A DNA stretch of 64,000 nucleotides from an uncultured Fodinibius sp. (GCA_913056455.1 CAJXMJ010000002.1:434001-498000), one strand, 5' to 3'. Numbered from the stretch's first letter, positions 1 to 64,000 are shown. Notes: a model not told the origin generated them from the letters alone. Numbers and translations: made by a program.

Positions 1-48
1 TTTAGGAGTCTCTCTAAGAATCGAATTCTCATAAACCAATTTGTAACA

Positions 49-204
49 ATGAAACGTACTTACCAACCAAGCAGCAAGAAGCGTAAATCCAAGCATGGTT
101 TCCGTAAGCGCAATAGCAGCAAGAACGGAAGAAAGGTGTTGAAGAAGCGTCGCAAAAAAGGACGTCACAGCTTAACTATCAGTGATGAAAAAGGACCCAA
201 GTAA
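49..204 (+). CDS. rpmH: 50S ribosomal protein L34
   Basis: A 51-residue, very basic protein that begins [18 protein letters not shown], the hallmark start of bacterial L34, a structural protein of the large ribosomal subunit. The usual L34 core ends near SLTISDE; here a short tail, KGPK, follows. The tail is encoded in the stretch where the next gene, rnpA, already begins, so the two frames overlap by about 20 bases. It heads the conserved rpmH-rnpA-yidD-yidC block. dnaA, often upstream of this block, is not in the window. Identification is certain; it is too short for most ORF listings. Confidence 0.97.
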
Positions 205-619
205 TTATATTTCTGGCTTTGGTGATGACGTAAGCTTACCCAGGGCCAAAATATTAAGGGGCCGGAAGAACTTTCAGCGTCTGTTTGAACAAGATGCACA
301 AACCATCCGCAATACTCTTGTGGATCTGCGGTTTAAGATTTTGGAATCAGATTCTTCCGGCTGCCTTATGGGATTTGTCGTCAAAAAAAGCTTGGGAAAA
401 GCCAATAAACGAAATCGCATGAAACGGCTTCTTAAAGAAGCATATCGGCACCACCAGAACATCTTATCTGAACCCATTGAAAATGCCGGTAAAATGTTTC
501 ATGGGGCGCTGATGGCAAAGACGACAAATGCAAATTATACTGATGTGGAACAAAATGTTATCGCTTTGCTAAGCAAAGTTCGAGATCAACTCTCTACTAC
601 TTCTCCCGGCCATTCATGA
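185..619 (+). CDS. rnpA: Ribonuclease P protein component
   Basis: Protein cofactor of RNase P, which trims the 5' leader of pre-tRNAs together with the RNA subunit rnpB (not in this window). The family signature is the RNR-type RNA-binding helix, here [17 protein letters not shown] at about residues 72-88, preceded by a conserved [13 protein letters not shown] strand. The N-terminal ~20 residues are less conserved. An ATG at 185 and a GTG at 182 are both possible starts; either lies inside the 3' end of rpmH (overlap about 20 nt). The stop codon overlaps the yidD start (ATGA), so translation of the three genes is probably coupled. Confidence 0.95.
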
Positions 620-840
620 AGTATCTCTTTATAGGACTTGTCCGCTTATATCAATTAGTTATATCTCCCTGGATGCCCAGTAGTTGTCGATACCACCCAA
701 CTTGCAGCCAATACAGTATCAAAGCATTTCAAAAGCATGGTGCACTCAAAGGATTGTGGCTGACTATAAAACGGTTGGGCAGCTGTCATCCATGGAGCAA
801 AGGGGGACATGACCCAGTGCCGGAGCAAAAACATAATTAA
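616..840 (+). CDS. yidD: Membrane protein insertion efficiency factor YidD
   Basis: A 74-residue YidD-family protein (formerly DUF37). Visible signatures are [32 protein letters not shown] and [14 protein letters not shown], with the conserved cysteines and histidines. YidD is peripheral to the inner membrane and assists YidC-dependent insertion. The start overlaps the rnpA stop by 4 nt, and yidC follows 22 bp later, the canonical order. Length and motifs are typical of the family. Confidence 0.95.
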
Positions 841-862
841 TAATTCAGACTGAGGATTTCTT

Positions 863-2683
863 TTGGATCGTAACACCGTAACCGGATTTATATTAATATT
901 TTTAGTAATGGTTGCATGGACCTACTATTCCATGCCATCAGAACAGGAACGACAACAACGGCAGGCAGAGCAGGCTCGTCAGGATAGCATAGCTGCTGCA
1001 CAGGCTGATAGCCAACAACAAAATCAGAAACGGGCAGAAGAAGTAGCCCAACAGCAGGCGGAACAAAAAGAACAAGAGGAAGAACCTGCACGCCTAACCC
1101 AAGAGCAGGAAGAAGAGCCTGAGATGGGTATGTTCTCTGAGGCCAGTATTGAAGATACCGCACAAATTGTGGTTGACTCCCCGTTGTATAACGCCACCTT
1201 TACCAATGTTGGCGCAGGCCCGTCCAAGATCATATTTAAGGACTACGAAACATGGGATCATAAACCGGTTCAGATGATTAAGGACACTACTGAATCAGCG
1301 TACTCATTGGGGTTCCTTACCAGTGAAAATTATAATGTGGAAACTGACAATCTTGTTTTTGAACAAGTTACTTCCGGTGATACCCTTTCCATTGGTGAAG
1401 ATGATAGTACCGAAGTTAAATATGCATTAAATATCAGTGATGATAAACGTCTGATATATACATATACCCTTTTTGGAGATTCTCATCAGATAAAATTAGA
1501 TGTTGAATTTGAAGGACTTGACCGGAATATCATTGGCGGCAACTTTGACTTCGGATGGAAGTCTCCTCTGAACTTTACTGAAAAAAATCCGGCTACTACC
1601 GAAGCCACCTATGCATCGGCCTATGTCTACACTGGTGGAGAGATGGAACAGCTTAAATTAAGCGAAGCCGGACGCAATACTCAGGACTATAATGGAACTA
1701 TTGACTGGGTTTCCACACGAACCAAGTTTTTTGCTCAAATCATAAAAACGAGTAACTCTACAGAAGGAGCACACCTTATTGGCGAACAGAGTGGAGAAAC
1801 AGATCTGTCAACCACCGAGCACCGTTATCAATCATTTATAACCACTGATCTTTCACAACAAGGTACCGCCTCATTTCACATGTATGTGGGTCCATTAGCC
1901 TATTACGCTATGCAGGAATATGATGGAACCACATACGGCATAGTCGATACTGGGTACAGTTGGCTTAGCTGGATTTCGGATCCAATCGTTGAGTATCTCG
2001 TCATTCCATATTTTGGTTTTGTTGATAACTATATGGGATACGGATTTGCTATTATCCTCTTCGCCATACTAATCAAAATGGTGCTCTACCCGTTGACCAA
2101 GAAAAGCTACCGTAGTATGGCAGCTATGAAAGAGCTGCAGCCCAAGATGCAGGAGATCAAGGAGAAGTATGAGGATGATCCCGAGAAGCAACAGAAGGCT
2201 ACTATGAAGCTATATAAGGAGGAGGGCGTAAATCCTTTGGGCGGTTGTTTACCTAACCTGCTGCAGCTACCAATTTTGATTACCCTCTGGCGTTTCTTCC
2301 AGAACTCTATCATGATTCGCCAACAGGAATTCCTATGGGCCAGTGATCTCTCGGCACCGGATTATATTCTAAGTCTCCCTTTTAGCGTGCCATTTTTAGG
2401 CGATCAGGTAGCTGGCTTTGTATTGCTGATGACCGCCGCAATGTTTGCTCAAAGTAAACTTACCGGCGGTATGGGTCCCGGCGGTGGCGGAGGAGGCGGT
2501 GCCCCCGGCGGTGTTAACATGAAGGCCCTACAATATGTCTTCCCGTTTATGTTGCTGTTTATCTTTAACAATTTTGCGGCCGGACTTAGTCTCTACTATC
2601 TAATTTACAATGTTGTATCTATTGGTCAGCAGCTGATTATTTACCGCCAGATGGATAAGGAAAAAGAGGCGGCAGCAGCATAA
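863..2683 (+). CDS. yidC: Membrane protein insertase YidC
   Basis: Inserts and folds inner-membrane proteins with or without the Sec translocon. The 606-residue protein has TM1 at about 6-23 followed by an acidic, Gln/Glu-rich linker (30-90). A large periplasmic beta domain runs to about residue 375, and the conserved 60KD_IMP region starts near LVIPYFGFVDNYMGYGFAII. The Gly-rich loop GPGGGGGGGAPGG near residue 545 is common in Bacteroidota-type YidC. The start is a TTG at 863, chosen because it gives the family N-terminus MDRNTVTGF and because GAGGA lies 7-8 nt upstream. A strong terminator follows the stop, closing the rpmH-rnpA-yidD-yidC unit. mnmE, a frequent next gene, is absent. Confidence 0.97.
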   Translation: MDRNTVTGFILIFLVMVAWTYYSMPSEQERQQRQAEQARQDSIAAAQADSQQQNQKRAEEVAQQQAEQKEQEEEPARLTQEQEEEPEMGMFSEASIEDTAQIVVDSPLYNATFTNVGAGPSKIIFKDYETWDHKPVQMIKDTTESAYSLGFLTSENYNVETDNLVFEQVTSGDTLSIGEDDSTEVKYALNISDDKRLIYTYTLFGDSHQIKLDVEFEGLDRNIIGGNFDFGWKSPLNFTEKNPATTEATYASAYVYTGGEMEQLKLSEAGRNTQDYNGTIDWVSTRTKFFAQIIKTSNSTEGAHLIGEQSGETDLSTTEHRYQSFITTDLSQQGTASFHMYVGPLAYYAMQEYDGTTYGIVDTGYSWLSWISDPIVEYLVIPYFGFVDNYMGYGFAIILFAILIKMVLYPLTKKSYRSMAAMKELQPKMQEIKEKYEDDPEKQQKATMKLYKEEGVNPLGGCLPNLLQLPILITLWRFFQNSIMIRQQEFLWASDLSAPDYILSLPFSVPFLGDQVAGFVLLMTAAMFAQSKLTGGMGPGGGGGGGAPGGVNMKALQYVFPFMLLFIFNNFAAGLSLYYLIYNVVSIGQQLIIYRQMDKEKEAAAA

Positions 2684-2705
2684 GAATCGTAAGTTATTAG
2701 TCATA

Positions 2706-2738
2706 AAAGGTCCCGAATTTCGGGGCCTTTTTTTATTT
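2706..2738 (+). terminator. Rho-independent terminator after yidC
   Basis: An 11-bp stem (AAAGGTCCCGA / TCGGGGCCTTT, one G-T wobble) with a 3-nt loop, followed by a run of T. It lies 22 bp downstream of the yidC stop. Confidence 0.9.
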
Positions 2739-2839
2739 TTAGTTTCTCTTATTCGTAAAAGAATAATAGAGCTTCTACCAAGAAACATAGATGTCTGATG
2801 AAACTTGGCAGTTCATAAATCATCCCTATATTTGGTCTT

Positions 2840-3760
2840 ATGTTAAGTATAGCGAAACACATTTATCCCCGGGTGGTATGGCGCGACCGGGAAAAGAAGC
2901 TATGGAATCCTATCCATAAAAAAGCCCTAAAAAACCTTCCTGAGGAACGAGTACGCCTGCGAATTATGGAAGCATTGATTCAAAGGGGATGGTCCAAACA
3001 TCGCATATCAACCGAAGAAGCTATTGGCAAGATCGGTGATAGCTCTATGCGAACCGACCTGATTTGTTATTCCGAGCAATTTGATCCAAAACTGTTAGTT
3101 GAATGCAAAGCAGAGTATATATCCATATCTGCAAAAACTGCCGAACAAGTAGCGCGATATAACCAGAAAGTGGGAGCACCGTACCTACTGATGACCAACG
3201 GTATTGCCGACTTCTGGTACGCCATCAATAAAGAATCCGGCAAAGTGAAAGAACTACATGAACGCCCGGATTTTTTAGATAGCAGAGAACAGCTGGAGCA
3301 CGACTTTGATCATTGGAAGAAGCGCGGATTTGCCGGTGAAAAAGCATCACCGGAATTGAGGCTATGGCTTGAAGAAATATTGGCCAATATTTGGTTGTCG
3401 AACAATAATGATAAGGTCCAATTTTTAACATTCAGCAATAGTCCTTCTGATCTCGACCTTAATCACTATTATAGAATCGTACAAATATCAGAGACCCGGC
3501 GTCTGGCCTTGACCACATTAAACACCGCCTTTGGTGGGAATCGCCTTGTGGTCATTCTCAATAAGGAAGGGGAAAACAAGGCCGTCCTGGAAATAAATCT
3601 TGATGTTCTTTTTGCCGACAAAAAAGGCAATAGTTCGGTGTATTCTCGGAAGGGCATTAAAACCTTTGATTTTAGTAATTACATCGATCTGGAATCCAAA
3701 ACCCAGGCAGATTATCTTGTGAAAGAGATTGATCATTTGTTTATGGAGCATGTCGATTAA
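2840..3760 (+). CDS. Orphan HsdR-N (PD-(D/E)XK) nuclease-like protein
   Basis: 306 residues. The N-terminal ~150 residues resemble the type I restriction enzyme R-subunit N-terminal domain (HSDR_N_2 type) found as a stand-alone protein in many Bacteroidota. A PD-(D/E)XK-like site is visible: D73 (MRTDLI) and E88-C-K90 (LLVECKAE), followed by a QVARYNQKVGAPYLLMTNG strand typical of the fold. No helicase domain, methylase (HsdM) or specificity subunit (HsdS) is nearby, so this is not a complete restriction system. The C-terminal half is unrecognised. The gene stands alone between the yidC terminator and an aminopeptidase gene. A DNA-cleaving role is inference from the motif only. Confidence 0.75.
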   Translation: MLSIAKHIYPRVVWRDREKKLWNPIHKKALKNLPEERVRLRIMEALIQRGWSKHRISTEEAIGKIGDSSMRTDLICYSEQFDPKLLVECKAEYISISAKTAEQVARYNQKVGAPYLLMTNGIADFWYAINKESGKVKELHERPDFLDSREQLEHDFDHWKKRGFAGEKASPELRLWLEEILANIWLSNNNDKVQFLTFSNSPSDLDLNHYYRIVQISETRRLALTTLNTAFGGNRLVVILNKEGENKAVLEINLDVLFADKKGNSSVYSRKGIKTFDFSNYIDLESKTQADYLVKEIDHLFMEHVD

Positions 3761-3838
3761 TTTACGCTCTGATTAGTTTGTTGGATACGATTTTTACTGT
3801 AACTTCCATCTCTCATTTTCATTAAAAAATTTTGTTCT

Positions 3839-5173
3839 ATGCATCATTTACATCGTGAAAAACTGTTCTCACTGCTTGATGACGAGGAATCTGCCATCGT
3901 TTATATGAAAGGGGCTGAATTAATGTATCGGTATGATACGGACTATGAATTTCCCTTTCGTCAGGAGTCAAATTTTTGGTATCTGACCGGTGTAAATGAA
4001 CCGGACTTTCATCTCATCCTTGATCTTAAAAATCAGGATTATCACCTGTTTGCACCCAACCGTGATGCCCAGTACGCAGTATGGCATGGACGTGTAAAAA
4101 CAAAGGAGCAGCTTCAGGATGAGTATCAGCCCGACCATCTTCATTACGAGGCCAAACTACCCCAGGTCCTTCAAGAATTAGCTCCCGAGAAAATTTACTG
4201 CGTTGAAGAGGAGCAAGCCGAATTTATTGAACAGTTTGAACGTGAACTACCTATCGATCTGGATACACTGGATAATGCCATCACCCACTGCCGCGTATTT
4301 AAAACAGACTGGGAGCTCGACCAGATGCGAGAAGCTGCTCGTGTAAACAACATCGCTCATAACGCTGTTCTCGAAGCACTAGAACCCGGCAAGTATGAAC
4401 ACGAAATGAAAGCCGTATTTGATTATCATCAGATCAAAAATGGCCTGATGCAGGATGCCTATAACGGCATTTTTGCGGCGGGAGAAAACAGCGCAATTCT
4501 CCATTATGTTGAAAACAATCGCGAGATATCGGACGGCGACCTGTTTTTGATCGATGCTGGATATGAATGTAATGGCTATGCCTCAGATTTTACCCGCACC
4601 TATCCTGCTAACGGAAAGTTCTCCGATACCCAAGCAGAAATCTATGAGGCCGTTTTGGAGGCTCAAAAACAAGTTATCGAAGCAGCAAAACCCGAAGTGA
4701 AAATGGAGGATCTGCATATTCTGGCAGCGCGCGTTATGATGCAGGGTCTTAAAGATGCCAATGTCGTAAAAGGATCAATCGATGATCTTATGGAAGAGGA
4801 TATTTTCGCCTTGTTCTTCCCCCACGGACTCGGCCATTTTCTTGGACTAGACACCCACGATGTAGGCGGATATCCCAAAGGCGTAGAGCGCATTGAACGT
4901 CCTGGTATTAAGTATCTGCGAATGCGGCGAACCCTACAACCGAGTATGGTACTAACCATAGAGCCGGGACTCTATTTTGTTCCTGCTCTCTTAAAACCCG
5001 CCCTTGAAGATGACAAGGCATCAAAATTCCTGAATGCTTCAAAACTAAAGGATATGATGGACTTCGGAGGTGTTCGTATTGAGGATAATATCATCATTAC
5101 TGAAGATGGGTGCGAAAATATGACGAACGTTCCCAAAGAGCGGGATGAAATAGAAAAGGTTATGGCTGGGTAA
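3839..5173 (+). CDS. pepP: Xaa-Pro aminopeptidase (M24B)
   Basis: Cytosolic metallopeptidase that removes an N-terminal residue preceding proline. The 444-residue protein has the AMP_N domain (about 1-130) followed by the pita-bread catalytic domain. The dinuclear metal ligands are visible in order: D~239 (LIDAGYECNG), D~250 (ASDFTRTYP), H~329 (HGLGHFLGLDTHDVGG), E~375 (TIEPGLYF) and E~418 (VRIEDN). Length matches bacterial PepP. The gene is monocistronic, ending at a hairpin terminator about 35 bp downstream. Confidence 0.95.
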   Translation: MHHLHREKLFSLLDDEESAIVYMKGAELMYRYDTDYEFPFRQESNFWYLTGVNEPDFHLILDLKNQDYHLFAPNRDAQYAVWHGRVKTKEQLQDEYQPDHLHYEAKLPQVLQELAPEKIYCVEEEQAEFIEQFERELPIDLDTLDNAITHCRVFKTDWELDQMREAARVNNIAHNAVLEALEPGKYEHEMKAVFDYHQIKNGLMQDAYNGIFAAGENSAILHYVENNREISDGDLFLIDAGYECNGYASDFTRTYPANGKFSDTQAEIYEAVLEAQKQVIEAAKPEVKMEDLHILAARVMMQGLKDANVVKGSIDDLMEEDIFALFFPHGLGHFLGLDTHDVGGYPKGVERIERPGIKYLRMRRTLQPSMVLTIEPGLYFVPALLKPALEDDKASKFLNASKLKDMMDFGGVRIEDNIIITEDGCENMTNVPKERDEIEKVMAG

Positions 5174-5206
5174 TTTATTGATATATATTAGATGGGACCT
5201 ATGAGA

Positions 5207-5245
5207 GATAAAGCTCACTGTTGAAGTGGGCTTTATCTTATTTTA
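5207..5245 (+). terminator. Rho-independent terminator after pepP
   Basis: A 13-bp stem (GATAAAGCTCACT / AGTGGGCTTTATC, one wobble) with a 5-nt loop, then TTATTTTA. It separates pepP from the following small outer-membrane gene. Confidence 0.8.
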
Positions 5246-5275
5246 CTCATTATTATAACAATTCAATCAGTAGAT

Positions 5276-5824
5276 ATGACTTTCAACAAGAGAGAGCAAA
5301 AGCTATCAAATTCATTACCTTGTTCACTTAATTATACCCTGCTATTACTTTCAGGAGCTTGGTTAGTTCTTTTAATAAGTTTGTCGGCTGATGTAGCAAC
5401 CGCCCAAAGGGTTGGTCAAACTTCCGAAGGCACTACCTCTTTTTCTATAAAGGTTAGCAGCATCTCTCCTGCTGCGGGAGTATCTTATGGTATGAGTAAT
5501 TCTAGTGAATTAAGATTACTTGGCTTTGTAACGACTTATTCAAATCTATCGCCCCACGACAATCAATTTTTTTTAGATCTTAGTTATCTCCGATATACCA
5601 ACTGGGTGAAAAGTAAAACGTTAAATGCCTACTGGGGACTAAATGTAAATATGCTATTTGAAGATTCGCTTGTTGGACCAGGATTACTGTTAGGATCTTC
5701 ATATCTGCTAAGCTCTAAATTTGCCGTTTTTGCAGAGGTTGGCCTTAATGCTTTTATAGATGGAAATGGCAGTTCCACCATTGGGTTACACAATTCTGGG
5801 GTCGGAATTAAAATAGGCTTATAG
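5276..5824 (+). CDS. Small outer-membrane beta-barrel-like protein, unknown
   Basis: 182 residues, not assigned to a named family. A hydrophobic segment (about 22-42, LLLLSGAWLVLLISLSA) ending at ATAQ looks like a signal peptide with an unusually long, polar 20-residue n-region. The rest alternates short amphipathic strands rich in Gly, Ser, Asn and aromatics (YLRYTNW, AYWGLNVNMLF, GPGLLLGSSYLL) and ends in GVGIKIGL, as a small 8-strand barrel might. The gene is flanked by two hairpin terminators and looks more AT-rich than its neighbours. The function is unknown; the barrel assignment is by pattern only. Confidence 0.6.
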   Translation: MTFNKREQKLSNSLPCSLNYTLLLLSGAWLVLLISLSADVATAQRVGQTSEGTTSFSIKVSSISPAAGVSYGMSNSSELRLLGFVTTYSNLSPHDNQFFLDLSYLRYTNWVKSKTLNAYWGLNVNMLFEDSLVGPGLLLGSSYLLSSKFAVFAEVGLNAFIDGNGSSTIGLHNSGVGIKIGL

Positions 5825-5836
5825 GCTTACTAACAA

Positions 5837-5869
5837 GTGAAGCCCACTTTTAAAGAAGGCTTTACTCAT
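5837..5869. terminator. Terminator-like hairpin between convergent genes
   Basis: AGTGAAGCC and GGCTTTACT pair (one G-T wobble) around an AT-rich loop. The hairpin sits between the rightward small outer-membrane gene and the leftward MurF-like gene, and its right arm overlaps the last codon and stop of the latter. It could serve both directions. T-runs on either side are short. Confidence 0.5.
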
Positions 5870-7535
5870 TAAAACTATCGGGCAGATCATTTTCGTAAAG
5901 CACAACATCACCGTCTTGGGCGTATTCTTGCATGGCCCGGTTCGCCTCATATAGGCTACTTACCGTGTTCACATTTTCCATTTCAAAGCCGGTGGATGCG
6001 ATACCTTCCTTGATAGCCTGGGTTTGATTTTCACCAACCAGGATGACCATATCCAAACCGGCCTGACCGATTTGCACACCAAATTCTCGGTTTTTTTCCT
6101 CCTGTATGTCACCGAGCTCTATCATTCCGGGTGTGATAATAATTTTGCGTCCGTTGCTAAAGGCGGCCAGTGTTTCAACAGCATTTTTAGCACCCACTGG
6201 ATTGGAGTTAAAGGCGTCATCAATTACAGTAATACCATTTTGTGATTTCAATTCCAGACGGTGCTCTACCGGCTCCATGCGCGAAGCGGCCATGGCCATC
6301 GTGGTGAGGCGCAATCCCAATGATCGGGCAACACCCACGGCCAGCAGCATATTTTGTGCATTGTGAGACCCCAGAAGCTGCATGCTAAACTCCTGTTCCT
6401 CCTCATTAGCCGATACTGTGAACGTCATCCCTTCGGGACCGTACTGAATATTCTTAGCACGGATATCACCGGATTCAAACCCTACAAAAGTGACCTCTAG
6501 GTCATCCCGCCCATTAGCCATCGCAGCAACTCTTTCATCATCGGCATTTAAAACGGCTTTTCCGTTTTCTTTGGTACGTTTTACGATGGTGGACTTCGTT
6601 CGGGCAATAGCATCCTGAGAACCGAACGTTTCGAGATGAGCAACTCCCACATTAGTAACAACCGAAATATCCGGTTCAGCGATATCACAAAGTTCATCGA
6701 TATTGCCCTCATAACGAGCACCCATCTCGAGCACGAGAATCTGGTGACGCGCTTCCAGATCGTTGTTGATGACCTTACAAATGCCCATCGGCGTGTTGTA
6801 ACTGCCCGGGGTTGAACAAACAGAATAACGTTCGCTCAACAGATCACGAATCATAAACTTGGTACTCGTCTTACCGTAACTTCCTGTAATAGCGATGACC
6901 ATCAGGTCGGGCATCTGGGAAAGTTTCTGTTTGGCCAGTTTTATAAAATGACGATGTACATACGCCTCAATAGGTTTTGTAATTATTGCAGCAGCAAAAA
7001 TTACAAAAGGCAACAAAGCATTTCCGAGCACCCATCCAAAAGCCAACAGGTACATATCTGCGGCATATAAAGCCGAGTTTTTGATCGCCATCTCGGTAAA
7101 GGGTATATATCCGGCATAAGAGATATAAGTGGTAGCCGCGGGTAATAAGACAGACAAAAGTGCAAATGGGATTGTGAGTCTAATCATTCGGGGAGTAAAT
7201 ACAAGCGGCTTTTTTGATTCTTCTCCACTATAATAATTGAAGGGACCAAACCATGAAATCCCGAAAACTGCCAAAATAATTATGGCCGCACTGCCGGTAA
7301 CTGCATTGGAGAGGAAAATCAGTAAAACAAAAATAATGACATTATATAGTACATGCTCAACCGTTATGACCCGCTGATTCCAATGCTGCACAAGCCAGTG
7401 CCAAAACTCATTGAGCTTGTATCCATTTTGTTGAAAAATGTGTAGAAAATAACGTCCCCGAAGCAAGGTATGACGTGCCATAACCAACACGAAAACCAAG
7501 ATCAGGATATCAATAAAATTTAAATACCAGTTCAA
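5862..7535 (-). CDS. Membrane-tethered MurF-like Mur ligase
   Basis: 557 residues. The first ~190 contain five or six hydrophobic helices (about 5-23, 65-97, 118-140, 155-182). From ~205 on the protein is a Mur ligase: P-loop GSYGKTSTK at ~219, GSYNTPMG, LVLEMGARYEGNI, VTNVGVAHLE, LNADDERV, GSHNAQNMLLAV, and DDAFNSNPVGAKNAVETLA in the C-terminal domain. The ligase part is closest to MurF, which adds D-Ala-D-Ala to UDP-MurNAc-tripeptide. Standard MurF is soluble (~450 aa) and lacks the membrane region, so this may be a paralogue with a different, membrane-bound substrate. The start is a TTG with an in-frame stop five codons upstream. No mur/dcw genes are nearby. Confidence 0.85.
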   Translation of the reverse strand: MNWYLNFIDILILVFVLVMARHTLLRGRYFLHIFQQNGYKLNEFWHWLVQHWNQRVITVEHVLYNVIIFVLLIFLSNAVTGSAAIIILAVFGISWFGPFNYYSGEESKKPLVFTPRMIRLTIPFALLSVLLPAATTYISYAGYIPFTEMAIKNSALYAADMYLLAFGWVLGNALLPFVIFAAAIITKPIEAYVHRHFIKLAKQKLSQMPDLMVIAITGSYGKTSTKFMIRDLLSERYSVCSTPGSYNTPMGICKVINNDLEARHQILVLEMGARYEGNIDELCDIAEPDISVVTNVGVAHLETFGSQDAIARTKSTIVKRTKENGKAVLNADDERVAAMANGRDDLEVTFVGFESGDIRAKNIQYGPEGMTFTVSANEEEQEFSMQLLGSHNAQNMLLAVGVARSLGLRLTTMAMAASRMEPVEHRLELKSQNGITVIDDAFNSNPVGAKNAVETLAAFSNGRKIIITPGMIELGDIQEEKNREFGVQIGQAGLDMVILVGENQTQAIKEGIASTGFEMENVNTVSSLYEANRAMQEYAQDGDVVLYENDLPDSFNE

Positions 7536-7655
7536 TATATAGCAGTTAGATTAAAGAGATAGCAAATGATGAACGGTCGCTAAAGTTTGGAACTTCCGTT
7601 ATATTAGCGCACTAAACAAAATAGATAATCTTTCATCTAAAATTTGTTCAAATAT

Positions 7656-8663
7656 ATGAAATTAATAATCCCAATGGCAGGTCGAGGCACGAGAGTTCGG
7701 CCCCATTCACACACCGTTCCCAAACCCCTCCTACCCGTCGCCGGAAAGATGATTGTAGAACGCATTGTAGAGACGTTTGCGCGCACGCTTGATCGCAATA
7801 TTGATGAAATTGTTTTTATCCTTGGTCCTGATTTCGGGCAAGAGATTAAAGATGCTCTAAAAGCGATGAGTGATCGCCAGAATGCCGAGGCTACCTTTAG
7901 AGTGCAGAAAAAAGCCGAGGGAACAGCCCATGCCGTATATTGTGCCGAAGAAGATCTGGATGGAGAATGCATAATTGTTTTTGCCGATACCATTTTTGAT
8001 ATGGAAGGTTCGGTTTCTATTGAAGATGCCGACAGCGTTGTCTGGCTAAAAGAAGTGGAAGATCCTTCTCGCTTTGGCGTTGCTGTTGAAAAGGATGGCA
8101 AAATTACTGATTTCGTAGAAAAGCCTGACGAGCCAATTTCGAATCTCGCAATTATTGGTGTGTACTACTTTAAGGATGGTGCCGAGCTTAAGAAAGAGAT
8201 CGAATACCTGTTAGATAATAATATTCGTGGTAAAGGGAACGAGTTTCAGCTTACGGATGCTCTTGACCGATTGCTGAAAGATGACAAAGTATTTAAGAAG
8301 GCAACTGTAGATCAATGGCTGGATTGCGGTACGCTACCCGCTTGGCTGGAAACCTCTGGAATTATTACCGAGAAAGAATACGAAGAAGTTGACAAAGATC
8401 GTTTTCCCGATACCAAGATTATCCCGCCTGTTTATATTGGAGATGATGTAGTGCTCGAAAACTGCATCGTTGGCCCCAAAGCCAGTATCGCGGAAGGATC
8501 CAAACTCAAAAAGTGCACCGTCAAAAACAGCCTGATTCAGGAACATGGTCAACTCGAAGACTGCAACATCGAAAATTCAACAATCGGCCGACATGTTGAA
8601 TTGAAAGATGTTGACCAGGAAATACATCTTGGGGATCATTCAAAGATTGGCGTAGAAGTTTAG
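7656..8663 (+). CDS. Sugar-1-phosphate nucleotidyltransferase with C-terminal beta-helix
   Basis: Activates a sugar-1-phosphate to an NDP-sugar. The N-terminal nucleotidyltransferase domain (1-~235) carries the signature IPMAGRGTRVRPHSHTVPKP with the lysine of KPLLPVAGK, plus FVEKP and DQWLDCGT. The C-terminal ~85 residues (VYIGDDVVLENCIVGPKASI and onward) form a left-handed beta-helix of imperfect hexapeptide repeats. This resembles long-form glucose-1-phosphate thymidylyl- or uridylyltransferases and the GlmU/ManC architecture; the sugar and nucleotide cannot be read from motifs. ATG 7656 is preferred over the upstream TTG at 7644 because MKLIIPMAGRG is the family start. Divergent from the MurF-like gene across 120 bp. 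Confidence 0.88.
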   Translation: MKLIIPMAGRGTRVRPHSHTVPKPLLPVAGKMIVERIVETFARTLDRNIDEIVFILGPDFGQEIKDALKAMSDRQNAEATFRVQKKAEGTAHAVYCAEEDLDGECIIVFADTIFDMEGSVSIEDADSVVWLKEVEDPSRFGVAVEKDGKITDFVEKPDEPISNLAIIGVYYFKDGAELKKEIEYLLDNNIRGKGNEFQLTDALDRLLKDDKVFKKATVDQWLDCGTLPAWLETSGIITEKEYEEVDKDRFPDTKIIPPVYIGDDVVLENCIVGPKASIAEGSKLKKCTVKNSLIQEHGQLEDCNIENSTIGRHVELKDVDQEIHLGDHSKIGVEV

Positions 8664-8674
8664 TTTACTATCAC

Positions 8675-8706
8675 AAGCGCGGGATTTAAATTCCGCGCTT
8701 TTTATT
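8675..8706 (+). terminator. Rho-independent terminator after nucleotidyltransferase gene
   Basis: AAGCGCGG and CCGCGCTT form a perfect 8-bp GC-rich stem around an AT-rich loop, followed by TTTTATT. It lies 12 bp after the stop codon. Confidence 0.9.
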
Positions 8707-8815
8707 AATGCTACTGCTCAGAGTTACGAAAGAGCAAAACTACCTTAAAACCATATCAAGTATCGAGAGTTGATTTACTATATGCTGACATCTCATCACT
8801 CACTATTATTGACTA

Positions 8816-9748
8816 TCAAATAAAATCCTCGAGCGGGCGATTTTGATCAGCATCTCTTAGCGTATCGTGCACTTCTTCGTGACTGCCCTCCGGCTCCAGA
8901 TGGATTGTGACAATCACATCTCCCTTAACGGCATTGATAAGTCGTTTTTCAAGGAGCGTCGCCTCATCATGAGCCTGCTCCAAATTTACATCTTCCTCAA
9001 ATATGGCATGAAACTCAATCCATGTTGTACTGCCGGTTGTGCGATGCCGCAAATTATGAACGTTGATCATAGAGCCGGGCAGCTCTTTGGATAATTCCTT
9101 ACGAATAGCTTTATCTACCTCCGGATCGCGGGAATCCATAAGTCCATCTACTGAATATTTGAGCAGCTTAAAGCCCTCATACATGATATAAAAGGCCAGG
9201 GATATAGCGACCACAGAGTCCAAAATAAGGAAATTAGTAAACTTAATGATGAGCAGTGTAACAACCGCTCCGGCGCTGGTCCAAACATCAGTAAGAGTAT
9301 GTTTGGCATTACTGACAACAATCATATTCTCTTCTCGCTGTCCGACTTTTAACAGGTAGCTGCCCAAGGCGAGATTCACAACGCCCGCACCGCCAATTAG
9401 ATAAACACCGGTCATGAGCTCGCGCAAATTATATCCATAGAGATAGTTTTCGACGGATTGATAAATAATTGTGATGCCTGCAAGAGTGATAACAGCACCC
9501 TCAACGCCCACAGACAGAAATTCGACTCGTTCGTGTCCATAAAGGTGTTTCTCATCTGCAGGCTTAGTACTCAAAAGCAATCCATAATAAACAAATGCCA
9601 CAGCAAGAACATGAATTACAGACTCTGCAGCATCGGACAAGGCAGTATTAGAACCCGTAATACCAAAGCCCGTAACTTTGAGAGAAAGGGAAATCAAAGA
9701 TACCAGCAGGCTAATGCGTAAGGCTGTTTTAGCAGGAGATATATTCAC
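8816..9748 (-). CDS. Cation diffusion facilitator (CDF) transporter
   Basis: A proton-coupled divalent metal exporter of the inner membrane. The 310-residue protein has about six TM helices and a C-terminal cytoplasmic domain with the CDF fold (VHNLRHRTTGSTTWIEFH, VTIHLEP). Metal-site residues are visible in TM2 (ALSDAAESVIH, D39, E42, S43) and TM5 (KHTLTDVWTSAG). The second TM2 ligand of YiiP-type exporters (Asp) is replaced by Ser43, so zinc versus iron, manganese or cobalt cannot be predicted. The KHLYGHERVE loop after TM2 is conserved in the family. Divergent from cca across 110 bp. Confidence 0.92.
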   Translation of the reverse strand: MNISPAKTALRISLLVSLISLSLKVTGFGITGSNTALSDAAESVIHVLAVAFVYYGLLLSTKPADEKHLYGHERVEFLSVGVEGAVITLAGITIIYQSVENYLYGYNLRELMTGVYLIGGAGVVNLALGSYLLKVGQREENMIVVSNAKHTLTDVWTSAGAVVTLLIIKFTNFLILDSVVAISLAFYIMYEGFKLLKYSVDGLMDSRDPEVDKAIRKELSKELPGSMINVHNLRHRTTGSTTWIEFHAIFEEDVNLEQAHDEATLLEKRLINAVKGDVIVTIHLEPEGSHEEVHDTLRDADQNRPLEDFI

Positions 9749-9858
9749 TAAAATTTAAATAAATGTTGATTATAACAGGGCTAAAAGATTACGCAAAGAA
9801 TACCTGAAAGCAAGTGTATTTGTTCTTATTTTTACGCTCGTTTTATGACAAGTAATTA

Positions 9859-11292
9859 ATGAAAGACAGCGAAGTGGAAGATATTCCTCCAAAGCATCAG
9901 AAAGTATTTAAAGAAATATCAGCAGCCGGAAAAACGGTTGATCAGGAGGTATATGTCGTTGGCGGATATGTGCGCGATTTCTACCTCAATCGTACCAAAG
10001 ATGCCGATAAACTGGACATTGATTTTGTGACAGTCGGGTCGGGTATTGATTTGGCCAGAGAAATTGCCGACCGCCTAAATGCCGATAACCTTTCGGTATA
10101 TAAGCAGTTTGGCACTGCGCACATCAGGCATAATAACATGGATCTGGAATTTGTGGGAGCACGCAAAGAAAGTTACCGCAGTGATTCCCGGAAACCTCTT
10201 GTGGAGGACGGTACGCTGGAAGATGACCAACTGCGCCGTGATTTTACCATTAATGCGCTTTCCTGGTCATTAAACGAGGAAAACTACGGGCAACTTGTAG
10301 ACCCCTTTGGCGGAATACAAGATCTCAAGAAGAAACTCATTCGCACCCCGGTAGATCCCCTGAAAACCTTTGAAGATGATCCTTTGCGAATGATGAGGGC
10401 CATACGTTTTGCTACACAGCTACAATTTGATATCGAAGAACAGACATATCGTGGTATCGAAGATATGGCTGAGCGCATTGAGATCATCTCCAAAGAACGT
10501 ATAATTGAAGAGCTTAATAAAATTGTATTGTCCGAGAAACCTTCTATAGGATTTGATCACCTATTTAAAACGGGATTGCTTGAACATTTCTTCCCCGAGA
10601 TGGTAGAACTGCATGGGGTTGAGGAAGTGCGTGGCGTTCGTCATAAAGACAATTTTTGGCACACGTTAAAAGTACTCGACAATGTTGCTGAAATGGGCGG
10701 CGACCTCTGGCTTCGGTGGGCAGCCATAATGCATGATATTGCTAAACCGGCTACCCAGAAATTTGTAAAAGGAACAGGATGGACGTTTCACGGTCATGAT
10801 GCGCTGGGCGCCAAATGGGTGAAACCCATTTTTCGGCGACTGGGATTACCGCTCGACGAACGAATGCGGTATGTCCGCAAGTTAGTGCGCCTGCACCTAC
10901 GTCCCATTGCTCTTGTTTCTGATGATGTCACTGACAGTGCTGTTCGTCGTCTCATTTACGAAGCCGGCGATGATATTGACGATCTGATGACCCTTTGCCG
11001 TGCCGATATCACCAGTAAAAATGACTATAAGGTACGACAGTATAACCGCAACTTTGATTATGTGGAAAAGAAAATTGAAGAGGTTGAAAAGAAAGATCGT
11101 ATCCGCAACTGGACCAATCCAATTGGCGGAGATGAAATTATGGAAGCCTTAGATCTGGATCCCGGACCAGTAATTGGAGATATCAAAGATGCGATAAAAG
11201 AAGCTATATTAGATGGGGAGATTCCCAACGAGCACGATGCTGCTTATAACTATATGATGGACATTAAAGATCAGTTCTTAGAAAAGAATTAA
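9859..11292 (+). CDS. cca: CCA tRNA nucleotidyltransferase with HD domain
   Basis: Adds or repairs the 3' CCA end of tRNA. A class II nucleotidyltransferase head is visible: VVGGYVRDFYL (GGxVRD), the catalytic LDIDFVTVG, RRDFTINAL and the RNA-binding DDPLRMMRAIRFATQL. An HD phosphohydrolase-like domain follows (about 255-370) with H in NFWHTLKVLD, HD in AIMHDIAKP, and HGHD. Length 477 fits HD-containing bacterial CCA enzymes. ispE starts 10 bp downstream, so the two are probably cotranscribed. Confidence 0.94.
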   Translation: MKDSEVEDIPPKHQKVFKEISAAGKTVDQEVYVVGGYVRDFYLNRTKDADKLDIDFVTVGSGIDLAREIADRLNADNLSVYKQFGTAHIRHNNMDLEFVGARKESYRSDSRKPLVEDGTLEDDQLRRDFTINALSWSLNEENYGQLVDPFGGIQDLKKKLIRTPVDPLKTFEDDPLRMMRAIRFATQLQFDIEEQTYRGIEDMAERIEIISKERIIEELNKIVLSEKPSIGFDHLFKTGLLEHFFPEMVELHGVEEVRGVRHKDNFWHTLKVLDNVAEMGGDLWLRWAAIMHDIAKPATQKFVKGTGWTFHGHDALGAKWVKPIFRRLGLPLDERMRYVRKLVRLHLRPIALVSDDVTDSAVRRLIYEAGDDIDDLMTLCRADITSKNDYKVRQYNRNFDYVEKKIEEVEKKDRIRNWTNPIGGDEIMEALDLDPGPVIGDIKDAIKEAILDGEIPNEHDAAYNYMMDIKDQFLEKN

Positions 11293-11302
11293 ACACAACT
11301 TT

Positions 11303-12178
11303 ATGGCTAACGACGTCTGGATTGCCGATTCCTATGCAAAAATTAATTTAGGGTTACACGTGCTGGAACGGCTGCCCACCGGTTACCACGCCATTGAAAC
11401 CGGGATGTGCTTTTTGGAATGGCGTGATCATTTTGAGATAAAACAGGCTCCCAAAATGAAGCTGGAAATGGATGATGAGAATATCCCGACTGATGACACT
11501 AATCTCATCAACAAAGCCATTGAAACCCTTGATCGATACATCGGACTCCAACATAATTATCTAATTCGCGTGGACAAGCGCATTCCTGCCGGAGCCGGAC
11601 TTGGTGGGGGAAGCAGTAATGCGGCACTTACTTTGCGGATGCTGAATAAGATCGAAGAGTTGGGACTTACCGACGATGAGCTTATCGACCTGAGCCGCAA
11701 TCTTGGTGCCGATGTCCCCTTCTTTATCAAAGGGAAAACGGGCATTGCCAAAGGTATCGGCCATGAAATAGAACAGCTGGATTTACAACCTAATTTCTGG
11801 ATCGTTACCTGTTTCCCGAATGAACAGAGCAGTACAGCTGAAGCTTATCAAAACTGCGTGCCCGACCCTGATCCGGAATTCAATCTAAAAGAGATACTTA
11901 CCGAAGAAGATATTGACGAATGGCAGTTTATCCTCAATAATGATCTGGAGAAATCAGTATTCCCGCGTATAAACGTGTCCGGAAATATGAAAGACCAGAT
12001 GTATGAATTTGGGGCCACCTATGCTTCAATGACCGGGAGTGGGTCGGCCGTATATGGCATCTTTGAACAGGATTTTGTAGCTACCAATGCTTACAAAGGG
12101 TTGCTGGAGCTGGATTTCCCTACTAATATGACCCGTCCAGGCTTTGAACCTGATTATGGAATTTATCGAAAAGCATAA
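11303..12178 (+). CDS. ispE: 4-(cytidine 5'-diphospho)-2-C-methyl-D-erythritol kinase
   Basis: GHMP-family kinase of the non-mevalonate (MEP) isoprenoid pathway; it phosphorylates CDP-ME. Motif 1 is SYAKINLGLHVLERLPTGYH. The ATP loop is PAGAGLGGGSSNAA at about residues 95-108, with LGADVPFF after it, and the C-terminal GHMP motif is ASMTGSGSAVYGIF. Length 291 is typical. It follows cca by 10 bp. It implies that the organism makes isoprenoids by the MEP route. Confidence 0.95.
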   Translation: MANDVWIADSYAKINLGLHVLERLPTGYHAIETGMCFLEWRDHFEIKQAPKMKLEMDDENIPTDDTNLINKAIETLDRYIGLQHNYLIRVDKRIPAGAGLGGGSSNAALTLRMLNKIEELGLTDDELIDLSRNLGADVPFFIKGKTGIAKGIGHEIEQLDLQPNFWIVTCFPNEQSSTAEAYQNCVPDPDPEFNLKEILTEEDIDEWQFILNNDLEKSVFPRINVSGNMKDQMYEFGATYASMTGSGSAVYGIFEQDFVATNAYKGLLELDFPTNMTRPGFEPDYGIYRKA

Positions 12179-12377
12179 GTTTTTATTGGATGCAAACGTC
12201 CACTCTTAATAAAACCAAAAAAAAATAAGTATACTCGGTCTATCACTTTTGTAGCTTTTCTGAGCCTATACCAGAACATTCAAAATAATTGCACCTCCGT
12301 CATTTTGTACTTTTAATTCTTGTATTTTCCTCATTACTTAATTTGTCACTAATTCAGCAACTTAACCGCCTCCATTG

Positions 12378-14837
12378 ATGTCAACCGATACCACGCTCAA
12401 CCCCCGAACCGGAATGGATGTTGATTCCTTTCGAGAAGATATTAAACAACATCTACACTATACCTTAGCTAAAGATAAATTTTCTTCCACAGATTGGGAT
12501 CAATATCGCAGTGTAGTATTGGCCGTAATGGACCGTCTTCACGACCGCTGGATCAACACCCAGCAAAGCTATTATCAAAATGAATCAAAGCGGGTATATT
12601 ACCTGTCGATGGAGTACCTGATTGGGCGATTAATGGATAATATGCTCATTAATCTGGGCATGCAGGATGTGGCGGCTGAAGCTATTGAAGACGTAGGATT
12701 TGATTATGATAAAGTGCGCGAAGCCGAAGTTGATGCCGGACTTGGAAATGGCGGACTTGGTAGACTTGCAGCCTGTTTCCTTGATTCTATGGCTACACTT
12801 GGCGTACCGGCGCTGGGATATGGCATCCGTTATGACTACGGAATTTTTGACCAGGATATCGAAGATGGCTGGCAGATTGAAAAACCCGATATGTGGCTGC
12901 AATATGGCTATCCCTGGAGCGTCGTACGTCCCAAGAAAAAATTTAACGTACAGTTCTATGGAGAAACCTCAGTTAGTGAAGACAGCAATGGCCGTCTGCA
13001 TTACGACTGGGTGAATACCCATAATGTAACGGCACTGGCTTATGATACCCCTATTCCCGGCTTCCAGAATGATGTAGTAAACAACCTTCGCCTCTGGAAA
13101 GCAACCTCTGACGAGGGTTTTGATCTTAAAAGTTTTAATCAGGGAGATTATATAGAAGCGGTACGCAGCAATCTGCTTGAAGAAAATATATCGCGGGTAC
13201 TTTACCCCAATGACAAAGTATTTAAGGGTCAAGAGTTGCGGCTTAAACAGGAGTACTTCCTTGTTTCTGCATCGCTGCAGGATGCCATGAATCGCTTTAA
13301 AAAACAATTCGACGATCTTCGAAAGATTCCCGATCAAATGGCAGTACAATGCAACGATACCCATCCAAATTTAGCCATCCCCGAGCTTATGCGCATGCTG
13401 ATGGATCTGGAAGGGCTGGAATGGGAACCCGCCTGGGATATTGTTTCGCAAACCATCAACTATACCAATCATACCCTAATGCCCGAAGCGCTTGAGAAAT
13501 GGCCGCTTTCGCTGATGTCGAACCTGTTACCACGTCATGTGCAGATTATCCGGGAAATCGACCGGAGATTTTTAAATTCTATTGATATTTCCGGGGATAA
13601 TCGCGACAAAAAGAATAGGATGCGGGTAATAAGCAATGAGATGGATGCACGCGTGCGGATGGGAAATCTTGGTATCATTGGCGCTAAAAAAGTAAACGGA
13701 GTGTCAGAGCTGCACAGTGATTTGATGAAGAAAACAATTTTCAAAGATTTTGCCGACCACTATCCCGAAAAATTTACCAATGTAACAAATGGCATCACGC
13801 CCCGCCGCTGGCTCCGACAATGTAATCGTGAGCTGGCTGACTTAATTTCTGATCGCATTGGAGACGATTGGATTACACATTTGGATCAGCTGCATGAGGT
13901 AAAACAGTTTGCCGAGGATAAAGAATTTCAAGAGGCATTCATGGAGATTAAACTGAGCAACAAACAGAAGTTGGCTGACTATATTAAGGATACCATGGGC
14001 GTGACCGTAAACCCAAAATCTATTTTTGATATCCAGATTAAGCGGATTCATGAGTATAAGCGTCAGCTTATGGCATTAATGCATGCCATCACGCTTTATA
14101 ATCGTATTAAAGAGGATCCGAATGCAGATATCGAACCGCGTACACTGCTCTTTGCAGGTAAAGCAGCTCCCGGCTATACGATGGCGAAGTTGCATATTAA
14201 GTTGATTAATAATGTGGCCGAAGTAATTAACAATGACCCCGAAGTAGCCCCTAAGCTTAAGGTCTTATTCTTGCCGGATTACAGCGTATCACTGGCCGAA
14301 AAAATGATTCCTGCCGCAAACTTGTCCGAACAGATCTCTACTGCTGGCATGGAAGCCTCCGGAACCGGGAACATGAAATTTGCCCTGAATGGAGCCTTGA
14401 CCATCGGTACGCTGGATGGTGCCAATATTGAAATCCGAGAGCAAGTCGGGCAAGACAACATCTTTATCTTTGGACATACCGTAGATGAAATCGAAGAAGT
14501 ACGAGCTCAGGGATACAACCCCCAAGAAATTTATGAGTCAGATGAGGAACTCAAACGAGTAATCGACCAGATTCACGAAGGGTATTTCAGTCCCGAAAAT
14601 CCCGAGCTCTTTCATCCCATAACAAATGCACTGCTAAATCAGGGTGACTACTTTATGGTACTGGCTGATTACCGCAAATATGTAGAAAAACAGAAAGAGG
14701 TAGAAGAGAATTACCGCGATCAGTTTGATTGGAATCGCAAGGCCATTATCAATGTAGCTAATATGGGACATTTTTCATCTGATCGTTCTATTAAAGATTA
14801 TTGTAATCGTATCTGGGACGTTGAAGTAAATCACTAA
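12378..14837 (+). CDS. glgP: Glycogen/maltodextrin phosphorylase (GT35)
   Basis: Releases glucose-1-phosphate from glycogen or alpha-glucans using PLP. The 819-residue protein shows the family landmarks YYLSMEYLIGRLMDN, LGNGGLGRLAACFLDSMATL, IQIKRIHEYKRQLM, and the PLP-lysine segment EASGTGNMKFALNGALTIGT near residue 660. ATG 12378 directly follows a TTG and is preferred. It resembles animal/E. coli-type phosphorylases rather than the short bacterial GT35 form. Other glycogen genes in the window are about 33 kb away (GT5-like, glgB). A 199-bp region upstream probably carries its own promoter; I see no clear operator in it. Confidence 0.95.
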   Translation: MSTDTTLNPRTGMDVDSFREDIKQHLHYTLAKDKFSSTDWDQYRSVVLAVMDRLHDRWINTQQSYYQNESKRVYYLSMEYLIGRLMDNMLINLGMQDVAAEAIEDVGFDYDKVREAEVDAGLGNGGLGRLAACFLDSMATLGVPALGYGIRYDYGIFDQDIEDGWQIEKPDMWLQYGYPWSVVRPKKKFNVQFYGETSVSEDSNGRLHYDWVNTHNVTALAYDTPIPGFQNDVVNNLRLWKATSDEGFDLKSFNQGDYIEAVRSNLLEENISRVLYPNDKVFKGQELRLKQEYFLVSASLQDAMNRFKKQFDDLRKIPDQMAVQCNDTHPNLAIPELMRMLMDLEGLEWEPAWDIVSQTINYTNHTLMPEALEKWPLSLMSNLLPRHVQIIREIDRRFLNSIDISGDNRDKKNRMRVISNEMDARVRMGNLGIIGAKKVNGVSELHSDLMKKTIFKDFADHYPEKFTNVTNGITPRRWLRQCNRELADLISDRIGDDWITHLDQLHEVKQFAEDKEFQEAFMEIKLSNKQKLADYIKDTMGVTVNPKSIFDIQIKRIHEYKRQLMALMHAITLYNRIKEDPNADIEPRTLLFAGKAAPGYTMAKLHIKLINNVAEVINNDPEVAPKLKVLFLPDYSVSLAEKMIPAANLSEQISTAGMEASGTGNMKFALNGALTIGTLDGANIEIREQVGQDNIFIFGHTVDEIEEVRAQGYNPQEIYESDEELKRVIDQIHEGYFSPENPELFHPITNALLNQGDYFMVLADYRKYVEKQKEVEENYRDQFDWNRKAIINVANMGHFSSDRSIKDYCNRIWDVEVNH

Positions 14838-14968
14838 CTCCAAAACTACCTCACCTGAATACCCAATAAGTGCAGGCAAACTCAACTATCTGTGGCTTTT
14901 GTGTTTTTCGCTTGAAAAGACGTAACTTTTCACTATTTTTATTTGTATGCTCAACCAAATTATAGCGT

Positions 14969-15400
14969 ATGGCTAAAAACCTAACAGAAGATAACATCTT
15001 TTTCCTTACCTCTGCATTTGCCCGCAAGCTGGGAAATCAGGCTGATAAACTACTTGAAACAGTTGGCTTATCTTCTTCACACGCCCTGCTACTTCATTTA
15101 GTCAATAAAAATCCTGGTATTCAACCCAGCCAACTGGCAAAAATGCTTCATTTAAAACCATCTACCATAACTCGGCTGGTTCAAAAACTAGAGCGCCGTG
15201 AACTCGTTGAAAAACAATCAGAAGGCCGAGCTACCAAAATTGTATGTACAAGTGAGGGGCAAAATACCGCTAAAAATATTGAACAGAAGTGGGAGAGGCT
15301 CATCCAACAAGTAAGAGACGTATTAGGCGAACGCTATGTTGACGTACTATCAGAGATGATATCCAATGCCCTGGATACAGTAAAAGAGAAAGGATATTAA
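14969..15400 (+). CDS. MarR-family transcriptional regulator
   Basis: 143 residues with the MarR winged-helix core: LLLHLVNKNPGIQPSQLAKM, then the recognition helix KPSTITRLVQKLERRELVEK and the wing SEGRATKIVCTSEGQ, with flanking helices for dimerisation. It likely represses its own or nearby genes in response to a small ligand. The target is not evident: the next gene (membrane protein) lies 263 bp downstream and glgP lies upstream on the same strand with a 131-bp gap. Confidence 0.88.
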   Translation: MAKNLTEDNIFFLTSAFARKLGNQADKLLETVGLSSSHALLLHLVNKNPGIQPSQLAKMLHLKPSTITRLVQKLERRELVEKQSEGRATKIVCTSEGQNTAKNIEQKWERLIQQVRDVLGERYVDVLSEMISNALDTVKEKGY

Positions 15401-15663
15401 ACCCATTCAGAATCCCAGATTTATTTGCTTCGAACACTTCCAACAATCTCTAACAACACATTAGGGTTGTAGAGATTTATACGTTATTTCAATACCAATC
15501 AAATAGTTTTATGCAGTCAACTATAATATTACTGCACTCACCCTTCTTGTAACAAAAACGTATACCACCTCTCTTATTAATACCCGTAAGATACTTGGGA
15601 ACAATTTCTCTCAGTATCCATAAAAAGTAAAAATCTCTAACATCGGACTAAATTAGGGGTATT

Positions 15664-16893
15664 ATGGTTAATGATTCGGGATTTACTAAATTCTTATTGT
15701 ACTTGTTGCTCTTTCCCGCACTCTTTCAGGGTGCACTTATTGAATATACATGGGCCGCTGGCGATCCGATTATCTTGATGGCCGCCAAGCGCTTATTTCT
15801 ACTGCTCCCGGCTTTTGCTTTTATTCTAGGATGCTGGATTACCATTCCGGCCTTGTTGACAGCCATATTTAGACACAATAGAAAAAGTTATATCATCACA
15901 CTTTTCATCACCTGGTGGGATTTGGGTAAAGCAATCGTTTCGTTCTGGGGTGGGGTTATCCGTTTTTTCTTCTACTTGGTTGTTGCCCTACTGGAACTTC
16001 TAAAAACACTTGTCTTGGGGATCTGGTCCCTGATTCAATCTATTATTCTCATGCCCTTCCAGATGTTGGGTAAAGCTTCACAAAAAGTCGTAGGTTCCAA
16101 GGTACCATGGATTGCCGTATTTTTGACGCTATTCTGGGTACTGGTCGAAACCATCATATTTACCTATGTAACCACCCCGCTTGTACTTGATACGATGTCT
16201 AACATTACGGGAGAGCAGCTATCAGTTATAATGGTACGCATTCCACTTTTCACCTTTCTGTTTTTCATTGTATTGGGCAGTTACGCAGTTCTTTCTACCT
16301 TTGTAGATTCGGTAAAAGAAAAAGATATCTCTCAAATCCTTGGTATTGGTGCTATTGAAATCATTGTACTCTTTGTAGAAGTCGTATTTCTTTATCGTGA
16401 ATTTGTAGATGCGTTAGTACCTTGGTTTTCATTATATGCCGAAAACTTTCAGATCAGCATGATGGGGATACTTGCAGTCGCTGCCTTCATGTGGTTTGGT
16501 ATTCGAAGCCTCTCGTGGTTTCTCTTTGCTGCATATGGTACGCCTACCATTATGTCTATTATACAGGGCAAAGGGATAGATATGAAAACCACTTCTAAGA
16601 AAAAATCAAAACAGAAAAAAACTTCTTGGGACTTTTCCAATGGCTTCATGCAACAACTGAAAGATGATGCCGACTGGGTACAGAAAAAGGGCGAAGATCT
16701 TTTAGCAGCCTTTATGCTACCACCCCTGCAAATTATTGCTGCCGGGATCAACTTTTTGACACTCTTGGTTAGTGGTTCTCATCTATTTGAACTTCCTTTT
16801 AAAAAACTTGATGACATTAAGCCAAGCAATGTGCTCATCGAAACCATCTCCAAAAAGAGTGAGGAACTAAAAACCTCGACTTCTTCAAAGTAG
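15664..16893 (+). CDS. Polytopic membrane protein of unknown function
   Basis: 409 residues, not recognised. About eight hydrophobic segments are visible (near 10-28, 42-68, 78-135, 150-175, 195-217, 230-250, 268-292 and 345-372). Between the last two lies a basic cytoplasmic stretch (KTTSKKKSKQKKTSWDF). Long amphipathic stretches alternate with TM helices, and no transporter or enzyme motif is visible. The next gene, a VWA-like lipoprotein, starts 8 bp after the stop, so the two are very probably one operon and may act as a pair at the inner membrane. The 263-bp upstream gap holds a bulged hairpin (15445-15477) and a repeated 11-mer AATCTCTAACA (15445 and 15632). Confidence 0.7.
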   Translation: MVNDSGFTKFLLYLLLFPALFQGALIEYTWAAGDPIILMAAKRLFLLLPAFAFILGCWITIPALLTAIFRHNRKSYIITLFITWWDLGKAIVSFWGGVIRFFFYLVVALLELLKTLVLGIWSLIQSIILMPFQMLGKASQKVVGSKVPWIAVFLTLFWVLVETIIFTYVTTPLVLDTMSNITGEQLSVIMVRIPLFTFLFFIVLGSYAVLSTFVDSVKEKDISQILGIGAIEIIVLFVEVVFLYREFVDALVPWFSLYAENFQISMMGILAVAAFMWFGIRSLSWFLFAAYGTPTIMSIIQGKGIDMKTTSKKKSKQKKTSWDFSNGFMQQLKDDADWVQKKGEDLLAAFMLPPLQIIAAGINFLTLLVSGSHLFELPFKKLDDIKPSNVLIETISKKSEELKTSTSSK

Positions 16894-16901
16894 GTTTGAT
16901 T

Positions 16902-17678
16902 ATGAATATGTATCTCAAAAAACCCAAAGGTATACTTTGTGCATTAGCTGTACTGGCTGTTATTTTTTCGGGATGTAGCCTTGAGGGTGAGCCTAATCCT
17001 CGTTTGTCTCTGTTTATTGGTGTAGATGTTAGTGGCTCATACGTTAATAGCGGCCACTATGATGAATCGATAAGCTTTTTAGCTAACTACATTTATGCAC
17101 ACTTAAACGGATTGGGAGAGCTGGAAAAACCAAATGAGCTTTTTGTAAGCTCAATTGGTGGGGCCAAACCGGGGCAGCCCAAATCATTTTATCCTATTCA
17201 CGTATTTGAAAACAAATCTGTGGAAGGGATTGAGGAAAAACTCCGCGAATATTTTCCCAAAGAAAAACAAAATGATCTTACCGACTTCAACGCTTTCTTT
17301 GAACAAATTGCCGAAACAATTCGTGCAAAAAACCTTGTATTACGACCTGTTTCTATTGTTATGCTAAGTGACGGGGTTCCGGATATCACAAAAAATGAGC
17401 AAACTGATTATCGTAGTATTAAATTAAGTCCGCTGGAAAAACTATCTCGGAATATTACCATCCGATTACTTTATACCGATCCCGTAACCGGTAAAAAATG
17501 GCGAACTAAAATCCCTCGTCGACGAACAAAGATATGGACACAAAGTGCAGAGGTTATGTCAACATGGAACGATTCCACCATCTTTTTCCAAGATTCTTCT
17601 CTGGCTAAACAAGACCGCTGGCTCAAGTGGACTAAAGATAATGTAGATTTTGGTGTACGCGCCCGAAGGGTAGATTAG
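16902..17678 (+). CDS. VWA-like (MIDAS) lipoprotein of unknown function
   Basis: 258 residues. A type II signal ends in the lipobox VIFSGC, giving lipidated C25. The mature part begins with a von Willebrand factor A-like fold: LFIGVDVSGSYV carries the metal-ion MIDAS triad D42-x-S44-x-S46, and VSIVMLSDGVPD near residue 150 is the second MIDAS strand. The ATG at 16902 is preferred over a TTG 6 nt upstream. It is coupled to the membrane-protein gene just before it. The lipid anchor plus MIDAS suggests metal-dependent protein binding at the periplasmic face. The VWA assignment is by pattern; a specific function is unknown. Confidence 0.75.
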   Translation: MNMYLKKPKGILCALAVLAVIFSGCSLEGEPNPRLSLFIGVDVSGSYVNSGHYDESISFLANYIYAHLNGLGELEKPNELFVSSIGGAKPGQPKSFYPIHVFENKSVEGIEEKLREYFPKEKQNDLTDFNAFFEQIAETIRAKNLVLRPVSIVMLSDGVPDITKNEQTDYRSIKLSPLEKLSRNITIRLLYTDPVTGKKWRTKIPRRRTKIWTQSAEVMSTWNDSTIFFQDSSLAKQDRWLKWTKDNVDFGVRARRVD

Positions 17679-17797
17679 CCAGAAACCTTATCAGAAAATT
17701 GGAATACAAAGATAGTGGAGCTATAAAATTTGTAGTATGATTCCCTTCATTTTACTTCCCAATTCTCCTAAAATGCTATGGATGGGTTAGAAAGCAC

Positions 17798-18367
17798 CTA
17801 AAAGAGATTTGCCTGTTCATTGTCTTCCTTGGGGGCTCGTTCAATCTTGGGATTGGTGATTTCGCCCTGCTCAACCTTAAGCATCCCGGGCTTAAACTTC
17901 TTCCCATAAATTTGTTTTGCAATACCCTGCAGTGCCTTTTCTCCACGGGGGGTAATAAGCAACCGATCATGGTCATCCAATGACAAGAAGCCGAACTCTT
18001 TTAAATCATTAACAATCATATATGCAAGCTTGCTGACAGCACCGCAGTTTTGCTCCACGTAATCGCGCCGTGGTGCTTCTTCATCAGCAGCATACACGAG
18101 TCCCAGAACATTCATTTCAACTTCGGTAAGCGGAAAACCTTCCGAACCTCGACTCAGTGTCCCATCCCAGGCCTCTTGACTGTAATACCGCCCAAACCAC
18201 CATTTTCCTTCCTTAATAAGCTTATTGGTTACGGTACAGGCAAAATACTCCCCGGGTTTTGTTTTTTTGGGAATACCCCGATCACGATACATCGAAACTA
18301 ATGTTGCCAAATCCAGTTCGTGAAGATTTGGCGGATAGCTGAAATATCTATCTGATTGTTTTTCCAT
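17798..18367 (-). CDS. Conserved-looking hypothetical protein, possible winged helix
   Basis: 189 residues, not recognised. There is no signal peptide or TM segment. The N-terminal half is rich in aromatics (GEYFACTVTNKLI, GKWWFGRYYSQEAWDG). The middle (LTEVEMNVLGLVY ... LAYMIVNDLKEFGFLSLDD) followed by RLLITPRGEKAL has the helix-turn-helix-plus-wing look of a small winged-helix domain. The C-terminus is charged and low in complexity. It lies downstream of topA on the same strand with a 116-bp gap. It may be a lineage-specific regulator or RNA/DNA-associated protein; this is speculative. Confidence 0.6.
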   Translation of the reverse strand: MEKQSDRYFSYPPNLHELDLATLVSMYRDRGIPKKTKPGEYFACTVTNKLIKEGKWWFGRYYSQEAWDGTLSRGSEGFPLTEVEMNVLGLVYAADEEAPRRDYVEQNCGAVSKLAYMIVNDLKEFGFLSLDDHDRLLITPRGEKALQGIAKQIYGKKFKPGMLKVEQGEITNPKIERAPKEDNEQANLF

Positions 18368-18483
18368 GACGTCTCAAGTTAGAAAACTGGAACCTTATTG
18401 TCATGTTAAATTTTTACATCAGGAGAAAGCTGACAAGCAAGAAGTAATAAGAGTAGAGCTTTTCTCGTTCTATTCTTCTCGCA

Positions 18484-21030
18484 CTACTTTCCTTTCTCTG
18501 TAATAAGCTGCACCGCAATATCCATATTCACGTCTTCAGGATCAAAATCATCGGGCAGACTAATATTAGTTTTACCATACTTGATATAAGGTCCGTACCG
18601 ACCGGTCATTACGCGGACCTTCTTTCCGTTTTCGGGATGATCCCCGAGCTCCTTGATAACATTACTCTTACGCGACTTTTTATTCTTTTTCTGCTCCAAA
18701 AGCTCAAGTGCACGATCTAACTCAACTTCCAGCACATGATCACTTTTTCGCAGTGATGCAAAAGTGCCGTCATGCACTACAAAAGGCCCATATCGCCCTA
18801 CTCCTGCACGAACAACCTCACCTGTCTCAGGATGTTTACCGAGCGGTCGTGGCAATTCTAACAATCGTAAGGCCAAGTCCACATCTACATCTTCCGGCTT
18901 CATATCTTTAAGCAACGATGCACGCTCCGGCTTTTTATTATCCTCAGTCCGTTCTCCAACTTGCACATAAGGACCATAACGTCCATTTAGTACATAAATC
19001 GGCTCTCCCGTTTCGGGGTGATTTCCAATAGACTTAGGGCCTTCTTCTTCAGCCTTAATCAGTTCTTCTAATTTCTCTACCGTAATATCACTCGGCTTCC
19101 AACTTTCAGGAATAGAAGTCGTTAGCTCTTCTCCATTAACCTGCTTTTTTATGTATGGACCATAACGTCCCACAAATACCTGAATATCTTCAAGATCCTG
19201 AATCGGGAGAGCCAGCTGACGGGCTTCTTTGGGATCAATTTCATCTTCCTGCTCCTCTACCTTAGCCTTCAATCCCTTTTCGCCATTGTAGTACGTTTGC
19301 AAGTATTCCTTTGTATCCAACTTGCCCCTGGCAATTTCATCCAGTTTTGTCTCCATTTCTGACGTGAAGTCACTGTCTACAACATCATGTAGATTTTCTT
19401 CGAGCAGCTCCGTAACAGCAAAAGCCGTAAATGTAGGCACCAGCGTTTTACCATCGGCTTCGCAATACCCTCGATTTTGGATAGTACTGATAATGGACGC
19501 ATAGGTACTCGGACGACCAACGCCCCGCTTTTCAAGCTCCTTTACAAGCGTTGCCTCGGTAAATCGCGCCGGCGGTTTAGTCTCATGAGATATGGGTTCA
19601 ATCCCCTCTTCAATCACTTCTTCCTCTTCGCTTAGTTCAGGCAAAAATTTCTCCTGATTTTCGAGCGCTGCATCAGGATCATCACTGCCTTCTACGTATG
19701 CTCTAAAGAACCCTGGGAATACAATGGTTTTTCCACTGGTCTTAAATTCAGCCACTTTCCCGTTGGCTTCCGCTTTGATTGTCACATTCGTAAACTCGAG
19801 CTCAGCCTGCTCCATCTGTGTTGCAATCGTTCGTTTCCAGATCAGATCATACAATCTAAACTGGTCACCACTTAGCCCAGCTTCTTCGGGCTTTCTAAAA
19901 TAACTACCTGCCGGACGAATCGCCTCGTGAGCTTCCTGGGCATTTGATCCGCCGCCATAATTTCGAGGCCGATCAAATAAATACTCTTCTCCGTACTCAT
20001 CTTTTACCGCATTACGTGCGGCATTAATTGCTTGTCCCGATAGCCGTGCAGAATCGGTACGCATGTAAGTAATATATCCGTTTTCATATAGCTTCTGTGC
20101 CACCCCCATCGTACGCTTGGCAGAAAAGTTCAGTTTGCGGTTCGCTTCCTGCTGAAGGGTAGAGGTAATAAAAGCAGCCGAAGGATTTCGCTTCTTGCGA
20201 TTCTTTTTAACTTCAGAAACCTCCCATTTTGCTTTGTCAAGATCATCCCGCAGTTCTCCGGCTGTTTTATCATCCAGCAGAACAACTTTCTCAGGCTTTT
20301 TGAGCTTCCCGGTATTTTCATCAAAATCTTTTCCGGAAGCCAATCGCTTTCCATCCAAATGTGTAAGGTCGGCTTCAAATATATTGCTGTCATCCTGTTT
20401 ATGAAGCTGTGCTTTCAAATCCCAATAGCGAGCAGAACGGAACTTCATACGTTCCCGCTCACGCTCAACAAGGAATCGTACCGCCACAGACTGTACGCGT
20501 CCCGCAGAAAGTCCGGGCGCAATCTTTTTCCACAGCAACGGCGAAATAGTATAACCAGCCAGGCGATCAATAATTCTTCGAGCTTCCTGAGCATTTACAA
20601 GATTCATATCGATATCACGGAAATGATTAAGTGCTTCCTTAATAGCCTCCTCCGTAATCTCTCGGAATACCATGCGTTTGACCGGCACATCCGGATTCAA
20701 TAGCTCCGTAAGATGCCACGAAATAGCCTCGCCTTCGCGATCTTCATCCGTTGCAAGAATAAGTTCATCTGCATTCTTAAGTTCTTTCTTGAGGCGGGTG
20801 ACAACTTTCTTTTTACCACGTGGAATAACGTATAGTGGCTCAAAGCCCTCATCAGTATTTACGCCCAAGTTTGCCCATTCTTCACCTTTAAATTTCTTGG
20901 GTACTTCTTTAGCATTGGCGGGAAGATCACGGATATGCCCCATTGACGAATCGATGGTATAATCCTTAGGTAGATACTTCTTGAGCGTTTTAATTTTAGT
21001 GGGTGACTCTACAATTACAAGAGACTTCAT
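18484..21030 (-). CDS. topA: DNA topoisomerase I
   Basis: Type IA topoisomerase that relaxes negative supercoils. The N-terminal Toprim domain shows VIVESPTKIKTLKKYL and the DxD motif TDEDREGEAISWHL. APGLSAGRVQSVAVR follows, and the catalytic tyrosine is in GYITYMRTDSARLS (Y~322). Instead of zinc fingers, the C-terminus (about 600-848) carries four Topo_C-type repeats, each built on GRYGPYI/V (VGRYGPYIKK, NGRYGPYVQV, VGRYGPFVVH, TGRYGPYIKY). That zinc-less tail is usual in several non-proteobacterial lineages. Length 848 is full size. The peroxiredoxin gene lies 12 bp upstream and is probably cotranscribed. Confidence 0.97.
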   Translation of the reverse strand: MKSLVIVESPTKIKTLKKYLPKDYTIDSSMGHIRDLPANAKEVPKKFKGEEWANLGVNTDEGFEPLYVIPRGKKKVVTRLKKELKNADELILATDEDREGEAISWHLTELLNPDVPVKRMVFREITEEAIKEALNHFRDIDMNLVNAQEARRIIDRLAGYTISPLLWKKIAPGLSAGRVQSVAVRFLVERERERMKFRSARYWDLKAQLHKQDDSNIFEADLTHLDGKRLASGKDFDENTGKLKKPEKVVLLDDKTAGELRDDLDKAKWEVSEVKKNRKKRNPSAAFITSTLQQEANRKLNFSAKRTMGVAQKLYENGYITYMRTDSARLSGQAINAARNAVKDEYGEEYLFDRPRNYGGGSNAQEAHEAIRPAGSYFRKPEEAGLSGDQFRLYDLIWKRTIATQMEQAELEFTNVTIKAEANGKVAEFKTSGKTIVFPGFFRAYVEGSDDPDAALENQEKFLPELSEEEEVIEEGIEPISHETKPPARFTEATLVKELEKRGVGRPSTYASIISTIQNRGYCEADGKTLVPTFTAFAVTELLEENLHDVVDSDFTSEMETKLDEIARGKLDTKEYLQTYYNGEKGLKAKVEEQEDEIDPKEARQLALPIQDLEDIQVFVGRYGPYIKKQVNGEELTTSIPESWKPSDITVEKLEELIKAEEEGPKSIGNHPETGEPIYVLNGRYGPYVQVGERTEDNKKPERASLLKDMKPEDVDVDLALRLLELPRPLGKHPETGEVVRAGVGRYGPFVVHDGTFASLRKSDHVLEVELDRALELLEQKKNKKSRKSNVIKELGDHPENGKKVRVMTGRYGPYIKYGKTNISLPDDFDPEDVNMDIAVQLITEKGK

Positions 21031-21042
21031 AAACCTCGTTTT

Positions 21043-21516
21043 CTACAAATTCTTGATCACTTCCTTTAACTCGGAGGCATGATCTTTAGTATTTACTTTT
21101 TCAATAATGGCCTTGACCGTACCGTCTGTGTCGATCACATAAGCAGAACGTGTTGGCGCCTCGAATTTATTGCCAAACATATTTTTCTCTACAATAGAAT
21201 CGGTTGCTTCAGCAAATTTATAATCGGGATCGGATGCCAGCACATAATTAATACCTAATTTTTCGGCGTAGTTTTTATGTGATCCACAACTGTCTTTACT
21301 GATGGCTATAAGGTTGTATCCCTGCTCATCAAACCAATCGGCATGCTCGGCTAAGCTTTTATTCTGCTTATCACAGCCCGATGTATTGTTGCGCATATAT
21401 ACCGATACAATTGTCGGTCTATCCAATAAATCCTTAAACTCAACAGTTTTTTCTTCACCGTCTTTGACGATATCGAGCGTAAAATCGGTTTTAATCTGTG
21501 TTCCTTTGTCAATCAT
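21043..21516 (-). CDS. Peroxiredoxin, BCP/PrxQ-like with altered active-site loop
   Basis: 157-residue thioredoxin-fold peroxidase. The peroxidatic cysteine is C48 in VYMRNNTSGCDKQ. Thr45 of the usual PxxxTxxC loop is kept, but the Pro is replaced by Met41. The conserved Arg is present in APTRSAYVIDTDG. A second cysteine, C77 (SKDSCGSHKNY), could be the resolving residue. Expected role is reduction of hydroperoxides using thioredoxin in the cytosol; no signal peptide is seen. It sits 12 bp upstream of topA on the same strand. The missing proline makes activity less certain. Confidence 0.82.
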   Translation of the reverse strand: MIDKGTQIKTDFTLDIVKDGEEKTVEFKDLLDRPTIVSVYMRNNTSGCDKQNKSLAEHADWFDEQGYNLIAISKDSCGSHKNYAEKLGINYVLASDPDYKFAEATDSIVEKNMFGNKFEAPTRSAYVIDTDGTVKAIIEKVNTKDHASELKEVIKNL

Positions 21517-21682
21517 ATGTGTATTACAAAATCATTTTTATGATATGTGATGCAACTACTAACTGTAAATACGGTCACTTTCGTTCTTTATCTGATGATT
21601 ATTGCATCTTTTATAATAAAGTGATCTGCAAGATACTGCAATAAATCATTTTGATTGCGGAAGGTACTGCTTTTAGTTGAAG

Positions 21683-21757
21683 ATAAGATGAAGGAAGAGA
21701 AGCAAGAAGTGAAAAGTAAGACAAGCAATTCTTTCAACTTTTCGCTTCTTGCTTGCC
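21683..21757. repeat. Inverted array of heptamer-like AAG repeats
   Basis: The left arm is a run of related 7-mers (AGCAAGA, AGTGAAA, AGTAAGA, near 21699-21720). The right arm (CTTTTCGCTTCTTGC, 21739-21753) is its near inverse complement, so RNA could fold back. The right arm falls within the last codons of the NUDIX gene. A related single run (CAAGCAAGAAGTAATAAGAG) is present near 18437-18456 after topA. Confidence 0.6.
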
Positions 21758-22324
21758 CTTCAACAAGAATCGCGCTACGGCTGCTACCATAATACTGTGA
21801 TGGATAGTACCATCGGCCACATAATCCAGAAACTTCTCCATTGGTAACAAATGTACATTAATGCGTTCATGCTCGTCTCCTGCCGGCTTTTTGGATGTTA
21901 TTAGCTCACAACCTTCCGCCAAATACAAATGCGTATTATTAGTCATTATGGCAGGATTAGAACTCACTTTGCCCAAGCTGCTCCAATTCTTTGAATGATA
22001 TCCTGTTTCTTCAACCAGCTCTCGTTTAATGGATTCCAACGGCTGTTCTTTAGGATCAACCATCCCACCCGGAATTTCCAAGGTCGGCTGCTCTATGCCG
22101 TACCGATACTGTTCAACCAACACTACCTCCTTATTTTTAGTAATGGGGATTACATTTACCCATTCCGGGGCCTCTAATACATAAAAATCCCCTTCACTTT
22201 TATCCTCTTTTGCTTCCAATCGCATTTTTCTCTGCAAAAGATTAAAAATTGGTGTATGATATTCCTTATTTTCATGGACTACCGACCACGGTTCAATAGT
22301 AAATTGGAATGATTTTTCACTCAT
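21734..22324 (-). CDS. NUDIX hydrolase, ADP-ribose pyrophosphatase type
   Basis: 196 residues. The Nudix box is intact: GGMVDPKEQPLESIKREL followed by VEETGY (G-x5-E-x7-REL-x-EE-x-G). VVLVEQYRYGIEQPTLEIPGG before it and PGGM are typical of the ADP-ribose pyrophosphatase (NudF/YffH) branch, which hydrolyses ADP-ribose or related NDP-sugars. It is divergent from the AMP nucleosidase gene with only 21 bp between start codons, so both may share control of adenine-nucleotide turnover. Its 3' end overlaps an inverted heptamer-repeat element. Confidence 0.88.
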   Translation of the reverse strand: MSEKSFQFTIEPWSVVHENKEYHTPIFNLLQRKMRLEAKEDKSEGDFYVLEAPEWVNVIPITKNKEVVLVEQYRYGIEQPTLEIPGGMVDPKEQPLESIKRELVEETGYHSKNWSSLGKVSSNPAIMTNNTHLYLAEGCELITSKKPAGDEHERINVHLLPMEKFLDYVADGTIHHSIMVAAVARFLLKGKQEAKS

Positions 22325-22345
22325 AAGGCTAACAGGTTACGATTT

Positions 22346-23533
22346 ATGTCTGATCGATTTGAATTTGAAACAGAAGAAGTAAACTCCCAAGAAGAACTCC
22401 ACGAGCGCATGGTTGATGCCTGCGATGCGATGGAGAATATTTATCAAAACGGTGAATATCCCAAATTACTGGTCAAGAGATCGTGGTCCAAACACAACCC
22501 TATTATTACAGGAGAAATGGCTAAGCCCGAAGCCTTTCGATGGTATTTACTGCGCGAACTCAAAAAGTTGGGCGAAAAAGGAGCGGTCATAAAAATCATT
22601 CCATCGCGTGAACGGCTCCCACTAAATGATCCCGACCTGTTAGATAATACCGATGAAGACGACTGGGACATCACCCAAAAAAAGCTGTTTCTATTCAGCC
22701 CGGAGCGGATAGAAATCTCTCTTAATCGACTTGAGCATTATACCGGCACTGATCCGGAAGATTTTCAGCGTTATATTCTTTTTACGAACTACGATATGCA
22801 CGTTGATGTTTTTCAGGAAATGTTTCCTGATTGCGTAGGGCCGGCTCGAGAAGGTGTTCAAATGCCTGCGTACCATCATAAACTTGATAACAACAAGGGA
22901 GTCACGCTCATCAATATTGGTGTAGGACCCTCAAATGCGAAAACTATTACGGATCACGTTGCCGTTCTTCGACCCGATGCTATGATTATGGTAGGCCATT
23001 GCGGAGGACTGCGTAACCACCAAGATATTGGCGACTTTGTACTTGCTACCGGATTCATGCGTAATGATGGTGTTTTGGATGACATTCTGCCGCTAAATAT
23101 CCCCATTACCCCCAACTACTTGATGAATGTTTTCCTGAAAGAAGTGCTGGATAAATACAACCGGAACCATCGCATGGGCACCATCTTTACTACGGCAAAC
23201 CGAAACTGGGAGTTCATCAAACGGCGAACGGTAGAACAAATACATATGAGTCGCAGTATTGCTGTAGATATGGAATCAGCTACAGTGGCCACCAACGGCT
23301 ACCGCTATCGTATCCCGAATGCAACCATGCTCTGCGTCAGTGACAAGCCTCTACACGGCCAGCCCAAGCTCAGTGACGACGCGCAAGAGTTTTACGAAGA
23401 CTCTAAACAACTCCATGTTGAGATGGCCGTTGAAGTCCTAAACATGTGTAAAGAAACCTATCCCGAAGGATTGCCCAATGCCAGCATACGAGCAATGAAT
23501 GAACCATTGATGGGTGGTCCCGACGACGATTAA
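22346..23533 (+). CDS. amn: AMP nucleosidase
   Basis: Cleaves AMP to adenine and ribose-5-phosphate. The N-terminal AMP_N-type domain covers about 1-160. The C-terminal part is of the nucleoside phosphorylase superfamily: TLINIGVGPSNAKTITDH, MIMVGHCGGLRNHQDIGDFV, and AVDMESATVATNGYRYRIP with the ribose-binding Met-Glu. Length 395 is slightly shorter than E. coli Amn (484), as is common in Bacteroidota. The gene ends at a strong terminator and is divergent from NUDIX with 21 bp between. Confidence 0.9.
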   Translation: MSDRFEFETEEVNSQEELHERMVDACDAMENIYQNGEYPKLLVKRSWSKHNPIITGEMAKPEAFRWYLLRELKKLGEKGAVIKIIPSRERLPLNDPDLLDNTDEDDWDITQKKLFLFSPERIEISLNRLEHYTGTDPEDFQRYILFTNYDMHVDVFQEMFPDCVGPAREGVQMPAYHHKLDNNKGVTLINIGVGPSNAKTITDHVAVLRPDAMIMVGHCGGLRNHQDIGDFVLATGFMRNDGVLDDILPLNIPITPNYLMNVFLKEVLDKYNRNHRMGTIFTTANRNWEFIKRRTVEQIHMSRSIAVDMESATVATNGYRYRIPNATMLCVSDKPLHGQPKLSDDAQEFYEDSKQLHVEMAVEVLNMCKETYPEGLPNASIRAMNEPLMGGPDDD

Positions 23534-23557
23534 TTACATATCAAAAATTAGTTATTT

Positions 23558-23600
23558 AAACCCGATAGGATTTTGAAATCCTGTCGGGTTTCTTTTTTTT
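23558..23600 (+). terminator. Rho-independent terminator after amn
   Basis: A 16-bp stem (AAACCCGATAGGATTT / AAATCCTGTCGGGTTT, one wobble) followed by CTTTTTTTT. The strongest terminator in the window; it insulates amn from the DUF2975 operon. Confidence 0.95.
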
Positions 23601-23640
23601 AACCAAATATTCCATTTATTTACTGTTAAACAGCAATAGT

Positions 23641-23678
23641 TTATTGTTTTTCAATAATTATTTATTGCAATTCAATAA
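23641..23678. promoter_or_regulatory. Twin palindromic operator-like sites upstream of DUF2975 operon
   Basis: Two copies of TTATTG-N5-CAATAA lie at 23641-23657 and 23662-23678. Their starts are exactly 21 bp apart, two helical turns, so two dimers could bind the same DNA face. A degenerate half-site CAATAG lies just upstream (23634). The sites end 45 bp before the first start codon of an operon that encodes a small XRE regulator, the obvious candidate ligand. This is seen in the sequence; the binding partner is inference. Confidence 0.65.
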
Positions 23679-23723
23679 CATTTCTTATTATTTATTTATG
23701 AACATCAAGAAATAATTTAACAT

Positions 23724-24383
23724 ATGGCTTGGAAATGGTTTAAAAACGACTGGAGCATTGCAGGCTTTCTACTCTTTTTTGCACAGCTTGCCTGGGCGAT
23801 ATATCTCATTTCATTTGTCGTTTTCTCGATAATTTTTCTAATCGGAATAACCGGGATGTTAGTAGGTACATTCGCGTTTGAGCCAATTCCCTTTTTGGAT
23901 TTACCAGCCCGGTTTGAAATCCAAGACTTTGCAGAATTAGTCGGGAGTAGTCAGTCGGTATATTTTTTTGAGAGCCCTATACTCGAATTAAATATCAGTT
24001 CAATTGGCACTGAACTCCAATACAACTGGAGCTATTCTTTGGCGAATATAATGATACTCGGCCTCGATGGGATTATCCTGTACGGACTCACCTTACTTAA
24101 GCGAATATTACGAAGTCTTCGATGCGAGGAACCCTGGAGTAAACAGAATTCGAAAAACTTGCGAATAATCGGCTACCTGATGGTACTTGCGGTCCCCTAT
24201 AAATACAGCATCGGCTGGCTTTCATATCTGATCATAGAGCAAGTGAAACTGCCAGAATCAATTTCGCTATTGTGGCCGCCGGTTGCCTGGGAACTGGGAC
24301 TGGCGGGCCTGGCTGTATTACTGGTGGCCTATATTTTTGAAGAGGGCACGCGCCTGTATGAAGAACAAAAACTAACCGTATAG
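23724..24383 (+). CDS. DUF2975 membrane protein (first of two)
   Basis: 219 residues with four hydrophobic helices (about 14-48, 103-126, 146-170, 190-208) and an extracytoplasmic loop between the first two. It ends FEEGTRLYEEQKLTV, the characteristic DUF2975 C-terminus. Proteins of this family are typically encoded next to a YozG-like XRE regulator and are of unknown biochemical function. It is the first gene of the unit, 4 bp before a second DUF2975 gene. The paired operators and terminator upstream mark the operon start. Confidence 0.8.
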   Translation: MAWKWFKNDWSIAGFLLFFAQLAWAIYLISFVVFSIIFLIGITGMLVGTFAFEPIPFLDLPARFEIQDFAELVGSSQSVYFFESPILELNISSIGTELQYNWSYSLANIMILGLDGIILYGLTLLKRILRSLRCEEPWSKQNSKNLRIIGYLMVLAVPYKYSIGWLSYLIIEQVKLPESISLLWPPVAWELGLAGLAVLLVAYIFEEGTRLYEEQKLTV

Positions 24384-24387
24384 CATT

Positions 24388-25026
24388 ATGAGCGGATTCG
24401 GCAAAAAATCGACAGCCTACATTCGTTACCTGATTGTTAATGCATGGTGGTATCTTTCGTGTTTAGCGGGAATTTTGCTCCCGGCCCTACTCACTTATGG
24501 GTATTTCCAAGATCCCCATTCTGATACTATAATGGGGATAAATGTACCACTGGCAGATTCATTGGTAGCGTTGAAAAACCCTGAACAATATCAGTATATC
24601 ACTGTTGATTCGGCAACAGGTCAAGTAGATTTTAACTATCTCTTGCAGAATAATCCTACCTTATACATAGCATGGGCACTCTTTTTCTGCGTGGTATTGG
24701 CACTCATTATTTACGGGATTTATCAGCTTCGCAATCTGCTCAAATCATCCGTAAATAATTCTATCTTTACCGAACAAAACGTCGGTCGCATCAAAACCAT
24801 GGCCGTCATTATCATACTTATTGATCCACTTCGATGGATACAGCATCACTTCATGTTTAAGACACTCGGCAATATTATTCCACCCGAAACCGCCAACATT
24901 CGCATCGGCTTGCAGATGGTGGGGGATGATTGGACGTTTATTGTAATGGGACTATTGGTATTTACCCTGGCTGCCGTATTCGAAAAAGGCAACGAAATGT
25001 TTCAAGAACTAAAGCTTACCGTATAA
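24388..25026 (+). CDS. DUF2975 membrane protein (second of two)
   Basis: 212 residues with four hydrophobic helices and the C-terminus FEKGNEMFQELKLTV, matching the end of the preceding protein. The two share overall layout but little sequence in the extracytoplasmic loop (this one has QVDFNYLLQNNPTLYI), so they look like diverged duplicates that may form a heteromer. Its TAA stop overlaps the ATG of the XRE gene by one base (TAATG), suggesting translational coupling. Confidence 0.8.
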   Translation: MSGFGKKSTAYIRYLIVNAWWYLSCLAGILLPALLTYGYFQDPHSDTIMGINVPLADSLVALKNPEQYQYITVDSATGQVDFNYLLQNNPTLYIAWALFFCVVLALIIYGIYQLRNLLKSSVNNSIFTEQNVGRIKTMAVIIILIDPLRWIQHHFMFKTLGNIIPPETANIRIGLQMVGDDWTFIVMGLLVFTLAAVFEKGNEMFQELKLTV

Positions 25027-25244
25027 TGGCCATTAAGGTTAACTTAGATTTGATGCTGGTTAAGCGAGATATGACGCTAACCCAACTTTCTGAGGAGGTT
25101 GGTGTTACCATCTCCAACCTTTCCATCCTAAAGACAGGCAAGGCCAAAGCCATTCGATTCTCAACGTTGAATGCCATTTGTGACGCACTCGATTGTCAAC
25201 CGGGCGACATTTTAGAATATGAAGCAAGTGACAACAATAATTAA
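25026..25244 (+). CDS. Small XRE/YozG-like transcriptional regulator
   Basis: A 72-residue stand-alone helix-turn-helix protein: VNLDLMLVKRDMTLTQLSEE, VGVTISNLSILKTGKAKAIR and STLNAICDALDCQPGDILEY form the Cro/C1-type five-helix fold. The start is set by the TAATG overlap with the preceding gene; a longer reading upstream in the same frame lies inside DUF2975 and is unlikely. It probably controls its own operon through the paired palindromes at 23641-23678. The DUF2975-XRE pairing is recurrent in bacteria. Confidence 0.85.
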   Translation: MAIKVNLDLMLVKRDMTLTQLSEEVGVTISNLSILKTGKAKAIRFSTLNAICDALDCQPGDILEYEASDNNN

Positions 25245-25288
25245 CTCAATATACCAGCAGCATTTTTCTATCAAACAAATAAGAATAT

Positions 25289-26026
25289 ATGATTTTGCAA
25301 ATTGATAACGTTTCCAAAACCTTCAAAAGATCAGGGGACAATTCTTTTCATCTCGATATCGACCATCTTGAGATACCTGAGGGTAGTTTTACCGCAGTAT
25401 TGGGCCCGAATGGATCAGGAAAATCTACACTTCTAAAAATTATCCTTAACCTTCTTTATGCTGATTCTGGAAATATCTCCCTGATGGGCAGAAATCACAA
25501 GCAAAAGGAAGCACGTGCAAAAGTAAGCTATCTCCCCGAAAATTATTCATTTCCCGAGAATTATACAGTTAAAGAAATGCTGCATGCCTTTTCCGAGCTC
25601 AAAGAATCAACACCGGGACAGATAGACCGAAAAATTAACAAGTTGGCAAGTGCCTTCAATGTGAACTACCTGAACAAAAAGATGAAGAATCTCTCTAAAG
25701 GGATGTCCCAAACGGCAGCTCTTATGCATACCTTTTTAACTGATGACCAGTTTTATATCCTTGATGAGCCATTCAATGGACTTGATGCGGTACAAAAGAA
25801 GGCGATCATGGATTACATCTTCAGCCTGCAGCAAGAACACAATATTTCCATCCTTATTACAACACACATACTCTCAGATATCGACAAAACCTGTGATACT
25901 CTCTATCTCATTAAGAATGGGCATATTATCAACTCGGCCTCAAAAAGTGACATAAAAGAAGAGTTTGGCTCAGTTGAAGCCTATTACTTAAACCATTTTG
26001 AATCTAAAGATCCTGCTACATTATGA
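25289..26026 (+). CDS. ABC transporter ATP-binding protein
   Basis: 245 residues. Walker A is LGPNGSGKST and Walker B is FYILDEPFNGLD. The signature LSKGMSQ deviates from LSGGQ, as in CcmA/NosF/DrrA-like exporters, and the H-loop is ITTHILSD. It is followed by a permease with a 4-bp overlap and sits 44 bp after the XRE gene, so it is part of the DUF2975 operon. The substrate is unknown; the small two-gene NosY/ABC-2-like layout suggests export or membrane maintenance rather than import (no binding protein). Confidence 0.88.
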   Translation: MILQIDNVSKTFKRSGDNSFHLDIDHLEIPEGSFTAVLGPNGSGKSTLLKIILNLLYADSGNISLMGRNHKQKEARAKVSYLPENYSFPENYTVKEMLHAFSELKESTPGQIDRKINKLASAFNVNYLNKKMKNLSKGMSQTAALMHTFLTDDQFYILDEPFNGLDAVQKKAIMDYIFSLQQEHNISILITTHILSDIDKTCDTLYLIKNGHIINSASKSDIKEEFGSVEAYYLNHFESKDPATL

Positions 26027-26817
26027 TTCGTTTTACTGTACGGACACTTCTAAAAAATAGAGTATTATGGGCATGGCCCGGTATCTTCATCCTTTTTGTA
26101 GGCGCCATAGCTGTATGGGGTGGGATCTCACCAGCTCCCTCAAGTTCCTCATACTTGATAGAGTTAGGTGATATTGATTTACCGGCCGGTATGATCATCA
26201 ATCAAATCGTATCTATGGTAATCCTTATCACCATTATTGGAATGCCTACCCATTTTGCCGAAAGCTTGAAACCAGAACGCGCCTCACTACTCTTATCCAA
26301 ACCTATATCACGAACCGAATTTTTCTTTTCGGACATTGCAGGCGTAAGCATCATCTATATCTTGTATGCGGCCATCAGTGTTATCCTGTTGGCCTTACTA
26401 ACCATTGTGCATGGCATACTCTTTCCATTCCAACATGTCATAGCTCTCCTTATATTTTTACCACTTACACTGATAGCCTATTATATTACAATTATTCTAT
26501 TCATTATACTTACCAACTCCTACCTTGGCGGGGTATTACTCGGCTATTTTTTGACAGGGTTCTCTGCACTATTCATTAACGTCGAACAATTTATGAAGAT
26601 GGTTAAGCTATTCGGATTAGAAGATACCTATGCGGTAACAATATTCAAGATTGCAGGCTACTTTATTCCCAGTGCAGCAGCCTTCCAACAAATCATGCAG
26701 GATATGTTTAACAGCGGACTTTCGAGTATAGATCTGTCCCTATTTGGATATGCGTTTGCTACCTGCCTACCATTTTTATTGTTGAGTTATTACTTGCTCC
26801 AAAAGAAACAGTTTTAA
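26023..26817 (+). CDS. ABC-2/NosY-like permease
   Basis: 264 residues with six hydrophobic helices (about 13-33, 60-80, 103-130, 137-178, 192-215, 238-258) and an N-terminal MIRFTVRTLLKNRVLWAW of the ABC-2 type. LKPERASLLLSKPISRTEFF is the conserved cytosolic loop of NosY/ABC-2 permeases. The start overlaps the ATPase gene by 4 nt. It forms the transporter with that ATPase and ends the operon. Substrate unknown. Confidence 0.85.
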   Translation: MIRFTVRTLLKNRVLWAWPGIFILFVGAIAVWGGISPAPSSSSYLIELGDIDLPAGMIINQIVSMVILITIIGMPTHFAESLKPERASLLLSKPISRTEFFFSDIAGVSIIYILYAAISVILLALLTIVHGILFPFQHVIALLIFLPLTLIAYYITIILFIILTNSYLGGVLLGYFLTGFSALFINVEQFMKMVKLFGLEDTYAVTIFKIAGYFIPSAAAFQQIMQDMFNSGLSSIDLSLFGYAFATCLPFLLLSYYLLQKKQF

Positions 26818-26879
26818 TTTTTAATTATATATCCAGCATTATAGCATTAAAGGACAGATCAGTCTGTCTCAAGCAACTC

Positions 26880-28232
26880 TTAGACCTCTAAAGTCGCTTT
26901 TTGGTTGATGTCATCGATGGCAGTTTTCAGTACTGCCATTTGCCCTTGCAATTCTTCGGATGTAGCAGCATTTTTCTCGGCCATATTAGCAGTGTGATCT
27001 GAAGTATCAGAAATTTTGCTGATATTGCCTTTCAGCTCCTCAAGCTGTCTCATTTGTTCCTGTCCCACTACATTAACATCACCGATCCATGATTCCAATT
27101 CCGTAATTTGAGTAGCAATCTCTTTTGAGACCTCTGCCCCTGCCTCAGCCTTCTCAATATTTTCTGCAATCATTTCGCGAATATCGGTGGCTGCCTCAGC
27201 AGTTTTCTGGGCTAACATTCGAATCTCCTCGGTAACAACTGCAAAACCTGCACCGGCCTCACCAGCCCTTGCTGCTTCTACAGCCGCATTGAGAGCCAAC
27301 ATATTTGTTTGTGCTGCAATACTATCTATGGTTTCGTTGATCGTAAAAATACTATTGCTCGAATTTTTGAGATTTGCCATCGACTGTTTCATCTCTTCCA
27401 TATCAGATACAATACCCTGCACTTTCTGCTTTACCCGTGACGTCTTGTCATCCAAACTCTCTATATTTTCATTCATTTTTGCTATGGATGTTGTTGACTC
27501 CGTAACAACTTGTGTGTTATCGGCTGCATTCTGTGCTAACTCCTGCCCGGCACTGGAGATAAAATTAGAAGCTTCGTTGGTATGCTTGGCTGATTCACTG
27601 ATATCATCCATAATTGTATAAACCTCAGCATTATTGAGGTATTCACGCGTTAAGTTCAAAATAGAACTGCTGATCACTATAGTCTCAACTATAACAAAGA
27701 TGGCATGCAAGGCTACTAAATCCCAGCCACAACCATAACTGAATACTTTAATAGGAGTCCCTGCTACGGCCATCTCATATTGCTGAGCAAGATTAAATAG
27801 CGCATGATGCACGGCCGTAGTTAACGCAGCAGTCAACACCGGGGCTATATCTTTATACCTGATCAAGAAGGCAATGGCTACAAAAATATGGAAGTGCATT
27901 TCAATCCTTCCCATATGCTGCTGTATAAAAATCATGGAAAAAGCCATAAACGAAGCCCCAATCGTAATTCTACTGAGTAAACTTCCGGGGTTCATCCTAT
28001 ACACTAAGAAGGCTATACCTGTGATGAGTGCTCCACCGACAAATCCAAGGAGATACGTACCGTAGGTATATGCTGTAAGCGTGGATGCAACTGCCCAATG
28101 GACAACCAAAAGTTTCAGCATAAATTCATCTGTCTGCTTATACGATTGGTGAAGGGCTTGCCTCACTTTATTAGAAATATAGCTGGTATACGTTGGGAAT
28201 AGATTTGTCAAAAGATCCTTCTGATTATTCAT
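26880..28232 (-). CDS. Methyl-accepting chemotaxis protein with His-rich membrane sensor
   Basis: 450 residues. The N-terminal ~200 form about six TM helices without a periplasmic ligand domain. They carry many histidines at membrane positions: H45, H106 (QQHMGRIE), H113 and H115 (MHFHIF), H142 and H143 (AVHHALF), H176. From ~215 to the end it is a coiled-coil signalling domain with the MCP hairpin tip [20 protein letters not shown] followed by [16 protein letters not shown]. No HAMP is evident. The histidine cluster suggests heme or metal binding and hence redox, oxygen or energy taxis; this is inference. No che or flagellar genes are in the window. Confidence 0.88.
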
Positions 28233-28277
28233 ATTTATATAGCTTTAACGATTACACTCGACTGTTCAATCTTTCCT

Positions 28278-28835
28278 TTAGTTTAAATTGTCCTTCAATA
28301 TCTTTCTGATCTCTGATGCCTTTGTTGAATTGGCAAGTACCCGTAAAATCCTCCAGCTGTCATCTTCCTTTTCCAATACAAAAAAGTGGTCGGTATGTAG
28401 TAAGGGAGAGTAATCATCAGCAGGCTTCAACTCCAATGCAAAATCACTGATTATTTGGCCTCGTTCTTCTTGAGGCAAGTACGTACCATTGATATTATCT
28501 GAAAACTGATATCCATAGTTAGTAGCTGATAATGAGTCTGCCTGTTTGCGGACATCTACAAATACCGCTCCCATAGATTTTGTGGGATAGGCAGTTTCAA
28601 TTGACTCAAGCACCCCACTCAACTTTGTGAGCGAATTAGGGCAAACTGAGGCGCAACCAACAAAACCAAAAAAGACTATAGTAAGATCATGCTTTGCAGT
28701 AGCAAGAAATGACGGAGTTTCTATTTCTTTACCTTCGATTGGATAGGAAACACCAAAATAGGAGTATCCAATAACTAAACCCGCCGGAAGGAATAGCAAT
28801 ACAAATAATAATAATGCTGAAAGTGTGTTTTTCAT
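28278..28835 (-). CDS. SCO1/SenC-family protein
   Basis: 185 residues with an N-terminal membrane anchor (5-27) and a thioredoxin-like domain. The copper-binding pair is C61-x3-C65-P (GCASVCPN), and the distal histidine is H150 (HTDHFFVLEK), the C-x3-C...H set of SCO proteins that help assemble the CuA site of cytochrome oxidase or act in thiol-redox signalling. It lies upstream of the chemoreceptor gene on the same strand, 45 bp apart. No oxidase genes are nearby. Confidence 0.88.
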   Translation of the reverse strand: MKNTLSALLLFVLLFLPAGLVIGYSYFGVSYPIEGKEIETPSFLATAKHDLTIVFFGFVGCASVCPNSLTKLSGVLESIETAYPTKSMGAVFVDVRKQADSLSATNYGYQFSDNINGTYLPQEERGQIISDFALELKPADDYSPLLHTDHFFVLEKEDDSWRILRVLANSTKASEIRKILKDNLN

Positions 28836-28948
28836 CCGAAAAGCTTAAAACCTGATTTATTACTTTATCGGACATACTTGACGAATATTAAACTCTGTAC
28901 GAAAAAGCTGGCTTTAAAAAACTGAGAAATGAGATTGGCTTTAATATC

Positions 28949-31213
28949 CTAACTCCTTATCAGGTATTGGAACTTCACAAAAAACTGACGATTTGTTTCT
29001 TTGAAACCTCTAAAGCCATTAGGACCAGACTGATCAAAATAATTCAGATAATCCGTCATACCTATATAAAATTTAGTGAACGGATTAGCTTTGTAATAGA
29101 GGAGGGGATAAACCTGTAGCTGTTCGTTAAATGAATTGTACTGCGTAATTACACGGGCAAACAATTTTTTCGAGAAGTTATAGTTCCCATTCAATCGGTA
29201 GATATCACCGCTAAAGTATTTTTCCTCTCCATTTGCAGCCGAAAGTTCTGAATAGTTATAGCTGAGTGACATCTCCAGACGTGAGGTGGGTTTTACGGTC
29301 GCATCTGCCGAGATATTATACCCTTCACCCAGCGTTGGATTCTCCTGCCGGTTAACGTACTTTCCAAAATCAACATGTGTACTCAGCGATAACGCATTCA
29401 ATGGATTGGTACTCACATTAATCATGAGACGATTCATCTGGGTAAAAAGCCGACCTCGAAATCGCTCGTCATTAAGGGGCAAAAAGCTTATTGATAAATT
29501 CGTTTGTCCGCCAAAGTTATTGCTCCACCGGGTAAAGATATATCGCTCCTGGAACTGACCGCTAAAATCATATCGCCAGCCAGTATTTACACTTATATTT
29601 CCCCTCGATAACCAATCCCATTCTGGATAGTAAGAAAGGCTTTGCGAGGCATCCAATCGACGCTGGTCAACCTGGTTAATAAACCCACTTTGAGTATGAA
29701 AGGTTGGTGAATAAGACGTATAACCAAATGAAAAATCATAATACTTCGCTTGGCGTGAGAACTCAGAAGCAAATAATGTGCCCCCGAACTGCTCCCCATT
29801 AAAGGCAGCATCATATGAACTTTCGCCGAGAGGTCTCGGATCATCAAAAAGTTCCGGATCATCTAATTCTTTGGTATTAGCATAAGCAGCCTGTCCGCTA
29901 AAATAATAGTTATCAGTTAACAAAATGTTCCAGTCGATACTTCCAACATAATTATGTCCCTCTTGTTGATTGCGGGTTGTTAATAATCCACCAACATGTG
30001 ACTCGGATCCAAAATTATATTTCCCACGCACCACATTATTATAGGCCCCAACATCTGACTGTACCAGCGAGCTGCCGTACCGGCCGGGTATAATGATAGG
30101 CGCTTCGCGATCGTAAGCTGTCAAAAGGGCAATGCTATAATCTTGTGACTGATGCGTTACTTTTCCCGCCGCAAGTGGTCGATTAATCGTACGAGAATAA
30201 AACAGATCTTCGCTTGTGCTAAACAAATCACTGCCCTTCTTAAAAAAAGGGCGCTTTTCGGAATAATAGAGTGCAAAGGTCTCATTTGCAGAAATTTGGG
30301 CTGCGTCTGTTTCTACCTGGCTAAAATCCGGATTGACAACAGCATTAAGAGAAGTCGTTGAAGTAGGTTCATACATAATGCTGCCACCAATACGGCCCTC
30401 AATCGGACCATGATCCAAACCTGAGTTCGGACTATTTGCATCATTAATAGTACTGCTTTGATAGCTCATTCCATACGGTAGCAGTTCTACTGTATTTGTA
30501 TTTTCGATATCCTCCATCCCTGTCAACTCCCCATTTTGACAAATCAAGCATGAATTATCCAGATCTACTTCGCTCCAGACAAACTGATAACGACTATTTC
30601 GCGGATAATTTCTGATGAACTGAATAGACCAGTCGTGAATATTACGCTTAGGAAAATTGAGGCTTTTGAAGGGAATCTTCATCACGCCGCGGTATCCGCT
30701 ATCGGTAATTTCCCCATCCGAATACCACAGCATATCAAAATTCATGTCCTCATTATTACCGGTGCGCATCCCATCCATTTGTATCCCCAATGGATTAATA
30801 AAAAGCTCATAAGCCTGTTGGTTATTATTGAAGGGGTCTAAAAATATTCCCACATAATCATCTCTAAAACTATCATCACGATCAGAAATATTGGCTCTGA
30901 TATTTTTTGGATTGGGATCCTCACATATGAATGCAAAATATAAGTTTTGATCGCTATATAGCACCTTTACCTCTGTATTTATCCATGCCTTCGACTCATC
31001 GTTTGGTTGTACCTGATGTTTGATATAAACCGATTCTGCCTGTTTCCATGCCGGATGGGACAAATCTGCTGAAATATCAAAATCCTGCTCTATGGCATGG
31101 GGGGATATTTGTTCGAGCGTATCCGAAACCTGTTGCGCTTTCGAGACACTAAATGCAACGGTCAAGAACATAATTATCGCGAAAAATAGTCGTCCGGTGG
31201 GTATCTGAAGCAT
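28949..31213 (-). CDS. DUF5916 outer-membrane protein with CBM9-like domain
   Basis: 754 residues. A signal peptide (about 1-26, ending SKAQ) is followed by a CBM9-like beta-sandwich (about 40-230; DISADLSHPAWKQAE, FAFICEDPNPKNIRA and GIFLDPFNNNQQAYELFINP are typical). A DUF5916 barrel fills the rest (LNAVVNPDFSQVETDAAQIS, ALYYSEKRPFFKKGSDLF). The protein ends FVKFQYLIRS, consistent with a terminal barrel strand. Such proteins are common in Bacteroidota and may bind glycans or other ligands at the outer membrane; the precise function is unknown. No SusC/D pair is near. Divergent from radC. Confidence 0.87.
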   Translation of the reverse strand: MLQIPTGRLFFAIIMFLTVAFSVSKAQQVSDTLEQISPHAIEQDFDISADLSHPAWKQAESVYIKHQVQPNDESKAWINTEVKVLYSDQNLYFAFICEDPNPKNIRANISDRDDSFRDDYVGIFLDPFNNNQQAYELFINPLGIQMDGMRTGNNEDMNFDMLWYSDGEITDSGYRGVMKIPFKSLNFPKRNIHDWSIQFIRNYPRNSRYQFVWSEVDLDNSCLICQNGELTGMEDIENTNTVELLPYGMSYQSSTINDANSPNSGLDHGPIEGRIGGSIMYEPTSTTSLNAVVNPDFSQVETDAAQISANETFALYYSEKRPFFKKGSDLFSTSEDLFYSRTINRPLAAGKVTHQSQDYSIALLTAYDREAPIIIPGRYGSSLVQSDVGAYNNVVRGKYNFGSESHVGGLLTTRNQQEGHNYVGSIDWNILLTDNYYFSGQAAYANTKELDDPELFDDPRPLGESSYDAAFNGEQFGGTLFASEFSRQAKYYDFSFGYTSYSPTFHTQSGFINQVDQRRLDASQSLSYYPEWDWLSRGNISVNTGWRYDFSGQFQERYIFTRWSNNFGGQTNLSISFLPLNDERFRGRLFTQMNRLMINVSTNPLNALSLSTHVDFGKYVNRQENPTLGEGYNISADATVKPTSRLEMSLSYNYSELSAANGEEKYFSGDIYRLNGNYNFSKKLFARVITQYNSFNEQLQVYPLLYYKANPFTKFYIGMTDYLNYFDQSGPNGFRGFKETNRQFFVKFQYLIRS

Positions 31214-31325
31214 GTATCAGCTATATTCTATGAATTAAGATCTTTACTCACTGTTGTGAATTTTTCTTACGAATAATTCACAAAATGTTACGGTAAAAAT
31301 CTTATAGAAATATCAGAAATAACAG

Positions 31326-31351
31326 TTTTAACCTTTAAAAGGTTGTTAAAA
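31326..31351. promoter_or_regulatory. AT-rich palindrome upstream of radC
   Basis: TTTTAACCTTT and AAAGGTT-G-TTAAAA form an almost perfect hairpin or dyad in the region between the divergent DUF5916 and radC genes. No T-run follows, so an operator or promoter-associated dyad is more likely than a terminator. Function unassigned. Confidence 0.4.
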
Positions 31352-31444
31352 ATAAACAAAGATATTCTCATGCTATCAGGTTTTTTGTAAGGATTTACAG
31401 TGCCACTGCTCTTACTAATAAACCTAAATCAAGAGAAATCAATT

Positions 31445-32164
31445 ATGTCTGATCAAGAACAGTTCGAAGCTAAAAACTTTTTAAAACGTACCGTCAAAGA
31501 GATGAATCCCGATGAGCAACCTCGTGAAAAGTTGACCAATCACGGCAGTGAAAGTCTTTCTGATGCAGAGCTGTTGGCGATCCTGTTACGTACAGGCAGC
31601 CCAAAGATGAATGTCATACAGATGTCGCAAGCCCTGCTCGATCACTTTGACGGGTTACGTTACCTGGCTCGCAAGGGGTGGCAGGATTTAAAAGTAATAC
31701 CCGGTATGGGCAAGGTGAAATCACTCACTTTGGAGGCTGTATTTGAACTTTCACGACGAATTCAAATGGCCAGCCTGGGCGAACAAGTGCAAATCACATC
31801 TCCGGAAGATGCGGTTGCCTATTTCGGCCCCAAACTACGTGACCTCACCAAAGAGGTATTCATGGTAGCTTTTCTCAATAATGCTAAAATCGTGATGGGA
31901 TATAAGAAGATTAGTTCCGGAGGTTCTACGGCTACGATTGTTGACCCGGCAGAAGTAATGCGCCAAGCCGTGATGAATGAGGCAAACAGTATTTTGCTGC
32001 TACATAATCATCCCAGTGGAAACAACAAGGAATCCAAGGCTGACATCCAGCTTACGAAGCGTATCACTAAAGCAGGAAAACTTCTGGGTATTCCGGTAGA
32101 TGACCATATCATCATTGCCGGCGACGGCTATACCAGTTTCCGTGCTAAAGGACTTTTGAAATAG
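31445..32164 (+). CDS. radC: RadC/JAMM-domain DNA repair-associated protein
   Basis: 239 residues from ATG 31445; a GTG 45 nt upstream gives an unconserved extension and is rejected. An N-terminal helix-hairpin-helix segment (LKVIPGMGKVKSLTLEAVFE) precedes the JAMM/MPN domain with AVMNEANSILLLHNHPSGN and the downstream ADIQLTKRI. The HxH...D metal set is present. The biochemical role of RadC is unresolved; it is not essential for repair in tested bacteria. argS follows on the same strand after a repeat-bearing gap. Confidence 0.93.
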   Translation: MSDQEQFEAKNFLKRTVKEMNPDEQPREKLTNHGSESLSDAELLAILLRTGSPKMNVIQMSQALLDHFDGLRYLARKGWQDLKVIPGMGKVKSLTLEAVFELSRRIQMASLGEQVQITSPEDAVAYFGPKLRDLTKEVFMVAFLNNAKIVMGYKKISSGGSTATIVDPAEVMRQAVMNEANSILLLHNHPSGNNKESKADIQLTKRITKAGKLLGIPVDDHIIIAGDGYTSFRAKGLLK

Positions 32165-32238
32165 GAATTAGGAGTTATGAAGTTCGAAACATTAAAAACT
32201 CTGAAAAATCCTAATTCTTAATTCTCAATTTCTAATTC
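32165..32238. repeat. Tandem heptamers CTAATTC-like with inverted upstream copy
   Basis: Four head-to-tail 7-mers lie at 32211-32238: CTAATTC, TTAATTC, TCAATTT, CTAATTC. An inverse-complement copy, GAATTAG, begins right after the radC stop at 32165. This resembles the degenerate heptamer arrays seen in some Bacteroidota and cyanobacterial intergenic regions. No gene is encoded here. Confidence 0.65.
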
Positions 32239-32286
32239 AACTGCTTATATTTAGCGCTCTTTTAATTTTCAGCAACACATCAATTC

Positions 32287-33927
32287 ATGAAGGATTACCT
32301 ACGCTCCATTATCAATCAATCGCTACATCAGTTTGATCTTAGTGATGATGACATCTCTGAAATTCAAATTGAAAAACCGAATCAACCCGAGCACGGTGAT
32401 GCCGCTTCCAATATTGCCATGAACCTGGCCAGCGTACTCAAGATGAATCCGCGCAAAATCGCCGAACAAATTGTAGAGGAGCTGAAATACGATGAACAAA
32501 AAATCCAATCCGTAGAGATTGCTGGACCGGGATTCATCAATTTTCGATTCGCAGAAAACTATCTATTTAATCAACTTGATGATATTCTAAAACAGGGTGC
32601 CAACTTTGGAAAATCAGACGCTCTGAAAAATCAACGTATCCTTGTCGAATTTGTAAGTGCCAATCCAACCGGCCCCCTAACAGTGGGACATGGACGTAAT
32701 GCGGTATTGGGTGATACCATTGCCAACCTGTTGGAGTGGACAGGTGCCGAGGTAGATCGTGAATATTACTTTAACAACGCCGGTCGGCAAATGCGGATGC
32801 TTGGTGAAAGCGTCAGAGCTCGCTATTTACAGCTATTAGGTCATGAAACCAAGTTACCTGAAGATGGCTACAAGGGAGAATACATTAAAAATATTGCACA
32901 AGAACTCATTGCCGAAAATAGTGACAACCTGGTTGAGGTCGAAGAGGTAGATCCTTTTAAGGATAAAGCCGAGCAGATTATTTTCAATGATATTCAGTCT
33001 ACCCTCAAGCGGATGAATATTGAAATGGATTCATTCTTTAACGAAAAAGAAGTCTATGAGGATGGGTCCATTAACCAGACTGTAAAAATACTCCGCGAGA
33101 AGGATTTAGCATACGATAAAGATGGGGCCACTTGGTTTAGAACAACAGAATTTGGCAAAGATCAGGATACGGTACTAATTAAAAGTAGTGGTGAACCCAC
33201 GTATAGACTGCCCGATATCGCTTATCATGCAAACAAGCTCGATCGCGGCTATGATCAATGTATTGATGTCTTTGGCGCCGACCATATCGATACCTATCCC
33301 GATGTGCTATCCGGAATTGAAGCACTGGGGTATGACCGGTCAAAGATAGATGTTGTTGTATATCAGTTTGTAACGCTGGTAAAAGACGGAAAACCATTTA
33401 AAATGAGTACCCGTAAGGCCAACTTTATTACACTCGATGAGCTGATGGATGAAGTTGGGGCTGATGTTACCCGCTTTTTCTTTGAGATGCGCGACCCAAA
33501 TACGCATCTTGAATTCGATGTCGGACAAGCTAAGGAAGCTGGTGAAAAAAATCCTGTCTTCTATCTCCAATACGCCCATGCTCGTATTCACAGTATTCTG
33601 CGAAAAGTAGAACAAGAATATACTTTTGATGTAGAAGATCAGCCCAACTTAGAATTACTTTCTCATGAATCCGAAACGGCTCTTATCAAAAGCCTTCTCC
33701 GATTTTCAGAAATAATTCAAAGTGCAGCTGACAGCAGGGAGCCGCATCGACTGATTAATTACCTCGAAGATTTAGCTTCAATATTTACCTCCTTTTATCA
33801 CGACTGTCGTATCTTGGGAGAAGAAGAGGGGCTTGTTCAGGCTCGATCAGCATTAGCAAAAGCAACAGCTCAAGTTCTTGCTAACGGATTGGGAATTCTA
33901 GGTATTTCTGCTCCGGAAAAGATGTAA
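32287..33927 (+). CDS. argS: Arginyl-tRNA synthetase
   Basis: Class I aminoacyl-tRNA synthetase. An N-terminal Add-1 domain (about 1-95) is followed by the HIGH-type motif SANPTGPLTVGHGRNAVLGD near residue 125 and the KMSK-equivalent FKMSTRKANF near 372. A DALR anticodon-binding domain ends the protein (YLEDLASIFTSFYHDCRILG). Length 546 is typical. It stands alone, convergent with the methyltransferase gene. Confidence 0.97.
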   Translation: MKDYLRSIINQSLHQFDLSDDDISEIQIEKPNQPEHGDAASNIAMNLASVLKMNPRKIAEQIVEELKYDEQKIQSVEIAGPGFINFRFAENYLFNQLDDILKQGANFGKSDALKNQRILVEFVSANPTGPLTVGHGRNAVLGDTIANLLEWTGAEVDREYYFNNAGRQMRMLGESVRARYLQLLGHETKLPEDGYKGEYIKNIAQELIAENSDNLVEVEEVDPFKDKAEQIIFNDIQSTLKRMNIEMDSFFNEKEVYEDGSINQTVKILREKDLAYDKDGATWFRTTEFGKDQDTVLIKSSGEPTYRLPDIAYHANKLDRGYDQCIDVFGADHIDTYPDVLSGIEALGYDRSKIDVVVYQFVTLVKDGKPFKMSTRKANFITLDELMDEVGADVTRFFFEMRDPNTHLEFDVGQAKEAGEKNPVFYLQYAHARIHSILRKVEQEYTFDVEDQPNLELLSHESETALIKSLLRFSEIIQSAADSREPHRLINYLEDLASIFTSFYHDCRILGEEEGLVQARSALAKATAQVLANGLGILGISAPEKM

Positions 33928-33992
33928 AAAATCGAAAGCAAATGGTTGAATGTTTAGTCACATCTTTGACCTGTAACATTTAACACGTCTTT

Positions 33993-34799
33993 TTATGCCG
34001 GTATCAACTTCGTAAAGCAGACGATCCCTTTTGTAAACTGATCGGCAATCGAAAATCCGGCACGATCGAACATCTGATTACTATCCTCAACGGTCCAAAA
34101 TGTAAGTCCTCCAAGACCGGCTGAATCCTGCATCAACCGAATATACCATGTGGGTGATTTAATCAGGTGCATCATAAAAAACACCCCGTCTTTTTTTATT
34201 ACACGACGAGCCTCATACAACACTTTTAACGGATCAGTAAGCTCGTTTAACGTACCTCCCATCATCAGCCCGTCAAACGTTGCTCCAAAGAAAGGAAGAT
34301 GTCGTGCATCAGCTCGAAGTAAATACAAATCTGTTTGCTCGGCCTCCGCTTTCATCCGTGCCTCAGCAAGCATCTGTCGAGAGAAATCAAGAGAAACTAC
34401 ATCACATTGCGGCTGCCCCTTTTTAACTAATCGACCATACAGCGCCGTTGAACAACCGATATCCATATACAATTTATTGGCTTGGGGATTCAACCAATTG
34501 ATCAAAAATTCTTTCTCTTTTTGGATGGGAAACTCCTCTCCAGTTAAGATAGACAAAGAACGTTTACGCCAGATGTCCTCATAAACTGCTGCCGTCACTT
34601 TCCAGTGATTCGAACTCTGGGCCCATGTCATTTCTGATGAATTATCTCCCAACAAATCAATAATATTGCCCTCTATTTCATACTCGTCCCCTTTATTGGA
34701 ACAGATAGTTCCATTGAAATTTTTCTGCAGATCGGCAACTTCTGAAGGAATAGTTATCGAAGCGCGCTCATATTGGGGAGACCTAATTTCGAGAGACAT
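33993..34799 (-). CDS. Class I SAM-dependent methyltransferase
   Basis: 268 residues. SAM-binding motif I is LYMDIGCSTALYGRLV near 113-128; motif II-like VVSLDFSRQMLAEA and motif III-like GLMMGGTLNELTDPLKVLYE follow, in the manner of the Methyltransf_11/UbiE group. The N-terminal ~70 residues (GTICSNKGDEYEIEGNIIDLL) resemble the pre-domain of RlmA- or Trm112-like proteins, but only one cysteine remains, so no zinc finger can form. The substrate is unknown; quinone, lipid or small-molecule methylation are all possible. It stands alone. Confidence 0.85.
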   Translation of the reverse strand: MSLEIRSPQYERASITIPSEVADLQKNFNGTICSNKGDEYEIEGNIIDLLGDNSSEMTWAQSSNHWKVTAAVYEDIWRKRSLSILTGEEFPIQKEKEFLINWLNPQANKLYMDIGCSTALYGRLVKKGQPQCDVVSLDFSRQMLAEARMKAEAEQTDLYLLRADARHLPFFGATFDGLMMGGTLNELTDPLKVLYEARRVIKKDGVFFMMHLIKSPTWYIRLMQDSAGLGGLTFWTVEDSNQMFDRAGFSIADQFTKGIVCFTKLIPA

Positions 34800-34890
34800 A
34801 ATGGTTTACGACCGTTGATTGTTTGAAATATAAAGACGATATACGTACTCCTATCTAACCCAAGGTGATACGCAAATAATCAGGCGGGTG

Positions 34891-35697
34891 TTACAATTCT
34901 GACTGACTCTCTTTCTGAAGAATCAACGAAATTTGAGCTCCCTTTTGCACACTCAGCATTTCCTCGGCATTTCCTTTGTTTATGCCAACCTCAAGCATTC
35001 CCGAACTGCCAATATAGGCCACCGGTTCACCTTCGGTAACTTCGCCGAAGGTAGTCTCAATCTTATCAAGGATGGTATTGCCCACATAAATGCGCACATT
35101 TTTATCCCCAATAACATCTTCCAGAAGTTCCTCTGAAATATTGGTTATCAAATTGCCAAATTTATCTATATGAATAACCATCCCCTCTAATCCATCCTTG
35201 TCAGCAATAGGCACCGTCCAGCGGTAGCTAACCAGGTCGTGGGCAGGGTCTCCAAGCTCTTCTAACGCTACGCCCTGACTCAGGTGAGCAGCAACAGGAG
35301 CAAATATATCACGTCCGTGAAAGGTATTGGATGGATTATCTCTCCAGTATTCTTTGTTGGTCAATCGAACGGCTTTATAATCAACATCCGTGGCAAGCAG
35401 CGAAAAAATCCCATTGTCAGGACCAACAAAATATTGACCCGCCATTTTTAAGGCGATAGCATCACGGTCTGTTCCCACACCCGGATCAACGACAACAGTG
35501 TGTACGGTCCCCTCAGGAAAAAGCATCGCTGAATTCTTTAGAATCCACGATCCGGCCATAATATCCTGCGAGGGTATTTCATGGGATATATCAACCAGCC
35601 GAACATCAGGTGCAATATTCAACATGGCAGCCTTCATGGCACCCACATAGTAGTCCTGCAGACCGAAATCTGTGGTAAGAGTAATCACATTACGCAT
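34891..35697 (-). CDS. SAM hydrolase/hydroxide adenosyltransferase (DUF62)
   Basis: 268 residues of the SAM_adeno_trans family: ITLTTDFGLQDYYVGAMKAA, VDISHEIPSQDIMAGSWIL, VVDPGVGTDRDAIALK and FVGPDNGIFSLL in order. Archaeal and bacterial members hydrolyse S-adenosylmethionine to adenosine and methionine, related to the fluorinase/chlorinase fold; a 21-23-residue halogenase loop is not evident. Its start overlaps the 3' end of dnaN by 8 nt, so it is translated with the sliding clamp. The physiological reason for SAM hydrolysis is unclear. Confidence 0.92.
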   Translation of the reverse strand: MRNVITLTTDFGLQDYYVGAMKAAMLNIAPDVRLVDISHEIPSQDIMAGSWILKNSAMLFPEGTVHTVVVDPGVGTDRDAIALKMAGQYFVGPDNGIFSLLATDVDYKAVRLTNKEYWRDNPSNTFHGRDIFAPVAAHLSQGVALEELGDPAHDLVSYRWTVPIADKDGLEGMVIHIDKFGNLITNISEELLEDVIGDKNVRIYVGNTILDKIETTFGEVTEGEPVAYIGSSGMLEVGINKGNAEEMLSVQKGAQISLILQKESQSEL

Positions 35698-36805
35698 AGG
35701 TATTAAGCATCACCGGCATAACAAGCATCAGAATACGCTCGTTTTCTTCTTCCTCTGATGGTTTTACAATTCCGGCCCTGTTGGGAGTAGAAAATTCAAA
35801 ATAGACTTCTTCATCATCAACATTACCCAAAACATCGGCAAGATATTTAGCATTAAAACCGATCTCCATCTCATCATCACTGTATTCACAGGCGATCGTT
35901 TCTTTTGCTTCGCTGCTCATATCAATATCCTCTGCCCGAATAGTTAGCTTGTCGGAATTTAGCTGCAGGCGAATTTGACGAGTTGTTGAGCTCGAGAAGA
36001 TAGCTACACGCTTAACTGTAGCCAGCATCTGCTCCTTGTTGATGATCAGCGTCTTTTCATTGTCTTTGGGAATTACTGACTCATAATTAGGGTATTGCTC
36101 GTTTATAAGCCGGGTAATCACAATGGTATTCCCGCTTTTGAAACGCGCATGATCTTCGGTAATGGTAAGAGCACACTCTTCATCGTGCAGTGCCTTTTTT
36201 ACAAGATTCAACGCCTTTTCGGGTACAATAAAGTCAACCTCTTTATCGCTGGTGAGATCCTCCTTGATGTACTTTACCAAACGGTGACCGTCGGTAGCTA
36301 CAAACTTACTTTCCTCGGGACCGATATCAAAATATACGCCCATCATAGCAGGACGCAGATCATCATTGGAAACGGCAAAAAGTGTTTTATCTATGGCTGT
36401 AGTTATAACGCCTTTCTCGGTTTCAAGCGTATGACCTTCATTGAGATTTGGAACTTCAGGAAACTCATCGGGGTCTTCGCCCACAAGCTTATAGGTTCCC
36501 TTGTCCGTTCGGAACTTGATATTGAATTTTTCATCCACCTGAAATGAAACAGGAATATCCGGCAACTGTCTCAGGGTTTCTATTAAACGATGAGCAGGAA
36601 TTGCTACCGCACCTCCTTCATCAATATCTGCATCCATCGACTCAAGGATAGAAATTTCAAGATCCGTAGCGGTAAGGCGCAGCTTGTCTCCATCACTTTC
36701 AAATAAAATAGTTTCAAGAATAGGCAGAGTCGCCTTATTGGGTACCGCTCCTGATACAGCGGATAATGCTTTTACCAGTTCACTGCTTGATACGTTGAAT
36801 TTCAT
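35690..36805 (-). CDS. dnaN: DNA polymerase III sliding clamp (beta subunit)
   Basis: 371 residues covering the three clamp domains: MKFNVSSSELVKALSAVSGA at the start, LPILETILFESDGDKLRLTATDLE, VATDGHRLVKY, then a typical C-terminal end RILMLVMPVMLNTYA, where PVMLNTYA corresponds to PMRL in E. coli. Here dnaN is about 35 kb from rpmH and is not next to dnaA, so the classical dnaA-dnaN-recF block is broken. It is cotranscribed with the SAM hydrolase gene (8-nt overlap). Confidence 0.97.
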   Translation of the reverse strand: MKFNVSSSELVKALSAVSGAVPNKATLPILETILFESDGDKLRLTATDLEISILESMDADIDEGGAVAIPAHRLIETLRQLPDIPVSFQVDEKFNIKFRTDKGTYKLVGEDPDEFPEVPNLNEGHTLETEKGVITTAIDKTLFAVSNDDLRPAMMGVYFDIGPEESKFVATDGHRLVKYIKEDLTSDKEVDFIVPEKALNLVKKALHDEECALTITEDHARFKSGNTIVITRLINEQYPNYESVIPKDNEKTLIINKEQMLATVKRVAIFSSSTTRQIRLQLNSDKLTIRAEDIDMSSEAKETIACEYSDDEMEIGFNAKYLADVLGNVDDEEVYFEFSTPNRAGIVKPSEEEENERILMLVMPVMLNTYA

Positions 36806-37047
36806 AGATAAATATTTTTAGGCTAAGCGTTCAACAGACCTCAATTATTAGTCTGAATAATAAGTACCTTATACTAATAAATACTTGCTCTCTTAGCAAC
36901 CATATAACCCCGGCTTTCTACAACTAATTTTAGGAGACTTGACCCCTCTGAATTTTGTATTTCGGGATGTATACATACTCAAAAAAGGACAGAAATTTCC
37001 TTATATTCAGTCTCGCTAAAATCTTAGCAAAGTGAGTCCGGATTAAC

Positions 37048-37977
37048 GTGCAAATACTTTTATTGGGGCCTACTGCCGTAGGTAAAACCAACCTCTCTAT
37101 AGAACTGGGCCGGGTGCTCGATGCCGAAATTATCTCCACTGATTCCCGCCAATGTTATAAATATATGAATATTGGCACCGCCACACCCACCCAAAAAGAG
37201 CAAGCCGGCATACCACACTACAATTTATCCATCATCGATCCCGCCACAAAAGACAGTGTTGTTAATTTTTATGAACGGGCTATGGAGTGGAAAAAAGAAA
37301 TAAGATCGCGCGGTAAAAACGTATTATATGTCGGAGGAAGTACCCTGCACGTGCAAACTGTTATACAACCGCTTGACGATGTTCCCGAAGCTAACGAAGA
37401 TAACATTGCCAAGCTTGAACAACAGATCCAAGACAAAGGAATCAAAAAACTGTATAAAAAACTACAGGAAGTCGATCCCGATTACGCACAGAAAATGGAC
37501 GGGATGAATACCCAGCGCATTGTCCGTGCTCTCGATGTATGGTTGCAAACCGGACGCCCGTTTAGCTCTTTTCACTCTGATGACGATACGATATCTGTCC
37601 CCGATGATATGGTAGTTTTTGGGCTACATCGCGATCGGCAGAAACTATATGATCGCATCAACCGCAGAGTGGACCAAATGTTTGAAAAGGGATTCCTGGA
37701 TGAAGTTCGCACAATCCTTGATATGGGATATACGTTAGAAGATCCCGGATTAAATACAGTCGGATATAAAGAAGCGATCGCTTATTTGAATGACAAAATA
37801 TCCCGTGAACGGATGATTAAAGACATGAAAACCCAAACTCGGCGTTATGCAAAGCGACAGCTTTCATGGTTTCGACGCTGGGATTTTATTAACTGGATTA
37901 ATCTGGACCAAAACAGTCAATCGGAGGCTCGCAATTTTATCCAGTCGCAGTTAGCAGCTAAGTCAAATAAAGATTAA
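37048..37977 (+). CDS. miaA: tRNA dimethylallyltransferase
   Basis: Adds a dimethylallyl group to A37 of tRNAs that read codons starting with U. The P-loop LLGPTAVGKTNLSIELG begins at residue 4; STDSRQCYKYMNIGTATPT, GIPHYNLSIIDP and GGSTLHVQ follow, with the conserved TVGYKEAI and TQTRRYAKRQLSWFRR near the C-terminus. The start is GTG 37048, required because no in-frame ATG precedes the P-loop. Length 309 is normal. Divergent from dnaN across 242 bp; purS follows 36 bp later. Confidence 0.95.
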   Translation: MQILLLGPTAVGKTNLSIELGRVLDAEIISTDSRQCYKYMNIGTATPTQKEQAGIPHYNLSIIDPATKDSVVNFYERAMEWKKEIRSRGKNVLYVGGSTLHVQTVIQPLDDVPEANEDNIAKLEQQIQDKGIKKLYKKLQEVDPDYAQKMDGMNTQRIVRALDVWLQTGRPFSSFHSDDDTISVPDDMVVFGLHRDRQKLYDRINRRVDQMFEKGFLDEVRTILDMGYTLEDPGLNTVGYKEAIAYLNDKISRERMIKDMKTQTRRYAKRQLSWFRRWDFINWINLDQNSQSEARNFIQSQLAAKSNKD

Positions 37978-38013
37978 CTTTACCCTCATTAAAAACGAAT
38001 AATTTTACACAGC

Positions 38014-38262
38014 ATGTATAAGGCTACCGTAAACGTAACACTCCGTAAATCAATTCTTGACCCCCAAGGTAAAGCAGCACAGAACGCATTAAAAAACCTC
38101 GGCTTGAATGAAGTAAACCAGGTTCGAATAGGCAAACTCATTGAGCTTGATATTGACGCTGACAACAAAGAGGAAGCACACAAAGTTGCCGAGACAGCCT
38201 GTTCAAAGTTGCTTGCTAACGAGGTCATGGAAGACTTTGAAATTGAGATCCACGAAAACTAA
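38014..38262 (+). CDS. purS: Phosphoribosylformylglycinamidine synthase subunit PurS
   Basis: 82-residue small subunit of the three-part FGAM synthase (PurSLQ) of purine biosynthesis. Typical: VNVTLRKSILDPQGKAAQNA, LKNLGLNEVNQVRIGKLIEL and a C-terminal MEDFEIEI. PurQ is encoded two genes downstream; purL is not in the window. clpS lies between the two, which is unusual. Confidence 0.95.
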   Translation: MYKATVNVTLRKSILDPQGKAAQNALKNLGLNEVNQVRIGKLIELDIDADNKEEAHKVAETACSKLLANEVMEDFEIEIHEN

Positions 38263-38274
38263 TTAGCTATAGCT

Positions 38275-38616
38275 ATGAACCATCTGCCTTTTAGCTTGTT
38301 AGTATCTAACTCGGGGGCACAAGAGGAACAAGAAGCTCCCGATATTGATGTTGATGTTCTCGAGAAGGAAAAGGAGGACGAAGATGAAAAGTCTCCGTGG
38401 AGGGTCATTCTCTACGATGATGACATTCATACTTTTGACGAAGTTATCGGACAGCTTATTAAAGCTCTCGGTTGTACACAGGATCACGCCGAAGAATTAA
38501 CCTATAAAGTGCATAACGAGGGTAAAGCTGAAGTCTATGAAGGTAGCTTCGAAGATTGTTTTGAAGTCAACGGCGTGCTAAAAGAAATTCAACTTGTCAC
38601 CGAAATAAAAGGATAA
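38275..38616 (+). CDS. clpS: ATP-dependent Clp protease adaptor ClpS
   Basis: 113 residues. A long, very acidic N-terminal extension (EEQEAPDIDVDVLEKEKEDE) precedes the ClpS core: WRVILYDDDIHTFDEVIGQL with the D-D/N-D loop, ALGCTQDHAEELTYKVHNEG, and an inverted-sandwich C-terminus ending LVTEIKG. ClpS delivers N-degron substrates to ClpAP/ClpC. Lodged between purS and purQ with 12 and 3 bp spacing, so it is cotranscribed with purine genes. Confidence 0.9.
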   Translation: MNHLPFSLLVSNSGAQEEQEAPDIDVDVLEKEKEDEDEKSPWRVILYDDDIHTFDEVIGQLIKALGCTQDHAEELTYKVHNEGKAEVYEGSFEDCFEVNGVLKEIQLVTEIKG

Positions 38617-38619
38617 ACC

Positions 38620-39321
38620 GTGTCTGCTACATTTGGCGTAATTGTATTTCCCGGCTCTAATTGTGATCACGACGCGTATCATGCCATGGCTCATGTCATG
38701 AACGCCGAAACAAAATTTCTATGGCATAAAGATACCGACCTTTCGGATATCGACTTTCTGTTGATACCCGGCGGATTTTCATACGGGGATTATCTCCGTT
38801 CTGGTGCCATTGCCCGTTTTTCACCCATCATGCAATCAGTTATTGAGTTTGCTGAAAAGGGAGGTCCCGTACTGGGTATCTGTAATGGATTTCAAATATT
38901 GTTGGAGGCAGGATTGTTGCCCGGAGCCATGTTACATAACAAGGATTTGCGTTTTGTGTGTAAGCAAACACATCTGCGTTGCGAAACATCAGATACCCTA
39001 TTTACACGGAATATTGAAGAAGGTAGAGTACTACAAATTCCTGTAGCTCACGGTGAGGGAAATTACTTTACGGATGACGATCAATTAAAGAAGCTCCAGG
39101 ACAACGACCAGATTGTCTTTCGCTATTGTGATTCACAAGGTAATGTCACCGATGAAGCTAACTTTAACGGTTCAGTCGATAATATCGCTGGTATCTGCAA
39201 TACTCAGCGTAACATCCTCGGTATGATGCCGCATCCGGAACGTGCTGTTGAGCAACTGATTGGATCTGATGATGGCAAGCATATTTTTGAATCTGTGTTG
39301 AATGAACTCGCTGTTGCATAA
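38620..39321 (+). CDS. purQ: Phosphoribosylformylglycinamidine synthase subunit PurQ
   Basis: Glutaminase subunit supplying ammonia to PurL. Class I glutamine amidotransferase: [39 protein letters not shown], nucleophile cysteine in [20 protein letters not shown], and His/Glu in [20 protein letters not shown] is also conserved. Start GTG 38620, 3 bp after clpS. Length 233 is typical. lptB follows 18 bp later. Confidence 0.96.
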
Positions 39322-39339
39322 ACCAGCAACAACTATTTT

Positions 39340-40107
39340 ATGTCCAAACAATCATCCAACAAAACGCTTTACAGCCGCGGCCTTACCAAAAGCTATAAAA
39401 AGCGTACCGTTGTTTCTGATGTATCTATTGATGTAACACAGGGAGAAATTGTAGGACTTCTTGGACCGAACGGAGCGGGTAAAACGACGACCTTCTACAT
39501 GTTTGTTGGGCTGGTAACACCCGAAAGCGGTGAGATTTTTTTGGATGATAAAAATCTTACCGGCATGCCGATGTACAAACGAGCTCGTCTCGGAGTTGGC
39601 TATCTCTCCCAAGAGGCAAGCGTATTCCGCAATTTAACCGTTAGGGAAAATCTAGAGTCCATCCTGCAATTCTTTGACTACTCGGATAAAGAAATTAATA
39701 ACCGTGTTGAACAACTTATTGAAGAGTTTGGGTTGGAGCGCGTGGTTGACAGCAAGGGATATAGCCTGTCGGGTGGTGAGCGGCGTCGAACTGAGATTGC
39801 CCGGGCTCTCGTTACCGATCCAAAATTCATCCTCTTAGATGAGCCTTTTGCCGGCGTTGATCCCATTGCCGTTGAAGATATCCAAGAAATTGTGGCAGAC
39901 CTAAAATATCGTAACATTGGAATTTTTATTACTGATCATAACGTGCACGAAACACTGGCCATTACAGATCGCGCCTACCTGATGTTTGAAGGACGCATCC
40001 TCAAAGAAGGATCAGCTGATGAGTTAGCCGAAGATGAAGAAGCCAAACGCCTCTATCTTGGAAGTCAATTTAAGCTGGATCGTTATGGTCGACAACAAGA
40101 AGAGTAG
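39340..40107 (+). CDS. lptB: LPS export ABC transporter ATP-binding protein LptB
   Basis: 255 residues. Walker A is [15 protein letters not shown], the Q-loop lies in [20 protein letters not shown], the signature is [17 protein letters not shown], Walker B is [13 protein letters not shown] and the switch His lies in [10 protein letters not shown]; these match LptB strongly. It powers LPS transport from the inner membrane through LptFG and LptC, so the organism is Gram-negative with LPS. The C-terminus has an acidic tail. lptF/G/C/A are not in the window. Confidence 0.95.
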
Positions 40108-40145
40108 CACTAACGAATTTTAATCCTAAATAGCATACTAATAAA

Positions 40146-40478
40146 ATGGAAGAGATTTCTGTACAGTCGTTAAAAGAGAAAATCGATGGGGATCAAAACG
40201 ACTTTCTTCTTTTGGATGTACGTGAACCTTTCGAGCAATATCAGTCTAAAATTGATATTGAAAACTCAGCTTTAATTCCTGTTGGAGAACTGGCAGACAG
40301 AATTGATGAGATTGAAGATCAAAAAGACAAGCAAATTATCTGTCTTTGCCGCAGCGGCGGACGCAGTGCTCAAGCGTGTGAACTACTGCAAGAAGAAGGG
40401 TTTGAAAATGTAAAGAATCTCAAAGGCGGTATTAACAAATGGGCTAAAGAAATTGATGACAGTTTGCCCGTTTATTAG
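40146..40478 (+). CDS. Rhodanese-like sulfurtransferase
   Basis: 110-residue single rhodanese domain: FLLLDVREPFEQYQ, the catalytic loop ICLCRSGGRSAQA with cysteine, and GFENVKNLKGGINKWAKEID. It resembles GlpE/PspE-type cytosolic enzymes that move sulfane sulfur; no signal peptide. Its stop codon overlaps the rho stop on the other strand by 4 nt, so the two transcripts converge without space for a terminator. Confidence 0.92.
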   Translation: MEEISVQSLKEKIDGDQNDFLLLDVREPFEQYQSKIDIENSALIPVGELADRIDEIEDQKDKQIICLCRSGGRSAQACELLQEEGFENVKNLKGGINKWAKEIDDSLPVY

Positions 40479-41671
40479 ACCATTGCCGCAATCTGATTGA
40501 GCAGCTCCTCATTACTATCGGTATTTCTAAGTACCTTAAGCAAACTCTGCATCGATTCTTTCGGTGACTTTTTGAGCAAATATCGTCGAACCATATTCCG
40601 TTCTTCCATGGAATCACCAATAAACTTGTCTTCATTCCGTGTTCCCGAGGCACTGATATTTATCGCGGGATAAATGCGATCGTTTGCAAGCTCACGATCA
40701 AGTACAACTTCCATATTTCCCGTACCCTTAAATTCCTCAAAAATGAGATCGTCCATTCGGGAATTAGTCTCGATAAGACAGGTAGCAACGATAGTTAACG
40801 ATCCGCCACCCTCAATTTTTCGGGCCGAACCAAATATCTTTTTAGGAATCTCCAGTGCACGTATGTCCAAACCACCTGAAAGCGTACGCCCACTACTTTC
40901 CTGAATGTTATTATAGGCCCGTCCTAATCGGGTAAGGGAGTCAATCAGCAATACTGCATCATCTCCCATTTCAGCCTTTCGTTTTACATAGCCCAGAGCA
41001 AGCTCCGTAATCCTAATATGGCTATCGGTAGGCTTATCATTTGAGGATGCAAACACTTCTGCATCCGTTGACCTGATAAAATCGGTTACCTCTTCGGGAC
41101 GTTCATCCACCAACAGTATTCCGGTACTTATATCGGGGTGATTTTTGGTCAGGGATTCAGCAATTTTCTTCAACAAAACCGTTTTACCGGTTCGTGGTGG
41201 CGCCACAAGCAAGGCTCGCTGGCCTTTACCGATAGGAGCAATTAAATCCATTACTCGCATCTCAATATCTTCAGGATCAATACCCAGTTCAATATGCTCG
41301 TTCGGCATAATGGGGGTCTGCAATTCAAAACGAGTAGCTCGCTGCCACTCCATTGGATCACGTCCATTTATCTTCTCAATAGAATAAATATGCCGATATC
41401 CTCTTTCATCTTCCTCATATTCTCCCTCAATCTCCAACCCGGGACGAAGATTATGCTTCTTAACTTCATCAGGTCTTAGAAAAGGATCGCTGGGCTCGTA
41501 GCTAAATTCATGGTCTTTTTCTCGAGCAAATCCGTAGTTCTTTTCATTAATTTCAACTACGCCTTTATAACGACCGGCTACTTCCACATTTTGATTGTCA
41601 TTAAATCGAGGCACAAAAACATTCTTATTTTTGTTGCGACCGCGATTTTTATTATTTCGTGAACGTCCCAT
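40475..41671 (-). CDS. rho: Transcription termination factor Rho
   Basis: 398 residues from ATG 41671 (a TTG 9 nt upstream is an alternative). The cold-shock-like RNA-binding domain (VVEINEKNYGFAREKDHEFS) is followed by the RecA-type ATPase: P-loop LLVAPPRTGKTVLLKKIAES, LLVDERPEEVTDFIRST, VLLIDSLTRLGRAYN, and the R-loop RKIEGGGSLTIVATCLIETN. It is somewhat shorter than E. coli Rho (419): the N-terminal helical Rho_N domain is replaced by a short basic tail (GRSRNNKNRGRNKNKNVF). It ends inside the rhodanese 3' end. Confidence 0.96.
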   Translation of the reverse strand: MGRSRNNKNRGRNKNKNVFVPRFNDNQNVEVAGRYKGVVEINEKNYGFAREKDHEFSYEPSDPFLRPDEVKKHNLRPGLEIEGEYEEDERGYRHIYSIEKINGRDPMEWQRATRFELQTPIMPNEHIELGIDPEDIEMRVMDLIAPIGKGQRALLVAPPRTGKTVLLKKIAESLTKNHPDISTGILLVDERPEEVTDFIRSTDAEVFASSNDKPTDSHIRITELALGYVKRKAEMGDDAVLLIDSLTRLGRAYNNIQESSGRTLSGGLDIRALEIPKKIFGSARKIEGGGSLTIVATCLIETNSRMDDLIFEEFKGTGNMEVVLDRELANDRIYPAINISASGTRNEDKFIGDSMEERNMVRRYLLKKSPKESMQSLLKVLRNTDSNEELLNQIAAMV

Positions 41672-41777
41672 TACATCCAATGATTTAACTTATTACCTAC
41701 ATATCTGGCGTTATATAATTAAAACTACTAACACACAGAAAGGTAGGATGTGATTGTGATTTAAGAATTGAGAGGTG

Positions 41778-41809
41778 AAAAAAGCAGTACAGCTAAAATG
41801 CTGTACTGC
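41778..41809 (-). terminator. Rho-independent terminator of the TPR/OMP/lipoprotein unit
   Basis: A perfect 10-bp stem (GCAGTACAGC / GCTGTACTGC) with loop TAAAAT and an A-run on the plus strand (T-run on the minus strand), 46 bp after the TPR gene. It marks the end of the leftward unit and separates it from rho. Confidence 0.92.
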
Positions 41810-41854
41810 CGAATTGAATAGATAAAGATAATAATCTTTACCGTTATTTAAAAT

Positions 41855-43192
41855 TTACCGAACCGTTGTGGTTTCATTAATCCAACCATAGCATTCCATA
41901 AGGGAAGAATTAATTTCAAAGCTTTCCCCTTCCTCCAATGGTGGTTTCCAGAAAAATTTCTCAGATTTAGACGGCGTTACCGGTTTGTAAGACTGATACT
42001 TTCGATCCACTTCATTAGCTGTATTAGGATCTGTCTGTTTGGCTTTATCCAAATAATCTAAGACCAACCAGTAAACAGCCTTATCTTCAGGCGTCAGCTT
42101 TCGATCGCTTGTGCATTGACTTACTGCGCGAGCATATACATCAGCAATCTGTATATAAGGATCTCCCCAACCATTGTTATAATTGATTGCCTGTCGGGCA
42201 AATCTGCGCGCACTTTGCAACTTATCTTGGTTTAAGTACGCATCCGAAATATTCAGAGCAATTTCTGCTCGTTGCTTATCCGTCGATGCCTTATCCATCG
42301 CTTCTTTAAAGTACTTGATGGATGTATTATAATTGGCATTATTTTTAGCAGCCTCAGCTACCGCCATCACATTTTCATAGTTCGGATTTAGCTCATACAG
42401 CTTCTGGCTTACTTCACGCACCTTTGCAGCCATTTCCTGGCTTTGATAAACATCCCGCAACTTCGTTAACACTTCCTCATCCTCAGGATTATTTTCCAGC
42501 TCGCTTTCTAAAAATGCTATTTGTTCCTCAGGCGAATCGAAGAGGTCTTCTCTTATATCACTAAATGAATTTAACAATTTCTGAGAAGCATGGGGCTCTG
42601 CTTCTTTCATTACAGCCAAGGCCTCATCCTTTTTGCCACCAGAAGAAAACTCATTAAGTATTCTTTGTATATAATAACCTTTTGCTCTTTTAGTAAGCGC
42701 CTCCGGCTTTAGCTGAAAAGCCTTATAATAATCTTCTGCCGCACGCATAGAAGCATTACTAAGTAGATCTGAATGCGTTTGAAGCATTCGACCTCTTTTT
42801 ATATACCAATCAAATTTTGCATCCGTATCTTCTGAAAATTTCTCGAATGCCCGGTCAAAGATCAGCAGTGCTGTATCTACATATGCTTCTTTCAGAGTAG
42901 GATCTTGCTTTTTCTGAGCCACCTCACTATATGCGGTGGTAAGGCGATCAATCTGGCGTGTTAATTCAAATCGCGAATATCCTTCAATTGTTTCTGGCAT
43001 TGCTTGCCACATCCAGCGGCCAAACTTTATGGCCTCTTCAAAAGAATCATTCTTATAGTTTTCATAAAATATTGAATAAGCCTGTATTTCACTCATTCCA
43101 CTGGGTGGCTGTGCAGAAGAATCTTCGGTCTGTGCCAACGACCAGCTGCTACCTAAGAAAATAAAAGCAGTTATTAATATTAACTTTTTCAT
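41855..43192 (-). CDS. Periplasmic TPR-like repeat protein
   Basis: 445 residues. A signal peptide (about 1-20, GSSWSLAQ) is followed by helical repeats of TPR character (ADTALLIFDRAFEKFSED, AAEDYYKAFQLKPEALTKR, NYNTSIKYFKEAMDKASTD, LQSARRFARQAINYNNGWGD). The C-terminal ~45 residues (KFFWKPPLEEGESFEINSS) are not repeat-like. It is the third gene, after a barrel protein and a DUF4270 lipoprotein, on the same strand with gaps of 58 and 2 bp, suggesting a shared envelope assembly role. The specific function is unknown. Confidence 0.75.
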   Translation of the reverse strand: MKKLILITAFIFLGSSWSLAQTEDSSAQPPSGMSEIQAYSIFYENYKNDSFEEAIKFGRWMWQAMPETIEGYSRFELTRQIDRLTTAYSEVAQKKQDPTLKEAYVDTALLIFDRAFEKFSEDTDAKFDWYIKRGRMLQTHSDLLSNASMRAAEDYYKAFQLKPEALTKRAKGYYIQRILNEFSSGGKKDEALAVMKEAEPHASQKLLNSFSDIREDLFDSPEEQIAFLESELENNPEDEEVLTKLRDVYQSQEMAAKVREVSQKLYELNPNYENVMAVAEAAKNNANYNTSIKYFKEAMDKASTDKQRAEIALNISDAYLNQDKLQSARRFARQAINYNNGWGDPYIQIADVYARAVSQCTSDRKLTPEDKAVYWLVLDYLDKAKQTDPNTANEVDRKYQSYKPVTPSKSEKFFWKPPLEEGESFEINSSLMECYGWINETTTVR

Positions 43193-43250
43193 AATGCTAA
43201 CATTTTACTGTATGGTTCAAGTTTAAAACTGTTACTAAAGCAATTTATTG

Positions 43251-44549
43251 TTATTGAAGCTTCGGACGGAAAAACATTAATTCAGCTAAATTCAGCGTCA
43301 ACCGTACTCCCCAAATATTTTCTTGTGCCAAACTGGAGGTTTCTGTGCCTCTAATTCCATATTCAAAACTTAAATCTATGGAAGAATTTGACCTCGGCGA
43401 TCGGATTCCAATTCCAAACGCAAACTTTAGTGTATTAATTCGCTGTCCGTCAATATCGAGATGTCCCGTATCATAAGAAGCACCTGCCCGATATTTAAAG
43501 CTGGATAAAAATTTATTCGATCCTGTGACATAGGGGAAATACTGCACTCCTAATCCCATCTTGTATCGATCTACAAACAGTTGATCTTCAGAAGGCTTGA
43601 AATCATTTTCATATCCCGACCAACCTTCATAAAGCCCTTCAAGACCTATCATCAATAAATTACTGGGACTATAGCTTACCCCGCCACTGACTTTCATTGG
43701 TAGTTTAATAGGACCTTCTCCATTTTGCAAATCTTTAGTCAAGTTTAGAGCCCCATTATCGACGGTACCTGTTTGTTTTCGCTCTGCATTTAGCTCTACC
43801 GGAAGATCAACCGTTGCTCCTATTCCCAGCTGGTCGTCTTCTTTCAACACATTCGGTAAACGAATAAATGTTCCGAGACGATGGCCGAAACTGTGTCCAC
43901 TGGTTTCGATAGTGAAGTTGGCATTACGATAAGGAGATTGTGGGAATCGCGCCACATACGAATCATCCATCGATAGGAAATATAGTGACGTGGCATATCC
44001 TACAGATATATTTGAATTAATTCTCCATCCAAGACCTAATTCAGCCCTGTTCAATCCGCCACTGCCACGATTTTCGATATTGAAATCAAGTGTTTCTCCC
44101 TGAAAGCCATCACCAATTACACGTGTCTGCTCCTCATATATCCGAAATTTTGACTCCGTTATGGGCGTAAAGGAACCCGAAACTCCTAACTCACCTCTAA
44201 TAATAGGTAACTGGAGCTGAAACTGCCCAACCGAGAAGTTTGAATTTGTAACACTTCCTGTTGCATCAGTGGCATTATAGCTATTAACGCCAATTTCACC
44301 TACACCAAGACCATAGACGGTATTCCCCCAATGAGCGGGATTTGCAATTGTTCCTACAAACGTTTCATTAAAGGAAACCCCCAACAGTCCCATAGATTGG
44401 GCCGCTGAATTACCAATACCTAATGGATATCCAATACCTATCTGGGAATAAACAGATCCACTTTTAGCCTTAGCATCACCTGTTGTCTGAGCAGATGCTA
44501 TAGAAGTTCCAAAAACCAGTAGTGTTACTATAAGAGCTAACTTTTTCAA
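43251..44549 (-). CDS. FadL-like outer-membrane beta-barrel protein
   Basis: 432 residues. A signal peptide (1-20, GTSIASAQ) is followed by many alternating-hydrophobic strands with Gly/Tyr/Phe girdles (LGLGWRINSNISVGYATSLY, GVSYSPSNLLMIGLEGLYEG) and a C-terminal aromatic strand (WGVRLTLNLAELMFF). Pattern and length match OmpP1/FadL/PorV-type barrels of Bacteroidota. The start of the mature part (YSQIGIGYPLG) is compatible. It overlaps nothing; a DUF4270 lipoprotein lies 2 bp upstream. Substrate unknown. Confidence 0.75.
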   Translation of the reverse strand: MKKLALIVTLLVFGTSIASAQTTGDAKAKSGSVYSQIGIGYPLGIGNSAAQSMGLLGVSFNETFVGTIANPAHWGNTVYGLGVGEIGVNSYNATDATGSVTNSNFSVGQFQLQLPIIRGELGVSGSFTPITESKFRIYEEQTRVIGDGFQGETLDFNIENRGSGGLNRAELGLGWRINSNISVGYATSLYFLSMDDSYVARFPQSPYRNANFTIETSGHSFGHRLGTFIRLPNVLKEDDQLGIGATVDLPVELNAERKQTGTVDNGALNLTKDLQNGEGPIKLPMKVSGGVSYSPSNLLMIGLEGLYEGWSGYENDFKPSEDQLFVDRYKMGLGVQYFPYVTGSNKFLSSFKYRAGASYDTGHLDIDGQRINTLKFAFGIGIRSPRSNSSIDLSFEYGIRGTETSSLAQENIWGVRLTLNLAELMFFRPKLQ

Positions 44550-44551
44550 CG

Positions 44552-45817
44552 CTAATTCTTAATATTTTTTAAAGAGGTAATTATAATTTTAGGCTTCAAT
44601 CCATCTGGAACCTGATTATCATCTGTCATAATAAGAGTAGATTTTATAACACCATCATTTGGAAGTGTTATAAAGAACTCTCGATCTTCAGGAAATCCAT
44701 TTCTTATGATATTTTCGACCAATCTTGTAACATCGAATCGAAAGGTCCCATTTTCAGCAGAATAACTACCCTGCAATCGTGTTGGATTATTTAATGGCGC
44801 ACCCGGATCAATATTTTCAGGCAATCCATCGGGATTAGCCAGGTGTAAAAACGCCACCTGTTCTTTAGCCCTCTGTGTTGTTGAAGGCTCTCCGCCTAAG
44901 CTTTGTTCCAAAGCAGCGGTGTTTTCGTAAAGAACCAATTCGGCTCTTGACAAGCCCGGAGGCTGAATATCCAACTCTTCAATTCCCAGCCTCTTAAAAT
45001 TAAGTACACTTTCATATGTACTGTGCAAAGAAATTGACCCCTGAGGTATGGTATTACTGCTTCCCCTTTCTAAATGATATCCCCACCTATTTAGGGAAAC
45101 ATCAAAGGTATCCGCCTCGGGATGCTGAATGAAAAAACGTGTTGAATCTCGATAAAGCGGCAAAATTTTACTGCTATTTGAGGAGACCAGTGCTAAGCCG
45201 TGTGCCTCATATTTATAAGTCGAGTCAACCGAGCCTGTCGTATCGTCTTTGGAATCTTCGGCATAGGTACGATACTCATCCACCCACCCTGAAGCAATAT
45301 CTGACAAGTTGACCATCAGAGAATCTTCCGTACCAACAGAGAACTCACCAATTTTTTGAGACGAAAGACTAAGTTCTTCATCAACTTTCAGCACACGATC
45401 GCGCCAATACTGGTTGATTTGGTACAACTCAAACTGTTGCGTACCATCGGTATTACCGAAAACCTGATCCCGATCATACATAATCTGCAACAGCATTTCT
45501 CCATCTGCTTTCATAGTATCAGATGATGCCGGCAGGTTAGGCTTCAAATATCCTGTCGCAGTCAGGCTTCCAAATAGCGGGTCATCAAAATTACCGGCCG
45601 AAAAGAAGCTCTGCTCACCGGAATAAGATGTGGCATCTACAGCGTTTAATCCATTAATAATTAATGTGTCTCGAACCACTTCGGAGGTCGGATCTGTAAT
45701 TTCACTACCTACCGAGCCCGGGTTTTCACAGGCGCTAAATCCTATCAAGACACCTAAAATTAAAACTAAGTGAAATGATCTTGCTTGTTGAAAGGAGATT
45801 TGTATAAAATTTTGCAA
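44552..45817 (-). CDS. DUF4270-like lipoprotein
   Basis: 421 residues. The lipobox LIGFSAC gives lipidated C30. The N-terminal mature region has the DUF4270 look (ENPGSVGSEITDP; FSAGNFDDPLFGSLTATGYL; LLQIMYD) and the C-terminus ends in strands (FRFDVTRLVENII, REFFITLP). From memory, DUF4270 genes in Bacteroidota often sit beside a glycogen/starch-synthase-like gene, as here (GT5-like gene 18 bp upstream). The 2-bp spacing to the barrel gene implies one transcript. Function unknown, probably cell-surface. Confidence 0.78.
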   Translation of the reverse strand: MQNFIQISFQQARSFHLVLILGVLIGFSACENPGSVGSEITDPTSEVVRDTLIINGLNAVDATSYSGEQSFFSAGNFDDPLFGSLTATGYLKPNLPASSDTMKADGEMLLQIMYDRDQVFGNTDGTQQFELYQINQYWRDRVLKVDEELSLSSQKIGEFSVGTEDSLMVNLSDIASGWVDEYRTYAEDSKDDTTGSVDSTYKYEAHGLALVSSNSSKILPLYRDSTRFFIQHPEADTFDVSLNRWGYHLERGSSNTIPQGSISLHSTYESVLNFKRLGIEELDIQPPGLSRAELVLYENTAALEQSLGGEPSTTQRAKEQVAFLHLANPDGLPENIDPGAPLNNPTRLQGSYSAENGTFRFDVTRLVENIIRNGFPEDREFFITLPNDGVIKSTLIMTDDNQVPDGLKPKIIITSLKNIKN

Positions 45818-45835
45818 CGAGATACTGCTCTAAAT

Positions 45836-46654
45836 TTATGATTCTTCCGTTTCTTCTTCAGTTCCGGCAATCTCATCGTAATAGTCGGCAAACTTATCTG
45901 AAACATCTTCAGGCGATCCCTGAATTTTTCTTGCCGAAACACCCAGCTCTTCAAACAGATCATCTAATTCATCTGTTATATGATTGCCAGTAACAACGTG
46001 ATCGCTGTATTTTAAACCGAGGGTGCGTAAGTCAACGTTCTCTCCCTCAATAAGATTGTCTTTATCAACAGAATCGGGTAAGCCAACCAGATCTAACAGC
46101 TTTTTGTTGAATACTCCGTTGTTTTCAGGATGATGGATGTTATAAATAACTTCTGTATCCTTAAACAGATCCAGATCATTATATTTTTCTTTGGCAAGCA
46201 ATGGAATTAATCCTGCTGCCCAATCGTGGCAATGAATAATGTCAGGCTCCCAACCCAATTTTGCCACTGTTTCTAAAACACCTTTGCTATAAAACACAAT
46301 CCGTTCGTCATTATCATCATAGTGCTCATCTGTTTCCGGATTCATGAACATAGCCTTACGCTTGAAGTAGGTATCATTATCCAGAAAATAGACCTGTAGC
46401 TTAGCATTGGGTATGCTGGCCACTTTTATACGCATGTTTTCTATCTTTTCGCCCACTTCAATCTCAATACCAGACAGACGAATTACTTCATGCAATCGAT
46501 TTCTGCGATCGTTAATCGTACCATATTTCGGTAACAAAATACGAATCTCGTATCCCTTATCCTGCAATGACGCCGGCAAAAACCGGAGCAAATCAGCTGT
46601 ATGTGTCATTCTGGCAAAGGGAGATATTTCTGCGGCAGCATATAATACTTTCAT
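45836..46654 (-). CDS. GT5 catalytic-domain-only glycogen/starch synthase-like protein
   Basis: 272 residues matching only the N-terminal GT5 domain of glycogen synthase: MKVLYAAAEISPF, ILLPKYGTINDRRNRLHEVI, QVYFLDNDTYF, DIIHCHDWAAGLIPLL, and VIYNIHHPENNGVF. The second Rossmann domain (GT-B fold C-half) of normal GlgA is absent. The KxGG motif for ADP-glucose binding near residue 15 is replaced by ARMTHTADLL. Similar short forms are known in Bacteroidota as 'glycogen/starch synthase', but activity is unproven. The C-terminus is acidic (EEIAGTEEETEES-like). Neighbours are a DUF4270 lipoprotein and ComA; glgB is two genes upstream. Confidence 0.82.
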   Translation of the reverse strand: MKVLYAAAEISPFARMTHTADLLRFLPASLQDKGYEIRILLPKYGTINDRRNRLHEVIRLSGIEIEVGEKIENMRIKVASIPNAKLQVYFLDNDTYFKRKAMFMNPETDEHYDDNDERIVFYSKGVLETVAKLGWEPDIIHCHDWAAGLIPLLAKEKYNDLDLFKDTEVIYNIHHPENNGVFNKKLLDLVGLPDSVDKDNLIEGENVDLRTLGLKYSDHVVTGNHITDELDDLFEELGVSARKIQGSPEDVSDKFADYYDEIAGTEEETEES

Positions 46655-46690
46655 AGATAAATACTAATGGATTCGTTGATTATTTATTGT

Positions 46691-47509
46691 TTATTCGTCG
46701 GATTCTTTCTTTTCCTGATCCGCATAAAGCTGACTCATCTCTTCATCATCAAGTGAATAGAAATCAAAAAGTGTATCGCCTCGCAGCCCCAGACGCAGGG
46801 TTTCGACAGGAATTACTTCTGAAGGCTGTATATTGCCTAGATTTACATTACTTCCAAACTTACGAATAAACCAAACCTGCTGTTCTTTCTGAGGAGCCTC
46901 AAAGATCAAATTCTCTACAGGTACTGAGTCGGCAATTTCATCAATAAGCCCGGATCGTACCTCACCGTTGGGACGAAACACACCTACTGTTCCACTTTCT
47001 CGTGCTTCGCAGATAATCTTTGATGCCCCGGCTTCGAGCTCGCGCTCAATCATTTTAACCCACTTATAGGGAGGTATGATATCATTGGGGTTTTTACTGC
47101 CTATTTCCGACAATATGGTAAAGTGCTTACTCATCTTCTGAATAATCTCCACCTTCCGCTTATCGGAGAGCCATATTGTACCATTTGAGACCTCGGCATG
47201 TTCGATATTAAATCGATCTAACAGCTCCATATACGCATCAAGCTGATCTCGCAATACGTAAGCCTCAAAAAGCGTCCCCCCAAAATAAACGGGGATATCG
47301 GCATTAGAATATACAGCCAGCTTTTCTTCGAGGTTTTGCGTTACGTAACTGGTTCCCCAACCAAGCTTCACGATGTCAATATATTTGGAGCAAGAACTGC
47401 AAAAATCCTCAACTTGTCTAACACTCAGACCCTTGTCTAAAACAAGCGTCATTCCTTTTTCTCGAGGTTTCTCAGTACGGTTTGGGAGGTGATTGAGCTT
47501 AAAAGCCAT
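46691..47509 (-). CDS. comA: Phosphosulfolactate synthase (ComA family)
   Basis: 272 residues of the (2R)-phospho-3-sulfolactate synthase family, a TIM barrel that adds sulfite to phosphoenolpyruvate: REKGMTLVLDKGLSVRQVED, DIVKLGWGTSY, YFGGTLFEAYVL, EVSNGTIWLS, ILSEIGSKNPNDIIPPYKW, CEARESGTVGVF and IFEAPQKEQQVWFI. In archaea it starts coenzyme M synthesis; in bacteria it can lead to sulfolactate or perhaps sulfonolipid precursors. ComB and ComC partners are not in the window. It sits between the GT5-like gene and glgB on the same strand. Confidence 0.9.
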   Translation of the reverse strand: MAFKLNHLPNRTEKPREKGMTLVLDKGLSVRQVEDFCSSCSKYIDIVKLGWGTSYVTQNLEEKLAVYSNADIPVYFGGTLFEAYVLRDQLDAYMELLDRFNIEHAEVSNGTIWLSDKRKVEIIQKMSKHFTILSEIGSKNPNDIIPPYKWVKMIERELEAGASKIICEARESGTVGVFRPNGEVRSGLIDEIADSVPVENLIFEAPQKEQQVWFIRKFGSNVNLGNIQPSEVIPVETLRLGLRGDTLFDFYSLDDEEMSQLYADQEKKESDE

Positions 47510-47641
47510 TGGAAATTATAAATTTGACAAATTAAACGGACAAATATACTAAAATGGAGCCTGTTAATAAAATCTTTTACGTCCTTTATTCTTATGGACC
47601 TGTTGCTATACATCTACTCAATGAACAATGACAAACACATA

Positions 47642-49540
47642 TTACCGCAGCTCTCGCTCGGGCTTCAATACCAAGGCCGAATAAGGTTCCATCCAAATGT
47701 GCTGTTCTTCTCCAAGCCCATAATGTCCTCCCTTATTTTTCCCTCCGTAATATTCCGACTCACTATTAAAGACTATCCGATATTGCTCTCCTTTAAAGGG
47801 ACCAACCGAATAATCGGATATCTTTCGATCTGAAAAGTTCAATACAAATAGTAGATGATTAGCCGGATTTTTTGCCTTCCTCAAAAATGAAAATACCGAG
47901 GGTTGTTCTTTGCCCAAGGCTATCCACTCAAAGCTAGTGGAATCCTTATCCAGCTGGTGCAGCGATTCTTCCTGCTTATACATACGGTTTAGATCATCCA
48001 CCAGCTTTTTAACCCCCTGATGCCGCTTGTAATCCAACAAATGCCAGTGAAGTGACCGATCCTCAGCCCACTCGCTTGTCTCTGCAAATTCATCTCCCAT
48101 AAACATTAATTTTTTACCGGGATGTCCAAAAAGGTAGGTGAATAGCAGGCGAAGATTAGCAAACTGCTCCTCTTCGGTACCTGTACTTTTCCATACAAGG
48201 GGTTTTTTCAGATGTACAACCTCATCATGCGAAAAGGGGAGGATAAAGTTTTCCGAATGATTGTACATCATCGGAAAAGTAATCTTGTTAGGGTCGGTCT
48301 CGCGTTCTTCCGGACTTTTTTGAATATACTTTAGAGTATCATTCATCCATCCCATATTCCACTTGTAATCAAAACCGAGCCCATCATTATGAACAGGTGT
48401 TGTTACTCCGGGCCAAGAAGTGGACTCTTCGGCAAACGTTAATATTCCCGGAAATTCGCGATGGATCATTGTATTAAAATCTTTCAAAAACCGAATAGCT
48501 TCTAAATGTTCATTACCTCCATACTTATTGGGAGTCCATTCACCAAGTTCTTTCGAATAGTCTAAATACAGCATCGAAGCTACCGCATCTACGCGCAGGC
48601 CATCAATATGATATTTATCACACCAGTAGTGTGCATTCGATAATAAAAAATTTCGCACTCCTTCCTTGCCGTAATCAAAAATATAGGTACCCCAATCTTT
48701 CTGTTCTCTTTTTTTAGGATCCTCGTATTCATACAAGGGGGTACTGTCAAACATTTGCAACCCTTGTTCATCCTTTGGAAAATGACCGGGCACCCAATCC
48801 ATGATCACCCCAATGCCATGTTTATGACATTCATTTACGAAGTACATAAAATCCTTGGGATCTCCCAGACGACTGGTAGGAGCAAAATAACCTGTAATCT
48901 GATATCCCCAAGAGGGATCATAGGGATGTTCTGCAATAGGCATTAGCTCGATATGCGTAAATCCGGAATCTTTTACATAGGGAACCAGATCATGCGCTAA
49001 CTCCCGGTAACTTAAGTATTCATCATTATTTTCGCCTTTTCTTTTCCAAGAGGCGAGGTGGACTTCATATATAGATATGGGACGTTGAAATGATTGTCGT
49101 TGCTCTCGGCTTTCCATCCAGTCGCCATCATCCCATTCATAATCCGACAAATCGTATACCAGTGAGGCTGTTTTGGGACGAACCTCCATAGCATACGCAT
49201 AGGGGTCTGATTTTAAAAAAGGAGGGGCATCCTCAGCTGTTTTCAACTCATATTTGTACAAAGCCCAATGCTCAATATTGGGAATAAAAATTGTCCAAAT
49301 GCCCGTGTCTTCATCTTTATCCATAGGATGTTGGCGCCCATCCCAATTGTTAAACTCACCGACAACGCTCACTCTATAAGCATTCGGCGCCCAAACAGCA
49401 AAATATGCCCCTTCATCAGTGAAGTGGGACCCCATAAAGTTATAAGCTTCGTGTTGATGTCCCTCTTGCCAGTACTGCTTATCTTTTTCTGTTAAAATAG
49501 TTTCCAATAATTTGGGGATTAGGGCTTTATCAAATTTCAA
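47642..49540 (-). CDS. glgB: 1,4-alpha-glucan branching enzyme
   Basis: Creates alpha-1,6 branches in glycogen. The 632-residue GH13 enzyme has an N-terminal CBM48 (AYFAVWAPNAYRVSVVGEFN) and the catalytic TIM barrel: nucleophile Asp in YHIDGLRVDAVASMLY, acid/base Glu in GILTFAEESTSWPGV, and Asp in LPFSHDEVVHLKK (usually HGKK). GDEFAETSEW and LHWHLL are also typical. Length is that of GlgB without the extra N-terminal module. On the same strand as comA and the GT5-like gene; supports glycogen storage with glgP elsewhere in the window. Confidence 0.96.
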   Translation of the reverse strand: MKFDKALIPKLLETILTEKDKQYWQEGHQHEAYNFMGSHFTDEGAYFAVWAPNAYRVSVVGEFNNWDGRQHPMDKDEDTGIWTIFIPNIEHWALYKYELKTAEDAPPFLKSDPYAYAMEVRPKTASLVYDLSDYEWDDGDWMESREQRQSFQRPISIYEVHLASWKRKGENNDEYLSYRELAHDLVPYVKDSGFTHIELMPIAEHPYDPSWGYQITGYFAPTSRLGDPKDFMYFVNECHKHGIGVIMDWVPGHFPKDEQGLQMFDSTPLYEYEDPKKREQKDWGTYIFDYGKEGVRNFLLSNAHYWCDKYHIDGLRVDAVASMLYLDYSKELGEWTPNKYGGNEHLEAIRFLKDFNTMIHREFPGILTFAEESTSWPGVTTPVHNDGLGFDYKWNMGWMNDTLKYIQKSPEERETDPNKITFPMMYNHSENFILPFSHDEVVHLKKPLVWKSTGTEEEQFANLRLLFTYLFGHPGKKLMFMGDEFAETSEWAEDRSLHWHLLDYKRHQGVKKLVDDLNRMYKQEESLHQLDKDSTSFEWIALGKEQPSVFSFLRKAKNPANHLLFVLNFSDRKISDYSVGPFKGEQYRIVFNSESEYYGGKNKGGHYGLGEEQHIWMEPYSALVLKPERELR

Positions 49541-49799
49541 GGGATATAATTAATGCAAAATAGACCAAATAACAACCCCGTCAACTTACAATTTAATCTT
49601 AACCAAATTACTACTGGGGGATTAATCAGGATAAACAAAACAGAGCCCTTTTCTTAAAAACAATCATAACTGATTATCATATATTGCTTTTTCAATTAAG
49701 CAGATGAGCAGGCTACTCTAAAAGAAACAACGATAACCTAAAGCTGATTGATATATAGAAACTATACCCTTCGTTCTAAAATGAAATAGAGAACGCATC

Positions 49800-51014
49800 C
49801 TATTTTTCTTCAACTTTTCTCTTCCATTGACTGTATCGATCACGTTGGCTCGTCACCTTTTTAAGATAGTTTCTGGCCTCAGCATATTCCAAATTCTTAC
49901 GCAAGTATGCATAGTTCTCTTCCGGAGACATCGTGTTAATTTTTGAAAACGCCTTCGACAAACTAGTGCTACCCGTGTAAGCCACTGCCACATTACCGGC
50001 ACCCGTATTGTAGGCACAAATAATCAAATACTCGCGGGTTAAATCATCTTCAGCACGATCAAAATAATTGGACTCCATAATATCTATGAAGGTTGTTCCC
50101 ATCTGAATATTATTGTCCGGCTGGAATAAAAATTCTTTGGTAGGAATACCATCTTCATTAAAAATTCTTCGATAGGCATCACGTCCTCCTGTTGTCGGAA
50201 CCAACTGCATCAACCCATACGCATTGGCATGAGAGGCAGCAGTAGGATTAAAGTGAGACTCAACGTGAATTATTGCAAATACAAGAGCCGGATCGATATC
50301 GTACTCTCTTGAGAATTTATATATAAAGTCCTCAACTTTTTTCGCTCTTTTCTGTAAATGATCATCGGAAAGCTGAAAATCGACATATACGACATAACGC
50401 TTTTCACCATCGCCGCCCTGCACCTCTTTTGTCTTTGTACTTTTTTTAGCGACTTCTTTGGCATATTCATCCACGGACTGATTTTCGGGTTTGTTTAGTT
50501 GGTCTGCTAAAACCGGCTCATCAGTAATCTCTTTATTGGGTACATTTTCTGTTTCAAAGCCTTCTCTTGTTCCCTTCAATGTCAAAGCCTCAGAAATCTT
50601 TTGTGGCATTTCTTCCCTCACCTTTGCAGCTTCTTCTTTGCTCTCAGCAATTACCTCAACCTGACCACTTCCTTTTTCAAAATCCGTTGATATCCGCAGG
50701 TTGCCATTATCCTTATATTCAACCCACTGCTTTTTGGAGCGCTCCTTAAAATCACCCCACTTTTCTTGCATTTCTTTTTTAAATGCTTGGTATTCTTTTT
50801 CAAATGCCTCTCTATATTGCTCATACTCCTGCTCAGAACTTGCTACGCCATTTTCAATATTTCCCAAATACTTCTGATATCCCTCTTGGTACTGTTGTTT
50901 ATAATCTTCGAAATCATCCTGTGCCCAAGCAGATGAACTGCCCAAACAACATACTGTAATAAAAAACCCAGTGAGATATCTTCCTAAATTATATAATCCT
51001 TTTTGCCTAAACAT
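49800..51014 (-). CDS. MltC-like lytic transglycosylase (Mltc_N + SLT)
   Basis: 404 residues from ATG 51014, chosen because GGAGAGGA lies 7 nt upstream; a reading 17 codons longer is possible but lacks this. A signal peptide ends SSAWAQ. The mature N-terminus (FEDYKQQYQEGYQKYL ... EYQAFKKEMQEKWGDFKE) plus the beta region to ~225 resemble the MltC N-terminal domain (DUF3393). The SLT domain has catalytic E252 (AIIHVESHFNPTAASHANAY), GLMQLVPTTGG and CAYNTGAGNVA. It cleaves peptidoglycan glycan strands with 1,6-anhydro products. No lipobox is evident, unlike E. coli MltC. It follows, after a terminator, the LpoB/LPP20 lipoprotein series. Confidence 0.88.
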   Translation of the reverse strand: MFRQKGLYNLGRYLTGFFITVCCLGSSSAWAQDDFEDYKQQYQEGYQKYLGNIENGVASSEQEYEQYREAFEKEYQAFKKEMQEKWGDFKERSKKQWVEYKDNGNLRISTDFEKGSGQVEVIAESKEEAAKVREEMPQKISEALTLKGTREGFETENVPNKEITDEPVLADQLNKPENQSVDEYAKEVAKKSTKTKEVQGGDGEKRYVVYVDFQLSDDHLQKRAKKVEDFIYKFSREYDIDPALVFAIIHVESHFNPTAASHANAYGLMQLVPTTGGRDAYRRIFNEDGIPTKEFLFQPDNNIQMGTTFIDIMESNYFDRAEDDLTREYLIICAYNTGAGNVAVAYTGSTSLSKAFSKINTMSPEENYAYLRKNLEYAEARNYLKKVTSQRDRYSQWKRKVEEK

Positions 51015-51083
51015 ATTTTGTCCTCTCCCAAATATTGAAATTACCATCACTAACACGGTTGGCAATATTATTATCTCCCTTTA

Positions 51084-51128
51084 TAAAAAAGAAATATCCC
51101 GACCCCGGAAAATAGGATCGAGATATTT
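51084..51128 (-). terminator. Rho-independent terminator between LPP20 and MltC-like genes
   Basis: On the minus strand a 14-bp stem (AAATATCTCGATCC / GGGGTCGGGATATTT, two G-T wobbles) is followed by CTTTTTTATA. It lies 30 bp after the downstream LPP20 gene and separates it from the transglycosylase gene, which thus probably has its own promoter just upstream of 51014. Confidence 0.88.
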
Positions 51129-51157
51129 TAATACTTAATGGCAATTACGATCCCAAA

Positions 51158-51748
51158 CTATTGTTCAGAAGGCATACTGCCATTTTTCATCTCTTCAATC
51201 GACTTTTTCATTTCTTCAAACCCTTTTGAGGCCTTGAACTTCGTATAAAGCTCTTCATCTTTGGAAAGTGTGTTTTCAAGTGCATCGTTCAAGGCATTTG
51301 CAGCTTCACCAACAGGCAAACGCACCAGCATCAGCACCTCATGCTTGGTATTATTATCACGCTGATAAAACTTACTCCTGTCGACATCTACACCACGTAA
51401 TGTCTGTTGCCCAACTGATTTTGATACATCAGTGAATACTTCGCTGTAATTACTATTTGCCCCTGACGTTGTCTCTTCAGCAAAGTTTTTCTGCATGGCA
51501 CTTACTTCAGACTCAAGCTTAAGAGTAAGAGCCGCTCGTCCGTTCTGCAACGCTTGCTTTCTGGCCATGCTTCTGCGAGAAGATGTTCCCTCTCCGATCG
51601 CATAGATATATTCGCTATCGCTACTGGGTGGATTAGTGTACCAGCTCGGCAAATCACTGCCTGCATTATCTGTGGCCGACTCTGAACTGCTACAACCCAC
51701 AACTAAAAATCCAGCTACTAAAAAAGTGAGTAGTATACGTATTTTCAT
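51158..51748 (-). CDS. LPP20-family lipoprotein (short)
   Basis: 196 residues. Lipobox FLVVGC gives C19. The mature part has the LPP20 pattern: LPSWYTNPPSSDSEYIYAIG, EGTSSRRSMARKQALQNGRA, then a helical tail ending in FEEMKKSIEEMKN. AGGGATC 7 nt before ATG acts as ribosome-binding site. LPP20 proteins recur near LpoB/COG3014-type genes. It lies 147 bp after a second LPP20 gene and ends at a strong terminator. Function unknown, presumably outer-membrane-anchored. Confidence 0.8.
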   Translation of the reverse strand: MKIRILLTFLVAGFLVVGCSSSESATDNAGSDLPSWYTNPPSSDSEYIYAIGEGTSSRRSMARKQALQNGRAALTLKLESEVSAMQKNFAEETTSGANSNYSEVFTDVSKSVGQQTLRGVDVDRSKFYQRDNNTKHEVLMLVRLPVGEAANALNDALENTLSKDEELYTKFKASKGFEEMKKSIEEMKNGSMPSEQ

Positions 51749-51895
51749 AATGATCCCTGTTTATATTTGATGATGATTAAAGTAGTCCATATTGATGAAC
51801 TTATTAAAAAGAATGATTCGATTTTATGGAATATTAGTTTAAAAAATTTTATCAGCAAATCACATTTGTTTGACCAGTAACTCTACTAATTCTAT

Positions 51896-52945
51896 CTATT
51901 GTACAGATAATAATTCGTTATTAATAAAACTCCCGAGCTCTGACGATAATTTTTCCTGAACAGCCTGTACCGCTCTTTGGCGCGCATACTTTTCATTCAT
52001 ACTCCCTTCCCGGCCCTCAGCCATAAAAGTACTAAACCATTGCCCACTCTCCTTGTTTTGTGCTTCAATCTGCAACGCCCATTGAATAAACTCATACTTT
52101 GGACGATTTAGGTCAATCGGCTCCATTACAAGATTAATATTCATCTCAATCACCGGATCGGATGCATTATTATCCACCTCGAAACCTTCGTTTTGCAACT
52201 TTCTGGTAATATCAGATCGGACTTCTCCGGGCACCTCACCATCCTCTACTAACCTTACAGTACAAGCTTTTTTTGCCTCTCTATACTCTTGGGTAATTTG
52301 CGACAAGGCCACATCTCCTCGCGCTCCCTGACCAGATAGAATAGCCCGCTGATTTATTAACATTTCATTTACTCGTGCCGTGGCTAAGGCTTGTTTCAGA
52401 TAGATTAATCGATCTAATTTGCTATTCGTCTGTCCGGCATTTTCACGAAAGGAATTAATCTTGTCATGGTTATCCTCAATTTCTTTGCTATACAACTGAG
52501 CTGTTTCCATACGATCCATTGCAGCAAGAGCGTAGAACGTACCGTCTGCAGCATGGTGCATTTCTTTTATTTCTACATTCCTCATCTGTTGGTCCGAAGT
52601 AACCTCTGATCGGGTAACTAAATTTGTATTCTCCCGTGTTGTCACCCCTTCCTCAGAATCTGTAATTTCTTGAAATTCATTAACGTATGACTCATCAACC
52701 TCGACCTCAGACACAAATATTTGGGCCAAGTTAGATTGTGCCTGAGTGCGGGCCCCCTCTCTCGTAGGAGAAGAACCAACCGCCATTAAAAACTGATTAT
52801 CGCTATAATGATCTGATGGGTTATCTACCCAAGCAGGCAACCCCTGGCTTTGGGCTTCCGCTGTTGCTGAACACCCATAGGTAAATACCAGCATGCTGAG
52901 ACTTGCTAACAAAAACAGTTTATGGCTTATGCTGTCTATTCTCAT
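51896..52945 (-). CDS. LPP20-family lipoprotein (long)
   Basis: 349 residues. Lipobox VFTYGC gives C25. LPAWVDNPSDHYSDNQFLMA, VGSSPTREGARTQAQSNLAQ is the LPP20 motif, matched in the short paralogue downstream. The C-terminal ~150 residues (ACTVRLVEDGEV, FEVDNNASDPVIEMNINLVM, FIQWALQIEAQNKESGQWFS) form a second domain reminiscent of FlgO/LpoB-like or TolB-N folds. 13 bp separate it from the COG3014 gene, so they are cotranscribed. Its function is unknown. Confidence 0.8.
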   Translation of the reverse strand: MRIDSISHKLFLLASLSMLVFTYGCSATAEAQSQGLPAWVDNPSDHYSDNQFLMAVGSSPTREGARTQAQSNLAQIFVSEVEVDESYVNEFQEITDSEEGVTTRENTNLVTRSEVTSDQQMRNVEIKEMHHAADGTFYALAAMDRMETAQLYSKEIEDNHDKINSFRENAGQTNSKLDRLIYLKQALATARVNEMLINQRAILSGQGARGDVALSQITQEYREAKKACTVRLVEDGEVPGEVRSDITRKLQNEGFEVDNNASDPVIEMNINLVMEPIDLNRPKYEFIQWALQIEAQNKESGQWFSTFMAEGREGSMNEKYARQRAVQAVQEKLSSELGSFINNELLSVQ

Positions 52946-52958
52946 ATATAAATTTCAC

Positions 52959-54308
52959 TTAGTTAGAGTAAATTGATGCGATTGGTTCCAACCGTTCCTG
53001 CTCCTCTATATTTACATTACGCGCCTCGGAATACAGCAATTTGCCTGCCGGCGAATAATAATTAAATGTTACATCATGTTCCCCGGCAGGAAGCTTAATT
53101 ACATTAGTATAAACTTTGCCGGGCATTGTTTGCCAACCACGCAAGTCAGCCTGCTCTGTAGCTTCTCGGGCTCTGCCTCCCAGGAAGTTGGCGACATCTC
53201 CCGCGATAGAGCCATATTCATCTTCGATTGCACCAGCAATCCCTTCTTGGGCGGCCGATTTCAAAATTCCTCTAATTGTTGCTCGAGCAATAATAATGGG
53301 TTTTTTAATCTTGAATGTTTCCCGGGCTACTTTATCCATCTCTTCAATAATCTCTAACCGAGTACTCATAGTATCATTAACAACGGCTTCAATAACACCT
53401 ACCCGTGAGGGTCGCATTTTCAGCTTCGGGATAGCAATTTTTATCCCTCTACCATCAAAATTTAGATCAGTATTAATACTATTATCTACCTTTTCAGGGG
53501 CATTCCCACAAAAAGCCATTAACATTGTATTGTATTGCTCGGGATGTCGCACCTTGGTAAAGGTAGAATCAAACCTCAGCTTTGAATCAGGCATTGCCTG
53601 GTGGTTGTTTATGGCCTTTTTCAATTTATCCATTTCGATCCGAGCCCCATCTTCTTCTCCGGCCTTCGCATAAAGGGCACTTGCCAAGTAATGGCTTAGC
53701 GGACTATCGTGAATACTGGAAGTGCCGGCTTCCCACTTTATATCCTTCTCCGTGGTATCAGATTCAGCCATCGCGCTTGCGTATTCACCATATTTCTGCT
53801 CTGCCTCAGAGAGCTTTTGTGCAATACGCCGAGCTTCCACCAACGCACTATCAAACTCATCCATTTTCAGGTATCCCAAACTCTTAAATCCATTCAGATA
53901 GACATCTTCATAAACCTCTCCATTATAATCAAGCTGGGTATCATTACTTATAAATGCACCAATCCCGGTTTTTATACTTTTTGTAAAAAGCTGATCTATA
54001 TATTCTTCCGCATTTGTAAAAGATTTTACACTTTTTTCGTAGTCACCCTTAAAATAATTTATTGTTCCCTTTTCCAGTGCATATAACACACGATCTTTAG
54101 CTTCATATATCTCATTATCTTTTAAGCTATCAGCAATACGAGCAGCCCTTTCATAATTACCGGCCTGAAAAGACATACGCATCTGATTCTGACCGCTCAT
54201 CAGCTTTTGAGAACCACATGCTGAGATAAATCCCACATATATCAATAGGAATAATCCCCCAACTACCTTTCTATTAAGCATGAAGCTGATTCTCATAAGT
54301 TTAACCAT
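52959..54308 (-). CDS. COG3014-like lipoprotein with TPR-type N-terminus
   Basis: 449 residues. Lipobox GFISAC gives C31 in the longest reading; an internal ATG at 54296 has AAAGGA about 10 nt upstream and may be the true start. The N-terminal third (AGNYERAARIADSLKDNEIY, GTINYFKGDYEKSVKSF, AEEYIDQLFTKSIKTG) is helical and TPR-like. The middle (FKIKKPIIIARATIRGILKS) and end (LRGWQTMPGKVYTNVIKLPA, GEHDVTFNYYSPAGKLLYSE) match the COG3014 family pattern. From memory, COG3014 genes in proteobacteria neighbour lpoB. No enzymatic motif. Confidence 0.78.
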   Translation of the reverse strand: MVKLMRISFMLNRKVVGGLFLLIYVGFISACGSQKLMSGQNQMRMSFQAGNYERAARIADSLKDNEIYEAKDRVLYALEKGTINYFKGDYEKSVKSFTNAEEYIDQLFTKSIKTGIGAFISNDTQLDYNGEVYEDVYLNGFKSLGYLKMDEFDSALVEARRIAQKLSEAEQKYGEYASAMAESDTTEKDIKWEAGTSSIHDSPLSHYLASALYAKAGEEDGARIEMDKLKKAINNHQAMPDSKLRFDSTFTKVRHPEQYNTMLMAFCGNAPEKVDNSINTDLNFDGRGIKIAIPKLKMRPSRVGVIEAVVNDTMSTRLEIIEEMDKVARETFKIKKPIIIARATIRGILKSAAQEGIAGAIEDEYGSIAGDVANFLGGRAREATEQADLRGWQTMPGKVYTNVIKLPAGEHDVTFNYYSPAGKLLYSEARNVNIEEQERLEPIASIYSN

Positions 54309-54456
54309 CCTTTGTGTGGAGAAGGCTATTATTGCACCCCACCCTGCTTTGCCAAAATACTAAAGATCTTCTTACTCTCTTTTTTTCGTGCTCTTCAAAC
54401 AGTCCGAAAAACCATTGAATTAAAAACTATAAATACCTTAACGATAAATTACGCAA

Positions 54457-55053
54457 TCACCATGTTGTTTTACTACGCTCAATCATCTTCTTGATTTTTT
54501 TGTTGCCTATCCAAGCCTTTCGGTTCGTTTCAACATTAATCAATTCAAGATTAATGGTATAGAACTTAGCAGCCCGCGTGCCATCCAAATTCTTATCTAC
54601 ATTGGACTCAATGCCTCCAACCAACATATAATCGGCGCCGAGCTCCTGCGCAAGAGCAGCAGCAGTTTCATATGAAGCATGCTGCTGCTGATCATCGCGT
54701 TCGGCCCTTATTTGATTTCTCTGGTCAGGATCTGCTACAATCTCCACCTTTTGGCTATTAACAATCGCCCGCTCTATTTCTTTAATAAATATATCCGTAC
54801 GGATATGTTCAGCAGTATTATTTCTAATATCACCCACAATTAACACCGGTGAATCTACATTTTGCAACCACGCGGCCGAAAGAATATCAGATGTCATATC
54901 TTCTGCCACCATGCGGGCATCAGTGTCATTCCAGTTGCCCGATAGATCCGATTGGGAACCGGGATCTACTCTCTGAACACTCTGTGTAGGACCGCATCCC
55001 CAAAAAAGAAATGCTGCAATTAATGAAGGTAGTATCATTCTTGTAAAGGCCAT
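54457..55053 (-). CDS. lpoB: LpoB-like penicillin-binding protein activator
   Basis: 198 residues. Lipobox FLFWGC gives C20. The mature part follows LpoB/COG3417: DARMVAEDMTSDILSAAWLQ, SPVLIVGDIRNNTAEHIRTD, IERAIVNSQKVEIVADPDQR, ALAQELGADYMLVGGIESNV and KFYTINLELINVETNRKAWI. LpoB of E. coli reaches from the outer membrane to activate PBP1b. No PBP gene is in view. It heads the leftward series; 148 bp separate it from the COG3014 gene. It is divergent from the transglutaminase-like gene across 279 bp carrying a perfect palindrome. Confidence 0.85.
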   Translation of the reverse strand: MAFTRMILPSLIAAFLFWGCGPTQSVQRVDPGSQSDLSGNWNDTDARMVAEDMTSDILSAAWLQNVDSPVLIVGDIRNNTAEHIRTDIFIKEIERAIVNSQKVEIVADPDQRNQIRAERDDQQQHASYETAAALAQELGADYMLVGGIESNVDKNLDGTRAAKFYTINLELINVETNRKAWIGNKKIKKMIERSKTTW

Positions 55054-55124
55054 AGGTCGACTCTCTGAAGTTTGTAGGATTTGTACCCGTTAAAATTTTC
55101 AATATTTGAACATGCTATTTTTCA

Positions 55125-55145
55125 AATAAGATTTCAAATCTTATT
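55125..55145. promoter_or_regulatory. Perfect 21-bp palindrome between lpoB and transglutaminase-like gene
   Basis: AATAAGATTT-C-AAATCTTATT: perfect 10-bp arms about a single C. It sits in the 279-bp gap between the divergent lpoB and transglutaminase-like genes, 72 bp before the lpoB start. It lacks a T-run on either side, so an operator for coordinated control is more likely than a terminator. The binding protein is unknown. Confidence 0.55.
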
Positions 55146-55332
55146 CTTATTTTTCATAAAATTCTACCAAACACTACCGGAAGGAGCCTTACTTTCTTTG
55201 ATAAGAAGGATTAATAACTTAATTATTTAGCAGATTAAATTAATCCAGGAATAACTTAAATATTTGTAACTCTGATTGTTTGAGGTTACTATTTGTCAAA
55301 ATAACTCATCTAAACTTGAGGGATTTAAAGCT

Positions 55333-56970
55333 ATGGTTAAGGGTACATTTAAAAACAACTTCTATTGTGTTTTAACGATCTTGCTTATGATGTTGGGCTT
55401 CTCTTTTAATCCTGCACAAGCCCAAGATTTCGAAGAGTGGAAAGAAAACTATCTCCAGGAATTTCAAGAGTTTCAAAATGAGTATGACAAGGAGTTCTAT
55501 GAGATGCTCCAAAAAGAATGGGAGGACTTTAAGTCTGAGCACAGCCCGGACTTCTATGAAAAACCGAAACCCAAACAAATTCCTGTCGCAAACGAACCCC
55601 AACCTACAGATCCCCAATCCAAAAAAACACAGGATAAAGCCGATCCAAAAACGGAAAACCCAAAGACCAGGGAGGATCAGCAATCTCCAGAAAAACACCA
55701 CCCTCAAAAAGAAAATGCCAAAAACACTCCTGAACGACCAGAGGATAAATCAACAAAGACCAAAAAAGGCCAGAAGATTAATGTTACTCCTAAATCCGTC
55801 AATCCCTCTAAAGGAATTACAACTACCTTCAATCCATCCATTAAAAAGGCCGAGGTTCGCTCAAGGCAGATACAATACTTTGGCATTCCAATTAACTATA
55901 AATATTACACTGCCTACGAAAAGCAATTAGAAAAACCCGTTAACCGTAAAGCCATTGCAGAATTTTGGAAGCATTTAAGTACCAAGGATTATCCGTCCTT
56001 CCTGGAACAAGTTCAGCAAGTAAAAAAGCAACTCTCGTTAAACGACTTTGGATATGCCCAACTACTGCATAATATTGGCACACAGATTTATGGGCAACAA
56101 ACAAATGAGGCTACCCTATTTACATGGTTTATGTTAACACAATCCGGTTTCGGCACCAAGGTAGCCTACAAAAACCACCAAGTACACCTGCTGGTCAAAG
56201 CCACACCACACGTTTTCCAAAAGTCGTTGACCATGAATGGGGCAAAATATTATGACATCCAGTTAGTCGAAGATAACAGAAGCCTTCCTGAAAGGTTTTA
56301 TACGTATAAAGGAAATCATGCTCAAAAGGAGGGGAAGCCTATCAACCTACTTTTTAAAGGACTTCCCACATTACAGCAGGAGCAAGAACAACGAAATCTG
56401 AAATTCACTTTTCGGGACTCCACTTATTCGATCAGTATTCCGGTGGATGTCCAAACCGTTAGCTACTTTAAGAATTATCCTCAAGCTGATTTAGACCTAT
56501 ATTTTAACAGCCAAATAGAAAATAGCGAAACACACTCGGCTTTGGTCCAATCCATAGAACCGCTGCTAAATGACAAATCTACCATCGAGCAGGTAAACCT
56601 GTTACTTCGTTTTACGCAGCGCTCTTTTGAATATCAGACCGACACCGAACAGTTTAATACTGAAAAAAAGATGTTCCCCGTTGAAACGCTTTACTATCCG
56701 GCATCAGATTGTGATGATCGCGCTATTATGCTTGGGTACTTACTGGATCAACTTACCGATCTCCACTATATCGTAGTACGTTATCCGGGGCATTTAACTC
56801 TTGCGGTTCATTTTCCCGACGAGAAACCAACCGGCGAACGCATTAACGATCCTATCACCTATAATGGAAAACGTTATTATGTTTCAGATCCTACATATTT
56901 TGGAGCTGATGCAGGGATGATCATGCCGGATTACCGCAACATACAACCTTCTGAAATATTTGACCTGTAG
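55333..56970 (+). CDS. Secreted transglutaminase-like protein with MltC-N-like head
   Basis: 545 residues from ATG 55333, chosen because GAGGGA lies 9 nt upstream and a signal peptide (ending PAQAQ) follows at once; a TTG 57 nt earlier is rejected. Residues ~31-69 (FEEWKENYLQEFQEFQNEY, KEFYEMLQKEWEDFKSEH) mirror the N-terminus of the MltC-like protein. A Lys/Pro/Gln/Glu linker (70-160) is followed by a papain-like transglutaminase fold near the C-terminus with Cys-His-Asp triad C460 (ASDCDDRAIM), H487 (YPGHLTLAV) and D519 (YVSDPTYFG). It probably acts in the periplasm as a peptidase or cross-linker; the substrate is unknown. Divergent from lpoB. Confidence 0.8.
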   Translation: MVKGTFKNNFYCVLTILLMMLGFSFNPAQAQDFEEWKENYLQEFQEFQNEYDKEFYEMLQKEWEDFKSEHSPDFYEKPKPKQIPVANEPQPTDPQSKKTQDKADPKTENPKTREDQQSPEKHHPQKENAKNTPERPEDKSTKTKKGQKINVTPKSVNPSKGITTTFNPSIKKAEVRSRQIQYFGIPINYKYYTAYEKQLEKPVNRKAIAEFWKHLSTKDYPSFLEQVQQVKKQLSLNDFGYAQLLHNIGTQIYGQQTNEATLFTWFMLTQSGFGTKVAYKNHQVHLLVKATPHVFQKSLTMNGAKYYDIQLVEDNRSLPERFYTYKGNHAQKEGKPINLLFKGLPTLQQEQEQRNLKFTFRDSTYSISIPVDVQTVSYFKNYPQADLDLYFNSQIENSETHSALVQSIEPLLNDKSTIEQVNLLLRFTQRSFEYQTDTEQFNTEKKMFPVETLYYPASDCDDRAIMLGYLLDQLTDLHYIVVRYPGHLTLAVHFPDEKPTGERINDPITYNGKRYYVSDPTYFGADAGMIMPDYRNIQPSEIFDL

Positions 56971-56979
56971 AGCGGCTGT

Positions 56980-58401
56980 TTACTTTTCAAATTCGATAAA
57001 GGCCTCTTCAATATTTTCCGGCTTTTCAGTAAACCTGCTAACGATCCATGTTGCCAGAAAGCTAAGTGCAAAAGCCGGAATTAATTCATACAGATTTTCT
57101 TTTAATACCGGAATATAGTACCACCCAATTGTTACTACCGTTCCGGTAATTAGTCCAGCAAAAATGCCCTTGCGGGTGGTTCCTTTCCAATACAAAGCAA
57201 GTATAGAAGTAGGACCAATCGCTGCTCCCAATCCGGCCCAAGCAAACAGCACTAACCAAAAAACCAACTCTTGAGCCACCAAACTAAAGACCAAAGCTAT
57301 AGCTACCAGAATGACAACAACAACCCGGCTGTAAAGCACCAGCTTTCGCTGGGTGATCTCCTGCCCTTTTTTGATAATCTTATCATATAAATCACGAACC
57401 ACCGATGATGCTGCCACCAGAAGCTGTGAATCTGCCGTAGACATGATCGCTGCAAAGATTGATGCGACTACGATCCCAAAAATTATGGGATGCAAATGCT
57501 CTTGTGCTAAAGCGGGATAAAGGTTTTCAGTATCGGCGGCCGGCAACAAGTCTACTTCGGGAAAATAAACCCTGCCTGCCAGACCTATAAATATAGCCCC
57601 CCAACCCATCAACACATTCCATATTGTACCCACAACTGCCGACCATTGCAACTGCTTAGGATCATCTATAGACATATAACGAGAAAGAATGTGCGGGTTC
57701 CCCGGCGAACCAAGTCCAATACCCAAAAAACCGAGAAGTCCACCAAAGCCAATAGCCATAGGATCCACAAATCCCGCCTCCATGCTATTTAGCTCTGATA
57801 AAACCTGAGGTAACCCACCTGCCTCCCAGATAGCAATAAAGGGCAGCACCACCAACGCAAAAATCATAAAAATAGCTTGAAACATATCGGTAAGACTAAC
57901 GGCCAAAAAGCCTCCCAATACTGTATATCCCATGATAATTATCGCTGTAAGAATGATGCCGTTTGTTTGCGTAAGTCCAAAGCTGGAGGCAAAAGCTTTA
58001 CCACCCGCAACAAATTGCGCCGAAACGTAACTGACCATAAAAATCAGGAATACCACTACCAGGGCAATGCGCAGATAGCCATTGTTGTCGTTGAATCGCT
58101 CGGCAAAAAAGTCGGGGACAGTTATGCAGTTATAGGTCTCCGAAAAATTCCGGAGCCTTCGGGCGTAATACAAAAAAAGAAACAGCTCAACGATAACATA
58201 CCCCATTACAGCCCAGACGGCCGAAGCTCCCTGAGCATAGGCCATGCCGGTTACTCCTACCAGAAGCCAGGCACTACGTCCCGATACCACAGCTGAGAGG
58301 GCTACCACAAAGCGATTTATCTGCCGCCCGCCGATAAAAAATTCGCTAATCCCTTCCGAGGAGAAGCGGGAAGAATATATTCCTATGCCAACGAGCAGCA
58401 A
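56980..58401 (-). CDS. Sodium:solute symporter (PutP-like) with disrupted start
   Basis: At least 473 residues of the SSS family: SEFFIGGRQINRFVVALSAV, SGRSAWLLVGVTGMAYAQG, AFASSFGLTQTNG, SLTDMFQAIFMIFALVVLP, GLGSPGNPHILSRYMSIDDP and IVASIFAAIMSTADSQLLVA, closest to sodium/proline symporters. The only canonical start in frame, a TTG at 58401, falls inside TM1. In frame upstream the sequence encodes the missing half of TM1 (DEYAVGAFVGYLLL) but reads ATG-GAT-TAA at 58470-58462: a stop at the third codon of the natural start. Either translation begins at a rare codon or the gene is mutated. It ends 10 bp from the convergent transglutaminase-like gene. Upstream is gdhA. Confidence 0.85.
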   Translation of the reverse strand: MLLVGIGIYSSRFSSEGISEFFIGGRQINRFVVALSAVVSGRSAWLLVGVTGMAYAQGASAVWAVMGYVIVELFLFLYYARRLRNFSETYNCITVPDFFAERFNDNNGYLRIALVVVFLIFMVSYVSAQFVAGGKAFASSFGLTQTNGIILTAIIIMGYTVLGGFLAVSLTDMFQAIFMIFALVVLPFIAIWEAGGLPQVLSELNSMEAGFVDPMAIGFGGLLGFLGIGLGSPGNPHILSRYMSIDDPKQLQWSAVVGTIWNVLMGWGAIFIGLAGRVYFPEVDLLPAADTENLYPALAQEHLHPIIFGIVVASIFAAIMSTADSQLLVAASSVVRDLYDKIIKKGQEITQRKLVLYSRVVVVILVAIALVFSLVAQELVFWLVLFAWAGLGAAIGPTSILALYWKGTTRKGIFAGLITGTVVTIGWYYIPVLKENLYELIPAFALSFLATWIVSRFTEKPENIEEAFIEFEK

Positions 58402-58432
58402 GAGATAGCCAACAAATGCACCAACCGCATAT

Positions 58433-58561
58433 TCATCTACCGCAATCGAGATGACCTGTGTTTAATCCATTATCCCGAAATTTTACACGATAAGATAAGG
58501 CCACTGCCAATCCGATGATGAGCAGTGGCACAACAAACATTATTAGATAAAATGAGGTCAT
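58433..58561 (-). CDS. Small single-TM peptide between gdhA and symporter
   Basis: 42 residues from ATG 58561: a hydrophobic stretch (YLIMFVVPLLIIGLAVALSY) followed by basic RVKFRDN and a polar tail. It lies 37 bp after the gdhA stop and overlaps the disrupted symporter start region in another frame. Small one-TM proteins that assist sodium:solute symporters are known, so it may be such an accessory subunit. No Shine-Dalgarno site. Coding status is uncertain. Confidence 0.45.
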   Translation of the reverse strand: MTSFYLIMFVVPLLIIGLAVALSYRVKFRDNGLNTGHLDCGR

Positions 58562-58598
58562 AACTAACGAAGCATATTATCGCTGAATCAAAGACTAA

Positions 58599-60002
58599 TT
58601 ATGGGAAAATACCCATCTGATTGTAGATGATACCAACCTTATTAATTGCACTTAGGAAAGCTGCTGTACGAAGGTCAATTCCATGTTCTTTGCGCAACTC
58701 ATTCAGCTCGTTATAAGAGTTTATCATTGTTTCTTCGAGACCGGAGTCTACCAAATCTTTTTCATCTGCACCCTGAGCCAGTACGCCCATTTCTGCTTCT
58801 GAAAAAGTACGGTCAGAAATATTTTCAATGACATTTAGTATTTTGCGATAACTACTTTCCTCAAATCGTTTTTCCATGCGTCCAAAGCGGACGTGAGAAA
58901 GATTTTTCAACCACTCAAAATATGATACCGTTACCCCTCCTGCATTCAAATAGCTATCGGGTAATATAAGTGCCCCTTTTTCTTTTAAAATATTGTGGGC
59001 ATTAGCCGTAGTTGGGCCGTTAGCCGCTTCACCTATAATCTTTGCCTGAATATTGGAAGCATTCTCTTCATTAATCTGATTTTCAAGTGCAGCCGGTATC
59101 AGGATATCGCATTCAGCTTCTAAAACTGCAGTATTACTTTCAAGCTCTTTGGTATCCCCAAACCCTATTATGGAACCAGTGTCTTCTCGATACTCCATTA
59201 GGCTTTCAAGATCTATTCCCTCAGAGTCATAAATAGATCCTTCAATTTCCGCCACCCCGACCATAATTGCACCGCCTTGTATCATATTCTGGGCTGCATG
59301 ATAGCCTACATTTCCGAGTCCCTGAATAACAAAAGTCTTGCCTTCCAACCCAGGCTCCAATCCGAGATCTTCCATATCCTCTTTGTTCTTACAAGCTTCC
59401 CGTATCCCGAAATAAACGCCACGGCCAGTTGCTTCGGTGCGTCCGCGCACCCCGCCCTGGGGAATTGGCTTTCCTGTTACACAGGCTTCCGCATTAATAT
59501 CCGACTTTAACTGTCGATAGGTATCCAGGATCCATCCCATTTCACGGGCACCGGTACCGTAGTCGGGAGCCGGAACATCAGACCCCGGTCCCAAAAAGTC
59601 TTTTTTGATCAGCTCATAGGTATAGCGGCGGGTAATGCGTTCAATTTCATCATCCGAAAATCGAGATTTATCAATTTTTATGCCTCCTTTAGCCCCACCA
59701 AAAGGAACATCAACAACAGCACACTTATACGTCATGAGTGCCGCCAAAGCCATCGTTTCATCTTCATTTACAGTAGTACTAAAGCGAATTCCTCCCTTCG
59801 TCGGCAATTTATGGTGGCTATGTTCTACCCGCCAGCCGTGAATTACTTCGATAGACCCATCATCGCGTTCAAGCGGAAAAGTAATATGGTAAACGTTATT
59901 ACATATTTTAATTTGATCAAGCAGCCCCTGATCAAACTTAGAATATTTGGCTGCTATATCGAAGGCTTTATTAACCTGAGCAAAAAATTTATAATCGGAC
60001 AT
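58599..60002 (-). CDS. gdhA: Glutamate dehydrogenase (Glu/Leu/Phe/Val dehydrogenase family)
   Basis: 467 residues. Substrate-binding and catalytic lysines are in WRVEHSHHKLPTKGGIRFS, ALAALMTYKCAVVDVPFGG and AKGGIKID; the cofactor fold has TFVIQGLGNVGYHAAQNM, and GGVTVSYFEWLKN is the C-terminal signature. It converts glutamate to 2-oxoglutarate and ammonia; the NAD/NADP preference is not read. It is upstream of a small TM peptide and a PutP-like symporter on the same strand, suggesting joint glutamate/proline use. Confidence 0.94.
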   Translation of the reverse strand: MSDYKFFAQVNKAFDIAAKYSKFDQGLLDQIKICNNVYHITFPLERDDGSIEVIHGWRVEHSHHKLPTKGGIRFSTTVNEDETMALAALMTYKCAVVDVPFGGAKGGIKIDKSRFSDDEIERITRRYTYELIKKDFLGPGSDVPAPDYGTGAREMGWILDTYRQLKSDINAEACVTGKPIPQGGVRGRTEATGRGVYFGIREACKNKEDMEDLGLEPGLEGKTFVIQGLGNVGYHAAQNMIQGGAIMVGVAEIEGSIYDSEGIDLESLMEYREDTGSIIGFGDTKELESNTAVLEAECDILIPAALENQINEENASNIQAKIIGEAANGPTTANAHNILKEKGALILPDSYLNAGGVTVSYFEWLKNLSHVRFGRMEKRFEESSYRKILNVIENISDRTFSEAEMGVLAQGADEKDLVDSGLEETMINSYNELNELRKEHGIDLRTAAFLSAINKVGIIYNQMGIFP

Positions 60003-60094
60003 AAAAAGGGTTTTTAGCTGATGTAATATTTTTAAAAATCTTAGAATCTCATTAGATCGACAATCGCAATATTATTACAGAGTGTCAACATTTA

Positions 60095-60622
60095 TTACCC
60101 CTGTTTAAACATGGCCGTATGAACTTTCTTCCACTGCTTGGGTTTTCCATCCGTATGCATTAGCACTACCTTTTTAGCAGTAAACCGGATATAAAATTCA
60201 CGACCTACATTGTTAAGAATTTTCTCTTTCTGAGGCTGACTCAAATCCCCGTATAGCAAGCTGAGATGTGGCATATAATCATTTTTGTATTCATCCGGAC
60301 AATCAAATAAGCGACATGCATTATCATGCAGATGGGTGAGTCCTTCATTTTGTTCTACATGGATAAATAGCGATTGGTAAAAGGTGTTTAGGTATCCGGC
60401 TTTAGTAAGTTTCAATTCAAATGGAATTACCGATGAGGCCAGTGTATCTGTTAGGGCTTCAAGTTCTGTTTTTGACGCTGTTAGTCCCCCAAGAAGGGTT
60501 ACATGAGGCGAAAACACAGGGGTCTCATACTTTCTACTAAGCTCTTTAATACGCTGCTGTAATTTATAGGCTGTATCACCTGTGGGTTCCAACCATAGTG
60601 AATATGTTGTGGATTGTTCCAT
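60095..60622 (-). CDS. 2H phosphoesterase / cyclic phosphodiesterase
   Basis: 175 residues with the two HxT/S motifs of the 2H superfamily: H40-V-T42 (SPHVTLLGG) and H119-L-S121 (MPHLSLLYG), at the usual spacing. The rest resembles the 2'-5' RNA ligase / cyclic nucleotide phosphodiesterase (CPDase) group. It likely opens 2',3'-cyclic phosphates on RNA ends or ADP-ribose 1'',2''-cyclic phosphate; the substrate cannot be assigned. No signal peptide. Stands between gdhA and an unknown membrane protein. Confidence 0.82.
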   Translation of the reverse strand: MEQSTTYSLWLEPTGDTAYKLQQRIKELSRKYETPVFSPHVTLLGGLTASKTELEALTDTLASSVIPFELKLTKAGYLNTFYQSLFIHVEQNEGLTHLHDNACRLFDCPDEYKNDYMPHLSLLYGDLSQPQKEKILNNVGREFYIRFTAKKVVLMHTDGKPKQWKKVHTAMFKQG

Positions 60623-60723
60623 AGCTATGACTCATTATCCCTCTGAAAGATTAAATATTTCCTGCATTAAATATACAGTAAACCAGCCCTTTTGAAACAG
60701 TGCGAATTAAATTAAAACAATCT

Positions 60724-61494
60724 CTACTTATTTAGTGGCAAATAAACATGCAAATGATCTGCAGTGCCCACATGACGAATCGTTGACAATCCGAGAAGTT
60801 TAAACGAATATTCAAATACCCAGCTCTCCCATTCTGACCGCCCTCTGGTACGTAAATCAACAGCATGGACATAACCACTCGGCTGCACGTAATGCAGCGA
60901 TTGTTTATTCTCGGAGAGCCCCATTCGCTGATAGTCTTCCGAGCTGCGTTGGATATCCGTTATAACGACATCACTATCTGCAAGCGTAACAGTCGTTAGG
61001 GCAACCCGCATTATGGGATGTAATGAACGATAATAGGAGTGTATCTCTTCCGTTTTCGTATTAAGGCTCGAATAATACAACACTCCATAAAACGTATAAG
61101 CTGCCACAATCATTAAAACTCCCTGTAACATATACTTCAGAGCTTTATTTCCCATCCCAAATTTGTAGACGAAAATACCTCCATAAAGCAATAATAATAT
61201 CACCGTTACCATACACCCGATCGAGAGGGCTACCCATCCGTTTGTTTGATAGGTGTTGTACATATATATCGAAGTCCTGACAAGCAGAAAAAAAGGAAGA
61301 ACTAAAGCTAGTATTCCCAATAAAATGCTTAACACCATCTTCTTCCAAGAAAACGAAGAATCACTTGGCCGATTGCTTTCGAGTTCTTGCAACTGCTGAT
61401 CAAACTGATCATTCAATTTTTTGAGCTGATTAAAAGATAGGCTCTGCTTTTTATCCATGGGTGTTGTGATATAACTAACGTCCACTTTTTCCAC
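60724..61494 (-). CDS. Membrane protein with possible M15-like zinc domain
   Basis: 256 residues. A charged N-terminal coiled-coil (SFNQLKKLNDQFDQQLQELE, 20-40) leads to three TM helices (about 53-73, 87-110, 121-141). The C-terminal domain (150-256) ends with HAVDLRTRGRSEWESW and TADHLHVYLPL: H210, D213 and D246/H247/H249 lie at positions resembling the zinc ligands of D-Ala-D-Ala-type (M15) peptidases. The spacing H-x2-D differs from the usual SxHxxGxAxD. The fold is not confirmed. An internal ATG at 61458 could be the start. Possibly a wall-facing peptidase; unknown. Confidence 0.55.
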   Translation of the reverse strand: MEKVDVSYITTPMDKKQSLSFNQLKKLNDQFDQQLQELESNRPSDSSFSWKKMVLSILLGILALVLPFFLLVRTSIYMYNTYQTNGWVALSIGCMVTVILLLLYGGIFVYKFGMGNKALKYMLQGVLMIVAAYTFYGVLYYSSLNTKTEEIHSYYRSLHPIMRVALTTVTLADSDVVITDIQRSSEDYQRMGLSENKQSLHYVQPSGYVHAVDLRTRGRSEWESWVFEYSFKLLGLSTIRHVGTADHLHVYLPLNK

Positions 61495-61525
61495 GACCGA
61501 CCAAAAGAGAAGTTACATCACTCTA

Positions 61526-61560
61526 AAATAAAAAAGGGTCCTGGTCGAAACCAGAACCCC
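61526..61560 (-). terminator. Rho-independent terminator after GlsB/YeaQ-like gene
   Basis: On the minus strand GGGTTCTGGT / ACCAGGACCC form a 10-bp stem (one mismatch) with a tetraloop TTCG, followed by TTTTTTATTTT. It ends the GlsB/YeaQ-like transcript. Confidence 0.88.
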
Positions 61561-61673
61561 AGTACAACTCATCACAATCCCTGCTGCTAATTAAATAAAT
61601 TTTGGATAACAATCCAATCTATCTCAAAAAATAATGCCGAACTTGAGTGCCCTTTAATTAGCAAAAAACAGAA

Positions 61674-61937
61674 CTACGCGTGTCCCTCATCAGATTGTAA
61701 ATAAAAAACATTCAAAATAAACAGAACCGCTATGCTCCCTAAAAAGCCAAATACTAAACTTCCCGGCATATTAATCAGTATGGCTGCGCTTCCAATGACA
61801 ACCGCCCCGATGACACCGGCAATGAGGTTGGGTACAAGCTCAACGCCTTGTTTCCAAATACTCACCTTGGTAAGTGCTCCGGCTATCATACCAGCAGATA
61901 TTAGCCAGAATATCATAGTCCCATTTAATTCTTCCAT
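61674..61937 (-). CDS. GlsB/YeaQ/YmgE-like small membrane protein
   Basis: 87 residues with three hydrophobic helices (about 8-26, 35-55, 60-78) and Gly spacing (MIAGALTKVS, NLIAGVIGAVVIG, GSLVFGFLGSIAVLF) reminiscent of the transglycosylase-associated/GlsB/YeaQ/YmgE stress protein family. The usual N-terminal GxxAG motif (here AGMIAGAL) is partially kept. The gene is monocistronic with its own terminator. The family's molecular role is poorly known; similarity is moderate. Confidence 0.6.
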   Translation of the reverse strand: MEELNGTMIFWLISAGMIAGALTKVSIWKQGVELVPNLIAGVIGAVVIGSAAILINMPGSLVFGFLGSIAVLFILNVFYLQSDEGHA

Positions 61938-62070
61938 TCCATCTCATATTTTATTTTTAAAATGATTTACACAAAAAATATACTTTTTTAATCGATTTTG
62001 GAACCGATTTTTTTACTATAAATCTATCCTGATCCCGTATATTACTTAATATTCTCTCAATTGTTGTTCA

Positions 62071-63156
62071 ATGGACGAATCAGACATCCGTAAAATTATC
62101 CATATTGATATGGATGCCTTTTATGCATCTGTTGAGCAGCGTGATTTCCCCGAGTATCGAGGCAAACCCGTAATTGTAGGAGGATCACCCGAGGGACGCG
62201 GAGTCGTGGCTGCCGCCAGCTACGAAGTTCGAAAGTACGGCGTTCATTCGGCTATGCCTGCAGCCAAAGCCGTTCGCTTATGTCCGCATGCCATTTTCGT
62301 GAAACCCCGTTTTGACGTTTATCGCAAAGTATCAGAACAGATAAGGGAAATATTCTTTGAGTTTACAGATCTTGTTGAACCGCTCTCGCTCGACGAAGCC
62401 TATCTTGATGTCACCGAAAACCACATTAACCTGCCCTCTGCCACGCTGATTGCAAAAAAGATTCGCAAACGTATCAAAGAAAAGACCCGGCTTACTGCAT
62501 CAGCAGGCGTAGCACATAATAAATTTCTGGCCAAAGTAGCTTCAGACCTGGACAAGCCCGACGGACTTGCAGTGATTCTCCCCGAGGATGCTCAGGATTT
62601 TTTAGAGAAGCTCGAGATAGGCGAATTCTATGGGATAGGAGAGGCCACCGAATCTAAAATGAAATCCCTGGGCATTTATACGGGGAAAGATTTAAAGGAA
62701 TGGTCGGAAATTGATCTAGTTAATGAGTTTGGCAAAACAGGCCGGTATTACTATCGTATTGTCCGAGGTGTCGATAATAGGCAGGTAAAACCCCACCGCA
62801 CACGCAAATCGATAGGAAAAGAACGCACCTTTTCAGAAGATGTCGATGACCTTGGGTGGGTTAATAACTTTTTGCGGGAACTATCCGAGAAAATTGCCCA
62901 GAGCATGAAGGACAAAAATGCTGCCGGAAAAACCGTGACGCTTAAAGTGCGATACGACGATTTTGAAACCATCACCCGCAGCACCTCTTTCAGTCATTAT
63001 ATTAACGATGCTGAAGACATTGCCCATACTGCTATTACACTGCTTGAAGAAACACAGGTAGGGGAACGTAAAGTACGTCTGCTTGGCATAACCCTTTCGA
63101 ACTTAAACCTGAACGAAAAAGGACATTTCAAGCAGTTGGAAATTCCCTTTGAATAA
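62071..63156 (+). CDS. dinB: DNA polymerase IV (Y-family)
   Basis: Translesion polymerase. 361 residues with IIHIDMDAFYASVEQRD (catalytic D and steric gate F), PVIVGGSPEGRGVVAAASYE, VRKYGVHSAM, and the second acidic motif VEPLSLDEAYLDVT; SAGVAHNKFLAKVASDLDKP follows, with a little-finger domain from ~245 (GKERTFSEDVDD). The end, FKQLEIPFE, is a candidate clamp-binding motif (Q-x-x-I/L-x-x-F). No lexA-like box was identified upstream. Length is typical. Confidence 0.95.
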   Translation: MDESDIRKIIHIDMDAFYASVEQRDFPEYRGKPVIVGGSPEGRGVVAAASYEVRKYGVHSAMPAAKAVRLCPHAIFVKPRFDVYRKVSEQIREIFFEFTDLVEPLSLDEAYLDVTENHINLPSATLIAKKIRKRIKEKTRLTASAGVAHNKFLAKVASDLDKPDGLAVILPEDAQDFLEKLEIGEFYGIGEATESKMKSLGIYTGKDLKEWSEIDLVNEFGKTGRYYYRIVRGVDNRQVKPHRTRKSIGKERTFSEDVDDLGWVNNFLRELSEKIAQSMKDKNAAGKTVTLKVRYDDFETITRSTSFSHYINDAEDIAHTAITLLEETQVGERKVRLLGITLSNLNLNEKGHFKQLEIPFE

Positions 63157-63294
63157 ATCGTCTGTAGGTTACCACCTATCCACCCTGATATTCAACCCCA
63201 CACAACTCTTGATACCAACTTTTTTTCCTTATCTTTAGCAGCAATAATGACTCATACGAATCCGCGCATATCAACGGCAAACGCCACTTTTAAA

Positions 63295-64000
63295 ATGAAC
63301 TACACTCTTTCCGATTTTGACTACGAACTGCCCGATGAATTTATCGCCCAAAAGCCGGCTGATCCGCGCGATCATTCTCGCTTGCTTGTCTACAATCGTG
63401 AAACAGGCACCATCACCGATGATCGGTTTTATAATATTTTAGATTATCTACCTCGTGAAACCACACTTGTGGTCAACAACAGTAAAGTGGAAAAATGCCG
63501 ACTCCTTTTTGACGACGGAAAGAAAGAGATCTTTATTCTCGACACCGCCAATAATACAACGGTCCAGGCGATGGTACGTCCCGGCAAAAAGTTTAAAAAA
63601 GGGAGAACGGTAGATTTGACCGATACTATTTCTGCTGAAGTATTGGATATTGATAATGAAGGATTGCGGACACTAAAAATGACCCCTTCACTCGATAGCC
63701 CAATCTATAACCAGTATAAGCACACCCCTTTTCCACCTTATATCGAGCAAAACGAGTCGTTGTCAGAAAAGTACCAAACTGTTTATGCCGATGACTTAGG
63801 AAGTAAGGCCGCACCAACTGCGGGACTTCATTTTACCGATGAGCTTCTTGCCGAAATCCAGGAAGAAGGCATTGAACAGGCCGGAGTAACCCTGCACGTA
63901 GGACTCGGAACCTTTGCGCCGGTCAAAGCCGACAGTATTGAGGAGCATACCATGCATTCAGAGTGGTTTAAAATCACAGAAGAAACAGCTGAACAACTAA
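63295..64000 (+). CDS. queA: tRNA preQ1(34) S-adenosylmethionine ribosyltransferase-isomerase (partial)
   Basis: The first 235 residues of QueA, running off the window edge. It starts MNYTLSDFDYELPDEFIAQK, the family start (LSDFDFxLPxxLIAQ), then PADPRDHSRLLVYNRETG, DYLPRETTLVVNNSKV, FPPYIEQ, YQTVYADDLGSKAAPTAGLH and VTLHVGLGTFAPVK, all characteristic. QueA transfers ribose from SAM to preQ1 in tRNA in the queuosine pathway. An in-frame ATG at 63247 adds 16 unconserved residues and is less likely. It is downstream of dinB on the same strand with a 138-bp gap. Confidence 0.96.
   Translation, partial: MNYTLSDFDYELPDEFIAQKPADPRDHSRLLVYNRETGTITDDRFYNILDYLPRETTLVVNNSKVEKCRLLFDDGKKEIFILDTANNTTVQAMVRPGKKFKKGRTVDLTDTISAEVLDIDNEGLRTLKMTPSLDSPIYNQYKHTPFPPYIEQNESLSEKYQTVYADDLGSKAAPTAGLHFTDELLAEIQEEGIEQAGVTLHVGLGTFAPVKADSIEEHTMHSEWFKITEETAEQL

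Follow-up and report, generated by a model that had tools for sequence, protein, structure and literature searches.

The window analysed here, a stretch of 64,000 nucleotides from an uncultured, salt-loving Fodinibius species, carries six envelope genes (A to F) arranged as two neighbouring sets, A-B-(C) and D-E-F, with no single six-part system. We propose that D-E-F, which encodes a short LPP20-family lipoprotein, an MltC-like lytic transglycosylase and a secreted LapG-like protein, is a co-inherited periplasmic wall-remodelling trio beside A-B-(C). An aromatic helix shared by E and F would target both to one site, with D as its likeliest partner; we put the probability of this reading at about one half (roughly 0.48). 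The observations behind it are of gene content, co-inheritance, linkage, the shared helix, predicted folds and conserved catalytic residues. What is new is the aromatic helix common to E and F, and the D-E-F trio itself.

An ORF scan confirmed six open reading frames at 49800-56970, where a first-pass annotation had placed six secreted or lipidated proteins together. In reading order, A to E lie on the minus strand and F on the plus strand. A (54457..55053, minus) is an LpoB-family lipoprotein of outer-membrane type; B (52959..54308, minus) is a TPR lipoprotein whose candidate label, COG3014-type, comes from its predicted fold and the gene context of a homologue. C (51896..52945, minus) and D (51158..51748, minus) are the long and the short LPP20-family lipoprotein (LPP20a and LPP20b), D being defined also by its linkage to E or F. 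E (49800..51014, minus) is the periplasmic transglycosylase, its frame open to 51065 (upstream TTG) with the first good Met at 51014. F (55333..56970, plus), assigned from its model, fold matches and family alignment, is the LapG-like protein of transglutaminase fold; its frame is open from a TTG at 55276 and the better Met is at 55333. Judged by eye, A to D have lipobox-type N-termini (WGC, SAC, YGC and VGC, respectively), while E and F start with ordinary signal peptides ending in AWAQ and AQAQ, the lipidation cysteine being absent.

The full block, F followed by A-B-C-D-E, is syntenic in seven of the 12 Fodinibius/Aliifodinibius genomes (G000, G002, G004, G006, G008, G009 and G010). The named relatives of F place the window's genome in this genus or among its close kin. 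In the genus, the block borders at one end on a sodium:solute symporter and a glutamate-dehydrogenase-like gene, and at the other end on the branching enzyme. One further genome, G003, has an eroded block in which D is intact, C and F persist as scraps and E is gone from the locus; the remaining four of the 12 lack the block. Since the order is kept in seven genomes at protein identities of 45-95%, the six-gene neighbourhood is more than chance, and this gene-neighbourhood check bears out the co-occurrence of the families beyond the original genome.

Outside the genus the block splits into LpoB with COG3014, with or without the long LPP20, and the trio D, E and F. Among 59 genomes, A and B are present in the identical 26, adjacent or nearly so and often together with C, which accompanies them in several other genera. 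Nine of these 26 genomes are without D/E/F, and the distribution of D, E and F across genomes differs from that of A-B. The set A-B-(C) is best explained as a widespread LpoB/COG3014/LPP20 outer-membrane lipoprotein group. Between D and E lies an intrinsic-terminator-like hairpin (51092..51128, minus; a 15-pair stem and a T run), and each of the seven intact loci has a strong predicted hairpin in its D-E gap, suggesting that A-B-C-D and E are probably separate transcription units, with F divergent. This separation in other genera and the hairpin between D and E speak against the single six-part module of the first-pass annotation.

Membership of A in the LpoB family is clear (PF13036, 8.7e-35, 120.2 bits against a Pfam cut-off of 22.3), and its lipobox, read by eye, is FLFWGC. 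B matched no Pfam family. In its predicted fold (pLDDT 86.5), a TPR domain comes first and a beta domain bearing a long helical hairpin comes after it. An Aeromonas homologue of B (22.5% identity, 6e-10) stands in a row that reads HIT, COG3014-type, YcfL-like and LpoB, the gene names being taken from translations; because this homologue shares its row with LpoB, the A-B association, as judged from sequence, crosses phyla. A literature search, not complete, found no work naming COG3014.

In E. coli, LpoB docks on the UB2H domain of PBP1B. A UB2H profile search of 59 genomes, with E. coli as a positive control, found no penicillin-binding protein (PBP) with this docking domain. There were weak matches in 53 genomes, the one in the window's own genome being sub-threshold and in an Mfd-type protein. 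As candidate PBPs these matches were rejected: the two that were read (own genome and G012) proved to be Mfd; judging by ORFs of about 1,120 and 690 residues, most of the others are probably Mfd and UvrB. An LpoB-PBP1B coupling of the E. coli type has no visible counterpart in these genomes. The earlier idea that LpoB ties the locus to wall synthesis through an unseen PBP is weakened by this, and also by the score of A, which falls below the cut-off of the NCBI LpoB equivalog model TIGR02722 (98.6 against 110.55 bits).

Both LPP20 proteins exceed the curated PF02169 cut-off of 25.9 bits (C, 2.4e-9 and 37.9 bits; D, 6.4e-8 and 33.4 bits), each with a lipobox. Rings in the outer membrane can be built by LPP20 proteins, FlgP being an example. 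D changes partner between genera, its linkage being to E in some and to F in others; it is kept in G003 without E and F, and across the phylum many genomes have D but lack F. The literature that we found on LPP20 proteins together with lytic transglycosylases consists of H. pylori work only, the D-E-F set not among it, and a search for descriptions of the trio, again not complete, returned none.

E combines an SLT domain (Pfam, 6.1e-24) with MltC_N (1.1e-11), so that Pfam upholds the MltC-like label along with those of LpoB and the two LPP20 proteins. Its catalytic domain (49980..50318, minus) corresponds to residues 250-362 of the 421-residue ORF, and the catalytic motif ESxxNPxAxSxANAxGLMQ is conserved. 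By homology, E is expected to cleave glycan strands.

No Pfam family matched F. Its model (pLDDT 82.3) opens with the N-terminal helix (one helix, residues 27-61); a linker at 95-171 is disordered, and a middle domain precedes the C-terminal domain (385-545). For the C-terminal domain, the best fold match is LapG (4u65_E; Z 11.5, rmsd 3.2, 135 residues; Foldseek E 3.4e-4); transglutaminases reach Z values of about 8-9, and PeiP, a pseudomurein endoisopeptidase, reaches 8.5. The catalytic domain (56485..56970, plus) holds Cys460 (56710-56712), His487 (56791-56793) and Asp519 (56887-56889). In an alignment of 35 homologues the first two are invariant; the third is present in long forms and replaced by Glu in part of the short forms.

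A sequence search of the PDB with the F core placed LapG on top, though not significantly (E 0.84), with SDCDDRAI aligned to GDCEDYAI; the whole F alignment gave nothing useful in the PDB, and F scores far below the LapG NCBIfam model (13 against 320 bits). The name "transglutaminase-like" is right in fold. With LapG top in both fold and PDB sequence and the cysteine motif aligned, a LapG-like peptidase seems a better functional guess than a cross-linking enzyme, and we infer that F acts at the wall, as a cysteine peptidase of the periplasm. LapG is a substrate-specific periplasmic protease that releases adhesins. As this best fold match cuts protein, the modelled fold lends no support to peptidoglycan as the substrate of F.

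The three genes of the trio tend to be inherited together. In 59 relatives, D and F are both present in 18, D alone in two, F alone in none and neither in 39; for E and F the corresponding counts are 15, one (E only), three (F only) and 40. Across 296 genomes of the phylum, the long form of F, with the N-terminal helix, was found in 17. D is present in all 17 of these against 28 of the 279 other genomes, and E in 13 of 17 against one of 279. E was not found in three to four genomes having D and F, some of which are drafts. In three genomes (G020, G023 and G046) the trio is complete although its members are spread over two or three loci.

Fisher tests across genomes ignore phylogeny, so we gave their p-values no weight and used instead independent pairs taken from a 52-genome RpoB tree (single-gene FastTree), which are few. 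Where such pairs differ in F, E shows the matching difference in an average of 6.4 of 7 and D in 6.0 of 7, and never the reverse; the median sign-test p is 0.03. LpoB follows F in about 3.7 of 7 (p 0.125).

Physical linkage outside the genus follows the same three genes. D lies beside or near F in nine genomes (G023, G032, G040, G043, G037, G058, G105, G229 and G300); in three others (G042, G035 and G142) it is E that D adjoins or lies close to. In Bacteroides finegoldii, D stands in an operon-like row: before it come LpoB/FlgT_C-like, DUF6175 and long LPP20 proteins, and after it an unnamed protein and a long-form F with the helix, which places D two genes from F. On two Pseudoalteromonas replicons E, with its helix, is followed directly by D; in a third Pseudoalteromonas the two are one gene apart, within 1 kb. 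These E-D loci are surrounded by CsgG/HfaB or other LPP20 proteins. Being found in Bacteroides and Pseudoalteromonas, the E-D and F-D partnerships extend beyond this genus.

E and F share an unusual N-terminal element. Right behind the signal peptide, each has a helix with aromatic residues every 11 positions in the pattern F-x2-W/Y-x7, at 50748..50921 (minus) in E and at 55423..55536 (plus) in F. Autocorrelation of aromatic residues at lag 11 exceeds that of shuffles in both proteins of the window (p < 0.004). When profiles built from the E module only were run against 2,821 ORFs, 23 of the 27 non-E matches were F proteins, including the best nine, overlapping loci repeating some of the proteins. 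Compared profile to profile, the E and F modules match with P 1.3e-4 and a probability of 27%. We regard the two helices as likely homologous on these alignments; convergence between amphipathic helices is possible because the element is short and its composition biased. Together with co-inheritance, the shared helix supports the view that the transglutaminase-like protein belongs with the lytic transglycosylase.

With the F module only, the best non-F match in 296 genomes is an M23 endopeptidase that carries the module at its N-terminus. It is a single case in these genomes, and its lag-11 autocorrelation is not significant. Other weak matches, in G148 and G035 (C24), were set aside as chance because the ORFs look like reverse-transcriptase-type and membrane-type. 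A search of plasmids with the module alone returned the Bacteroides protein itself or chance matches, and nothing else.

For the trio we propose the following mechanism. E would cut glycan strands, and the target of F may be a protein associated with the wall or, in peptidoglycan, a bond of the stem peptide or of a cross-link. Neither enzyme has a lipid anchor, and the helix behind the signal peptide could target both to one site. Lipoprotein D is the likeliest docking partner, since its gene alone is linked with E in one group of lineages and with F in another, and the three proteins would then act jointly in wall remodelling. A bolder version, which we regard as doubtful, makes the helix an exchangeable periplasmic docking tag on wall enzymes of three unrelated catalytic classes (lytic transglycosylase, M23 endopeptidase and LapG-like cysteine peptidase), whose carriers the short LPP20 lipoprotein gathers at the outer membrane in both Bacteroidota and Pseudomonadota.

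The main rival is a role in assembling a larger machine at the outer membrane, made of LPP20 and CsgG/LpoB/FlgT-type proteins and resembling the FlgO/FlgP/FlgT ring of flagella, with E opening the wall locally and F trimming or releasing a protein part, as LapG does with adhesins. The company of D speaks for such a role: its homologues cluster with CsgG/HfaB and other LPP20 proteins in Pseudoalteromonas; in Bacteroides the companions are LpoB/FlgT_C-like, DUF6175 and LPP20 proteins, and elsewhere they are PEGA-domain and further LPP20-like proteins. The match of F to a substrate-specific periplasmic protease fits as well. However, genes for an outer-membrane barrel, a secretion ATPase or a filament do not recur among the observed clusters, nor is there such a partner among the adjacent genes in the window, and we consider the machine rather improbable. 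We also think it unlikely that the neighbours are functionally separate, their co-occurrence reflecting shared lineage and an envelope life style and the helix having arisen repeatedly as a generic coiled coil. Such independence would suit a low-complexity helix that is weakly detected between families, the parting of A/B from D/E/F in other genera, and the terminator between D and E. It is harder to reconcile with the phylogenetically independent pairs, which favour E-F and D-F, with the best cross-matches of the E module, almost solely F proteins, and with the recurrence of D-E linkage in another phylum and of D-F linkage in another class.

The model of the first-pass annotation, one six-protein complex in which activation of PBP1 by LpoB is coupled to cleavage by E and F, now appears very improbable. 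All six genes do stand side by side in seven genomes, A is of the LpoB family, and in H. pylori MltD and AmiA were co-precipitated by a TPR lipoprotein whose gene, in related species, adjoins that of an LpoB homologue (PMC11394524). Against it are the UB2H search, which did not find the domain on a penicillin-binding protein, the separate inheritance of A/B and D/E/F outside the genus and a transcription probably split before E. The observation of six clustered genes thus stands and its six-part interpretation stands in part; the D-E-F trio with its shared helix was absent from that annotation.

LPP20, COG3014 and long-form transglutaminase-like proteins are common in the envelope, and it is the combination of D-E-F with the helix that yields a testable claim: one lipoprotein, one helix and three enzyme classes. 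If the docking tag were true, wall enzymes would be targeted without lipid anchors or SPOR/LysM domains, and a short LPP20 lipoprotein that occurs across the phylum, also in Bacteroides, would gain a function.

Among known systems, the Gammaproteobacterial LpoB with COG3014/YcfL is the closest to A-B: the Aeromonas row, with its names read from translations, has the same two families. Its order and companions differ, and no LPP20, transglycosylase or LapG-like gene was seen in that stretch. A TPR lipoprotein is encoded beside an LpoB homologue in the HP0018 system of H. pylori and Cj0089-Cj0091 of C. jejuni, and HP0018 co-immunoprecipitated with the lytic transglycosylase MltD and the amidase AmiA (PMC11394524). 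It offers a precedent for a TPR lipoprotein meeting wall hydrolases, likened to B by description only; no module-bearing enzymes are known in the H. pylori/C. jejuni system.

For the enzymes, E has both domains and the catalytic motif of E. coli MltC, a family 1 SLT protein with MltC_N, but it is not lipid-anchored, has the extra N-terminal repeat helix and misses the MltC equivalog cut-off of NCBI (195.9 against 375 bits). PeiP, likewise of transglutaminase fold, cleaves a cross-link in its substrate, an archaeal wall, and its fold match to F is weaker than that of LapG and close to background. The BTLCP cysteine proteases include LapG and HvyA, the latter a regulator of the capsule in Caulobacter (PMC4241560). 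F differs from LapG in its additional middle domain and N-terminal helix and in its low score with the LapG model, and no LapA/LapD-type gene is found among the genes adjacent to F. Nevertheless, the last ~160 residues of F share with these proteases the fold and the conserved Cys-His-Asp, and all of them are exported.

A strong hairpin resembling an intrinsic terminator (51092-51128) lies between D, the gene of the short LPP20 lipoprotein, and E, which encodes the periplasmic MltC-like lytic transglycosylase. In each of the seven intact Fodinibius/Aliifodinibius loci (the window and L032-L037) this gap holds a strong hairpin in the same position, with a sequence that varies from locus to locus.

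Within the genus, G009 carries a tandem duplicate of the COG3014-type gene B (L034:5704-8563; 64% and 47% identity to B for the two copies), together with additional LpoB/COG3014 pairs, partly broken, at L090 and L091. A cluster copy in G003 (L273 / L048) is in decay: D is intact, only short scraps are left of F (secreted LapG-like protein) and C (long LPP20), and E and the local A-B (LpoB and COG3014-type) genes are gone.

Outside E and F, their aromatic repeat helix was found at the N-terminus of an M23 metallopeptidase (L130:9047-9880) in G074, a genome with F in short form only.

Elsewhere in the phylum, recurring clusters (L204, L205, L210, L214) group a D-type LPP20 with proteins of other kinds: one with a PEGA domain, one that is LPP20-like ('GEAIG/GEGI') and one that is NTF2-like (Cds6_C). 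In G142, from a distant family, D lies near E in a stretch (L195:5450-10325) that also encodes another LPP20 protein, a BamB-like propeller and an M48/SH3 protein.

L274 and L276, filed as plasmids, look chromosomal; they are a 101-kb Bacteroides record with dprA and a 4.9-Mb Aeromonas one. Finally, Pseudoalteromonas L275, L277 and L278 hold rows of LPP20, CsgG/HfaB or ETEC_3214-domain proteins with a helix-bearing MltC-like enzyme, and these rows are apparently undescribed.
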